In this document: positions 1 to 43,076 of the stretch, one piece after another
Position numbering within the stretch: the stretch's first letter is position 1
How the letters are laid out: every line of letters begins with the position of its first letter
Assembly: GCA_030613065.1 (NCBI GenBank)
Contig: JAUWMQ010000008.1
Coordinates: 1-43,076 of the forward strand
Origin: Candidatus Aegiribacteria sp.
GTDB lineage: Bacteria; Fermentibacterota; Fermentibacteria; Fermentibacterales; JCC-6
DNA length: 43,076 nucleotides
Reading direction: 5' to 3'
Position numbers and translations under genes: made by a program
The notes under the pieces: model-generated
Database searches by the model: none
Seen by the model: only the letters and a program-made list of their open reading frames with translations
Told to the model about the DNA's origin: nothing

Positions 1-1
1 G

Positions 2-436
2 ATAGTTTATAACGGCACCTCCGCACCAAGCAGCTACGATATGGCACTCACACAGGATTCAGGCGACTCTGATCCCACCAACGCAACAGCTGTTTGGAGC
101 GAAAGCTCGATGGCTACTACCCTGGTCGACACCGGAGATGACCAGTGGGATTTGGACATTTGGGAAGTCACATGTGCTGTTTCACCTACTTTCCCGAGCC
201 TTGTTTCCGGACAGCGCTACTGGCTTGAATGTCATTTCCAAGATACTACCGTCAATGATTTTATCCTTATGCAAAACCCGGTCTTTGGTAGTGCCTTCTA
301 TTTGAGCACTGACGCAGCTGCCTGGACCCGTATCGATGGCTATGGTCAACCTTTATCTGATGTATTCTTCGAACTCTACAACACTTCGGTCGCTCTTCAG
401 CGTGAAACATGGGGAAGCATCAAGGCCATATTCTAG
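2..436 (+). CDS. Secreted protein, C-terminal part (5' end outside window)
   Basis: The reading frame is open to the left edge, so this is the last ~144 residues of a longer protein; the ORF-track ATG at 41 is internal. The visible part resembles the 'choice-of-anchor' class of beta-sandwich modules: a D/S/T-rich strand pattern, then 'SGQRYWLECHF', like the 'aGtrYWl' core of those domains (recognised by eye, not by search). The protein ends 'LQRETWGSIKAIF'. Nearly the same tail closes the unrelated secreted protein at 7107-7781, so it may be a sorting or anchoring tag. The gene is followed by a strong terminator. Function unknown; surface or extracellular location is inferred from composition and tail. 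Confidence 0.75.
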   Translation: MVYNGTSAPSSYDMALTQDSGDSDPTNATAVWSESSMATTLVDTGDDQWDLDIWEVTCAVSPTFPSLVSGQRYWLECHFQDTTVNDFILMQNPVFGSAFYLSTDAAAWTRIDGYGQPLSDVFFELYNTSVALQRETWGSIKAIF

Positions 437-456
437 CCGTGACAGGCGCATGAATG

Positions 457-486
457 AGGGGAAGGCATTTCGCCTTCCCTTTTTTT
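457..486 (+). terminator. Rho-independent terminator of the first gene
   Basis: GGGAAGGC / ATTTC loop / GCCTTCCC stem followed by a T7 run, 21 bp after the stop codon. The T-run abuts the predicted 5' end of the group II intron fragment. Confidence 0.9.
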
Positions 487-488
487 GA

Positions 489-885
489 GTGCGCCGGGCA
501 TGGCGCGCAGCACCAGTAACCGGTGCTGTTAACCGGCAAGCGAAAGTGAACCGGGATGTGACTTGGAGGGTGTAAGTCCCTCTGGAGGTCGTGATGACCG
601 GAACTCCTAGCTGAACACCAAGGATACAGGCATCGCGAGGTGCCGTCTGAAGGAAGGTGAAGGCAAACTCTTGGCCTGAGGAACACGAACCGTATATGAG
701 GCGACAGCCGGTGGGCAAGCAGACTCGAGTATGCAAGCCCGATGTCATCCGGAATCGAGTTGTCGTAGATGTGGCAGGTATGTGAGAGGAAAGTCACGCG
801 TTTTACCCCGGGAGGTCTGCGGATCTGCCTAGTGCTAGGAGCCTGCCCTGAAGAACATGCAGGAAACACCGGCACATTACCCTCA
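489..885 (+). mobile_element. Group II intron, 5' ribozyme fragment (no reverse transcriptase)
   Basis: The stretch begins with the canonical group II 5' boundary GTGCG immediately after a terminator T-tract. It carries the sequence blocks expected of bacterial group II intron domains I-III, such as 'GGGTGTAAGTCCCTC', 'GATGACCGGAACTCCTAG', 'CTGAACACCAAGGATACAGG' and 'CCGTATATGAGGCGACAGCC'. Insertion directly behind terminator hairpins is a known habit of class C introns. No intron-encoded reverse transcriptase/maturase and no recognisable domain V or VI follow. After about 885 the sequence changes to a transposase remnant, so the element is 3'-truncated and cannot splice as it stands. The 3' limit is approximate. 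ORFs called through it (353-748, 420-875, 769-993) are not genes. Confidence 0.85.
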
Positions 886-993
886 AAGCTGAGTACTGAT
901 AATGGTTATATGTCAGGTGATAATCTTGAGGCTATAGAAGTAGCGGATCTTGACGCATATGTTGCAACCAATAAAGTGTTTCAATCGGTTTGA
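886..993 (+). pseudogene. IS1182-like transposase remnant
   Basis: In the frame ending at TGA 991-993 the peptide 'TDNGYMSGDNLEAIEVAD' followed by 'LDAYVATNK' matches the pattern around a conserved catalytic-core block of IS1182/IS4-type DDE transposases ('aDaGYfseeNLeale..idayIat'). Only about 35 residues remain, with no start, no terminal repeats and no other core motifs. It abuts the truncated intron, so it is probably the scar of a second insertion that removed the intron's 3' half. Assigned from motif memory. Confidence 0.6.
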
Positions 994-1050
994 GTAATAT
1001 CCCATGGGGCAGTCTCTGGGGCGGTGCCGGACTCGGATTCTAAATTACAG

Positions 1051-3261
1051 TTATTTCATATATTCATTTACCCAGAGTGGTCTTTCCGGTGTGGAGTCGC
1101 CCGACCGCATTTCCCTCCAGGCCTCATCGGTGAGTCTGTTCGACATGGGCCATGCGAATTCGTAGTAGCTGAGTACGGGTCCCACAGCCGCCTCGATATT
1201 ACCGTCGGGTCTTCTATAGATAACTATGCAGTAATCAAGGTCTCCCGATGCGACTTCAAGCACCGAGCTGCTGTTCTGATCCGTATGAACATCGGCGATC
1301 AGTGATGTTTCCAGGCCTTCCGTTGTTTCACCGTCCCAGCAGATAGCCGATTCCAGATTGCTGGCGAAACCCTTGAGAAAATCCGCGTCTTCAGAAGTGA
1401 TTACGGAGCCCGCGAGTTCTCTTTCAGCTATATCCTGAAGCTGTGTCATGATGGAGCAGGCATTCCGGAATCTGCCTTCTATGCTGCCGTCAAGAACTCC
1501 ATATTCACGAAGACCCCTCTGTGCCATCTGAAGAGTCGCATTAAGTTCAGCGTAGACTTCCGGTACGGGTTCAACAAATCCGGCGGAGGGTTCGGGCTCC
1601 TCAAAGGGTCCGGGCGCGCACCCGCATTCCATGGTGTAACTCTGTTTTGCGTAAAGTATTGTGTCATGTCTGAGCATTGCCCAGGATGCCAGGAAATTTG
1701 AAAGGGTATGACGTCCCCATGCCTCTGTCCGCATGAAATCAGGATAACCCTCACCCTTTTCCTTCTGAAGAAGATAAAGAGAGTGAAGCCATGACATGTA
1801 AAGCGTAGCATGCCAGTCAGAGGGGCTGTACTCCTCTATCATCCGATTCAGCGATTCCAGTGAGTCCGCATAGTATGCAAACTCGAAGTCTCCCTGTTCC
1901 TCAAGGATAGAGATGGCGGCCTCGCTGCCGAATACAGCAGCAACGTCAAGGCCAGTGGGCATGAATCTCTGATTGCCTGATGGGTTCAGTCCAGTTGCCG
2001 GGAAGACAAGTTTCCCCAGAATTTCACTGTCAGGAGTGTATCTCTGCCCGAGGAACCTGAAACCGGTGCTCTTCTGGAATGCTCCCTGAAGATCACCCGG
2101 ATCGAATTCCCCCTGTTCGTCCGGCATTGATATAAGCTCCCCGGTACCGCTGTATATGGAGGGACCCGCAAAATTGGAGTTTACATAATCTCTGAACAGC
2201 CTGTAGAAATCCATACTCCAGATCAGCTGGCTGTCTGCTGATTCTCCTGCGATTTCCCGCGCGGCTTCTGTGTACTGCGGTACGGATAGATCATCTGCAA
2301 AACCGGCGAAGAAAGCGGTTATTTCATAAATTTTCCGCCACTTATCAAGAAGTAGCTCTCCTTCATATTCAATTTCCGACAGATCTGAAACGATACAGAG
2401 AGCACTTGCTGTCATAACGCGGGCATCTTCTTCGGAAACGATATATGCAGCCATCTGCCCGTTGGGTGCTCCTCCGTTCAGAATGAACGTGAGCCTGCCC
2501 AGCCACATCATAGCCTTGAAGTACCGCTCAAGTCCGGGGCTTGATGTGTAGTGTCCCCTCGGGACATACTGGGAGTAATCCTCCCGGTATCCCATTACTG
2601 GACTGTCATCAAATCCGACGTGACTTTCTATCAGCGCAATCTCGGTCTCTACAGCTTCAGCAATTGATTGATCGGCAATAAATTCGGGATCGAGGAACGC
2701 TAGAGGCACAGCAAAGAATGCTGCGTTCAGACTGGCGCCTCGCCCGAGATTTTTTTCGTAAAGACTTCTGCAGACTATTTCAAGATCACCGTAAAGGTAA
2801 TTCTCTTCAATATCCTGGAGAATCTGATCGAAGAAGATATGAAGCATATGAAGAGGAATACCGGCAGATACGTACACCGGTTGATCCCATGCTTCCATCA
2901 TTGCATATGCTCTGATTGGATTGTTCGTGACATTGAACGGTTTGTATACGACAAAACCATTCTCAAGCAGGGATTCAGGAATCCGATCAATACCTGATTT
3001 ATTCATGATATCATTTAAATTGAATACATTCTCTGCATTAACCGGCAGTTCCAGTGAAGCCATATCCGGAAAAGTACTTGATGAAACCGGTTCGAAGAAA
3101 CGGTCAGCGAATGTTTCGGCAACATTCACTTCCTCCGGGAACAGCAGTTCTTCGGGGGTAATTTCATTATTCGAACCAATCATGTTTTCACCTCCGCTGC
3201 TGCAGCATGGAGTATTAAGAAGAATCAGAAGAATCACCGGAAAAGCAAATTCATATTTCAT
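1051..3261 (-). CDS. DUF3160 family lipoprotein
   Basis: Predicted 736-residue exported protein. The ORF track begins at 3300, but GGGAG lies 9 nt before the ATG at 3261, and that start gives a proper signal peptide (MKYEFAFPVILLILLN) ending in Cys-Cys, probably a lipobox although imperfect. Most of the mature protein matches the DUF3160 pattern: 'YVSAGIPLHMLHIFFDQIL' near the N-terminus, the central 'MMWLGRLTFIL' helix and the late 'SAGFVEPVPEVYAEL' segment. The biochemical role of the family is unknown; members are large secreted or lipid-anchored proteins of Gram-negative bacteria and archaea. It is monocistronic, with its own promoter at 3301-3328. The family call is from motif memory; the coding call is certain. 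Confidence 0.88.
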   Translation of the reverse strand: MKYEFAFPVILLILLNTPCCSSGGENMIGSNNEITPEELLFPEEVNVAETFADRFFEPVSSSTFPDMASLELPVNAENVFNLNDIMNKSGIDRIPESLLENGFVVYKPFNVTNNPIRAYAMMEAWDQPVYVSAGIPLHMLHIFFDQILQDIEENYLYGDLEIVCRSLYEKNLGRGASLNAAFFAVPLAFLDPEFIADQSIAEAVETEIALIESHVGFDDSPVMGYREDYSQYVPRGHYTSSPGLERYFKAMMWLGRLTFILNGGAPNGQMAAYIVSEEDARVMTASALCIVSDLSEIEYEGELLLDKWRKIYEITAFFAGFADDLSVPQYTEAAREIAGESADSQLIWSMDFYRLFRDYVNSNFAGPSIYSGTGELISMPDEQGEFDPGDLQGAFQKSTGFRFLGQRYTPDSEILGKLVFPATGLNPSGNQRFMPTGLDVAAVFGSEAAISILEEQGDFEFAYYADSLESLNRMIEEYSPSDWHATLYMSWLHSLYLLQKEKGEGYPDFMRTEAWGRHTLSNFLASWAMLRHDTILYAKQSYTMECGCAPGPFEEPEPSAGFVEPVPEVYAELNATLQMAQRGLREYGVLDGSIEGRFRNACSIMTQLQDIAERELAGSVITSEDADFLKGFASNLESAICWDGETTEGLETSLIADVHTDQNSSSVLEVASGDLDYCIVIYRRPDGNIEAAVGPVLSYYEFAWPMSNRLTDEAWREMRSGDSTPERPLWVNEYMK

Positions 3262-3300
3262 GTCGAGCATCTCCCTTTCAGTTATCTCTGTCATATACAT

Positions 3301-3328
3301 ATATTAACAATTATCTGTTCCATGGCAA
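3301..3328 (-). promoter_or_regulatory. Putative sigma-70 promoter of the DUF3160 gene
   Basis: On the minus strand TTGCCA, a 16-bp spacer and TAATAT, ending 40 bp before the revised start codon at 3261. Confidence 0.45.
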
Positions 3329-3359
3329 TGAAATGGTAAATGATGAAAGCGGGTGTTCC

Positions 3360-3488
3360 ATGAGTAAGACTCTTCTGATTCTTGCTGTCGCCACGGCAGC
3401 AGCAGTCGCAGGCAATGTATATGTATGTGACTATGAGTACCAGGCCGGCTGGGACGGAGCCAGTAAATGGCAGATGAGGCTTCATTAA
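3360..3488 (+). CDS. Short exported peptide or truncated gene start
   Basis: ATG to TAA, 42 residues: a clean signal-peptide-like N-terminus (MSKTLLILAVATAAAVAG) followed by only ~24 residues ('NVYVCDYEYQAGWDGASKW...'). It is absent from the ORF track on length. The hydrophobic start is unlikely by chance, but the short mature part suggests the first exported segment of a gene whose remainder has been lost. No strong Shine-Dalgarno is seen. No family recognised. Confidence 0.35.
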   Translation: MSKTLLILAVATAAAVAGNVYVCDYEYQAGWDGASKWQMRLH

Positions 3489-3536
3489 ATCAATACTTCG
3501 TTAACAGTGTAATTCACTTAAGATGAGCCTTGCCAT

Positions 3537-3571
3537 TTCCCTGACCTGTTAATTATCAGGCGATCAGGGAA
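3537..3571. other. Imperfect hairpin in intergenic region
   Basis: TTCCCTGA/TCAGGGAA outer stem, CCTG/CAGG inner stem with a 3-nt bulge and an 8-nt AT loop. No T-run follows on either strand, so it is not a convincing terminator. The rest of 3489-3658 holds nothing recognisable. Confidence 0.4.
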
Positions 3572-3658
3572 GCAATCCATTATATTTCTTACATATGACA
3601 GGGCAGAGCTATTTCAAGCTTTGTCCCTTTCTTTTGCTGCCAGCAGGAGGTGATGAGA

Positions 3659-4597
3659 GTGAGCATCAGGAATGAACTTCAGGATTACGCCGGTATTTTC
3701 GCAGGGTCGATACTCTTTGGAATAGCCTACGCATGGTTTCTGTTTCCTTTCCGGGTATCGCCCGGCGGCGTAGCCGGTCTGGCCCAGGTTCTGTACCACT
3801 GGACAGGTATCTCGGAAAGCATATGGATGTTCGGCTTCAACGTCCCTCTCTTCTTCTTAGGTTACCTTGTCATTGGGAAGCAGTTCGGGATAAGAAGCCT
3901 TGTGGGAATGCTCATGTCTAATACAATGTGCTGGCTTCTTCAGCCTTCCCATCTATCATTTCTTTCAGATTACGGGAATCTTGTACATAACGTAGCAGAA
4001 GAGGGACAGCTGCCCCGTCTGGCGGTCTTTTTTGCCGGTAATTCCGAAATGGACATACTATTAGCTTGCATCGCGGGTTCCGCTCTGCTTGGACTGGGTC
4101 TTGGACTGATCTTTAAATTCCGGGGTTCCACCGGCGGAACCGATATCCCTGTGGCAATACTGAAAAAGTATACAGGAGTGTCGATAAGCACAGGTTACTG
4201 GCTGGTCGAGTCATTGATCATTCTCGCGGTTGGTATGGTATTCAAAAACCCGGTCATTGTTATCTGGGCCTATCTTAACCTGTTCCTCACAAGCAGGATG
4301 ACTGATTTTGCGGCTGAGGGCATGCCTTATGTTAAATCGGTGATGATAGTAACGGATAAACCGGACGAAGTAAGGGACGCCATTTTCCAAAAACTCAACC
4401 GGGGAGTGACTTTTCTCAAAGCTGAAGGAGGCTATAGACGGGAAAAGAAGGATGTCATATACGTCTGTATTCACCGCAGGCAGGTTATGCTCTTGAGGAG
4501 AATATTGAAGGGTATTGACCCGGATGCTTTCATGGTGCTGCATGACGCCTATGATGTTATGGGATACGGGTTCAGGCAGAGAACGCTTACTTACTGA
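3659..4597 (+). CDS. YitT/DUF2179 family membrane protein
   Basis: Inner-membrane protein of about 312 residues. The N-terminal ~215 residues hold five or six hydrophobic segments in the YitT membrane domain pattern ('FPFRVSPGGVAGLAQVLYHWTG', 'KFRGSTGGTDIPVAIL', each containing the family's conserved Gly-rich turn). Residues ~225-305 form the soluble DUF2179 domain ('YVKSVMIVTDKPDEV...RGVTFLKAEGGYRREKKDVIYV'). Start choice: AGGAGG at 3645-3650 is only 2 nt from the ATG at 3653 but 8 nt from the GTG at 3659, so GTG (MSIRNEL...) is preferred. Family function is unproven. It stands alone between two unrelated genes. Confidence 0.9.
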   Translation: MSIRNELQDYAGIFAGSILFGIAYAWFLFPFRVSPGGVAGLAQVLYHWTGISESIWMFGFNVPLFFLGYLVIGKQFGIRSLVGMLMSNTMCWLLQPSHLSFLSDYGNLVHNVAEEGQLPRLAVFFAGNSEMDILLACIAGSALLGLGLGLIFKFRGSTGGTDIPVAILKKYTGVSISTGYWLVESLIILAVGMVFKNPVIVIWAYLNLFLTSRMTDFAAEGMPYVKSVMIVTDKPDEVRDAIFQKLNRGVTFLKAEGGYRREKKDVIYVCIHRRQVMLLRRILKGIDPDAFMVLHDAYDVMGYGFRQRTLTY

Positions 4598-4690
4598 AGC
4601 AGGGGGCTGGACATATCGGACCGGTCTATGCAGAATATGTACAATGATAAATGCAGTCTTGTAATAATGCAGATCTGGAGGAACATTTTT

Positions 4691-5362
4691 ATGAAGAAGA
4701 TTTATTCAGTTGTTATTTTTCTTGTTGCGGTCACAGTATCTTCCTGTGGCAGCAGTGATCCCATCGGACCTTCCTCCGGCGGTGATTCGGAATATTATCC
4801 TCTTTCTGTAGGTAATGTCTGGATGTATGACCGTTCCGGTTCCATAGCCTCTGGTGGAGTCCAGGTCGGTACCGTTTCCGGAGAGATCAAACTCGAGATC
4901 ACCGGAACCGCGACTCATTCCGAGGGCTTCGATGTTTACGTTCAGGAATACTCCATCAGTGATACTACAGTGATAAACAGTCAAACCTTTATTTCAGATT
5001 CCACTTACACGGAATACATGAGAATAACGGACGATGGTATGTACGGGTATAGCAACCTCACGGATACAGATTCCTCCTTCACTGTTCCGTTCCCGCTTCA
5101 GGCTGGCGCTACATGGACATTCTCTGAAGAACCCCCTACAACGGGAGAAATCCTTTCAATGTCAGTTGCCGTAACCGTAATGGCAGGTTCTTTTGACAAT
5201 TGTATGGAAATGAGGACCGTATGGACCGATTCGGGCATGGTACTTACAAACACAGCGGACTTTGCGAAGAACGTGGGTAATGTGAGGAATGAATTTGTTC
5301 TGACGACGGCGACAATGATCATGACTATAACCAACAGCTTGGAGACATACTATCTGAACTAG
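4691..5362 (+). CDS. Small lipoprotein, unknown function
   Basis: Predicted 223-residue lipoprotein. Start set at the ATG at 4691, which follows GGAGG by 9 nt and opens a signal peptide (MKKIYSVVIFLVAVTVSSC) with lipobox VSSC; the ORF-track start 21 codons upstream would bury the signal. The mature protein is Ser/Thr/Asp-rich and opens with 'YYPLSVGNVWMYD', a motif found at the start of many uncharacterised FCB-group lipoproteins, with a beta-rich remainder. No enzymatic motif. The stop lies 18 bp before tatD; a shared transcript is possible. Confidence 0.85.
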   Translation: MKKIYSVVIFLVAVTVSSCGSSDPIGPSSGGDSEYYPLSVGNVWMYDRSGSIASGGVQVGTVSGEIKLEITGTATHSEGFDVYVQEYSISDTTVINSQTFISDSTYTEYMRITDDGMYGYSNLTDTDSSFTVPFPLQAGATWTFSEEPPTTGEILSMSVAVTVMAGSFDNCMEMRTVWTDSGMVLTNTADFAKNVGNVRNEFVLTTATMIMTITNSLETYYLN

Positions 5363-5380
5363 GTTGGCAGTTTAATCGTT

Positions 5381-6148
5381 ATGCTGATAGACACACACTG
5401 CCACCTGTTCATGAAACCCCTTTGCGAAGATATTGAAGGTGTTTTGAAAAGGGCTGCTCTGAAAGGTATTTCAGCGATTATCGTTCCTGCTGTTGAAACC
5501 CGCTCCTGGAAAAGTATTGCTGAATTATCAGAATATCCATCCGTTTATACTGCGCTTGGTCTTCATCCGTGGTGCGCCGACGAGGCACTTGATACGGCTA
5601 TGCTTGGAAAGCTTCTTGTCGGAACAGGCTCAGTTGCCGTGGGTGAAATTGGCCTTGATTTCAAAATAGAGACCCCCGGCAGAATTACTCAGATAACAGT
5701 ATTCCGGACACAGCTTGATCTTGCCGCAGAACTTGGCTTGCCTGTCATTCTGCACTGCCGGGGAGCTTTCGATGAAATGCTGTCCATTCTTTCTGAAAAA
5801 AAATACAATGGAAATGTAAGAGGAGTAGTTCATGCTTTTACAAGAGGGATTCAACTGGCCGAGCGTTTCCTTGATCTCGGTTTTTACCTTGCATTCGGAG
5901 GAGCCGTGACCAGGCCTCGCGCAAAAAGAGCAAGAAGTTCAGCAGCAGCTGTACCCCTTCGGAAAATCGTTCTTGAAACCGACGCTCCTTCAATCGGGAT
6001 GGATGGCGTTGAACCCGGGATGATGGAGCCGGCACATGTTGCCCGAATCGCTGAATCATTAGCGATGCTCCGCGGAATCAGTTTCGATGAAATAACCCGT
6101 GAAACTTCCAGAAATGCTGTAGATCTTTTTGGTATCAGAGATGGCTGA
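5381..6148 (+). CDS. TatD-family metal-dependent hydrolase
   Basis: 255 residues, the usual TatD length. Amidohydrolase-fold metal ligands are visible in order: 'DTHCHL' (residues 4-9), 'GEIGLDF' (~88-94), 'ILHCRG', 'VVHAFT' and 'ETDAPS' near the C-terminus. TatD proteins are cytoplasmic Mg-dependent 3'-5' exonucleases or phosphoesterases acting on DNA, some on D-aminoacyl-tRNA or RNA ends. The ATG at 5381 begins directly at the conserved 'MLIDTHCH', so the start is secure although its Shine-Dalgarno is weak. The last 8 bp overlap the next gene (ATGGCTGA), indicating translational coupling. Confidence 0.93.
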   Translation: MLIDTHCHLFMKPLCEDIEGVLKRAALKGISAIIVPAVETRSWKSIAELSEYPSVYTALGLHPWCADEALDTAMLGKLLVGTGSVAVGEIGLDFKIETPGRITQITVFRTQLDLAAELGLPVILHCRGAFDEMLSILSEKKYNGNVRGVVHAFTRGIQLAERFLDLGFYLAFGGAVTRPRAKRARSSAAAVPLRKIVLETDAPSIGMDGVEPGMMEPAHVARIAESLAMLRGISFDEITRETSRNAVDLFGIRDG

Positions 6149-6875
6149 AAGAAGATTCGACAGGGTTGTTGAATTCCTTGGCAGGGAACCATTTCTTGCG
6201 GTACGCAGAGCGGATGTTGCAGTCATAGGCCTTGGCGGAGTTGGCTGCCATGCAGCAGTTGCACTTGCAAGAAGCGGTATCGGGAACATACGCCTTGTCG
6301 ATTTTGATTACCTTACAGAAACATCTCTGAACAGGAATCCTATTGCCGGACCACGTGATTGTGGCGGATACAAAGTTGATATTGTAGCCGATCAGCTTCG
6401 TAGTACCTGCCCCGATACGCATGTCAAAACCGTTACCGAGTTTTTTCATTCGGACAACGCCGATTCGATTCTGAAACCGGTACCCGATGCTGTTGTCGAT
6501 GCCATAGACAGCCTTAATCCCAAAGCTGCTCTGCTTGAATACTGCATTGAACAGAGGATACCTGTTTTCAGCAGTATGGGGGCTTCGGGAAGGAGAGATC
6601 CGTCACTTGTCAGAACGGGTGACATATCCCGGACAAGATGCTGCCCTCTGGCAAAACAACTCAGAAAGTATCTTCGCAGGCGCGGCATTACCCATGGTAT
6701 ATCCTGCGTATATTCAACTGAGCCAGCCGGTGATCATTCGCTTCCTCCCGATATGGACGACCTGACCCTTCACAGAGGGAGGATCAGAAACAGGATACCC
6801 AGCCTGATAATAATGCCCGGGATCTTCGGGTATACACTCGCGGGAATGGTGCTGGATCATATTTCAGAAGAATAG
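6141..6875 (+). CDS. tcdA: tRNA threonylcarbamoyladenosine dehydratase-like E1 protein (TcdA/YgdL)
   Basis: 244 residues, close to E. coli TcdA. It carries the ThiF/MoeB/HesA ATP-binding motif 'VIGLGGVGCHAAVALARSG' (~residue 28), the 'LVDFD' strand, 'NRNPIA' and 'VVDAID'. The order and 'SMGASGRRDP' favour the YgdL/TcdA branch over MoeB or ThiF. TcdA uses ATP to cyclise t6A37 to ct6A in tRNAs reading ANN codons. The ATG at 6141 overlaps the tatD stop; the ORF-track TTG at 6129 lies further inside tatD and is not needed. tRNA-Sec follows convergently. A related non-TcdA E1-like enzyme cannot be excluded. Confidence 0.85.
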   Translation: MAERRFDRVVEFLGREPFLAVRRADVAVIGLGGVGCHAAVALARSGIGNIRLVDFDYLTETSLNRNPIAGPRDCGGYKVDIVADQLRSTCPDTHVKTVTEFFHSDNADSILKPVPDAVVDAIDSLNPKAALLEYCIEQRIPVFSSMGASGRRDPSLVRTGDISRTRCCPLAKQLRKYLRRRGITHGISCVYSTEPAGDHSLPPDMDDLTLHRGRIRNRIPSLIIMPGIFGYTLAGMVLDHISEE

Positions 6876-6879
6876 AGAA

Positions 6880-6976
6880 TGGCGGGAACGTGTGGGAATC
6901 GAACCCACCCAGGGTGGTTCTAGCACCCAGCACCGGATTTGAAGTCCGGGAGGGACACCAGTCCCCATGCGCTCCC
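6880..6976 (-). tRNA. selC: tRNA-Sec (anticodon UCA)
   Basis: Read on the minus strand, this 97-nt gene has an extended acceptor stem starting GGGAGCG, a 6-bp D stem (GGGGAC/GTCCCT) with a four-base loop, anticodon arm CCGGA-CTTCAAA-TCCGG with anticodon TCA, a long variable arm, T-arm GTGGG-TTCGATT-CCCAC, discriminator G and encoded CCA. 'GGACTTCAAATCC' is the hallmark of bacterial selC. It implies UGA recoding as selenocysteine in this organism. No selA, selB or selD lies in the window. ORFs 6784-6999 and 6890-7117 are shadows of it. Confidence 0.96.
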
Positions 6977-7055
6977 GCATTTAGATGTAACAATTGCAAT
7001 TCCAGTCATGCTTTGTCAAGGGCTGTTTTAAAAAGAGCAGTAGAAATATTGGAGC

Positions 7056-7084
7056 AAAAAAAGGGAGCCGGCAAGCCGGCTCCC
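7056..7084 (-). terminator. Rho-independent terminator of the 7107-7781 gene
   Basis: On the minus strand a 10-bp perfect stem GGGAGCCGGC/GCCGGCTCCC with a 2-nt centre, followed by T7, 22 bp past the stop codon. Confidence 0.92.
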
Positions 7085-7106
7085 GAGGGTACTGATATAG
7101 AACGAA

Positions 7107-7781
7107 CTACTGCATGACAGTCTTGATGTTTCCCCATGTTGTCTGTTGAAGAGATCCACCAGCTGTCAGTTCACAGTTATCCCAGAAGATCGTACTTCCG
7201 CCGTTGGAGAAGAGATCAAGAGCTGCAATTTCATTTACTCCGGTCGACTGCCATGCGTTTGAAGCCAGGAAAGTGTTGTTGTAGTAAATATCGTAAGCGT
7301 TGACATCAAGGTGGATTTCCGCCCTGACTTCTACCCATGTATCAAAGATCATGGCTGCGACTGCTGAGCTGTAATAATCAGTTACAAGTAAGCCATCTGC
7401 ATCAAACTCAAGCTGAACTGACCAGTCAAAGACGGAGACCCCATCGTATGTGTTCAGCATGATGAAATACTGCTTGCCTGTTGAACCTGTTGGGATGTAG
7501 CACCATGCTGTCATGATCCAGTCGCCGCTGGTTTCTGAGAATTGCTGCACGATATCGGATGTTGGTGTCATGCGTACCGAATGGGGTGCGGAAACATATT
7601 GAGAATCGGTAACGAAGGCATCCGCGGCAGCGCTGCCTGCCCATCCGCTCCAGCCGCCCTGGCCGATTAATCCGCTGCCAAGAGCGTACGAATCGAAATT
7701 ATCGGACCAGTCAGCGCTGGCTGCCGGTACGATGACCAGTAATGCCGCGCAAACGGTCAAGAAACGGTGAAAATTGTTCAT
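7107..7781 (-). CDS. Secreted LamG-like protein with TWGxIK tail
   Basis: 224 residues with a clear Sec signal peptide (MNNFHRFLTVCAALLVIVPAASA). The mature part starts 'DWSDNFDSYALGSGLIGQGGW', the usual opening of secreted concanavalin/LamG-like jelly-roll domains, and continues with alternating strands to 'STIFWDNCEL', the typical last strand. It ends 'SLQQTTWGNIKTVMQ', nearly the same tail as the partial protein at the left edge. GGGGG lies 6 nt before the ATG. It is monocistronic with its own terminator. The ligand is unknown; glycan or cell-surface binding is a family-level guess. Confidence 0.85.
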   Translation of the reverse strand: MNNFHRFLTVCAALLVIVPAASADWSDNFDSYALGSGLIGQGGWSGWAGSAAADAFVTDSQYVSAPHSVRMTPTSDIVQQFSETSGDWIMTAWCYIPTGSTGKQYFIMLNTYDGVSVFDWSVQLEFDADGLLVTDYYSSAVAAMIFDTWVEVRAEIHLDVNAYDIYYNNTFLASNAWQSTGVNEIAALDLFSNGGSTIFWDNCELTAGGSLQQTTWGNIKTVMQ

Positions 7782-7886
7782 ATTTACCCCCTCAGGTAAG
7801 TTAGTTAAAGAATAACAACACTACTTTCACTAGTATTGAGAATATCCTACTTCTGCAGTCAGGTCAAGTCCCGTTTTGTGTTCCGT

Positions 7887-10439
7887 TTACTCCCACCAGC
7901 AGACGAGACCAGGTTCAATAATACGCCCGAATTCAATATGGCAGGGGAGTATTCTCACCGTGAATCCCTGATTTCCCGAGTGGCTGCTTTCGAAAGAACC
8001 TCTGAAAATAAGCATTCCATCCTCATCCCGCTCGAACTGCAGCCGAACCGATTCCCTCTCCGTCAGCCATCCGTCGTGTTTAATCCTGCCGTGCTGAATT
8101 TCAACGAGAAGGTCAGAAGGCTTAAGACCCTCCGCGCGAAGAGCAACTTTGACAGGGATTGGATCGCCTACTTCACAGGTACCGTTATCAATTTCGGATT
8201 CAACCGATTCTATCCTGACGGAATGCCAGTTCTCCCGTACCTTCTCCATCCATGCAGCCAGTTCTCTGGCACCTGAATAATCATTCTCCGACAGCTTCAC
8301 CGTTCCTTTGTATGCGGGCACATAGAATCTCGATGTGTATTCCGTAAGCATCCTGTTGCTGCTGAAAACAGGACATATGTTCTTCATCGATTCCTTGACG
8401 ATCCTGAGCCAGTTCACCGGTATGTCGTTCTTGTCCCGATCGTAGAAAATGGGCACTATCTGGTTCTCAATTATGTTGTATAGAGCCTTAGCCTCCAGTC
8501 TGTCCTGCAGTTCCGGGTCATCATACTCCTCTCCCAGGCCGATGGACCAACCCGCGCCCGGTCTGTATGCTTCGGCCCACCAGCCGTCAGGAACGCTGCA
8601 ATGGACAGCGCCGTTGAAACATGCTTTCATCCCGCTGGTTCCGCACGCCTCCATTGGCAGTTTCGGAGTGTTAAGCCATACGTCAACACCCTGAACCATC
8701 TGTCTGGCCATATCCATGTCGTAATCCTCCAGATAGATGACTTTCCCATAGAATTCCTCTTTCATGCAGAGATGAACGATCTCCCTTATCAGTTCTTTGC
8801 CGGACGAATCGTGAGGGTGCGCCTTGCCTGCAAAAATGAATTGCACAGGGTACTCCGGATTATTGACAATGGCAGCCAGGCGTTTTTCATCTCTGAGCAG
8901 CAGGGTAGCCCTTTTATAAGTTGCAAACCTTCTTGAAAAACCGATTGTGACCGTCTCAGGATCAAGAACGGGTATATCTTCGAGGTGGGGTTTGAGCAGT
9001 CCCATGCGTTCAATCTGTTTTTCCCACCGGTCCCTGGCCCAGGAGATAAGTCTTTCCCTCATCCTGACATGGGCAGGCCAGAGTTCTGAGTCGGGGATCT
9101 TATCCACTTTTTCCCATTCAGCAGTGTCAGTCTTATTGCTCGACCATCTTGGACCTACATACCTGCTGTACAGTTTCTCCATCTCGTCAGAGACCCATGT
9201 TTCGGGATGTATTCCGTTCGTTACATGCGTAAGTGGTGTGTCTGCGGATGGGAGAGCGGGCCATACATCCTTCCATATTTCTCTCGAGATTATCCCATGA
9301 AGCTCGCTTACTCCGTTTCTGAATTTTGAAAAGCGAAGTCCGAAAACCGTCATTGAAAAATTTGGATTGTCATCGTAATGACCGAATCGAAGAAACTCCT
9401 CATCGGTAAGACCTATGGATTTTATCATGGGGCTCAGGTATTTGAGCACAAGATCCGTTGAGAATTCCTCGTTACCTGCGGGTACAGGTGTGTGGGTTGT
9501 GAATACGTTGCCTGCGGACACGATTTCGCGGGCTTCCGGGAAGGAAAGTCCTTCCTGCATAAGCTGTCTTATGCGTTCTACAATAAGGAAAGCTGAATGT
9601 CCCTCGTTGATATGACGAACGGTTGGTGTAAGGCTCATTTCGTCAAGGGCTTTGAGACCTCCGATTCCCAGGATTATTTCCTGCTTGAGCCTTAATTCAC
9701 GGTCTCCCCCGTAGAGCTGACCTGTTATGCCCCTGTCACTTTTCTCATTTTCCGGAAGATTTGTGTCCAGAAGGTACAGTGTAGCTCTGCCTACCTTAAC
9801 CTGCCAGACGGCTGCCCGTGCGATTCTATCGGCCATCGGAACTTCTACTGAGACCTGGGATCCGTCTTCACGGTAGACCGGTTCAACAGGCAAATTGGAG
9901 TAATCATTGATGAAATACTTCTCCTGCTGCCAGCCATCACTGTTCAGATACTGGCTGAAGTATCCCTGCCTGTAAAGAAGTGAAACTCCAACGGCTGTGA
10001 GACCGAGCTCACTGCAGCTCTTGATCGTATCTCCGGCCAGCACTCCAAGGCCTCCGGAATAGATTGGTATGCTCTCGTGGAGTCCGAATTCAGCTGAAAA
10101 AGTGGCGACAAGGAAGTTATCGCCCGTTATTTCCTGCTGCTTCTTAAGATCATCAAACCATGTATTTCTTTCAAGATAATCCGCAAGCCTTTCGACTGTC
10201 TTTTCAAGGTGTGAAAGATATACTGCATCTGCAGAAAGTTCCTCGAGCCTTTCCTGGCTTACATGCCCCAGCAGGCGTACGGGGTTGTGATAGGTACTTT
10301 CCCAGAGGTCGGAATCGATCCATCGGAATAACTCTATGGCCTGTGTATTCCATGTCCACCATGTGTTGTAAGCTATTGTTTTTAGAGCGGTAAGCTCTTC
10401 CGGTATTCTGGGTATTACCCTGAAATTCTTAGTTTTCAA
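7887..10439 (-). CDS. glgP: Glycogen/alpha-glucan phosphorylase
   Basis: 850 residues of the short bacterial/archaeal alpha-glucan phosphorylase type (GT35). It opens 'RVIPRIPEELTALKTIAYNTWWTWN', followed by 'FSAEFGLHESIPIYSGGLGVLAGD', 'HINEGHSAFL', 'TTHTPVPAGNEEF' and the pyridoxal-phosphate lysine in 'EACGTSGMK' near residue 603. It releases glucose-1-phosphate from alpha-1,4-glucan with phosphate. The start is TTG at 10439: GGAAGG sits 8 nt upstream and the translation begins MKTKNFRV. It is divergent from the C25 peptidase with a ~100-bp shared upstream region. It is the only glycogen gene in the window. Confidence 0.95.
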   Translation of the reverse strand: MKTKNFRVIPRIPEELTALKTIAYNTWWTWNTQAIELFRWIDSDLWESTYHNPVRLLGHVSQERLEELSADAVYLSHLEKTVERLADYLERNTWFDDLKKQQEITGDNFLVATFSAEFGLHESIPIYSGGLGVLAGDTIKSCSELGLTAVGVSLLYRQGYFSQYLNSDGWQQEKYFINDYSNLPVEPVYREDGSQVSVEVPMADRIARAAVWQVKVGRATLYLLDTNLPENEKSDRGITGQLYGGDRELRLKQEIILGIGGLKALDEMSLTPTVRHINEGHSAFLIVERIRQLMQEGLSFPEAREIVSAGNVFTTHTPVPAGNEEFSTDLVLKYLSPMIKSIGLTDEEFLRFGHYDDNPNFSMTVFGLRFSKFRNGVSELHGIISREIWKDVWPALPSADTPLTHVTNGIHPETWVSDEMEKLYSRYVGPRWSSNKTDTAEWEKVDKIPDSELWPAHVRMRERLISWARDRWEKQIERMGLLKPHLEDIPVLDPETVTIGFSRRFATYKRATLLLRDEKRLAAIVNNPEYPVQFIFAGKAHPHDSSGKELIREIVHLCMKEEFYGKVIYLEDYDMDMARQMVQGVDVWLNTPKLPMEACGTSGMKACFNGAVHCSVPDGWWAEAYRPGAGWSIGLGEEYDDPELQDRLEAKALYNIIENQIVPIFYDRDKNDIPVNWLRIVKESMKNICPVFSSNRMLTEYTSRFYVPAYKGTVKLSENDYSGARELAAWMEKVRENWHSVRIESVESEIDNGTCEVGDPIPVKVALRAEGLKPSDLLVEIQHGRIKHDGWLTERESVRLQFERDEDGMLIFRGSFESSHSGNQGFTVRILPCHIEFGRIIEPGLVCWWE

Positions 10440-10537
10440 TATCTGCGCCTTCCGTAAACCCCGTGTTCTGTACGGGAACGATTATCTGAGTTATGTAATA
10501 TATTCATAGTAATTCGAATGTGATGGAGGAAATGGAT

Positions 10538-12586
10538 TTGAAATTGATTTGTTTTTCGCAAATACTTCTTGTACTGAGTTTTCAGGCGGCAGGTGGTTCC
10601 ATTTCCAGAACCCTCCATTTCAATCCGGCTGATGTTGAACTGCTGATGTATGATTGCTGGACAGTAGCTGAAATGCCGGAATTCGAACAGAGGGGTATCC
10701 CTGGAACCCCGCTTCTTCCGGCTGTTCCTGAAGTTTTCATACTCCCTGATGGGGCGGTGAACGTTACTTTCAGCGCGGTCCCTCTTGAAGAGACTGAAAT
10801 CGGCCTTCCGGGAATAGTCATTATACCCGCAACGGAACTCAGGCCGTTCAGTTCACAGAATTCAGCTTCCGTGCGCCTGCCTGATCCGGCTGTTTACTCA
10901 TCCGATTCTCCGTGGCCACGGAATCCGGTCATCAGCACACACACCGGCACCCTTGCAGGGATCAGGATAGCTTCCTGTCTTATTCAGCCATGGGTTTACA
11001 TTCCGGCAACAGGTTCGCTCAGCATCATAAATGAAATAGAAGTAACCGTAACATGGGAAGAGGGTTTCGATTACAATCTGAATCTGACTGCCGAACAGAT
11101 GAATGTTGCCCGAAGCAGGGTAAATACTCTTGAAGGGACTATTCACCAGGCTTCTCCATGGGATACTCCCCCTGTTCCCCAGGGTGACGCTCAGTACCTT
11201 CTGATCTGCGACAGTTCATTTACAAAAACTATGGAGCCGCTCGCGTCTTTTCATGAGGGCAGGGGGTACTCAGTTGAAACGGCTTCCGTTCAGGAAATAC
11301 TATCCTCCTTCCCCGGCATTGACGACGCCGAGAAGCTGCGAAACTTCATAAAGAACAGGTTCCTTGAACATGGTACAATTTTTGTACTCCTTGCAGGAGA
11401 TGAAACACTAGTTCCCGTGAGGATGGTTTACACCTATTGCGAGGGGGAGGTTGATACTGCCGCGGTGGATCTGTATTTTGCCGATCTTGACGGCACATGG
11501 GATGGCAGCGGAGACGGTGAATACGGCCAGCCGGATGATAACCTTGATTTGTATGCGGATGTACTGCTTGGACGGGCACTCTTTTCAACAGATGACGAAG
11601 CGGAACTATTCGTTCAGAAGAACCTTACATATCAGGACACTCCGCCTGCAGGTGACTGGCAGACAAGGGCTGTTCTGTGCGGTGCGGTCCTCTTTGGGGA
11701 TATAGGCTATACTGCGGACAAGGGATGCGACTCAATCGCTGTTGAATTCCCTCCGTACTGGGAAGTGAATAAATTCTACGAAGAACTGCCCGGTGGAGGT
11801 TTCACGGAACATATTCCGATTATCAGCAGCGGCTCAGCGTGGAATCACTACGCAGGGCATGGGAATGAGAGGGGAATCTACTGGCGATTCCCTCCTCAGG
11901 GAATGATGACGAACTGGATAGCTTCCGACAGCATTCATAACGGCGATAAAGCAGGCATACATACCAGTATTGCATGTCATCCTGCCGAGTACATCGGTCA
12001 GGAGAGCTGTGCGGAGGTACTTCTTAACAATCCTGACGGTGGCGGAGTTGCCGTGCTTTTCAACACAAGCTACGGCTGGGAGGGTCACTGGCCTTCCCTG
12101 GGGGCCAGTGAATATATGTGCATAGATCTATCCAGGCAGGTTTTCGGTTCGCAGGCATCCAGCCTGGGCCTTGCTTTCGCCATAGCGAAGGATCTCAGGA
12201 TCCCTTATATGGATGGAGGTTACGACCGTACATTCCAGAGCCTCCTGTCCTGGAGCGCTTTTATGGACCCTGCTCTCGCAGTCTTGCAGACCGAAGGAGG
12301 AGGATATGTACCTCCCGTAATACTCAATATCACTTCCCCGTATCCAAACCCGTCGCAGAGGGATGCTCCGCTTTCCTTTTACGTGAACTTCGATGCGGGA
12401 TCTGCGAAAGTATCGGTACACGATCTTTCCGGAAGGCTTATCTGGAAAACGGATATCTCCTCATCACAGAGGGTAAGCTGGGAGGGAACGGATTCAGCGG
12501 GCAGAAGAGTGCCTGCCGGGGTCTACATTATCTCCGCAAGAATGGGTGATTCTATTTCCAGTCGGCTTGTCACACTACTGGATTGA
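10538..12586 (+). CDS. Gingipain-like C25 cysteine peptidase with FlgD/Por-type C-terminal tail
   Basis: About 682 residues. Start revised to TTG at 10538: GGAGGA ends 7 nt before it, and it begins a good signal peptide (MKLICFSQILLVLSFQAAG); the ATG at 10532 is only 1 nt from the Shine-Dalgarno. A propeptide-like region (~20-200) precedes the C25 catalytic region, which opens with 'QYLLICDSSF'. Catalytic His is in 'NHYAGHG' (~441) and Cys in 'SIACHPAEY' (~480). Residues ~600-682 form an Ig-like FlgD/Por tail ('NITSPYPNPS...VSVHDLSGRLIWKT...PAGVYIISAR'). Secreted or surface-anchored endopeptidase; type IX-like export is inferred from the tail only. Confidence 0.9.
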   Translation: MKLICFSQILLVLSFQAAGGSISRTLHFNPADVELLMYDCWTVAEMPEFEQRGIPGTPLLPAVPEVFILPDGAVNVTFSAVPLEETEIGLPGIVIIPATELRPFSSQNSASVRLPDPAVYSSDSPWPRNPVISTHTGTLAGIRIASCLIQPWVYIPATGSLSIINEIEVTVTWEEGFDYNLNLTAEQMNVARSRVNTLEGTIHQASPWDTPPVPQGDAQYLLICDSSFTKTMEPLASFHEGRGYSVETASVQEILSSFPGIDDAEKLRNFIKNRFLEHGTIFVLLAGDETLVPVRMVYTYCEGEVDTAAVDLYFADLDGTWDGSGDGEYGQPDDNLDLYADVLLGRALFSTDDEAELFVQKNLTYQDTPPAGDWQTRAVLCGAVLFGDIGYTADKGCDSIAVEFPPYWEVNKFYEELPGGGFTEHIPIISSGSAWNHYAGHGNERGIYWRFPPQGMMTNWIASDSIHNGDKAGIHTSIACHPAEYIGQESCAEVLLNNPDGGGVAVLFNTSYGWEGHWPSLGASEYMCIDLSRQVFGSQASSLGLAFAIAKDLRIPYMDGGYDRTFQSLLSWSAFMDPALAVLQTEGGGYVPPVILNITSPYPNPSQRDAPLSFYVNFDAGSAKVSVHDLSGRLIWKTDISSSQRVSWEGTDSAGRRVPAGVYIISARMGDSISSRLVTLLD

Positions 12587-12711
12587 TCCAATAGAAAATA
12601 TCTGAGTTACTCGGACTGAGTGCAAGTTAACTGTGCGGGATGGAATACTCCGCCTGACTTCAATGTATCAGAACCGGAACAGGAAAACATTCAACATGGA
12701 GGTTTGGAATA

Positions 12712-15147
12712 ATGAGACACCTGATAATCGCAGTTATGATCCTTACAGCTGCGGCCTTTGCCACGGAACAGTCCGCTCCTGAAACCGGTAGCGGCAGAAT
12801 GCAGGTTCTCAGCGAAGAAGGGATCGTGGGAGATCTTCCTCTTATGTACACCACGGTCGTTATCGACATCAGCGGAAATCTGCAGAGAGCCACTGTACAA
12901 CAGGTCTATGGTAATCCCTACGATGAGGTTATCGAAGCCATTTACACATTTCCCCTTCCCCAGAGCGCGGCCGTTGACAGGATGAACATGTGGATAGGGG
13001 ACAAGCTTATCGAGGGAAAGATCCATGAGCGCTATCTTGCTCAGCAGATATACAATGAAGCAATTGAAGCCGGTCAGACCGCAAGCCTTCTTGAACAGGA
13101 GCGACCCAACATATTCACCCAGAGCGTTGGTAATATCCTGCCCGGTGACAGCATCGTTATTGAAATCAGCTACGTTGCACCGGTTGAATACGATGATGGT
13201 GAGTATGAAATAGTATTCCCTATGGTCGTTGGTCCGAGATTCGTTCCAGCGGGGGATTTCGTGAGAAACATCTTCGGGATATATGAAGTCTCCACTTCCG
13301 TTGAAGACGCTGACAGGATAACACCGCAGATTGTCCCGGAGGGTACAAGAACCGGCTACGATATTGAACTCTCCGTCAACCTGAACCCGGGTGTGGCGAT
13401 CCAGGACTTCGAATCGCTGAATCATGAAGTGGATATACAGCTCAACTGGAACGGTACCGTAACCATTACTCTCGAGAACGATGATGAGATTCCCAACAGG
13501 GATTTCGTTCTCAGGTACACGACCGCCTCCGACAGGATTCAGAGCGGTGTAATCGCTCACAACGGAGAAATGGGCGGCCATTTCATGCTTATCCTTCAAC
13601 CCGACGCTGACATCGATATTGATGAAATCACACCGAAGGAGATGTTCTTTGTTGTTGACTGTTCAGGTTCCATGAGCGGGCAGCCCATGGAAGTTGCCAA
13701 AGAAACTGTAAGGCAGTTCGTCCGGGGTATGAACCCGAATGACACTTTCCAGATAATGAGATTCAGCGAGACGGCAAGCAGCATGTCCAGAGCTCCCCTT
13801 AGCAACACTGAAGGGAATGTGGAACAGGGGATACAGTACATCAACAACATGAGCGGTACCGGTGGAACCATGATGATAGAGGGTATCAGGGCCGCGATAG
13901 GCTACCCGGAAGACTCTGAGCGGATGCGCTTCGTCATCTTCCTTACCGATGGTTTCATAGGCAACGAAGCGGAGATACTTGGTGAGCTTCAGAGCACACT
14001 CGGTGACAATACCCGTCTGTTCAGTATAGGCGTCGGCTCCAGCCCGAACAGGTACATCATTGAGGGTCTTGCTGAAGAGGGCAGGGGACATGCGTATTAC
14101 GTTGGACTCAGCGAAGATCCCGACGAATCTGTCGCCGCCATTTACGATAAGATAAACGACCCCTATCTGGTCGGAATAGATATTGACTGGGGCGATCTTG
14201 ATGTCCATGACATCTACCCCTCGAGAATCCCCGATCTCTACGCTGGAGAACCCCTTGTGATAGTTGGCCAGTACAACGGTTCCGGAACCGAGACAGTCCG
14301 TCTTTCAGGCGCGGTAGCAGGCGAACGATGGGGACAGGAACTGAGTGTAACACTTCCGTCCCGTGAAGAGGGTAACGATGTAATCGCCACTCTCTGGGCC
14401 AGGAATAAGATCCATGACCTTACGCGAGATATGTACGCCAGTTACGGCTATCTGAGCAATGATCAGGAGATCATCGATGAAATAACCGACACAGCTCTTG
14501 ATTACCAGATAATGTGTGAGTACACAGCATTCGTAGCTGTTTCCGAAGAAGTCCGTATCGACCCGGACAGCGGTGAACCGGTAACGATCCAGGTTCCTGT
14601 CAATATGCCCGATGGAGTTTCCTACGATGGTATCTTTGGTTCTGATAATGATCCCTCCGTATCACAGCACTACAGATCCTCCAACAGGACAGTGGCCCCA
14701 TCATCGGGCTATGGTCTTGGAGGTGTCAGCGGAGGAAACATGCAGGCTTTTGAAGAATGTGAGGTTGACGGAGATTACTTTTACGGCGGTGAGTTCGAGG
14801 ATTATGGGTTCGCCGAGGTAAGCCACATTTCGGTTTCACCTACTCTTGGGCTTCTGCCCTCCGTTGTACGTTCAGCAGCACGGGAGTTTGTTACTGATAT
14901 TACCGAGGTGTACCAGAATTTCGTCGATGGTATGGATGACGATGACGAATGGCCCACAGGTACGGTCACGTTCAATGTAACCGTTGACAGCGCGGGTAAT
15001 GTTACCTCTGTTTCAATTGCGGGCAGCGGTCTGGACAGAGAACTTGATGATGACCTGTGCGAAGTTCTGGAAGGATTCAGTATACCTGCGCCGCCGGATG
15101 GGGCAGGAATAATTCAGATCCAGTACAGTTTTCAGAAGATCTGGTAG
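12712..15147 (+). CDS. VIT domain / von Willebrand A domain protein with TonB-like C-terminus
   Basis: 811 residues with a signal peptide (MRHLIIAVMILTAAAFA). Residues ~40-175 are a vault/inter-alpha-trypsin (VIT) domain ('NPYDEVIEAIYTFPLPQSAAV', 'KIHERYLAQQIYNEAIEAG', 'QSVGNILPGDSI'). Residues ~308-480 are a vWA domain with an intact MIDAS 'DCSGSMSG'. A Gly/Ser/Tyr-rich linker follows. The last ~60 residues ('GTVTFNVTVDSAGNVTSVSI...IIQIQYSFQKIW') have the pattern of TonB/AgmX C-terminal domains, which bind periplasmic or outer-membrane partners. GGAGG lies 11 nt before the ATG. VIT-vWA proteins are metal-dependent adhesion modules; the precise role here is unknown. Confidence 0.9.
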   Translation: MRHLIIAVMILTAAAFATEQSAPETGSGRMQVLSEEGIVGDLPLMYTTVVIDISGNLQRATVQQVYGNPYDEVIEAIYTFPLPQSAAVDRMNMWIGDKLIEGKIHERYLAQQIYNEAIEAGQTASLLEQERPNIFTQSVGNILPGDSIVIEISYVAPVEYDDGEYEIVFPMVVGPRFVPAGDFVRNIFGIYEVSTSVEDADRITPQIVPEGTRTGYDIELSVNLNPGVAIQDFESLNHEVDIQLNWNGTVTITLENDDEIPNRDFVLRYTTASDRIQSGVIAHNGEMGGHFMLILQPDADIDIDEITPKEMFFVVDCSGSMSGQPMEVAKETVRQFVRGMNPNDTFQIMRFSETASSMSRAPLSNTEGNVEQGIQYINNMSGTGGTMMIEGIRAAIGYPEDSERMRFVIFLTDGFIGNEAEILGELQSTLGDNTRLFSIGVGSSPNRYIIEGLAEEGRGHAYYVGLSEDPDESVAAIYDKINDPYLVGIDIDWGDLDVHDIYPSRIPDLYAGEPLVIVGQYNGSGTETVRLSGAVAGERWGQELSVTLPSREEGNDVIATLWARNKIHDLTRDMYASYGYLSNDQEIIDEITDTALDYQIMCEYTAFVAVSEEVRIDPDSGEPVTIQVPVNMPDGVSYDGIFGSDNDPSVSQHYRSSNRTVAPSSGYGLGGVSGGNMQAFEECEVDGDYFYGGEFEDYGFAEVSHISVSPTLGLLPSVVRSAAREFVTDITEVYQNFVDGMDDDDEWPTGTVTFNVTVDSAGNVTSVSIAGSGLDRELDDDLCEVLEGFSIPAPPDGAGIIQIQYSFQKIW

Positions 15148-15167
15148 TACCAGGCTCTGAAGAGAAC

Positions 15168-15195
15168 ATGGGGGCGGGAGGAATCCCGCCCCCAT
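15168..15195 (+). terminator. Strong GC hairpin after the VIT/vWA gene
   Basis: A 12-bp perfect stem ATGGGGGCGGGA/TCCCGCCCCCAT with a GGAA tetraloop, 20 bp after the stop. There is no T-run, so termination may be inefficient or the hairpin may protect the 3' end. Confidence 0.6.
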
Positions 15196-15277
15196 TACGC
15201 TTCAAATCAGCAGGCTGCGAACATAACCTTGCTATGAAGCGCATAAGCGGCTCTGCTGCATTTTGTTGTTCGCTAAA

Positions 15278-15565
15278 TCATTTCATATTCCTGAAGTATT
15301 TCTCAAGATCTCTATAGTAATTCTCATGGGGTCCGATCATTATTAGTTCAAGTGTTTTGGAATCTCTAAGCCGATAAGAAAGAAGAAATTGTGTTGTATG
15401 AATCTTAAACTTGCGGATAAATACCCCCTTTAACTCTCCTCGCTTTTCTTGACCTATGCTCGGATCATTTAAAATCGCGCGAACTTGTTGATCAAGAATT
15501 ATTTTCTCTTGCTTTCGGAATTTCCGGATGCTTCTAGCAAATGATCTGGATTGTAGAACCTTCAT
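15278..15565 (-). CDS. RelE/ParE-family toxin
   Basis: 95 residues, typical of the RelE/ParE fold: 'SFARSIRKFRKQEKIILDQQVRAILNDP' (helical hairpin), 'GELKGVFIRKFKI' (beta-hairpin with basic residues), then 'QFLLSYRLRDSKTLELIMIGPHENYYRDLEKY'. The C-terminal 'GPHENYY...' is common in RelE-like mRNA interferases and YafQ relatives. The gene begins 6 bp after the antitoxin stop, the usual antitoxin-toxin order. Whether it cleaves mRNA or targets gyrase cannot be told from sequence. It lies in an AT-richer patch, consistent with horizontal acquisition. Confidence 0.85.
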   Translation of the reverse strand: MKVLQSRSFARSIRKFRKQEKIILDQQVRAILNDPSIGQEKRGELKGVFIRKFKIHTTQFLLSYRLRDSKTLELIMIGPHENYYRDLEKYFRNMK

Positions 15566-15571
15566 TTTCCG

Positions 15572-15790
15572 TTACCCAAATTGGTACTCAGTTGATTCAC
15601 CCTGGTTCAACTCTTCAATCCCAATCAATATTTCCTTAATCAGGTTGTAAGTTAAACTGGGATTTTCTTCGGCACACTTGCCTATCTTTGCCCAGTGTTC
15701 AATCTGTCCAGTCACCGATCGATTATCGACAGAACTCATCAGCTTTGCTTCTCGAACCAGGTTTTCAGAAATTCGTACTGCAGTTGCCAT
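15572..15790 (-). CDS. ParD-like antitoxin
   Basis: 72 residues: 'AVRISENLVREAKLMSSVDNRSVTGQIEHWAKIGKCAEENPSL' fits the ParD_like antitoxin family, in which a ribbon-helix-helix DNA-binding N-terminus is followed by a short toxin-binding tail. GGAGG lies 6 nt upstream of the ATG. It forms an operon with the downstream RelE-like gene and should repress it through the AT-rich palindrome at 15833-15847. Confidence 0.83.
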   Translation of the reverse strand: MATAVRISENLVREAKLMSSVDNRSVTGQIEHWAKIGKCAEENPSLTYNLIKEILIGIEELNQGESTEYQFG

Positions 15791-15832
15791 AATGCTACCT
15801 CCGTATCATGCGTTGCATATATAATACAATAC

Positions 15833-15847
15833 ATTGCAATATGCAAT
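15833..15847. promoter_or_regulatory. Palindromic operator upstream of parD-like/relE
   Basis: Perfect inverted repeat ATTGCA-ATA-TGCAAT, 43 bp upstream of the antitoxin start, within a very AT-rich stretch (ATATATAATACAATACATTG) expected to hold the promoter. Fits antitoxin autoregulation. Confidence 0.5.
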
Positions 15848-15959
15848 ATTTGATTTGGTTTGTTTGTATTTGTTCCTCAAGCGAACGCTTTGCATAACCA
15901 GAACAGTACTCACAAACCAGGAAAGCAGTAGCTGTTTCTGATTGATGCAGTTATGTGTT

Positions 15960-16811
15960 TCATATATCCTCTATTACTGGTTCATCTACAATGAATTTAG
16001 AGGGCACCCCTATCTCGCTAAAATATTTAACCATCGATATGCAGGCAAACTTTTCAGTTGAATAATGAGTCCCACCAAGAATGCTTACGCCATGTTTTTC
16101 GGCATATTCATGTGCCTTTTCAGAAAATTCATTCTTCACAGCAATACCAGTTATTAGAGTATTAACTCCGGCATTGGAAATTTCCTTCAACATTTCAATA
16201 TTATTACCACCGCCTGCTATCACAGCAACGGTTGCATCTTTAATTACATAATCTCCGTAATCGTAGAGGCTAACATCATGATCTACTGCTTTCTGAAAGT
16301 GACTTTTTAGATTTTGAACCGTTACACAATCGGCCATCCCAAATACTCCAGCCATTGCACCAAAATACGGTGCAAAGGGTTTTATTGGCTTAATAGATAA
16401 TGCCTTTGCCAAAGTTACGCTCGTTGAGTGTTTACCCCAATTATCTAAAGGCACATGGAGATTATAAATTGAGATTCTTTTGTCTTTAAATTGCTGTAAC
16501 AAATTGCTATTCATTTGCTGAAAAACATCCGGAGCCTTTCGAATATCCCAAATCGATGGATGATGAACAAAAAGCATTGCGTCTTGAGTTCCGTCACTCA
16601 AGATTTTTTTCATAACATCGATTGATGGAAACACAGCGGTATAAACCATATTTATCTCCGTGGCGAAGTCACAAACCAATCCCATTGACCGTTTCTCAAA
16701 GTTTTCACAAAGAAAATCAGCGACAGAATGCATATATCGTGCCCATTCATCACTCATTTCTGAAGTGATAAAGTCCTTTTCAAGTTGTTTGTATATTTGG
16801 ATTGCTTTCAC
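15960..16811 (-). CDS. NIF3-family dinuclear-metal protein
   Basis: 283 residues of the NIF3/YqfO (DUF34) family. Metal-site motifs: 'MLFVHHPSIWD' (~85), 'SIYNLHVPLDNWGKHS' (~115) and 'ILGGTHYSTEKF' (~255). Members form hexameric rings with a two-metal centre; proposed activities (GTP cyclohydrolase type 2, metal-insertion factor) are not settled. Start is GTG at 16811 with GAGG 5 nt upstream. Codon use is AT-richer than the neighbours, as for the adjacent toxin-antitoxin pair, suggesting the 15.2-16.8 kb block was acquired together. The N-terminus ('AIQIYKQLEKDFITSEMSDEWARYM') is longer than in canonical YbgI. Confidence 0.87.
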   Translation of the reverse strand: MKAIQIYKQLEKDFITSEMSDEWARYMHSVADFLCENFEKRSMGLVCDFATEINMVYTAVFPSIDVMKKILSDGTQDAMLFVHHPSIWDIRKAPDVFQQMNSNLLQQFKDKRISIYNLHVPLDNWGKHSTSVTLAKALSIKPIKPFAPYFGAMAGVFGMADCVTVQNLKSHFQKAVDHDVSLYDYGDYVIKDATVAVIAGGGNNIEMLKEISNAGVNTLITGIAVKNEFSEKAHEYAEKHGVSILGGTHYSTEKFACISMVKYFSEIGVPSKFIVDEPVIEDI

Positions 16812-16918
16812 ATAAGCCTCTATTCTTCATTCTTTCTACACATAACAAGAGTCTATCTGCACGTGATGAAGGGTTTCAGGCAGACAGTTCAGAGTCCTCT
16901 GGATCTGCTTTCTTAATT

Positions 16919-17374
16919 TCATTCTCTGAACCGGAGAATTCTAGCAGGATTGCCTGCTACTACTGCTCCCGGAGGAACATCCTTTGTAACGACAGCGCCT
17001 GCGCCGATTATGGCTCCCTTCCCGATTCTCACCGGCAGTATAGTAGCGTTGGATCCTATACTTACTCCATCTTCTATAATTGTACCCTTCCAGTCCGCAG
17101 GATCAGGTTGGGGGGGGTAGATGTCATTTATGAACATTACTCCGTGGGCTATGAAGCAGTCACTGCCGATCTTAACCATTTCGCAGACGAAACTGTGGCT
17201 CTGAACCCTGGTTCTGTCTCCTATGACAACGCCATTCTGTATCTCCGTAAAACATCCCACCATACAGTCACGGCCTATACTGCACCCGTAAAGGTTGACG
17301 AAATTCCAGATTCTGGTTCCCTCACCAATTTCGCAGTCATTTATCAGCTGAAGTTCGTTCGGTTTATAATCCAA
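16919..17374 (-). CDS. Hexapeptide-repeat acyl/acetyltransferase
   Basis: 151 residues made mostly of left-handed beta-helix repeats ('CEIGEGTRIWNFVNLYGCSIG', 'IQNGVVIGDRTRVQSHSFV', 'VSIGSNATILP', 'IIGAGAVVTKDVPPGAVVAGNPARIL'). It is closest by eye to WbpD/WlbB-type UDP-amino-sugar N-acetyltransferases that use acetyl-CoA in surface-polysaccharide precursor synthesis, with 'HGVMFINDIYPP' at the expected active-site turn. Start revised to TTG at 17374 (MDYKPNEL...), which follows GGAGG by 7 nt; upstream codons in the ORF track include the Shine-Dalgarno itself. It is divergent from lepA and no other sugar genes are adjacent. Confidence 0.85.
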   Translation of the reverse strand: MDYKPNELQLINDCEIGEGTRIWNFVNLYGCSIGRDCMVGCFTEIQNGVVIGDRTRVQSHSFVCEMVKIGSDCFIAHGVMFINDIYPPQPDPADWKGTIIEDGVSIGSNATILPVRIGKGAIIGAGAVVTKDVPPGAVVAGNPARILRFRE

Positions 17375-17441
17375 TTGCTTTCCTCCTTTTGGAATCATCA
17401 GGTTCCCCAATCATATTAGCATCTTACGCGAAGGAGAAGAT

Positions 17442-19238
17442 TTGCTCAAGCACATACGGAATTTCTGTATTATTGCACACATTGATCATGGCAAGTCAAC
17501 ACTTGCCGACAGGCTTCTGCAGGCAACCGGTACAGTATCCAAAAGGGAATTTCATGACCTTATGCTTGATACTATGGATATTGAGCGGGAGAGGGGAATT
17601 ACCATAAAGAGCACCGCTGTAACGATGAATTTTACATCGAAAGACGGCAAAGAATACGAACTGAACCTTATTGATACTCCCGGACATGTTGATTTTGCCT
17701 ACGAAGTATCCAGAGCTCTGGCTTCCTGTGAGGGTGCGCTGCTTGTGATAGATGCCGCCCAGGGGGTTCAAGCCCAGACAGTGGCGAATCTTTACAAGGC
17801 TATGGAGCAGAATCTTACCATAATACCTGTTATCAACAAGATAGACCTTTCCTCCGCGAACATTCTTGAAACGATGGGTGAGATCGAAGGCGAACTTGGT
17901 CTGAACGTTGATGATTCAGTCTGTGTGTCCGCCAAGACGGGAGAGGGAATCGATGAACTTCTCGAGGCTATTGTTGAGAAGATACCACATCCTGAAGGCA
18001 GGGAAGGTACTCCTTTAAGAGCCAGAATTTTCGACAGCATCTTTGACCCATATAGGGGAGTGGTCGTCTATTTCAGGATTGAGGATGGTTCCATAAGAAA
18101 AGGCGAAAATATCCTCATGATGATTTCAGGGAAGGAATACAAAGTTGAAGAACTCGGCCGCTTCGGTATTAAACGGCAGCCATGTTCCGAACTTATTGCC
18201 GGAGAAGTTGGATATCTCATTGCGGGTATTAAAACCGTAGAGGATGTAAAGTCTGGCGATACGGTGACTTCTGCTGAAAACCCTGCCGAAAAACCTTTGG
18301 AAGGATATATCGAGGTAAAACCGGTCGTTTTCTCCTCCATCTATCCGGTCTCGTCCGAAGACTACGAGGACCTTTCGGCCGCCATAGAAAGACTGAAACT
18401 GAACGATGCATCTCTGGTATACGAGAAGGTTTCATCCACTGGTCTTGGTTTCGGTTTCAGGTGCGGTTTCCTTGGGCTCCTTCACCTTGAGGTAGTGCAG
18501 GAAAGGCTTGAGAGGGAATTCGATCTTTCGCTTGTTCTGACCGCTCCGACAGTACAGTACAGGATAACCCTCACCGATGGCAGTGTAGTTAACGTGGACA
18601 ATCCTGTTAACTATCCTGATCCCGCCAGTATTAAACTGACTGAAGAACCTTATATTAAGGCATCCATAATCATGCCTGACAGATATATAGGACCTGTTAC
18701 CAGATTGATTCTGGACAGAAGGGGAGACAACTACAAGAACCTCTATGTAGGTAAGAAAAGGGTTGAGATAACCGCTGATATACCCCTGGGCGAAGTAGTT
18801 TACGATTTCTACGACAAACTGAAATCCGTTACCCAGGGCTACGGCTCCTTCGATTATGAGATAACGGATTATCGTCCTGGAGACCTGGTGAAGGTGGACA
18901 TACTTGTCAATCACGAGAAGGTTGAAGCCCTTTCCATGCTTGTACACCGTGACAGGGCACGCCCATGGGCAGTGAATGCATGTAAAAACCTGAAGGATGA
19001 GATACCAAGGCAGCAGTTCAAAATACCCATCCAGGGTGCTATCGGGGGGCAGGTTATTTCAAGGGAAACCATTACAGCACTGAGAAAGGATGTTACCGCC
19101 AAGTGCTATGGCGGAGACATTACGCGTAAAAGAAAACTCCTTGAAAAACAGAAGGCCGGTAAGAAACGGATGAAAATGGTGGGCAGCGTTGCCATCCCCC
19201 AGAAAGCCTTCCTGGCAGTCCTCCGTCGCGAAGACTGA
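17442..19238 (+). CDS. lepA: Elongation factor 4 (LepA)
   Basis: 598 residues, full family length. GTPase motifs: 'AHIDHGKSTL' (G1), 'RERGITIKS' (G2), 'DTPGHVDF' (G3), 'NKIDL' (G4) and 'SAKTGEG' (G5). Then domain II, the EF-G-like domains ('SSTGLGFGFRCGFLGLLHLEVVQERL') and the LepA-specific C-terminal domain ending 'KCYGGDITRKRKLLEKQK...KAFLAVL'. It acts on ribosomes, affecting translation initiation or back-translocation. Start is TTG at 17442 with AAGGAG 5-6 nt upstream and the conserved N-terminus beginning at once. First gene of a lepA-mut7C-hemW operon; lepA next to hemW is a known arrangement in other bacteria. Confidence 0.98.
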   Translation: MLKHIRNFCIIAHIDHGKSTLADRLLQATGTVSKREFHDLMLDTMDIERERGITIKSTAVTMNFTSKDGKEYELNLIDTPGHVDFAYEVSRALASCEGALLVIDAAQGVQAQTVANLYKAMEQNLTIIPVINKIDLSSANILETMGEIEGELGLNVDDSVCVSAKTGEGIDELLEAIVEKIPHPEGREGTPLRARIFDSIFDPYRGVVVYFRIEDGSIRKGENILMMISGKEYKVEELGRFGIKRQPCSELIAGEVGYLIAGIKTVEDVKSGDTVTSAENPAEKPLEGYIEVKPVVFSSIYPVSSEDYEDLSAAIERLKLNDASLVYEKVSSTGLGFGFRCGFLGLLHLEVVQERLEREFDLSLVLTAPTVQYRITLTDGSVVNVDNPVNYPDPASIKLTEEPYIKASIIMPDRYIGPVTRLILDRRGDNYKNLYVGKKRVEITADIPLGEVVYDFYDKLKSVTQGYGSFDYEITDYRPGDLVKVDILVNHEKVEALSMLVHRDRARPWAVNACKNLKDEIPRQQFKIPIQGAIGGQVISRETITALRKDVTAKCYGGDITRKRKLLEKQKAGKKRMKMVGSVAIPQKAFLAVLRRED

Positions 19239-19252
19239 ACTCAGGAGTCCGG

Positions 19253-20050
19253 ATGAGTGAAAATGTCTCATCAGCGGGAAACGTAACCATACGTGTGTAC
19301 GCAGAATTGAATGATTTTCTGCCGAAGCACCTGAGATTCAGGAGTTTCAGCTATCCACTGAATGGCGGCAACTCCCTTAAACACCTTGTAGAATCGGCAG
19401 GCATTCCACATACGGAGATTGAGCTGATAATTGTTAACGGCAGCTCAGTTGCCCTGGAAGCAACTGTCATTGCGGAAGACAGGATAAGTGTATATCCCGT
19501 CTTCGAGAGTATTGATATAACTCCATTAATCGCTCTACGCCCTGAACCACTCAGGAAAACACGTTTCATACTGGATGTTCACCTTGGCAAGCTTGCTCTG
19601 ATACTTCGACTTCTCGGATTTGATGCGAAGTTTCCGGGGGACATACCTGATGAAGATCTTGCACAGATGTCCGCAGATGAGAATAGAATACTCCTGACGA
19701 GGGATACCATGCTTCTCAAGCGGAATATTGTAACTCACGGATGCTGGCTGCACAGTCAGGACCCTGAAGAACAGGCAGCCGAAATAATTCAGCGGCTTGA
19801 CCTGAGAGATTCAGCGAAACCCTTCACAAGATGTCCTGATTGTGGTGCTTTTCTTGAGCCTGTCAGCAAAGAAAAGATAGAACACAGACTGGAACCGCTA
19901 ACAAAAAAGTACTACAGTGACTTCAGCATATGTATAGAATGTGATAAGATCTATTGGAAAGGGAGTCATTACCAGTCTCTGACCGAACTGCTTAAGAGAT
20001 TGAAAATACATGTTCCTGAAAACGGAGGTAGTAATGATGAATGCATTTGA
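19253..20050 (+). CDS. Mut7-C RNase domain protein with ubiquitin-like N-terminus
   Basis: 265 residues. Residues ~10-95 match the ubiquitin/ThiS-like Mut7-C_ub domain ('VTIRVYAELNDFLP...IVNGSSVAL...DRISVYPVF'). Residues ~103-245 match the Mut7-C PIN-like RNase domain: 'RFILDVHLGKLALILRLLGFDAKF', 'ILLTRDTMLLKR', then a zinc ribbon of CPDC and CIEC. A DNA/RNA-processing role is inferred from the PIN-like fold. The gene follows lepA by 14 bp. Its TGA stop at 20048-20050 is in the same reading frame as hemW immediately downstream, which is unusual (see findings). Confidence 0.88.
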   Translation: MSENVSSAGNVTIRVYAELNDFLPKHLRFRSFSYPLNGGNSLKHLVESAGIPHTEIELIIVNGSSVALEATVIAEDRISVYPVFESIDITPLIALRPEPLRKTRFILDVHLGKLALILRLLGFDAKFPGDIPDEDLAQMSADENRILLTRDTMLLKRNIVTHGCWLHSQDPEEQAAEIIQRLDLRDSAKPFTRCPDCGAFLEPVSKEKIEHRLEPLTKKYYSDFSICIECDKIYWKGSHYQSLTELLKRLKIHVPENGGSNDECI

Positions 20051-20059
20051 GGACCCGCG

Positions 20060-21193
20060 CTGGAAATCCTGAAACCCTCCGGACTGTACGTTCATGTTCC
20101 ATTCTGCATCAGGAAATGCAGCTACTGCTCCTTCTATTCAGAAAGCAGAGATCAAAAAACCCGGGACGATTTCGGAAAAGCTCTTCTAACAGAGCTTGAG
20201 AGAAGTGTAAGGGATAAATGCATAGGTACGGTTTATGCCGGAGGTGGAACACCCACACTTCTTTCACCTGAATACTGGAGCAGGTTCCGTGCAACAATAG
20301 ATGATATTGCTGACACTTCTGGAGCGATCGAGTACACAATTGAAACAAATCCCAATACCGTTACTGAAAAAGAGCTGCTCGCACTCCGGCAGGCAGGATT
20401 TAACAGGCTTAGCATTGGCGTTCAGTCCTTCAGAGATTCCGCGCTTCTATCGCTCGGAAGAATTCATACCGCACAGCAGGCAATCGAAGTATTCAGGAGT
20501 GCCAGGAGTGCAGGATTCGATAATATCTCAATTGACCTGATGTACGGTATCCCGGGACAGACCTTCAGCGACTGGGCGGGAGAACTGGAGCGTGTTGAGG
20601 CACTCTCTCCCGAACATCTTTCATGCTACGAGCTTTCTGTGACCGAAGGAACTCCTTTATTCGATTCAATAAACAGCGGATTAATCTCAAAACCAGATGA
20701 GGTCACCTGCCGTAATATGTATTTCGCTGCAGATGAGATACTGACTGCAAATGGCTATATCCACTACGAAGTCTCGAATTACGCCAGAGATAACTATTTC
20801 ATTTCAAGACATAACAGCTCGTACTGGAACAGATCTCCATACATAGGGCTTGGCCCTTCTGCGCACAGTTTCGATGGAGAATCAACCAGGAAATGGAATG
20901 TATCATCCATTGATGAATACCTGAAAAAGATAAAAACCGGACAGTCACCAACAGCCGGCAGCGAAGTCGTTTCAAAAGATCAGGCAGCCCTTGAAATGGT
21001 GATGCTCGGCCTTCGCTGCAGTCATGGTATTGATCTGCAAGCGATAGAATCCCAGACCGGCATTTGTATCAATACAGATCATCTGAACAGGATGATAAAA
21101 AACAATTTGGTAACCGTCTCAGATACAAGAATCGTTCCCACTGCGGAAGGGATGCTTTACGCTGATGGGGATTCAGTAGAACTCATCTGTTAA
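20060..21193 (+). CDS. hemW: HemW-like radical SAM protein, atypical start
   Basis: The ORF track gives only 20540-21193, but the same frame is open from 20051 and encodes the whole N-terminal half: 'SGLYVHVPFCIRKCSYCSF' (radical SAM CxxxCxxC), 'VYAGGGTPTLL', 'ETNPNTVTEKEL' and 'RLSIGVQSF'. The protein is then ~377 residues, the normal HemW size, with the C-terminal 'YWNRSPYIGLGPSAHSF'. HemW is a heme-binding chaperone related to HemN. No ATG, GTG or TTG exists in frame before residue ~160. CTG at 20060 has GAGG 7 nt upstream and is the best start; CTG at 20069 gives MKPSGLYVHV. A sequence error or UGA read-through from the preceding gene are alternatives. The lepA neighbourhood supports the call. 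Confidence 0.85.
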   Translation: MEILKPSGLYVHVPFCIRKCSYCSFYSESRDQKTRDDFGKALLTELERSVRDKCIGTVYAGGGTPTLLSPEYWSRFRATIDDIADTSGAIEYTIETNPNTVTEKELLALRQAGFNRLSIGVQSFRDSALLSLGRIHTAQQAIEVFRSARSAGFDNISIDLMYGIPGQTFSDWAGELERVEALSPEHLSCYELSVTEGTPLFDSINSGLISKPDEVTCRNMYFAADEILTANGYIHYEVSNYARDNYFISRHNSSYWNRSPYIGLGPSAHSFDGESTRKWNVSSIDEYLKKIKTGQSPTAGSEVVSKDQAALEMVMLGLRCSHGIDLQAIESQTGICINTDHLNRMIKNNLVTVSDTRIVPTAEGMLYADGDSVELIC

Positions 21194-21247
21194 AAGCGTA
21201 ATGAGTTTGACTAACCCCCGATGAAATTGCATAATTGCCTCTCCGGT

Positions 21248-21324
21248 GCCCCCGTAGCTCAGTAGGATAGAGCGACGGTTTCCTAAACCGTAGGCCACAC
21301 GTTCGAGCCGTGTCGGGGGCACCA
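21248..21324 (+). tRNA. tRNA-Arg (anticodon CCU)
   Basis: Complete cloverleaf: acceptor GCCCCCG/CGGGGGC, D-arm GCTC...GAGC, anticodon arm ACGGT-TTCCTAA-ACCGT with anticodon CCT, T-arm ACACG-TTCGAGC-CGTGT, discriminator A and encoded CCA, followed directly by T7 that can act as terminator. Sequence 21331-21417 downstream looks like a degenerate tRNA, ending TTCGAATCCC...GGGGTACCA. Confidence 0.95.
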
Positions 21325-21408
21325 TTTTTTTATACCCGCCGGCTTGGCTCTACCGATTCTGGGCTATGCTTCATAGCCCTTGAAGTGTTATTAGTTCGAA
21401 TCCCGTTA

Positions 21409-21443
21409 GGGGTACCAGATTTCAGAATTTAGAACTCATTCTC
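21409..21443 (+). repeat. 35-bp direct repeat, left copy (flanks hipBA)
   Basis: Begins GGGGTACCAGATTTCAG and is identical over 35 bp to 23245-23279. It is preceded by a tRNA T-arm-like TTCGAATCCC, so the repeat starts at what looks like a tRNA 3' end (GGGGTACCA). A weaker related unit, GCAGTTCGAAATGCCTCC...CAGGGGG, lies at 21453-21480. Confidence 0.9.
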
Positions 21444-21489
21444 AGCTATGGCAGCAGTTCGAAATGCCTCCATCAGGGGGTGGTAGATC

Positions 21490-22749
21490 TTAGCTAGAAA
21501 ATTTTAACACTACCTCAAGATCCTCATGTTCAAAGGCTGTCGCCATTCGATCCATCTCTTGCTTTGACAACCCAAATCGTCTTGCTTCATTTCTCCAAGT
21601 AGCAACAACATGCCCAATCTTAATAGCAGTTTCCCTAGCTTGATTCAAGGTAATACCGAAGTATTCACAGACTTCATATGCTAATTCAATAGACGCTGAG
21701 GGATCATCTAGCCCGATGGTTGTAGATAAAGTACGAGGACTGATATCAACAGGAGTAGGATTAAGATCATATGCTGGAGAAAGATGCCAGCCTTCATATC
21801 CTGAGTAAAGAAATCCGTGATTTCGCATATGATCATCAACATTTGAAATTAGCACTGTAAATACTATTCGGGACCACAGTTCATGGAGATCTCGAGAAGT
21901 ATTAGCTCCATATTTTCTGAGAGCATCGACAAGTTCGAGATAACTTCGAACATCGTTGTCATTTGAACCTATCATGCTCATACCTGATAGGAAAGGTATA
22001 CGACGTGATCCTCTGCGATCAAAACGTCTCAGTATTAACACATTTCTTCCGGCAATAGTCTCTAGATGCATATCTGGAACGGTAATACCAGCTTTCTTTG
22101 CAAGAGCTAGTGCAACAGCTTCCCAAGTTACACGGTCATATTCATCGTTCTTGTTCGGGAATTTCGCAATCGTCAGGTTATTATCTGTGTCACGCACTGA
22201 TGCCTTGGGTTGTGCTCCACCTAGAGATGAACCGGGTGCAAGAAGTATTCGAAGATCTTCTCTAGTATCGTCATCATCAACAACATGATCAGATGCAGCA
22301 AGTAATCTAGGTAGATCGATCAATGGTGGGATTCGAACACCTTCGTAAGTTGCGAGAAAAGGTCCGTCAGACTCCGTTGCGAACCTTAGTGCTCCTTGCC
22401 TTGCTTCATCGTCAACTTGGAGAAGGTAGTCTCGTTCAAAAAGTGTTCTCGGTTGACGACTCTCAGCACTGCATTGTTTTCTGGTTGCACGGCGCATTAG
22501 TATCCTGCCCCACCTATCAGGTGCAGAATCTCCAATAGCACCAAACAATACTTTTTGTTCCGTTGATTGAAAGGGTCCAGGAGTAAGTGTAAGTGCTGGC
22601 TCTAAGGAAAATCTGACTGGTGATTTCAGCCACGTGGAATCGTATTCAAATGTGGCACTCTCCCTTCTACCACGGATATTAGACCAGAGACGTCCTACAA
22701 ACATCTGTTCGCCATCAAGATCTATGTAAGTGAGAATTGGATCACTCAT
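21490..22749 (-). CDS. hipA: HipA-family serine/threonine kinase toxin
   Basis: 419 residues with the two-part HipA architecture: the N-terminal HipA subdomain 1 ('FVGRLWSNIRGRRESATFEYDSTWL'), then the kinase region with the Gly-rich 'LAPGSSLGGAQPKA' (173-183), 'IAKFP' lysine (~197), 'ILRRFDR', catalytic 'SNVDDHMRNHGF' (302-313) and metal-binding 'SPAYDLNP' (324-331). All catalytic residues appear intact. HipA toxins phosphorylate aminoacyl-tRNA synthetases (GltX in E. coli) and arrest growth; the target here is unknown. Its ATG overlaps the hipB stop (ATGA), so the pair is translationally coupled. The module lies between 35-bp direct repeats. Confidence 0.93.
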   Translation of the reverse strand: MSDPILTYIDLDGEQMFVGRLWSNIRGRRESATFEYDSTWLKSPVRFSLEPALTLTPGPFQSTEQKVLFGAIGDSAPDRWGRILMRRATRKQCSAESRQPRTLFERDYLLQVDDEARQGALRFATESDGPFLATYEGVRIPPLIDLPRLLAASDHVVDDDDTREDLRILLAPGSSLGGAQPKASVRDTDNNLTIAKFPNKNDEYDRVTWEAVALALAKKAGITVPDMHLETIAGRNVLILRRFDRRGSRRIPFLSGMSMIGSNDNDVRSYLELVDALRKYGANTSRDLHELWSRIVFTVLISNVDDHMRNHGFLYSGYEGWHLSPAYDLNPTPVDISPRTLSTTIGLDDPSASIELAYEVCEYFGITLNQARETAIKIGHVVATWRNEARRFGLSKQEMDRMATAFEHEDLEVVLKFSS

Positions 22750-23093
22750 TCTTCATTCTCTCCCTGTGAATTTGACGTTGTACGTCGAATCCTTTTGGGT
22801 AAATTTTCTTCCTCAAATAAGCGCCCCATCGAATCATGCTTAGCATCAGCAATTTCCTCAAATTGTTTTAGCAGACCAATAGCGAATAGTACTGATGCAC
22901 AAATACCCACAGAAACGCTGGGATCACCCTTTTCTACTTTCATGAGGGTAACCCGGCTTATTGCAGCTCTTTCGGCCAAAATTGACATTGGCAGTCTGCG
23001 GCGTTTCCTTGCATCACGTACATCTTGCCCAAATTTGCGCAGTGCTCTTTGCACTGGAATCGGTAGTCCGAATTGTGATTTTCTTGAGTGCAT
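22746..23093 (-). CDS. hipB: HipB-like XRE-family antitoxin
   Basis: 115 residues with an XRE/Cro helix-turn-helix: 'FGQDVRDARKRRRLPMSILAERAAISRVTLMKVEKGDPSVSVG' (residues ~22-65). It represses its own operon and neutralises HipA in known systems. Two imperfect 26-bp palindromes just upstream of the start fit HipB autoregulation. The C-terminal tail ('KRIRRTTSNSQGENEE') is charged and probably disordered. It overlaps hipA by 4 bp. Confidence 0.9.
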   Translation of the reverse strand: MHSRKSQFGLPIPVQRALRKFGQDVRDARKRRRLPMSILAERAAISRVTLMKVEKGDPSVSVGICASVLFAIGLLKQFEEIADAKHDSMGRLFEEENLPKRIRRTTSNSQGENEE

Positions 23094-23110
23094 TTCTTGT
23101 CCCCCTATTC

Positions 23111-23167
23111 TTAATGTAAACTATAGTGTACACTAACAGGGTTAATGTACATCATAGTTAACATTAT
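23111..23167. promoter_or_regulatory. Twin palindromic operators of hipBA
   Basis: Two 26-bp imperfect palindromes, 23111-23136 and 23142-23167, each beginning TTAATGTA with a central ATAGT. Centre-to-centre spacing is 31 bp, about three helical turns, so two HipB dimers would bind the same DNA face. They lie 18-75 bp upstream of the hipB start and should cover its promoter. Confidence 0.65.
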
Positions 23168-23244
23168 GGCAAGTACTATACATGCTAGCTATTGCATACT
23201 GTAAAGAAGCTGGACAAATTCGCAGTTCGAAATACGTCCACCAG

Positions 23245-23279
23245 GGGGTACCAGATTTCAGAATTTAGAACTCATTCTC
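23245..23279 (+). repeat. 35-bp direct repeat, right copy (flanks hipBA)
   Basis: Identical to 21409-21443. It is preceded by GCAGTTCGAAATACGTCC...CAGGGGG (23223-23248), the same unit seen in degenerate form at 21453-21480, so repeat units surround the hipBA module on both sides. No integrase or transposase lies between the copies. Confidence 0.9.
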
Positions 23280-23579
23280 CATCACTGAAAACTTCCGAAA
23301 AGCATATACTGGAGAGTGCCATGTTCATCACAGCATCGCTCATCTTTGCCGAGTGCTGCATGAGTACTGTTCTTTCTGGATTAGCGAGACGCGAACTTTT
23401 TGTATTTGATTGCCATCTCCAATAAGGATATTAAAGAAATACCCACCGGTAACATTCAATCATGTTAACACTGTTCGGACTTTCAGTCTTTGGTTCTGAT
23501 GCTCATCTGTCACGACCGGTGCATCTTGATTATATCTATAATAGCATCAGAATATTCTTGTTCAGAAGGGGGGATGAAC
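23280..23579. other. Intergenic region without recognisable gene
   Basis: About 300 bp between the right repeat and the next gene. The only signal is a TATAAT at 23537-23542 that could be the -10 box for the following gene; no convincing -35. The ORF 23192-23425 spans the repeat and has no coding signature. Confidence 0.5.
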
Positions 23580-23867
23580 ATGGCTTTTTACAGACGTGGT
23601 AAGATATCATGCCCTGCAGGCAGGTGGACGACTCTGATATCGAATTTCGGGACCGGGATGCCTAAGACATTTACGGTAGCTTTTCATACGGAATCCCGGA
23701 GAGATATATCCGGAGAGTTCCTCGAGAAGAAATACACCTGGATATTTCCCAAGAAACCTGTTCGAGGAGCATTGGTACCTTTGATGGAGTTCAACCGGGA
23801 ATGGATTAACGGAATCTATACAGTGAAAGTAAGACCTGATATTGATCTGATGGCAGAGTTCAAGTAA
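23580..23867 (+). CDS. Small hypothetical protein
   Basis: 95 residues from the ATG at 23580, chosen because GGGGGG ends 6 nt upstream; the ORF-track start 30 codons earlier has no Shine-Dalgarno and crosses the putative -10 box. The sequence ('MAFYRRGKISCPAGRWTTLISNFGTGMPKTFTVAF...') is beta-rich, soluble, basic, and has one Cys. It contains no motif I recognise. It lies alone between hipBA and the 2TM gene, so context gives no hint of function. Confidence 0.6.
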   Translation: MAFYRRGKISCPAGRWTTLISNFGTGMPKTFTVAFHTESRRDISGEFLEKKYTWIFPKKPVRGALVPLMEFNREWINGIYTVKVRPDIDLMAEFK

Positions 23868-24005
23868 CCTGTTTTAGGGATGGATATAATCAGTACGGGC
23901 ATATGACATCTGATCCCTAGAGTGATTACCTGAATTAAGTACGTTAACTGCACGTTTACAAACTCGGATTTGTCGGTAGTATTCAGAATGAATGAAAGGA
24001 ATGCA

Positions 24006-24308
24006 ATGAACGAACAGGATGAGAGATACAGGGAAGCGCGAAGCCGTGTGAACGAGCTCAGATCGTTTTACAGGAATCTGCTTACGTACCTGATGATCAA
24101 CGTAGTGATCGTAATAATAAATCTGGTTACCAGCCCGGATCGTCTCTGGTTTTACTGGGTTACCATCTTCTGGGGTATAGGTCTGCTTTTTCACGCCATG
24201 ACGGTTTTTCTTGGCAAAGGTCGTCTGCTGGGCAGGGAATGGGAAGAGAAGCAGATTAATAAGATCATGGCAAGGCAGGACTCAGGTACAGAAGATAAAA
24301 CTGACTGA
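24006..24308 (+). CDS. 2TM domain membrane protein
   Basis: About 100 residues from the ATG at 24006, which follows AAAGGA by 5 nt. A charged N-terminus ('NEQDERYREARSRVNELRSFYRN') leads into two transmembrane helices ('LLTYLMINVVIVIINLV' and 'WFYWVTIFWGIGLLFHAMTVF') and a basic tail, 'GREWEEKQINKIM'. This is the 2TM domain pattern, a module found alone or attached to histidine kinases and LytTR regulators. No partner is adjacent here. Function unknown. Confidence 0.8.
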   Translation: MNEQDERYREARSRVNELRSFYRNLLTYLMINVVIVIINLVTSPDRLWFYWVTIFWGIGLLFHAMTVFLGKGRLLGREWEEKQINKIMARQDSGTEDKTD

Positions 24309-24344
24309 TTCAGCAAAACTGTATTTCGAATGTGAGAGTACATT

Positions 24345-25376
24345 TTGAAAGCAATGATCCTTAACGACTTATGTGACATAAGGGAGAATCCCAAACCCCT
24401 GATACTTGAGCAGTTGCCAGTACCCGAACCTGGTCCGGACGATATCCTGCTTCGGATTCTGGCATGCGGAGTCTGCCATACGGAGCTGGATGAGATCGAA
24501 GGTCGTACTGCGCCACCAGCTCTACCGGTTATTCCCGGTCATGAGGTCGTCGGCCTTATTGTGAAGAGCGGTGATAACGTTGAGTCCGGTAGAGTTGGCG
24601 AGAGAGTTGGAGTGGGCTGGCTCTACTCATCCTGCGGCAGCTGCAGATACTGTCTGGAGGGGAACGAGAACCTCTGCAGCGAATTCATGGCAACGGGAAG
24701 AGATGCCAACGGTGGTTACGCTGAGTACATGACTGTTCCCGGAGGTTCAGCGTTCACAATACCGGAATACCTGAGTGACTCTCATGCGGCTCCTCTTCTC
24801 TGCGCGGGAGCCATCGGATTCCGGTCGCTCAGGCTCTCCGGGATTGAGAACGGGGACAGCCTTGGTCTTACCGGTTTCGGAGGTTCCGCCCACCTTGTTC
24901 TGAAAATGGTAAGGTTCAGATATCCTGATTCTGAAATTTTCGTATTTGCCCGGAATCCTGCTGAGAGAGAATTTGCCAGAGAGCTTGGTGCAGTATGGGC
25001 AGGCGATACAGCTGATGAATCCCCGGTCAGGCTTCGCAGTATCATCGATACGACACCGGTCTGGAAGCCTGTTGTGGAAGCGTTGAAAAACCTGGCCCCC
25101 GAAGGCAGGCTTGTCATCAACGCGATCCGCAAGGAGGACGTTGACAGGGATTATCTTCTTCGAATTAACTACCCTTTGCACCTGTGGATGGAGAAAGAAA
25201 TCAAAAGTGTGGCTAATGTAAGCAGGAGGGATATTGCTGAATTTCTGGAACTGGCCTGTGAAATGAAAATTCAGCCTCAAATTGAGGAGTATCCTCTCGA
25301 GGATGCCAATCGTGCTCTCAATGATCTTCGAATGGGGAATGTCAGGGGCGCAAAGGTTCTCAGGATAGTTGAATGA
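24345..25376 (+). CDS. Zinc-dependent alcohol dehydrogenase (MDR family)
   Basis: 343 residues of the medium-chain dehydrogenase family. Catalytic zinc site 'CGVCHTELD' and 'GHEVVG' (~65); structural zinc four-cysteine cluster 'CGSCRYCLEGNENLC' (~96-110); Rossmann NAD(P)-binding 'LTGFGGSAHLVLKM' (~172-185). The pattern is close to AdhA/AdhP-type enzymes that interconvert primary alcohols and aldehydes, though the nucleotide motif is GFGGSAH rather than GxGGLGH. Start is TTG at 24345 with GAGAG 6 nt upstream, giving the usual N-terminus MKAMIL. Monocistronic. Substrate unknown. Confidence 0.92.
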   Translation: MKAMILNDLCDIRENPKPLILEQLPVPEPGPDDILLRILACGVCHTELDEIEGRTAPPALPVIPGHEVVGLIVKSGDNVESGRVGERVGVGWLYSSCGSCRYCLEGNENLCSEFMATGRDANGGYAEYMTVPGGSAFTIPEYLSDSHAAPLLCAGAIGFRSLRLSGIENGDSLGLTGFGGSAHLVLKMVRFRYPDSEIFVFARNPAEREFARELGAVWAGDTADESPVRLRSIIDTTPVWKPVVEALKNLAPEGRLVINAIRKEDVDRDYLLRINYPLHLWMEKEIKSVANVSRRDIAEFLELACEMKIQPQIEEYPLEDANRALNDLRMGNVRGAKVLRIVE

Positions 25377-25515
25377 ATTCTGTATAGAGGTCTAGAACCT
25401 GTTACAGCTTGTAATTCGGGAACCGAATCACGTCGTTGCCCCTTAAAAATTCCTAGTACTTGACACGGGATTATATTTACGTCTGGCTCTGACTTGACCG
25501 GAGGTATTAAAACAG

Positions 25516-27402
25516 GTGTGCGGTATAAGTGGCATTATTTCCAGGCGTCTTAACTCCAGTGAGATTCGACAGCGACTTGAAAAAATGGGTTACATCCAGC
25601 GGCATCGTGGCCCCGATGATGCAGGCGAACAGGTATTTTCCTGTGACGATACGTTAGTCGGGCTGGGTTTTGTCAGACTTGCGATACTCGATCTGGAGAC
25701 CGGTATGCAGCCTGTGGTCTCAAAAGATGATGGCTGCGCAATCGTATGCAACGGGCAGATATACAACTATGTTGAGCTGAAGGAAGAAGTTTCTTCGGAA
25801 GATTTTTCAACCCAAGGTGATATCGAAGTAGCCCTGCACCTTTACAGGAAAAAGGGAATTGAGTTTCTGGATCATCTAAACGGAATGTATGCCGGAGCTG
25901 TTTTCGACCCGGAACGTAGAACGGTACTTCTTTTCAGAGACAGGTTTGGCATCAAACCTCTTTACTATACTGTTACTGAGGAAGGTCTCTTCTTCTCATC
26001 CGAGATCAAGCCCCTTCTTGAGGGCAGCCTTACAAAATCTGAACTGGATCATGAATCCCTGCCGGTATACTTCTCCTACCGATATGTACCGGGAGAAAAA
26101 ACCATGTTCAGGAATATCCGGCGTCTTCCGCCGGGGTCCTTTTTAGATTACAACCTTGAAAACGGATCTTTCCATATCGAACGGTACTGGGAATATCTTC
26201 CCGGCGTGGATGGTGTTACCTCCAGCGGCAGGGAGGCTGAGGACCGGTTTATCGAGCTTCTTGAAGATGCTGTCAGAATAAGAATGAGATCCGATGTTGA
26301 AGTTGCCAGCCTTTTAAGCGGGGGCATTGATTCTTCTTCCGTTGCTTCAATTGCAGCTTCCAGACAACCGCACATTAAGCTGTTTACCGTTTCTTTCAAT
26401 GATCCCCTTTACAATGAGCTTGATGATGTCAGGGCACTGATGAAAGCAGGTCATCAGATATTCAGCAACGCGAAACTGATTCACAGCTCCTGCGAACCCG
26501 GATCACTTGAGAATCTCCCCCAGCTTATCAGAGCAGTCGAGGACTGCATCTCTCTTGGCACTATCATTCCCACCGACCAGGTGTGCAGGCTTGCCTCCCA
26601 GCATGTGAAGGTAGTCCTGACCGGAGAGGGGGCTGACGAAGTATTCGCCGGTTACAGGAAATTCCTTCTTGAGATGGCAGCCGAAGAGATCGGTTTCATG
26701 TCTGAAAAAGAGAAAGGACTGCTTCTGAAAGATTTTCCTGAGCTGCTGAAATACCTGCCTGTCAGGGCTTCTGACCCCCGCAGACGTTTTATTCAGAGCG
26801 AACTCCTCTTCAATCAGTCCGAATTATCCAGACTTCTGGGAACAGAAACTGGAGAAGTGGCATTTCCAGAGGATGCAATGCCTTCTGTTGACACCGGAAT
26901 GCATCCGCTTAACCAGCTCCTGGCAATGGAATGCAGATCAAGACTCCCTGATTACGTGGTCTTGAGGCTGGATAAGCTATCCATGCGTCATTCACTTGAA
27001 ACCAGGACCCCCTACCTTGATTACAGGCTGGCTGAGTTCGCAGCAGGGCTTCCTGTGAATATGAAAGTTAATCTGGCGGAAAGAATGGGAAAATATATCT
27101 GCAGGAAATCACTTCGAAAGCACCGTGTGGTGGATCCCACCACCGCATTGAGGGAGAAAAAACCCTTCACGATACCTCTGGCTGCCTGGCTTCTCCAGAG
27201 GGATAATCTCCCTGACTATGTGAGTGAGATATTCCAGGGGGGTGAAATAGAACGTACCGGTATTCTAGATCCAGAGATGACAAAGCAGATGTGGAGCAGT
27301 GTTACAACTGATGGGATCGGCCCTGATACCCTGGTATCGGAAGCGGACAGAATATTTGCAGTGCTGACGTTCAGCTTATGGATGAAGGAGTTTACAGCAT
27401 GA
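25516..27402 (+). CDS. asnB: Asparagine synthetase, glutamine-hydrolysing (AsnB-type)
   Basis: 628 residues. The N-terminal Ntn-hydrolase glutaminase starts at the obligatory Cys2 ('MCGISGI'), with 'RHRGPDDAG', 'CNGQIYNY' and 'FRDRFGIKPLYY'. The C-terminal ATP-PPase synthetase domain has 'SLLSGGIDSSSVAS' (~267), 'LTGEGADEVFAGY' and 'LETRTPYLDYRLAEFA'. Cys2 fixes the start at GTG 25516, with GGAGG 11 nt upstream. It makes asparagine from aspartate, glutamine and ATP, or amidates another carboxylate: many AsnB paralogues serve peptide or osmolyte pathways. Its stop overlaps the downstream ligase-like gene by 4 bp (ATGA), so the real substrate may be that enzyme's product. Confidence 0.93.
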   Translation: MCGISGIISRRLNSSEIRQRLEKMGYIQRHRGPDDAGEQVFSCDDTLVGLGFVRLAILDLETGMQPVVSKDDGCAIVCNGQIYNYVELKEEVSSEDFSTQGDIEVALHLYRKKGIEFLDHLNGMYAGAVFDPERRTVLLFRDRFGIKPLYYTVTEEGLFFSSEIKPLLEGSLTKSELDHESLPVYFSYRYVPGEKTMFRNIRRLPPGSFLDYNLENGSFHIERYWEYLPGVDGVTSSGREAEDRFIELLEDAVRIRMRSDVEVASLLSGGIDSSSVASIAASRQPHIKLFTVSFNDPLYNELDDVRALMKAGHQIFSNAKLIHSSCEPGSLENLPQLIRAVEDCISLGTIIPTDQVCRLASQHVKVVLTGEGADEVFAGYRKFLLEMAAEEIGFMSEKEKGLLLKDFPELLKYLPVRASDPRRRFIQSELLFNQSELSRLLGTETGEVAFPEDAMPSVDTGMHPLNQLLAMECRSRLPDYVVLRLDKLSMRHSLETRTPYLDYRLAEFAAGLPVNMKVNLAERMGKYICRKSLRKHRVVDPTTALREKKPFTIPLAAWLLQRDNLPDYVSEIFQGGEIERTGILDPEMTKQMWSSVTTDGIGPDTLVSEADRIFAVLTFSLWMKEFTA

Positions 27403-28322
27403 GTCTCAGAGTATCCCATGGAGAAGCTGATGGCGTATCAGGAGCATATGCCGAAAAGCTCCTTGATATTATTCTGGGCAAACAGAACTCACTCCCCAGA
27501 ACTTACGGGTTCGAGTACGAGTTCCTGCCCGACCGAATTCTCAATCATGAAGATATGTCCCGGTTATCCGATTTTCTGCTCAACAAAGGATATATGCAGG
27601 ATAATGGTATTCATTTGAAAGGTGACAGAATAATTGCCTTTGAACCCGGTGGACAGATCGAATACCTGAGTCCTCCATTGAAAGCTTCGGACAGAAGAGG
27701 GTTCAATGAAACTCTTGAATGGATTCGGGGCATGAACGCCATAATTAATAGTGAAACAGGTATCAGGTACATAGGGACCGATTTTATACCCGGAAGGTAT
27801 ACCGCCCCGCTTCTGCTTACTTCGAAAAGGTATTCCCGCATGCATGAAAGATTCATGATGGTTGACAGCAGGGGCCCGGATATGATGAAGGGCACCGCTG
27901 CCATTCATCTTCATGCAGCAATTACTTCCGGAGAGGATCTTTGTGCACTTTATTCACTATTCTGCGAAATGGCTTCAAGCGTGGAATTTGGAATGTCCGG
28001 CGCCAGACGGGAAATATGGAACAGAACGGACAGCTGTCGCTGCGGTCTTCCGGATTTAGTCATGGAGAACGGAGCCCGGTCAATACTGGAAGGTATTGTC
28101 GAGTTTGCGCTTGAAGCGGTTGAGCTACAGAGCGGAAAGCGTTTTCGAAGTATTGAGGGAAAGAACTTCACTGATTTTCTTGATCATCTGACGACCATAT
28201 TCACCGATATTCGGGTTAACTGTAAAGTAGCCACACTGGAACTGAGAACTCCCGACAGCAGACCTCTTGAAGCATTTCCGAGTATTTGGGAAAAATTCGT
28301 TGAAAAATGCGAAAACCTGTGA
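27399..28322 (+). CDS. GCS2-type glutamate-cysteine ligase-like enzyme
   Basis: 307 residues from the ATG that overlaps the asnB stop. GCS2-family features: 'YGFEYEFLP' near residue 40, the nucleotide/glutamate site 'EPGGQIEYLSPPL' (~82), 'YSRMHERFMMVDSRGPDMMKGTAAIHLHAAI' (~140-175) and a C-terminal 'VATLELRTPDSRP'. GCS2 enzymes (plant-type GshA, EgtA, YbdK) form gamma-glutamyl amides using ATP. It is shorter than most (usually ~370-450 residues) but the visible motifs are intact. Coupling to asnB suggests joint action on a small peptide or amide. The exact substrate is not predictable. Confidence 0.82.
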   Translation: MSLRVSHGEADGVSGAYAEKLLDIILGKQNSLPRTYGFEYEFLPDRILNHEDMSRLSDFLLNKGYMQDNGIHLKGDRIIAFEPGGQIEYLSPPLKASDRRGFNETLEWIRGMNAIINSETGIRYIGTDFIPGRYTAPLLLTSKRYSRMHERFMMVDSRGPDMMKGTAAIHLHAAITSGEDLCALYSLFCEMASSVEFGMSGARREIWNRTDSCRCGLPDLVMENGARSILEGIVEFALEAVELQSGKRFRSIEGKNFTDFLDHLTTIFTDIRVNCKVATLELRTPDSRPLEAFPSIWEKFVEKCENL

Positions 28323-28333
28323 TCCCAGTTTAA

Positions 28334-28984
28334 CTACCCTCTTCCTGTGATCTGAGTTTTCAGCCCCCTCCAGAAAGGAGCTGCCACAGCCCCCAGAAAA
28401 AAGCCGGCTATGAGAAAACCAATAATGCCGCCCATGTTTCTTACGGCAACTACTCCGATCAAAGCTCCTCCGATGCCGCCTGTGGCTCCCCATTTAAGTG
28501 CTCTGACAAGACACCCCGGTTCATCCTCCCTCTCTTCCCTCAGATCTATAACAGTTTGTATTTCCGGTCTCTGCATTGCTATCGACTGGGCTATTTCTAT
28601 CCCTTTTCCGCTGTTTCCTTTAAACAATGGCATGGGCTGGAACTGTACATGAAAGACCTTCTCACCAGGTTTTTTAATCATTATTGAAGTTGAAATCTTA
28701 TTCATGACTGCCGAGTGGATATTGATTTTTGCCCAGCCCGGCATGCTGGATTCACCTTGCCGGCCTTCAATCGCCTCAATGCTGTCGTACATGATGTATT
28801 CAAGCTCTTTTGTTTTGAATGAAATTGTAACCTTTTCGAGAATGAGCCTCATGTTGGTAGCTGCCACGAGAATCGTTCTGGTGCCGATCACTCCCATCCC
28901 AAAGGCAAGAATAACCTCACCCGGTTCCAGATGTGATTCCATTCTGCCCCTGAGTTCATCGTTGTTTCTAATCCCGCTGCTCAT
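28334..28984 (-). CDS. Bacterial PH-like domain protein with C-terminal membrane helices
   Basis: 216 residues. Residues ~15-130 look like a bacterial PH/YokE-type domain: 'HLEPGEVILAFGMGVIG', 'ILVAATNMRLILEKVT', 'YIMYDSIEAIEG', with the standard strand order. Residues ~165-210 form two Gly/Ala-rich hydrophobic helices ('WGATGGIGGALIGVVAV', 'GIIGFLIAGFFLGAVAA') resembling a glycine zipper, so the protein is probably membrane-attached. GGAG lies 8 nt before the ATG. It is convergent with the GCS2-like gene, 12 bp apart, with no clear terminator between. Function unknown. Confidence 0.75.
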   Translation of the reverse strand: MSSGIRNNDELRGRMESHLEPGEVILAFGMGVIGTRTILVAATNMRLILEKVTISFKTKELEYIMYDSIEAIEGRQGESSMPGWAKINIHSAVMNKISTSIMIKKPGEKVFHVQFQPMPLFKGNSGKGIEIAQSIAMQRPEIQTVIDLREEREDEPGCLVRALKWGATGGIGGALIGVVAVRNMGGIIGFLIAGFFLGAVAAPFWRGLKTQITGRG

Positions 28985-29367
28985 AACATTTCTCCAATTC
29001 CATCAGTTACAGGATTACCTTCAGTAACTCCGTTCTGCCGGTATTGACTTGTTCTGTTGCCGCAGATGTCATACGTTTGTATCATAATATTCTATGATAT
29101 TCTTCAGCAATTAAAAGGGGTGCGATGTTTGTATCATTAGTTGTAACAGTAAAATCCATGTCTCCGGGAGTGAGTTCTTTGTTTTCCAGTTCTTTCATGT
29201 ATTCTCAACTGCCTGATGGAAGTGAATGTACTCTTATCTGTCTTGATTCAATAGATGTTTTTTACCAGACCTGATTCGTCTTCATCGTTCATGATCAGGC
29301 TTGCCCCACGTAATCAGGTAATAATATCCGGCAGGACCGTTGATGGCTGGCTGGGATTCGATCCCGC
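28985..29367. other. Intergenic region with possible gene remnants
   Basis: No intact gene recognised. On the minus strand 29198-29082 is a 38-codon ORF ('MKELENKELTPGDM...LLIAEEYHRIL') with no good Shine-Dalgarno, possibly the relic of a gene. Palindromic ATATTCTATGATATTC at about 29088-29103. Nothing else stands out. Confidence 0.4.
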
Positions 29368-29913
29368 TTATTGAATAATACCCAGCTCAATTATCAATGC
29401 GGATGCAATTACCCTGTACGACGGTGAATATGCATTTCTGTATACTGATGAATGATGAGCGGCTTGATAACCTGACTCAGACATCTCATCAAGATATTGG
29501 CTGATATCCTGAAGATCGACGCTCAGCAGACTTTCCTCCTGCATCGATGTAAGCCAGCTGCAGTACAGCTCAAGTACTTCAGTGGAACCGGTGAATTCCT
29601 TTCCGGTTCTGATGAAGGCCGCGGCAAGGTTTTCAGGATCGTATCCGGACTCCAGATACGGCCGAAGATTTATCCTTGAAATACATCCGTCATGAGAAAT
29701 GATATCCACCACCGGCTCCAAAGGACCGCATCCCATACTGTTCAACTCATCAGACAAATACTCCATGGCGGCATCAAAGCTGTTTATTATGTGGGCGCTG
29801 CCCATGGCAGCCTGGTAGATGAGTTTATAAATATCGGGGCATTCCATGAGGGGGTATCTGGCTGTATGAGACCTGATAATCCTTCTGAACCTGGATTCAT
29901 GGTCATGACTCAT
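29368..29913 (-). CDS. Conserved hypothetical protein
   Basis: 181 residues from the ATG at 29913 (MSHDHESRF...), preferred over the ORF-track start because AAGGAAG lies ~6 nt upstream and the extra 41 residues look non-coding. The core 'HTARYPLMECPDIYKLIYQAAMGSAHIINSFDAAMEYLSDEL' and 'SRINLRPYLESGYDPENLAAAFIRTGKEF' matches, by memory, an uncharacterised bacterial family that has no assigned function. It is soluble and helical. The upstream region leads into the divergent tetR operon promoter; no functional link is evident. Confidence 0.72.
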   Translation of the reverse strand: MSHDHESRFRRIIRSHTARYPLMECPDIYKLIYQAAMGSAHIINSFDAAMEYLSDELNSMGCGPLEPVVDIISHDGCISRINLRPYLESGYDPENLAAAFIRTGKEFTGSTEVLELYCSWLTSMQEESLLSVDLQDISQYLDEMSESGYQAAHHSSVYRNAYSPSYRVIASALIIELGIIQ

Positions 29914-30110
29914 GGTATGCTTCCTTCCCCGGATTTCCGTCACCGAAATATACTTCATCCAAAGATCAGATGTCAGAATGACTTCGAGATTCCCGAAGAA
30001 AGAACTCAAGTGCATCAGAATTGTTCTTGGATACATGTTGATGGTTCGGTAAAATTGTCACGTAAATGGATGGTAAAAAATAAATTAACGTGGTGATTGG
30101 ATTCAAATAC

Positions 30111-30138
30111 TTGACATCTACCTACCAGTAAGTAGAAT
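30111..30138 (+). promoter_or_regulatory. tetR-efflux operon promoter with TetR-type operator
   Basis: TTGACA (30111-30116), 16-bp spacer, TAGAAT (30133-30138). The spacer and -10 carry an imperfect 20-bp palindrome, TCTACCTACCAGTAAGTAGA (30117-30136; 16 of 20 symmetric), like TetR/AcrR operators. TetR binding would block RNA polymerase and repress its own operon. Confidence 0.78.
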
Positions 30139-30189
30139 ATCTACTCATTCCTCATTCCTCATTCAGTGGATTGTATATGGAGGTTGAAT

Positions 30190-30783
30190 TTGGGCATCAG
30201 CAACAGGGATAAACTTCTTCAGGCAGGGGTTGAACTTCTGTCCGAAAAGACATTCTCGCAGATATCCATGGATCAGGTCGCGGAATCATCCGGTGTTTCA
30301 AAACCGATGATCTACTATTACTTCAACAACAAAGAGGGGTACTACAAGGCCCTTGCGGGGCACCTTCTGAAGATTGCACGATCAGTAACAATGAAACTCT
30401 TCCAGCCCGAATTGAGCCTGAGGGAGAACCTGATTAATTACGTTCGCTTCCGGATTGAATACGTCCAGAATAACCAGGGTTTCTCAAGAGCCTTCATGTC
30501 AATGATCACGGACCCCAACATAGGTCTGCTAATCGAAGAAATGCAGGAAGAATTCAACATTATGCGCATGGAGTATATCGATCCGATGTTCGATAATGCC
30601 GTGAGTAAAGGTGAAATCCTGCCTGACACGAACAGGATAATGGTAATTATGATGATCAACTCAGTTCTTGTTTCTTTTACCATGAAGATCCTTAATGAAT
30701 TACCGTGCCATAATGAGATTAATCCGGAAGAAATTGTAGATATAATATTCAACGGAATATCAGTACGCGGAGAGGATAAATAA
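30190..30783 (+). CDS. TetR/AcrR-family repressor of the efflux operon
   Basis: About 197 residues. N-terminal helix-turn-helix: 'NRDKLLQAGVELLSEKTFSQISMDQVAESSGVSKPMIYYYFNNKEGYYKAL'. The all-helical C-terminal ligand-binding half is divergent, as usual in the family. Start revised to TTG at 30190 (MGISNRD...): GGAGG ends 6 nt before it, while the ORF-track start at 30166 has no Shine-Dalgarno. It is the first gene of the operon with tolC, MFP and RND genes (4-bp gap, then ATGA overlaps), and a palindrome sits in its promoter, so autorepression with release by an efflux substrate is likely. Confidence 0.93.
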   Translation: MGISNRDKLLQAGVELLSEKTFSQISMDQVAESSGVSKPMIYYYFNNKEGYYKALAGHLLKIARSVTMKLFQPELSLRENLINYVRFRIEYVQNNQGFSRAFMSMITDPNIGLLIEEMQEEFNIMRMEYIDPMFDNAVSKGEILPDTNRIMVIMMINSVLVSFTMKILNELPCHNEINPEEIVDIIFNGISVRGEDK

Positions 30784-30787
30784 TCAA

Positions 30788-32086
30788 ATGAAGTATTTGG
30801 CAGCGATAGCTCTGTTGATAAGCCTTAATGCGGAGGCAGTCTCCCTTGAAGAGGCTGTTGGAATAGCGCTTCAGAACAGGGGTGATGTACAGTCAGCCCT
30901 GATGTCTTACGAAAGCGCGGTATGGAAAAGCAGGAATGCCGATCTCTGGTTTCTGCCGAATGTGAACGGTCAGCTTGCTTTTTCAAAAAACTTTGATGTT
31001 CAGGAAATGACAATTCCAGGTATGGGTTCGATTCCAATGGGAACCGAATACTCATCAATTGCCGGAGTTTCAGTAACTGTTCCTCTCTTCGTGCCACAAG
31101 GGCCTGCGGGATCGCGCATGGCATCGAGGGCAGAGGAGCTTTCTCTGCAGCAGTCCAGGGCTGCTGAGATGGATGCGGTTGTACAGGTTGTTAGGGCTTT
31201 CTACGGTGTTCTTCTGGCGCAGGAAATGATGGATGTTTCAATTGAAGCAATTGATATCGCTGAAGCCGGTTACGAACTTGCGGCTCTAAAATATGATGCA
31301 GGTACAATTTCCCGATTTGAACTGCTTCAAAGCCGCGTTGCCTGGGAGAACAGGAAACCTGACCTGATCTCGGCTGAAAACGCCCTTGATAATGCCTTTG
31401 CCGGTTTTGCGGTAGCTCTCGGGCAGGATAACGATGCTCATTTCCAGATAGAGGGCAGTCTTGATGATAAACCCGGTTTCAAGATGCCCGAAACCCTTGA
31501 GGAAGCGCGTGAAAACATGTACCTTAACAATCCCGATCTACAGGCGGCTGAGTACATTGAACTTGTTGGTGATGCGGGAGTGGATATGGCCAGGGCTTCG
31601 TTCCTGCCTCAGCTGGTTTTCCAGACAGACCTTAATTACCTTGCGGCAAGAAATGATGCGCATTTTGAGATAGATGATTATGACAGGAATCTGGTGGCTT
31701 CAGTGGCTCTTCAGATTCCTCTTTTCAACGGCTTTTCCGATATTTCAGGCTACAATGCAGCCAGGGCCGAAAGGGTTTCATCAGCTGCTTCAGCTAGAAG
31801 TATCAGGCAGGTCACAGATCTTTCGCTGGTGTCAGCCTGGAATAATCTCCAGGCAGCCAGAGAGGGCGTCAATGCAACATCTTCAACTGTTGCACTGGCT
31901 TCTGAGGGGGCCTCTATCGCCAGCATCTCTTATGAAGCCGGCATGATAACACGTCTTGAAATGGATCAATCCTTTCTGGCTCTTACAACCGCCAGAACCA
32001 ATCACGCCCGGGCACAATACAACTTGCGAACCGCGGAAGCTGAGCTGATGAGAGCTTCAGGCTTAATGGAAGGATACATCAGATGA
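30788..32086 (+). CDS. TolC-family outer-membrane efflux protein
   Basis: 432 residues with a signal peptide (MKYLAAIALLISLNAEA). Two OEP repeats: 'SLEEAVGIALQNRGDVQSAL...AVWKSRNADLWFLPNVN' and 'NNPDLQAAEYIELVGDAGVDMARASFLPQL', each followed by long Ala/Gln-rich alpha-helical stretches that form the periplasmic tunnel ('LAALKYDAGTISRFELLQSRVAWEN', 'ISYEAGMITRLEMDQSFLAL'). It forms the trimeric exit duct for the RND pump encoded downstream. Stop overlaps the MFP start by 4 bp. Confidence 0.93.
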   Translation: MKYLAAIALLISLNAEAVSLEEAVGIALQNRGDVQSALMSYESAVWKSRNADLWFLPNVNGQLAFSKNFDVQEMTIPGMGSIPMGTEYSSIAGVSVTVPLFVPQGPAGSRMASRAEELSLQQSRAAEMDAVVQVVRAFYGVLLAQEMMDVSIEAIDIAEAGYELAALKYDAGTISRFELLQSRVAWENRKPDLISAENALDNAFAGFAVALGQDNDAHFQIEGSLDDKPGFKMPETLEEARENMYLNNPDLQAAEYIELVGDAGVDMARASFLPQLVFQTDLNYLAARNDAHFEIDDYDRNLVASVALQIPLFNGFSDISGYNAARAERVSSAASARSIRQVTDLSLVSAWNNLQAAREGVNATSSTVALASEGASIASISYEAGMITRLEMDQSFLALTTARTNHARAQYNLRTAEAELMRASGLMEGYIR

Positions 32087-33162
32087 GAAATTACAGATTC
32101 GGTATACTGATAACGACAATTCTAACAGGTGTATTTCTGTCTATTGGCTGCGGTCCCGGCCAGGCAGATGAAGAGGAACCTCCAGTACGGGTATCCATTG
32201 AAGTTGTGGAACCCTTTGATATTTCAAGCATCGCTTATGCCAGCGTAAGGGTTGAAGGACTTGAAGAAGCTCTCATATATGCTCTTACACCTGGAAAAGT
32301 GGAGGAGGTGCTTGTTTCCGAGGGTGACAGTGTTGTCGCAGGACAGCAGCTTGTAAGACTGAATACCGATCAGCAGGCCAGCGCTGGAACAGCGAGTGCT
32401 GTGGCCGGAATCAGCGCCGCTCAGGCCAACGTTGACAACGCGTCAAGTAATTACAGAAGGATGCAGTCACTTCATGAAGCTGGAGGCGTCAGCGAGCAGC
32501 AGCTTGAAGGTGCTCTTGCATCTGTTCAAGCAGCTGAGGCCCAGCTGAGTCAGGCAAGAGCCGGCTATTCTCAGGCAAGGACCAATCGAGACAATTCATG
32601 GATAACGGCACCTTTTGATGGTGAGATTGGCAGAATATGGGCGCGAGAAGGCAATTCATCCGCCGGCTCTCCACTGATATCAATCTCCAACAACTCCGTA
32701 ATAGTAGCCAGAATACTTCTTCCGGAAGAGAATCTCCTCGACCTGAAGCCAGGTCTCCCGGCATTTATTACCATCAGCTCGCTGGATAATGAATCTTTCC
32801 CCGGGATGGTCACATCAGCATCATCAACAGTTGATCAGATCAGCGGACTGGTTCCCGTTGAGGTCAGGTTTGATGATACCGGCGGAAGACTCAGGCCCGG
32901 GATGGCTGGCAGGGTGGCCGTTCTTACTGAAACGATCGAGAACTCGATCGCTGTTCGTGAAAGTACTCTCAGGAGAACCCATTCAGGTTTTCAGGTTGTG
33001 GTTATTGAGAACGGTAAAGCTGTGATAAGGGACGTTCAGGTTGGTATTTTCAGTGAAGGAATGGTTCAGATAACAGAAGGGCTGAATTTCGGAGAATCTC
33101 TTGTTGTAGCAGGCCAGACAATGATTCAGGACGGATCCGATGTGGAAGTAGTGAGCCAATGA
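32083..33162 (+). CDS. RND efflux periplasmic adaptor (membrane fusion protein)
   Basis: 359 residues, lipoprotein: the signal ends in lipobox LSIGC (Cys near residue 23). HlyD/AcrA-type order: a split lipoyl half 'ALIYALTPGKVEEVLVSEGDSVVAGQQLVRLN', an Ala/Gln-rich coiled-coil hairpin (~95-165), the second lipoyl half 'ITAPFDGEIGRIWAREGNSS', then the beta-barrel and membrane-proximal domains ('LRPGMAGRVAVLTETIENSIAVRESTL'). It links the inner-membrane pump to TolC. It overlaps both neighbours by 4 bp. Confidence 0.94.
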   Translation: MRNYRFGILITTILTGVFLSIGCGPGQADEEEPPVRVSIEVVEPFDISSIAYASVRVEGLEEALIYALTPGKVEEVLVSEGDSVVAGQQLVRLNTDQQASAGTASAVAGISAAQANVDNASSNYRRMQSLHEAGGVSEQQLEGALASVQAAEAQLSQARAGYSQARTNRDNSWITAPFDGEIGRIWAREGNSSAGSPLISISNNSVIVARILLPEENLLDLKPGLPAFITISSLDNESFPGMVTSASSTVDQISGLVPVEVRFDDTGGRLRPGMAGRVAVLTETIENSIAVRESTLRRTHSGFQVVVIENGKAVIRDVQVGIFSEGMVQITEGLNFGESLVVAGQTMIQDGSDVEVVSQ

Positions 33163-36100
33163 GACTGCCGGAATTATCAGTTAAAAGACGTGTAGCTTTC
33201 CTGATGGTCTTCATTGCGATACTGGGTACGGGAATATTCGGTCTTACCCAGCTTGGTGTTGATATGTATCCCGATATGGAATTCCCGATGATAATGGTGA
33301 TGAGTACCCTGGAAGGCGCCGGACCCGAGGAAGTGGAGAATCTTGTTACTAATCCCCTTGAGCAGGCTCTTGCGAGGGTATCCAACGTCAAGAAAGTTTC
33401 ATCTACTTCGCGGGCGGGGATCAGTATTGTAACAGCCGAATTCAATTGGGGACATAGTCTCGATCAGGCTGAAACTGATGTCAGAAGGCAGCTCGATATG
33501 TTCGATGCGATGCTGCCCGAAGATGCCAGCGATCCTCTGGTATTCGCACTTGATCCAAGCATGCAGCCTGTCCTGTATGTTGGTTTCAGCAGCGAGATGC
33601 TTAACGATTTTGATCTCCGAACACTTATCATGGAGGAGATTGAACCGCTGTTCAGCAGGCTGGATGGTGTGGGATCGGCCGTAACAGCAGGTGGTCGCGA
33701 GAGACAGATAAATGTTGAAGTGAACCCCTCAGCCCTTATGGATGCGGGGATTACCATATCTCAGGTTGTTGGAGCCTTGAGTTCTGTCCGTAACAATACT
33801 CCGGCGGGAAGAATCGATGCCGGCGGGATGAACATGAGCATCAGGGTTGAATCCGCTTTCCACAGTATCGCTGAGATAGAACAACTTGTTGTAGGTATAA
33901 ATGCCGGATCTCCCGTTCTGCTCCGTGATGTGGCATCAGTCCAGGATGGTCAGGCGGATGAGCTGCAGTACGTCAGATTCAACGGACGGCCATCGGTATC
34001 GATGTATCTGAACAAGAGATCGGATGCTAATACCGTCAACGTGTGTGCAAGAATACGTGATCAACTCGATGAAATATCGGCTGACTACGGGAGTATTCTC
34101 ATACCGGTTGTTCTATTTGACCAGTCGGAATTCATAGAGCAGTCCATCAACAATCTGGGAACAACAGCCATTCAGGCATGCTTTCTGGCTTTTCTGGTGC
34201 TGCTTTTCTTCCTCAGATCATGGAAGAGCTCATCCATTGCTGGAATATCAATACCCATCTCCGTTTTTGTGACCTTTGCCGTAATGCACTTCACCGATGT
34301 GCAGCTGAACATGATATCTCTGGCTGGCCTTGCTCTGGCCATAGGTTTGCTTGTGGACAATGCTATCGTAGTGCTTGAGAACATCTTCAGACACAGGGAG
34401 AAGGGTGAGTCTCCGAGGGATTCAGCTGTCAACGGAGCGTTGGAAGTATCCAATGCGATAACAGCTTCGACGCTCACAACCCTTGCCGTCTTTATTCCCA
34501 TTCTTTTTGTTCCAGGCATAGCTGGTGAACTTTTCAAGGAAATGGTTCTTACGATCACATTCAGTCTCACCATATCTCTCTTTGTGGCACTGAGCCTTGT
34601 TCCGTTGATCGCTTCATGGACAAAGAACCTTGTGCCTGTATTCAAACCACGCAGCATTTCCGGCAGAATAGGCGGGGTGATCGATGCATTTGAAAAGAAA
34701 TACAACAGGCTGGTTTCCTGGGCCGTTAATCACAAAAAGGTCGTTCTGATCTCAACCGCGGCGGCTTTCATTCTGGCAATAGTGATGGTCGGCAGGCTTC
34801 CGTCCGATTTCTTTCCCGAATCCGATGATGGATTTATGATGATGGATGTGGAGGAGCCGATAGGTACCAGTCTCGAAACGACCGATGCAGCAGTAAGAGC
34901 GCTGGAGGATTCCATCAAGGCTATTGTTGCTCCCGAAGATCTGCTTGCGCTGTTCACCACCGTTGGAGAAGCCGAAGGTATAATGGCAATATTCGGTGGC
35001 AGCAGCTCAAATGCTGCCATGCTGAGGGTGAGATTAACGCCATCCAGTCAGCGAAGCACTACCATGTTCGAGTATCAGGACAGGATAGGGGAAGTGTTGA
35101 AAGACATGCCCGGAATTGAGTATTCAACGGAAGCAGGTATGTCACTTTTGTCATCCTCACCAATAGAGATCACGTTGTATGGCGACGATCTGGACCTGTT
35201 GTTCGAGAAGGCCGATGAGATAAAAGAAGCCATGTCGCAGATAGAGGGCGTCAGGGATGCCAGAACATCCATGCAGGAACTTATTCCTGAGTACTCTTTC
35301 ATTCCTGATCCTGTTAGGCTTTCTCTTCTGGGCATGACGCAATCCCAGCTGGCCATGGATGTCAGGTACGGTTTTCAGGGATCACGGGCCAGCATATATC
35401 GCGAAGGTGATGACGAGTACAATATTTTTGTCAGGTATCCCGAGAATCTGAGGGATTCCAGAGAGGACCTGGAATACGCATCTGTTCTGGGAAGACCTTT
35501 AATATCCATGGGTTCCCTTGATCAGAGGGTAGTATCGAATACGATTACAAGAAAGAACCAGGCAAGAATGGTTACAATTTCCTGTGATGTATCCGGAAGA
35601 TCTTTAGGTGAAGTGTCAGCGGATGTCGTTGCAATGATGAAGGAGATCGACACTAACGGTTTCAGATATGAAATGGGCGGCGAGATGAAGGATCAGATGG
35701 AAACCTTCATGTACCTTGGAATCGCTATCATGGTTGCCGCTGCTCTTGTCTATATGGTTATGGCCGGGCAGTTCGAATCATTCCTTGAACCCTTCATAAT
35801 AATCTTCACATTGCCACTTGCCTTCATTGGAGTAGTTCTGGGATTGTTCGTTACCTCAACATCACTGTCGGTCATGGCGATCATAGGAATGCTGATGCTT
35901 GCCGGAATAGTGGTTAACAATGGTATCGTAATGGTGGATTACGCAAATCAGCTGCGGAGATCAGGAATGGAGATAAAGACTGCGATTGTTGAAGCTTCCA
36001 CTACCAGAATGAGACCTATTATCATGACCGCTGCAACAACCGTACTGGCAATGTTCCCGCTTGCGCTTGGAATCGGTGAGGGGGCAGAGACATGGGCGCC

Positions 36101-36194
36101 GATGGCAGTAACGGTTATTGGTGGACTGTTCGTAGCCACTGTGCTGACGCTGGTTGTAGAACCCTGCATTTATGTAATATTCAACCGCAAATAG
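33159..36194 (+). CDS. RND-family efflux transporter (AcrB/HAE1 type)
   Basis: 1011 residues, full HAE1 length. TM1 follows 'LSVKRRVAFLMVFIAILGTGIFGLTQLGVDMYPD', with the first porter domain 'NLVTNPLEQALARVSNVKKVSS'. The TM4 proton-relay segment is 'GLALAIGLLVDNAIVVLENIFRHRE', where AcrB's Asp-Asp pair is Asp-Asn, a variation common in HAE1 relatives. The second half repeats the fold and ends 'PMAVTVIGGLFVATVLTLVVEPCIYVIF'. Proton-driven export of drugs, dyes or lipids from the periplasm. Last gene of the operon; no clear terminator follows. Confidence 0.95.
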   Translation: MRLPELSVKRRVAFLMVFIAILGTGIFGLTQLGVDMYPDMEFPMIMVMSTLEGAGPEEVENLVTNPLEQALARVSNVKKVSSTSRAGISIVTAEFNWGHSLDQAETDVRRQLDMFDAMLPEDASDPLVFALDPSMQPVLYVGFSSEMLNDFDLRTLIMEEIEPLFSRLDGVGSAVTAGGRERQINVEVNPSALMDAGITISQVVGALSSVRNNTPAGRIDAGGMNMSIRVESAFHSIAEIEQLVVGINAGSPVLLRDVASVQDGQADELQYVRFNGRPSVSMYLNKRSDANTVNVCARIRDQLDEISADYGSILIPVVLFDQSEFIEQSINNLGTTAIQACFLAFLVLLFFLRSWKSSSIAGISIPISVFVTFAVMHFTDVQLNMISLAGLALAIGLLVDNAIVVLENIFRHREKGESPRDSAVNGALEVSNAITASTLTTLAVFIPILFVPGIAGELFKEMVLTITFSLTISLFVALSLVPLIASWTKNLVPVFKPRSISGRIGGVIDAFEKKYNRLVSWAVNHKKVVLISTAAAFILAIVMVGRLPSDFFPESDDGFMMMDVEEPIGTSLETTDAAVRALEDSIKAIVAPEDLLALFTTVGEAEGIMAIFGGSSSNAAMLRVRLTPSSQRSTTMFEYQDRIGEVLKDMPGIEYSTEAGMSLLSSSPIEITLYGDDLDLLFEKADEIKEAMSQIEGVRDARTSMQELIPEYSFIPDPVRLSLLGMTQSQLAMDVRYGFQGSRASIYREGDDEYNIFVRYPENLRDSREDLEYASVLGRPLISMGSLDQRVVSNTITRKNQARMVTISCDVSGRSLGEVSADVVAMMKEIDTNGFRYEMGGEMKDQMETFMYLGIAIMVAAALVYMVMAGQFESFLEPFIIIFTLPLAFIGVVLGLFVTSTSLSVMAIIGMLMLAGIVVNNGIVMVDYANQLRRSGMEIKTAIVEASTTRMRPIIMTAATTVLAMFPLALGIGEGAETWAPMAVTVIGGLFVATVLTLVVEPCIYVIFNRK

Positions 36195-36447
36195 CAAATA
36201 GGGTCAGGTCTTGCATTTGAGCATTTATGACCGAATTGAATATAAATTATAAGATAAAATAATTCTTGAAGTTCAAAAGGCTAACCGTTTTGTTCAATAC
36301 AGTGCTCAGATTATTACCATTGCCCTTGTTACCCCAGGCCTCCGCCCGAACCCTTGGAGCTGGTCTGCGAACCGTGTACAGACTACGTTCCGCGGAAATA
36401 GCACAATACATGTAAATTATCTGCAACCAATAAGATAACGCTATTCC
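36195..36447. other. Intergenic region with possible mobile-element relic
   Basis: No gene seen. The stretch starting AAATAGGGTCAGGTCTTGCA resembles sequence often found beside IS200/REP-associated tyrosine transposases, but no transposase fragment could be read. A GC-richer block at 36340-36405 lies in otherwise AT-rich DNA. Confidence 0.35.
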
Positions 36448-36493
36448 TTGACAATGCCCCTTTGAAATCGTGATATATCATTTTGATATGTAA
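36448..36493 (+). promoter_or_regulatory. Promoter with palindromic operator upstream of the GT-MBL fusion
   Basis: TTGACA (36448-36453), 17-bp spacer, TGATAT (36471-36476). Overlapping the -10 and start-site region is the perfect palindrome ATATCA-TTT-TGATAT (36475-36489). The 23-bp block 36471-36493 matches 20 of 23 positions in the promoter of the 41029 gene, implying a shared regulator, most simply the nearby PadR protein. Confidence 0.7.
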
Positions 36494-36674
36494 GATTTCG
36501 AGACACAGAGATGAACATGGTGTTTTCACTGCCGCGCTGCCATATGCCGGTACCGAAGGAAGATACTGGCGGTTCACAATCGAACCGGACTTCATACTGG
36601 CATGTCCTGAAAATCCTGAAGCCGGATATCAGAAAATCTTCATCATCTCTCTGCCGCAGTTACGATTGGAGTAA
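36483..36674 (+). CDS. Possible small protein upstream of the fusion gene
   Basis: Open frame of 63 codons ending 2 bp before the fusion gene's ATG. The last ~50 codons ('VFTAALPYAGTEGRYWRF...PENPEAGYQKIFIISLPQL') have codon use like neighbouring genes and look coding. The beginning is unclear: the only in-frame start, TTG at 36483, lies at the predicted transcription start and has no Shine-Dalgarno, while an ATG at 36511 is in another frame. It may be a leaderless small protein, or a short gene with a frameshift. Unknown function. Confidence 0.35.
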   Translation: MICKISRHRDEHGVFTAALPYAGTEGRYWRFTIEPDFILACPENPEAGYQKIFIISLPQLRLE

Positions 36675-36676
36675 TT

Positions 36677-38692
36677 ATGGATCCCGTTGTAATCGTTCTG
36701 TATGTGTCACACTCAATCACTGTGAGAAACGCCGCTCTGTTCATAAAGAGCATCCGAAGATTCGGTGGGTACATGAAGAATACGCCGATTCTGGTCATGA
36801 ACGATCAGGCGGCAAAGCTTGATCTGTCCCTGCTTGATCTCACCGGAGTGACAGTGTATGACATTGAGATAAATCCGGTTCACAGACACTTCCTGTTTTC
36901 AAAGAAGGTGCACGCATGCGCCACTGCTGAAAGGCTGCTTGAGGGAAAAGCAGAAATGCTTTTGTATTTCGATACGGAGATGCTGGCATTTTCGGATTTC
37001 AGCCCTATTCTGCTGAAGAAAGATTTTGATGCTTCACTGCGCCCTGTGATGCTGCTCAACACAGTCGGACAGAGTCCTGATAAAGCGCTGGACGGCTACT
37101 GGAAAAGAATATATCAGGAATCGGGGATTGATGAATCGACCGTTCCTGTGCTTCGCGCATATGTGGATGAACAGGATATGCGGTTTTACATCAATTGCGA
37201 GGTTATGGCAATACGACCCGAGCTTGGGATACTAAGGGAGTGGCGGAAAGCATTCCTGAAAATAATAGACGACAAAGCCTTTACAGAAAGCTTCTGCAGT
37301 GAGCAACTTCACTATATTTTCCTGCATCAGGCGGTGCTGAGTGCAGTGATCCTGTCTAAAACAGAGCCATCGCGTATCCAGTGGATACCGGACAGTACAG
37401 TCTATTCAGTACTGCTCCATGAACAGATGCCAAAGCATAAAAAAGTGTCCGACGCGGATGCCATTCCGATAATCGGATATGATCTTCAGTTCTCGGGGGA
37501 TCCGGCAATGATACTGACTTTCACCGTCAACGAACCCCATCGCACATGGGTCATTGATAATTACTGCGGGTTCCTTCAGGAATCACCGAAAATTTACCGC
37601 GAAGAAGGCGACTGCAACACTGTGGTTGTTCTCACGGAGAAAGGTTACATACTTGTTGATCCTTCACGGCCGCAGGGCATGGATTCCTGGCTTGCGCTGA
37701 AATTCAGACACATGACACCTGAAGCGGTGCTTTTCACACATGCGCATCAGGACCACTGGAACGGCCTGGCTTACTGGAATATTCCGGAAAAAACACCGAT
37801 GATCATCCAGCGCAACTGGATGGAAACTGTTGAATATCTGGAAAGATTTGAAGCATTTCAGGAACGCAGGAACAGAGCATTCACTGCTGGGAAATGGATG
37901 CCTCAAAAGCAACTTAAAATGATCACGCCGACCGAGGTTTTTCCGGATGAAACAAGCATGACTCTGTCTGGTCTGGAAGTTCGTATGTTGCACACACCTG
38001 CGGAAACCACGGATACCTCGGTGATCTGGTTTCCCGGACTGAAGCTGGCTTGCACCGGTGATACGGTATCTTCCGGATTTCCAATGCTGGGTACGCCCAG
38101 GGGGTCAATGCCGCGATTTGCAGATAACTACATCCGTGCTATTGATATCCTGCTCTCATTGAATCTGGAGCTTTGCATTGCAGGGCATGGCGAGCCGATC
38201 AGGGAAAATACCGCAATTACATCATGCCTGAAAAACCGTCGGGATGCCGTGGAATATGTTAACAATGCGGTAATACGGGGAATAAACAATGGGATAAGCG
38301 TGCATGAGCTTGTTTCTGAAATATCTCTGCCGATGGAATTGCAGTTGCCTGAAACCTTCAGCAGAATAGCCTGGTCTGTACGGGGACTTTATCAAAACTA
38401 TACCGGCTGGTACGACGGAAACATAACAAGCCTTCTGGATACCCCGATATCGTCTGTGTTCACCGACATTGTAAAGACATGGGGCGCCGGGACACTGATA
38501 ACTCTGGCTGAGGAAAAGCTGTCTGAAAACGATGCGCAGAGTGCGCTGCACATAACCGACCTTCTGCTGAGGGCAGCGCCCCATGATCAAAGAATATCAG
38601 AAATCCGCAGGAGAGCTTGCGAAATTCTTTTTAAAGGATGTCGGAACTGGGGAGAATCGAATCTTATCAAGGACGAACTGCTCAGATACTGA
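36677..38692 (+). CDS. Glycosyltransferase-like / alkylsulfatase-type metallo-beta-lactamase fusion
   Basis: 671 residues, no signal peptide. Residues ~1-280 look like a GT-A nucleotide-sugar transferase-type domain ('VIVLYVSHSITVRNAALFIKSIRRFGG', 'MLLYFDTEML' as the DxD-like site, 'MRFYINCEVMAIRPELGILREWRKAF'). Residues ~295-670 are a metallo-beta-lactamase domain with 'FTHAHQDHWNGL' (~352, metal ligands), 'TPAETTDTSVIWF', 'LACTGDT' and 'IAGHGEPI', followed by the dimerisation-type segment 'WSVRGLYQNYTGWYDGNITSLL' typical of BDS1/SdsA-like alkylsulfatases. TTGGAG lies 6 nt before the ATG. I know of no described fusion of this type. Substrate unknown; the N-terminal call is weaker than the C-terminal one. 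Confidence 0.85.
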   Translation: MDPVVIVLYVSHSITVRNAALFIKSIRRFGGYMKNTPILVMNDQAAKLDLSLLDLTGVTVYDIEINPVHRHFLFSKKVHACATAERLLEGKAEMLLYFDTEMLAFSDFSPILLKKDFDASLRPVMLLNTVGQSPDKALDGYWKRIYQESGIDESTVPVLRAYVDEQDMRFYINCEVMAIRPELGILREWRKAFLKIIDDKAFTESFCSEQLHYIFLHQAVLSAVILSKTEPSRIQWIPDSTVYSVLLHEQMPKHKKVSDADAIPIIGYDLQFSGDPAMILTFTVNEPHRTWVIDNYCGFLQESPKIYREEGDCNTVVVLTEKGYILVDPSRPQGMDSWLALKFRHMTPEAVLFTHAHQDHWNGLAYWNIPEKTPMIIQRNWMETVEYLERFEAFQERRNRAFTAGKWMPQKQLKMITPTEVFPDETSMTLSGLEVRMLHTPAETTDTSVIWFPGLKLACTGDTVSSGFPMLGTPRGSMPRFADNYIRAIDILLSLNLELCIAGHGEPIRENTAITSCLKNRRDAVEYVNNAVIRGINNGISVHELVSEISLPMELQLPETFSRIAWSVRGLYQNYTGWYDGNITSLLDTPISSVFTDIVKTWGAGTLITLAEEKLSENDAQSALHITDLLLRAAPHDQRISEIRRRACEILFKGCRNWGESNLIKDELLRY

Positions 38693-39070
38693 CCACCCGC
38701 AATGGAAGTAATTTTCACGGTTAGCAAACCCAATGGTGGTGGGGTTATAGAATTACTGCAAATTGCTTCTGGAATCACCGTGACTTTATCGCAAAGAAGG
38801 CTATTGCAACGATGACTACCTGCCCTGGCGGGATGATGACCCCGGAACCGGTACGGCACTCGAGATGGCGAGTACGGCCAGATGGGTAAGCTGGCAAGAA
38901 TTATCATCGGAGCAGCCACTCTCTCCGAGGGTAACTTGAGCGGTGCGCTCAATAAGATTCTGCCTAAGAACCTCCGGTGAAACATCCATAGCTTATGATA
39001 AATGCGCACTGGAAATGTGAGCCGTTGTGATTGAGGCCGCCACAGCGACCTCAATTTCTTTCAGGGTCTG
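38693..39070. other. Intergenic region with decayed coding sequence
   Basis: About 380 bp between convergent genes. 38882-38980 (+) is a 32-codon ORF with native-looking codons ('GKLARIIIGAATLSEGNLSG...') and its frame is readable upstream as 'RDGEYGQM', but there is no start or Shine-Dalgarno; it looks like the 3' remnant of a lost gene. A hairpin, ATTGAGG/CCTCAAT followed by TTTCTTT at 39032-39062, could terminate plus-strand transcription. Confidence 0.45.
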
Positions 39071-41029
39071 TTATCTCAGGATAGTGAAGCGGAGAGTGGA
39101 GGAAGTTCCTGCTGTGCTGGTGGCAAGGGTATAGACTCCGACTGGAAGATCTTTCAGATTGATGCCGGTTGAGATATCATTTATCATTCCCTCTGATACC
39201 CTGCGTCCGGTGATGTCGAAAATGTTGTAAGAGGTCCCGGGGGAGGCGTTGATAAGATTTACTGTTTCAGCCGCAGGGTTCGGATGAACCTGTAATGGGC
39301 TCTGCTCTTCCTGGGAAGTCCCCTGAGAAGCATCCTCTATTTCCAGAAGGTAAACATCATAATCTCCGTCATCTGTCTCTCTCTGGCCTGCAATCATGTA
39401 TGAGCCTGTTCCAGTTGGAGTAATTGCAGTACCCCATTCATCTGTTGATTCCTGTCCAAATTCCTCCGTCCATACCTCTTCACCATTCTCGTTCAGCTTT
39501 ACCACAAAGAGATTATTGTCGCAGGAGTACCTGTCTTTCGTCGCGCCCACGATCAGGAAACCACCGTCTGGGGTCTCAATGATATCGTTCGAATAATCAT
39601 AGAAAGTGTTGCCGTGGAATGTTTCTGTAATCTTCTGGCCATTTCCGTCTGTGAGTATGAAATACATGCCGCAGTTGTCGGGATCATTGGAATCTCCGGT
39701 AATCGCTATGTTGCCGTCTGAGGTTTCAACAGCTGCATTTGCACGGTCATAACCTCCTTCGCCGCCCTGAGCTCCGTAGTAATATTCCCAGATGATGTTT
39801 CCATCCATGTCTGTTAATATTGAATAGGCATCACAATTAGCTGTAAATGATCCGGTAGAACCGGTTATCAGAATGTTTCCGTCTGATGTAATCTGAACAT
39901 GGTCTGCCGTTTCGGGTCCCGGGCCACCGTATCTCTTCTCCCAGAGAATATTGCCTGAGTTGTCCGCCATTATCATAAGAACATCGCTTTCTCCTGCAGT
40001 ATTTTCAGTGGTGTAGCCGCAAAGTAGAATGTTGCCTGCAGAAGTTTCAGTAACCGACATCGCGATATCAAGGCTGTCACCGCCGAATGTTGTTTCCAGG
40101 ATAATGATGCCACCAGTATTTGTTCTTACAAGGTAGAAATCCTCATTGCCGGCTGATGTGCTGTAACCGCAGGCAATGTAGTCTCCATTTGAAGCTTCAA
40201 TTACAGAGTTTCCATACTCAAATCCTTCTGAACCGAAGGACTTTATCCAGATTGTATTCCCCAGCGAGTCTATTTTTTGAAGAAGGAGATCGCTTTTGCA
40301 TCCTGGATTACTGAAGTCGTAACCGGTCAGGATGAAGCAGTTATCAGCAGTCATAGTTACATCCCGCGCTCCCTGGGAGAAGTCTCCGGCCCGGCAATTT
40401 GAACGGGAGGTTGTTCCGGCTAATGCAGCTGCTGAGATTACGGCTTGACAGCTCTCCCGCTGGTAGTACTGCCCTCTGGTGGTGGTGATGATGTTCTGGT
40501 CAATGACAGGAAGTAGACCCCATCCAATGTAATTTGCCCCTGCTGCTTCATAGATCACCACATAACTGCTGTCAGGTCCGCTGCGGCCCTGAATTGTTAC
40601 CCCCGAGAGAACATCTGCTGCGGCCAGTACCAGAGGACCGGCGCATGTTGCCCAGACAGGTATGGAACTGGTAGCTGCTTCTGATATCAGGGAGATTGCC
40701 TCGGGGCTTGTTATCAGATCGTTATAGGGCTCTGTTACGCCCTGCCATCTGGAAGGCATGACGGCAACTGCATCAAACATGCCAATGTCCTGAATTTCGC
40801 TTATCAGAGTGTCCACCGTCAGAATTGGAAGACCTGAGTTGCACGGGGTAACAGTTTCGTTGATTCCGGCAGTGGTTGTTATGAATCCCATTTCCTGAAA
40901 ATGGTCGATGTTGAAATTGTAATTGGCACCGTAGAGATGCGGGACAAGAAGAAGGATATGCTGATCTTCTGCTTCTGCGAGGGAAAAGAAAAGAAGAAGG
41001 CCACAGATAAGAGTTAGGTACTTTTTCAT
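39071..41029 (-). CDS. Secreted DJ-1/PfpI-like domain + beta-propeller repeats + Por-type tail
   Basis: 652 residues from the ATG at 41029, where AAAGGAG lies 4 nt upstream and a signal peptide starts (MKKYLTLICGLLLFFSLAEA). Residues ~22-200 resemble DJ-1/PfpI/GATase1, with the nucleophile elbow 'VWATCAGPLVLAAADVLSG' (Cys ~128). Residues ~215-560 contain six or seven ~50-residue repeats ('TSDGNILITGSTG...DMDGNIIWEYYYGAQGG'), a likely beta-propeller. The C-terminus ('VHPNPAAETVNLINASPGTSYNIFDITGRRV...LPVGVYTLATS') is a type IX/Por secretion tail. Exported, probably cell-surface. Its promoter holds the operator shared with the fusion gene. Confidence 0.88.
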   Translation of the reverse strand: MKKYLTLICGLLLFFSLAEAEDQHILLLVPHLYGANYNFNIDHFQEMGFITTTAGINETVTPCNSGLPILTVDTLISEIQDIGMFDAVAVMPSRWQGVTEPYNDLITSPEAISLISEAATSSIPVWATCAGPLVLAAADVLSGVTIQGRSGPDSSYVVIYEAAGANYIGWGLLPVIDQNIITTTRGQYYQRESCQAVISAAALAGTTSRSNCRAGDFSQGARDVTMTADNCFILTGYDFSNPGCKSDLLLQKIDSLGNTIWIKSFGSEGFEYGNSVIEASNGDYIACGYSTSAGNEDFYLVRTNTGGIIILETTFGGDSLDIAMSVTETSAGNILLCGYTTENTAGESDVLMIMADNSGNILWEKRYGGPGPETADHVQITSDGNILITGSTGSFTANCDAYSILTDMDGNIIWEYYYGAQGGEGGYDRANAAVETSDGNIAITGDSNDPDNCGMYFILTDGNGQKITETFHGNTFYDYSNDIIETPDGGFLIVGATKDRYSCDNNLFVVKLNENGEEVWTEEFGQESTDEWGTAITPTGTGSYMIAGQRETDDGDYDVYLLEIEDASQGTSQEEQSPLQVHPNPAAETVNLINASPGTSYNIFDITGRRVSEGMINDISTGINLKDLPVGVYTLATSTAGTSSTLRFTILR

Positions 41030-41055
41030 TTTGCTCCTTTCATCAGGGCAGAAGT

Positions 41056-41084
41056 ATAATATATCAAAATGATACATCAGTCAA
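41056..41084 (-). promoter_or_regulatory. Promoter of the 41029 gene with operator shared with 36448-36493
   Basis: On the minus strand TTGACT (41084-41079), 17-bp spacer and TATTAT (41061-41056), 27 bp before the start codon. The spacer contains GTATCATTTTGATAT (41061-41075), 14 of 15 identical to the palindrome in the fusion-gene promoter; identity is 20 of 23 over the wider block (41057-41079). Confidence 0.75.
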
Positions 41085-41220
41085 TCTTTGTCCGATTTCA
41101 ACTCGTGAATCTCTCTCGGTGAATATCCAGAAAGCCATGAAATTAAATGATATAAGTATTTCAGGGAAGGGAGTAATTGTAACTGATTCGAGTGGGTTGT
41201 TTCAGCAACCTATTGGATCA

Positions 41221-41811
41221 TCAGTCTTTTTTGATGTGTATCTCGTCTTTTCGGGGGCGGTTATCCAGCCTTTGAAGGCAGGACATGCTCCATTCTATCA
41301 TCATTCTCGTGTATCGATACCAGAAGTCCATTGTCATTCTTCTGGTTTCAAGCTGAAGAGACGGTTCCAGCCCGTCAATATGCTGAAGACCTTCATAGAG
41401 TTCAGGCAGAAGGTCTTTCTGGTGATCAAGGTGTGCTCTGAGCAACTTTTCAAGGGCATCTTTCCCCATTGGATACCCGAAACGAAGCTTTAGAAGTAGT
41501 TCGATCTTTACCGGGCGCTGTTCCGCAGGAAGTTTCAGCCAGTGTCCGACCAGCTCGCGTCCCTTATCTGTAAGCCCATAAGCGATTCGTTTGCGGCCGG
41601 TTTTTTCGGAGAGTGTTTTAGTGGTAAGGCCAAGTTGAGTCAGATGACTCAGGTTGGGGTAGATGCTTCCGAAAGAATCGCGCCAGAAGACCATTTCCCT
41701 TGAATCAATCAGTTTTTTTATCTCATAACCGGTCATCGGTCTTTCACTGAGAATGGCCATAAGAGCCAGAGCGGATACTCTCAGCTCTGGTGCTGTATTG
41801 ATGTTTGTCAT
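41221..41811 (-). CDS. PadR-family transcriptional regulator
   Basis: 196 residues. The N-terminal winged helix-turn-helix has the PadR signature: 'ALALMAILSERPMTGYEIKKLIDSREMVFWRDSFGSIYPNLSHLTQLGLTTK...GRKRIAYGLTDKGRELV'. A C-terminal helical Vir_act_alpha_C-type dimerisation region ('LLLKLRFGYPMGKDALEKLLRAHLDHQKDLLPELYEGL') follows. PadR regulators repress promoters carrying short palindromes and are released by small ligands. The ATG overlaps the upstream gene's stop (ATGA). It lies 190 bp from the promoter at 41056, the natural candidate target, and 4.7 kb from the second copy of that operator. Confidence 0.93.
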   Translation of the reverse strand: MTNINTAPELRVSALALMAILSERPMTGYEIKKLIDSREMVFWRDSFGSIYPNLSHLTQLGLTTKTLSEKTGRKRIAYGLTDKGRELVGHWLKLPAEQRPVKIELLLKLRFGYPMGKDALEKLLRAHLDHQKDLLPELYEGLQHIDGLEPSLQLETRRMTMDFWYRYTRMMIEWSMSCLQRLDNRPRKDEIHIKKD

Positions 41812-42491
41812 TCAATAGACCCCGGGAGAAGGATTGCGAATGAGCATCTGTCTCCGCCGGAGCATACAGTATCAAGTATTTCCACACTGACAGGTCTTTC
41901 AAGAATAGTTTCCCATATCCACCGATAGAATCCGGCACCGCAATGGCAGTACTCGACCGGAATCAGAACATTCGCAGCCACAGCACTACTGACTTGTGAA
42001 CAATGGCAGTAAAGTTCTCTCTGCCTTCCATGATCGCTCTCACTCATGTATTGTCTCAGGTTTCCGCTTTTCGGGATCTTTGTGACAAGAATCCGGTTGC
42101 CTTGCCTTTTTCCGGCAACACCCCATCCTTGATCCAGAATCCAGTCAACGATCTCCTGTTCAAAGAGCATACCTTCCCGAAGAGAATCCTCAAGTTGCAA
42201 ACTGAGTTCAGAGATGGCATCATCAATACTTCCATTTTTCAGGTAGGCTTTTCTTGCCTGAAAAAGCTTGCCCGTTGGGTATCGGCAGGCGCAGCTGGAA
42301 AGGATCTCAGCTGTCTGAGCAGAAGTCAGATGTATTTCCATTCGCTTGAGTACTTCACGAATCCACGAGGCCTCTTCACCGGTCTCAGAAGATTCAAACC
42401 TATCCATATCCGACAATATCACCCCAAGGATATCTTTCCCACAAACCCTCTCAAGATTGCAAGAGAGCTTGTCTCTCCAGTTGTTGTTCAT
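41808..42491 (-). CDS. V4R/DUF6144-like cysteine-rich protein
   Basis: 227 residues from the ATG at 42491, which follows GGAGG by 5 nt; the 62 extra residues in the ORF track read through the upstream intergenic region. The first half is helical ('LERVCGKDILGVILSDMDRF', 'ILSSCACRYPTGKLFQARKAYLKNGSIDDAI'). The second half carries 'LYCHCSQVSS', 'VEYCHCGAGFYRWIWETILERPVSVEILDTVCSGGDRCSFAILL', the pattern of 4-vinyl-reductase/DUF6144 domains, with Cys residues placed to bind a metal or small ligand. It is co-transcribed with and overlaps padR, so it may sense or modify the PadR ligand. Family assignment from memory. Confidence 0.75.
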   Translation of the reverse strand: MNNNWRDKLSCNLERVCGKDILGVILSDMDRFESSETGEEASWIREVLKRMEIHLTSAQTAEILSSCACRYPTGKLFQARKAYLKNGSIDDAISELSLQLEDSLREGMLFEQEIVDWILDQGWGVAGKRQGNRILVTKIPKSGNLRQYMSESDHGRQRELYCHCSQVSSAVAANVLIPVEYCHCGAGFYRWIWETILERPVSVEILDTVCSGGDRCSFAILLPGSIE

Positions 42492-42534
42492 CTGGGCCTC
42501 CTTCCGGGTACCTGCTTCAGCGAATACCTGCAAA

Positions 42535-42955
42535 TCAGTTGGCTGAACTGGTTTCCTCACCAGAGTCTTTAATTGATATCGAAGTGGGTAAACAATAACC
42601 CTGGTTAACTGGCAGGTCAAAAGCCTCTGAATCATCGGCCTTTGAACAGCCTTCCATCGGGACTGCAAGACCGGCAAAGATGAATATCATTCCTGCGATT
42701 GCACTCCACTCCAGGCTTTCTCCAAGCACCAGCACACCGAGGAGAACTGCGTTAAGTGGAATAAGAAAAGTAACCAGCAGAAGATTTGTAGGACCTGTGA
42801 GAACCAGAGTCTGAAAGTAGAAGACATAAGTCAGTACTGAGGAGGGTTAATCCTGTTAAAGCTGCGAGTGTCACACCTCCGGGCTGGAGTGAGAAAGGAT
42901 CCTCAAGCAGGAAGACGAATGGGCTGCTTTGCGAGCAGGTCACGGGATTGTGGAA
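42535..42955 (-). pseudogene. EamA-family transporter, truncated and frameshifted
   Basis: The C-terminal half of a DMT/EamA drug/metabolite transporter is readable in two frames. One gives 'PFVFLLEDPFSLQPGGV' and 'ALTGLTLLST'; the next, after a one-base shift near 42840, gives 'VLTYVFYFQTLVLTGPTNLLL', 'PLNAVLLGVLVLGESLEWSAIAGMIFIFAGLAV' and a hydrophilic tail. The first half (the N-terminal EamA repeat) is replaced by the intron-like sequence at the window end. The frameshift could be a sequencing error; the truncation looks real within the window. It sits 43 bp upstream of the DUF6144-like gene in the same direction. Confidence 0.8.
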
Positions 42956-42967
42956 AATCCACTGTCC

Positions 42968-43076
42968 TTGCGCGCCCTGGAAAAGCGCGGCGTATCTTTC
43001 GGGGTGAAAGTCCCCGCCGGGTAAGGGTTGGCCACCCGCCCGTATCGAGTCTTGCGTCCATGGCGGAGTTATCAAA
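42968..43076 (+). mobile_element. Probable group II intron 5' end (continues beyond window)
   Basis: A sharp change to GC-rich sequence. 'GGGGTGAAAGTCCCCGCCGG' and 'CGAGTCTTGCGT' are blocks seen in domain I of many bacterial group II introns. The proposed 5' end TTGCG departs by one base from the GTGCG consensus, so the boundary is uncertain. The antisense ORF 42752-43075 ('LPGGDFHPERYAALF') is the kind of spurious protein such introns yield. It lies antisense to and interrupts the EamA gene, and differs in sequence from the intron fragment at 489-885. Confidence 0.5.

Follow-up and report, generated by a model that had tools for sequence, protein, structure and literature searches.

A local PadR-family regulator is likely to control two promoters, 4.6 kb apart, through the same dyad in Candidatus Aegiribacteria sp. 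(Fermentibacterota), as judged from the DNA sequence. Both promoters lie in a stretch of 43,076 nucleotides (the window; contig JAUWMQ010000008.1) taken from a MAG of 2.81 Mb. The PadR protein would act as a dimer with the 17-bp dyad TATATC-N5-GATATA as its operator, occupying one predicted site at each of two sigma-70-type promoters (Table 1). Repression of both promoters is the most likely outcome given that one site overlaps a -10 and the other falls between -35 and -10; it would proceed via blockage of RNA polymerase, as suggested by site position and by the LmrR, PadR and LadR family, and PadR would be released by a ligand at its Vir_act_alpha_C region. The regulated products would then be a secreted DJ-1/propeller protein and a GT-like/MBL protein. 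The PadR regulon of two promoters thereby proposed appears to be well supported: a solid but ordinary small circuit.

Table 1. Features of the predicted PadR regulon (positions are those of the window)
Feature	Position	Strand	Description
Promoter 1	36448..36476	+	-35 TTGACA 36448-36453, 17-bp spacer, -10 TGATAT 36471-36476; read from sequence
Operator 1 (predicted)	36474..36490	+	TATATCATTTTGATATG; 11/12 match to PadR-clade dyad TATATC-N5-GATATA
GT-MBL leader	36500..36672	+	C-terminal remnant, ~55 codons, of a 6-bladed beta-propeller gene; tblastn E 1e-7 to 1e-8
GT-like/MBL gene	36677..38692	+	671 aa; metallo-beta-lactamase 310-504, alkyl-sulfatase dimerisation 543-657
DJ-1/PfpI + beta-propeller + Por secretion tail	39071..41029	-	652 aa, signal peptide; same architecture in G011 (GLR63)
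Promoter 2	41056..41084	-	-35 TTGACT 41084-41079, 17-bp spacer, -10 TATTAT 41061-41056; read from sequence
Operator 2 (predicted)	41060..41076	-	TGTATCATTTTGATATA on - strand; 11/12 match to dyad TATATC-N5-GATATA
padR	41221..41811	-	196 aa; PadR + Vir_act_alpha_C; recognition helix FWRDSFGSIYPNL
DUF6144 protein (Cys-rich)	41808..42491	-	Overlaps padR start; earlier "V4R-like"

The sequences of the two sites, their positions and their 20/23 similarity are all as the first-pass annotation had described them, and its placement of the pair is seen in the sequence: the operator 1 dyad overlaps the -10 of promoter 1, while that of operator 2 occupies the 17-bp spacer of promoter 2. Past operator 1, the ~170 bases that lead to the GT-MBL start encode the tail of a propeller, with homology starting ~10 bp beyond the operator; the tblastn matches of this leader were two propeller genes of genome G036, near a GT-like gene. 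In the window the GT-MBL gene is convergent with the DJ-1/propeller gene, not downstream of it as in the congener Ca. Aegiribacteria sp. GLR63 (G011). As the leader is the tail of a deleted propeller gene, promoter 1 probably derives from an operator-propeller-GT operon: the ancestral order would have been operator - propeller - GT, which is still seen in GLR63 with the DJ-1/propeller gene, and in the simplest account a deletion took out the propeller body and left the GT-MBL gene under the operator.

That promoter 1 is a rearranged promoter, fused to a propeller remnant, bears on how the sites would work: PadR may bind and activate one or both promoters, or the promoter 1 site may be a functionless leftover of the rearrangement. 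AphA, which activates at some promoters, is moreover among the closest solved relatives of the window PadR. We nevertheless consider activation or a functionless leftover unlikely, since both sites lie on core promoter elements, a position typical of repression, and since the promoter 1 dyad is preserved as well as that of promoter 2.

Judged by its Pfam matches, the window PadR is of the long type of the PadR family (PadR + Vir_act_alpha_C): the winged-helix domain scored 53.4 bits to PF03551 (cut-off 27) and the C-terminal Vir_act_alpha_C region 38.5 bits to PF10400 (cut-off 22.4). Adjacency alone is insufficient to name PadR, and the question asked was which inverted repeat typifies PadR promoters. 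A PadR alignment search of genome contigs yielded homologues in Coatesbacteria (53% identity), Aminicenantes, Silvibacterium and others, and 396 further genomes from the phylum of one homologue yielded thirty additional padR loci. TATATC-N5-GATATA was present upstream of padR in several of the homologues. When every 5-mer inverted repeat with spacers of 0-14 was enumerated over 61 PadR upstream regions, TATCG-N3-CGATA, the core of the 17-bp dyad, ranked first (11 of 61 regions; at most two in shuffles), and TATATC-N5-GATATA itself was among the top 6-mer arms. Furthermore, the degenerate core TATCR-N3-YGATA was found in 12 of the 61 upstream regions versus 3 among 891 control windows taken elsewhere in those loci (Fisher p 6e-13, a value that overstates independence because the PadR homologues are kin). 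At the level of single genomes, the padR promoter was the sole genomic match to the dyad at <=1 mismatch in G061, and it held the sole perfect genomic match in both G063 (6.5 Mb) and G036. The Coatesbacteria homologue, with the same helix as the window PadR, has the dyad TATATCATACCGATGTA upstream of its gene.

The window and GLR63 contributed no dyad to the 61-region set, having no core dyad before their own padR, so a scan of the window is close to an independent test: matches of 11/12 to TATATC-N5-GATATA were the two sites only. Over the whole genome there were 13 matches at <=1 mismatch, thus the two window sites are not unique. Given the dyad before padR relatives in other phyla, PadR very probably acts through both window sites. 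Strict TRTATCANNNTGATAYA matches in G003 and G010 were rejected as chance, as they lie at a gene end or inside a coding gene, without a padR nearby. In Silvibacterium (L149 7844-7902), an RPE65-type carotenoid oxygenase gene and padR diverge from an intergenic region that contains dyads, an arrangement which suggests PadR control of the oxygenase gene.

The core also followed the recognition helix. Among PadRs with an SFGS/YGS-I/L-YP helix, the window PadR included, TATCR-N3-YGATA was found in 10 of 14, versus 2 of 47 for the others (p 6e-7, a guide only, as the grouping was made post inspection and the proteins are kin). Both the window PadR and that of GLR63 carry the helix DSFGSIYP and have the dyad at a linked target gene, and on these two grounds they fall in the TATATC-N5-GATATA PadR clade as defined here. 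Neighbouring Fermentibacterota PadRs with other helices are associated with other dyads: TATAGTACTATA for YWRESYGNIYP and TATACTAGTATA for FWDVNFGQIYS (upstream regions at L027, L029, L030, L032, L169, L172, L173 and L181).

Autoregulation is usual for PadR regulators. In the window, no dyad precedes the DUF6144-padR pair (best 7/12), and in GLR63 a weak one, TATATTAATCGGATAGA (10/12), lies shortly 5' of the DUF6144 gene; PadR autoregulation is thus not visible here. With no dyad ahead of it, padR could be a mere neighbour, with the sites bound by another regulator, e.g., the TetR encoded at 30166-30783 or one encoded elsewhere. Several lines of evidence make such a regulator improbable: i) the dyad class lies upstream of padR homologues in several phyla; ii) it tracks the PadR recognition helix; iii) the genome's two further PadRs fall into other types, and the dyad is absent near them.

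An exact 14-mer is common to both promoters, which none of 4000 shuffled pairs had. In a scan of the 2.81 Mb genome for the site, as the first-pass annotation had proposed, the inner 13-mer TATCATTTTGATA occurred three times, two of them in the window, and any TATCA-N3-TGATA occurred 12 times, with two in the window within 4.6 kb. The third exact TATCATTTTGATA (C16:8566) was discarded as a candidate site: it lies inside an 80-aa ORF and is not recognisable as a promoter. Within the window only, the 15-mer at <=3 mismatches gave four matches versus 2.2 expected, which is not significant. The dyad was also found in the promoter of a TPR gene in G014; it is not kept at the same promoter in other congeners and was deemed an accident of -35/-10 sequence.

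In GLR63 (contig WTBT01000086), the order is DUF6144 gene (56%), padR (69%), DJ-1/propeller gene (42%) and GT-like gene (55%). The four genes are contiguous on one strand, with the GT-like gene ~20 bp 3' of the DJ-1/propeller gene, and the DJ-1/propeller promoter carries two back-to-back dyads, TGTATCAATCCGATATA and TATATCAATCTGATACA, directly after TTGACA. Thus the four-gene set, whose co-occurrence in relatives had been put forward as a check, is found again in a congener, where the DJ-1/propeller promoter also has the dyad. Between the window and GLR63 dyads the arms are conserved and the central triplet changed (TTT to ATC). The GLR63 GT-like gene is interrupted ~110 codons in by a repeat that matches 12 times in that genome, a probable insertion element (L054 8373-8499), and the contig ends at the cut, so the MBL fusion is not readable there. 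Across the genomes of the phylum searched, the full DJ-1/propeller architecture was present in none other than GLR63. A chance likeness of AT-rich promoters, with TGATAT/TATATT-like -10 sequences simply resembling each other, would accord with the fortuitous look of the G014 dyad and with relaxed window matches that are not significant alone, but it is very hard to credit given the exact 14-mer in both promoters, the mere three copies of the 13-mer in 2.81 Mb, and arms that GLR63 keeps while the spacer changed.

As to the targets, the second half of the GT-MBL protein bears the HxHxDH motif (THAHQDHWNG) and matches PF00753 and PF14863 above cut-off, in agreement with its earlier assignment as metallo-beta-lactamase plus alkyl-sulfatase dimerisation domain; its nearest relatives are YjcS, Pisa1 and SdsA1. 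The N-terminal 300 aa have stand-alone ORFs as homologues in G036 and G019. Across three homologues, this half had no match in Pfam with E values up to 5, and "GT" is the label of an earlier reader. A search of genome contigs with the GT-MBL protein found no relative, and relatives elsewhere in the phylum were partial. Downstream of the gene and outside any likely gene, a 60-bp segment (38751-38810) is 80% identical to 37559-37618 of GT-MBL, and is possibly the remnant of a second copy. For the DJ-1/propeller gene, the start is the ATG at 41029, which gives a signal peptide, and not position 41077; domain matches bear out the DJ-1 assignment as well as the secretion tail. Promoter 1 is closely preceded by a TetR - TolC - membrane fusion protein - RND efflux operon (30166-36194), and in L057, L059 and L062 related MFP-RND genes are neighbours of other PadR genes.

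The first-pass annotation had envisaged a small regulon with V4R-like/PadR as ligand sensor. The regulon itself has gained from the dyad being the operator class of a clade in other phyla and from the gene set in the congener; the part given to the V4R-like partner is not supported. All seven homologues of the partner match DUF6144 only, with no V4R at E up to 5, and a role as dedicated sensor is likewise unsupported, since congener homologues lack a padR and lie in another neighbourhood, several of them near nifS/nifU. In G007, a nifS neighbourhood contains a C-terminal fragment of a window-type PadR (L056 13288-13473; 56% identical), at the position that holds the DUF6144 gene in other congeners.

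AphA and PadR of known structure have operators and targets that differ from those of the window PadR. They are likewise long PadR proteins (PDB 1yg2 and 6jyi, respectively), and the sequence match covers residues 17-143 of the window PadR. The local repressors PadR, LmrR and LadR recognise ATGT-N8-ACAT operators (PMC4517056, PMC5050560). The window system shares with them the PadR winged helix, the local control and a dyad in the core promoter; on the other hand, its dyad is TATATC-N5-GATATA with a 5-bp centre, neither site reads ATGT-N8-ACAT, neither phenolic acid decarboxylase nor drug transporters are among the targets, and its own promoter is without an operator. For cdPadR1 of Clostridioides difficile the operator is GTACTAT(N2)ATTATA(N)AGTA (PMC5050560), which, like the predicted window sites, is an inverted repeat rich in A and T and close to the core promoter; cdPadR1 however is of the short PadR-s2 subfamily and has another half-site. 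Among enzymes, SdsA1, YjcS and Pisa1 (PDB 2cfu, 4pdx and 2yhe) resemble GT-MBL in having an MBL fold followed by an alkyl-sulfatase dimerisation domain, whereas GT-MBL is without an evident signal peptide, has an extra N-terminal 300-aa domain, and is without an SCP2-like Pfam match, ending 14 residues past the dimerisation domain. A search of mainly open-access literature turned up no published PadR operator of the form TATATC-N5-GATATA, a weak sign that it is new.

Lying 22 bp past the Coatesbacteria padR is a gene for a secreted FG-GAP propeller (L138 8520-10583), whose Por-type tail matches below the Pfam cut-off; in this one case it parallels the DJ-1/propeller gene of the window. A wider proposal, at present doubtful, is that PadRs of one clade spanning phyla, which read an operator code of their own (TATATC-N5-GATATA) with an SFGS-type helix, repeatedly govern secreted beta-propellers that end in a C-terminal sorting tail, namely the DJ-1/propeller in Fermentibacterota and the FG-GAP propeller in Coatesbacteria; if true, the clade would regulate surface or secreted propeller display rather than detoxification. 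As it stands, the predicted regulon assigns two specific promoters as targets to a PadR of an uncultured candidate phylum, with a concrete candidate operator. To our knowledge few operators are known in the PadR family, and the correlation of helix and operator across PadR clades suggests a readable specificity code for this large family of regulators.
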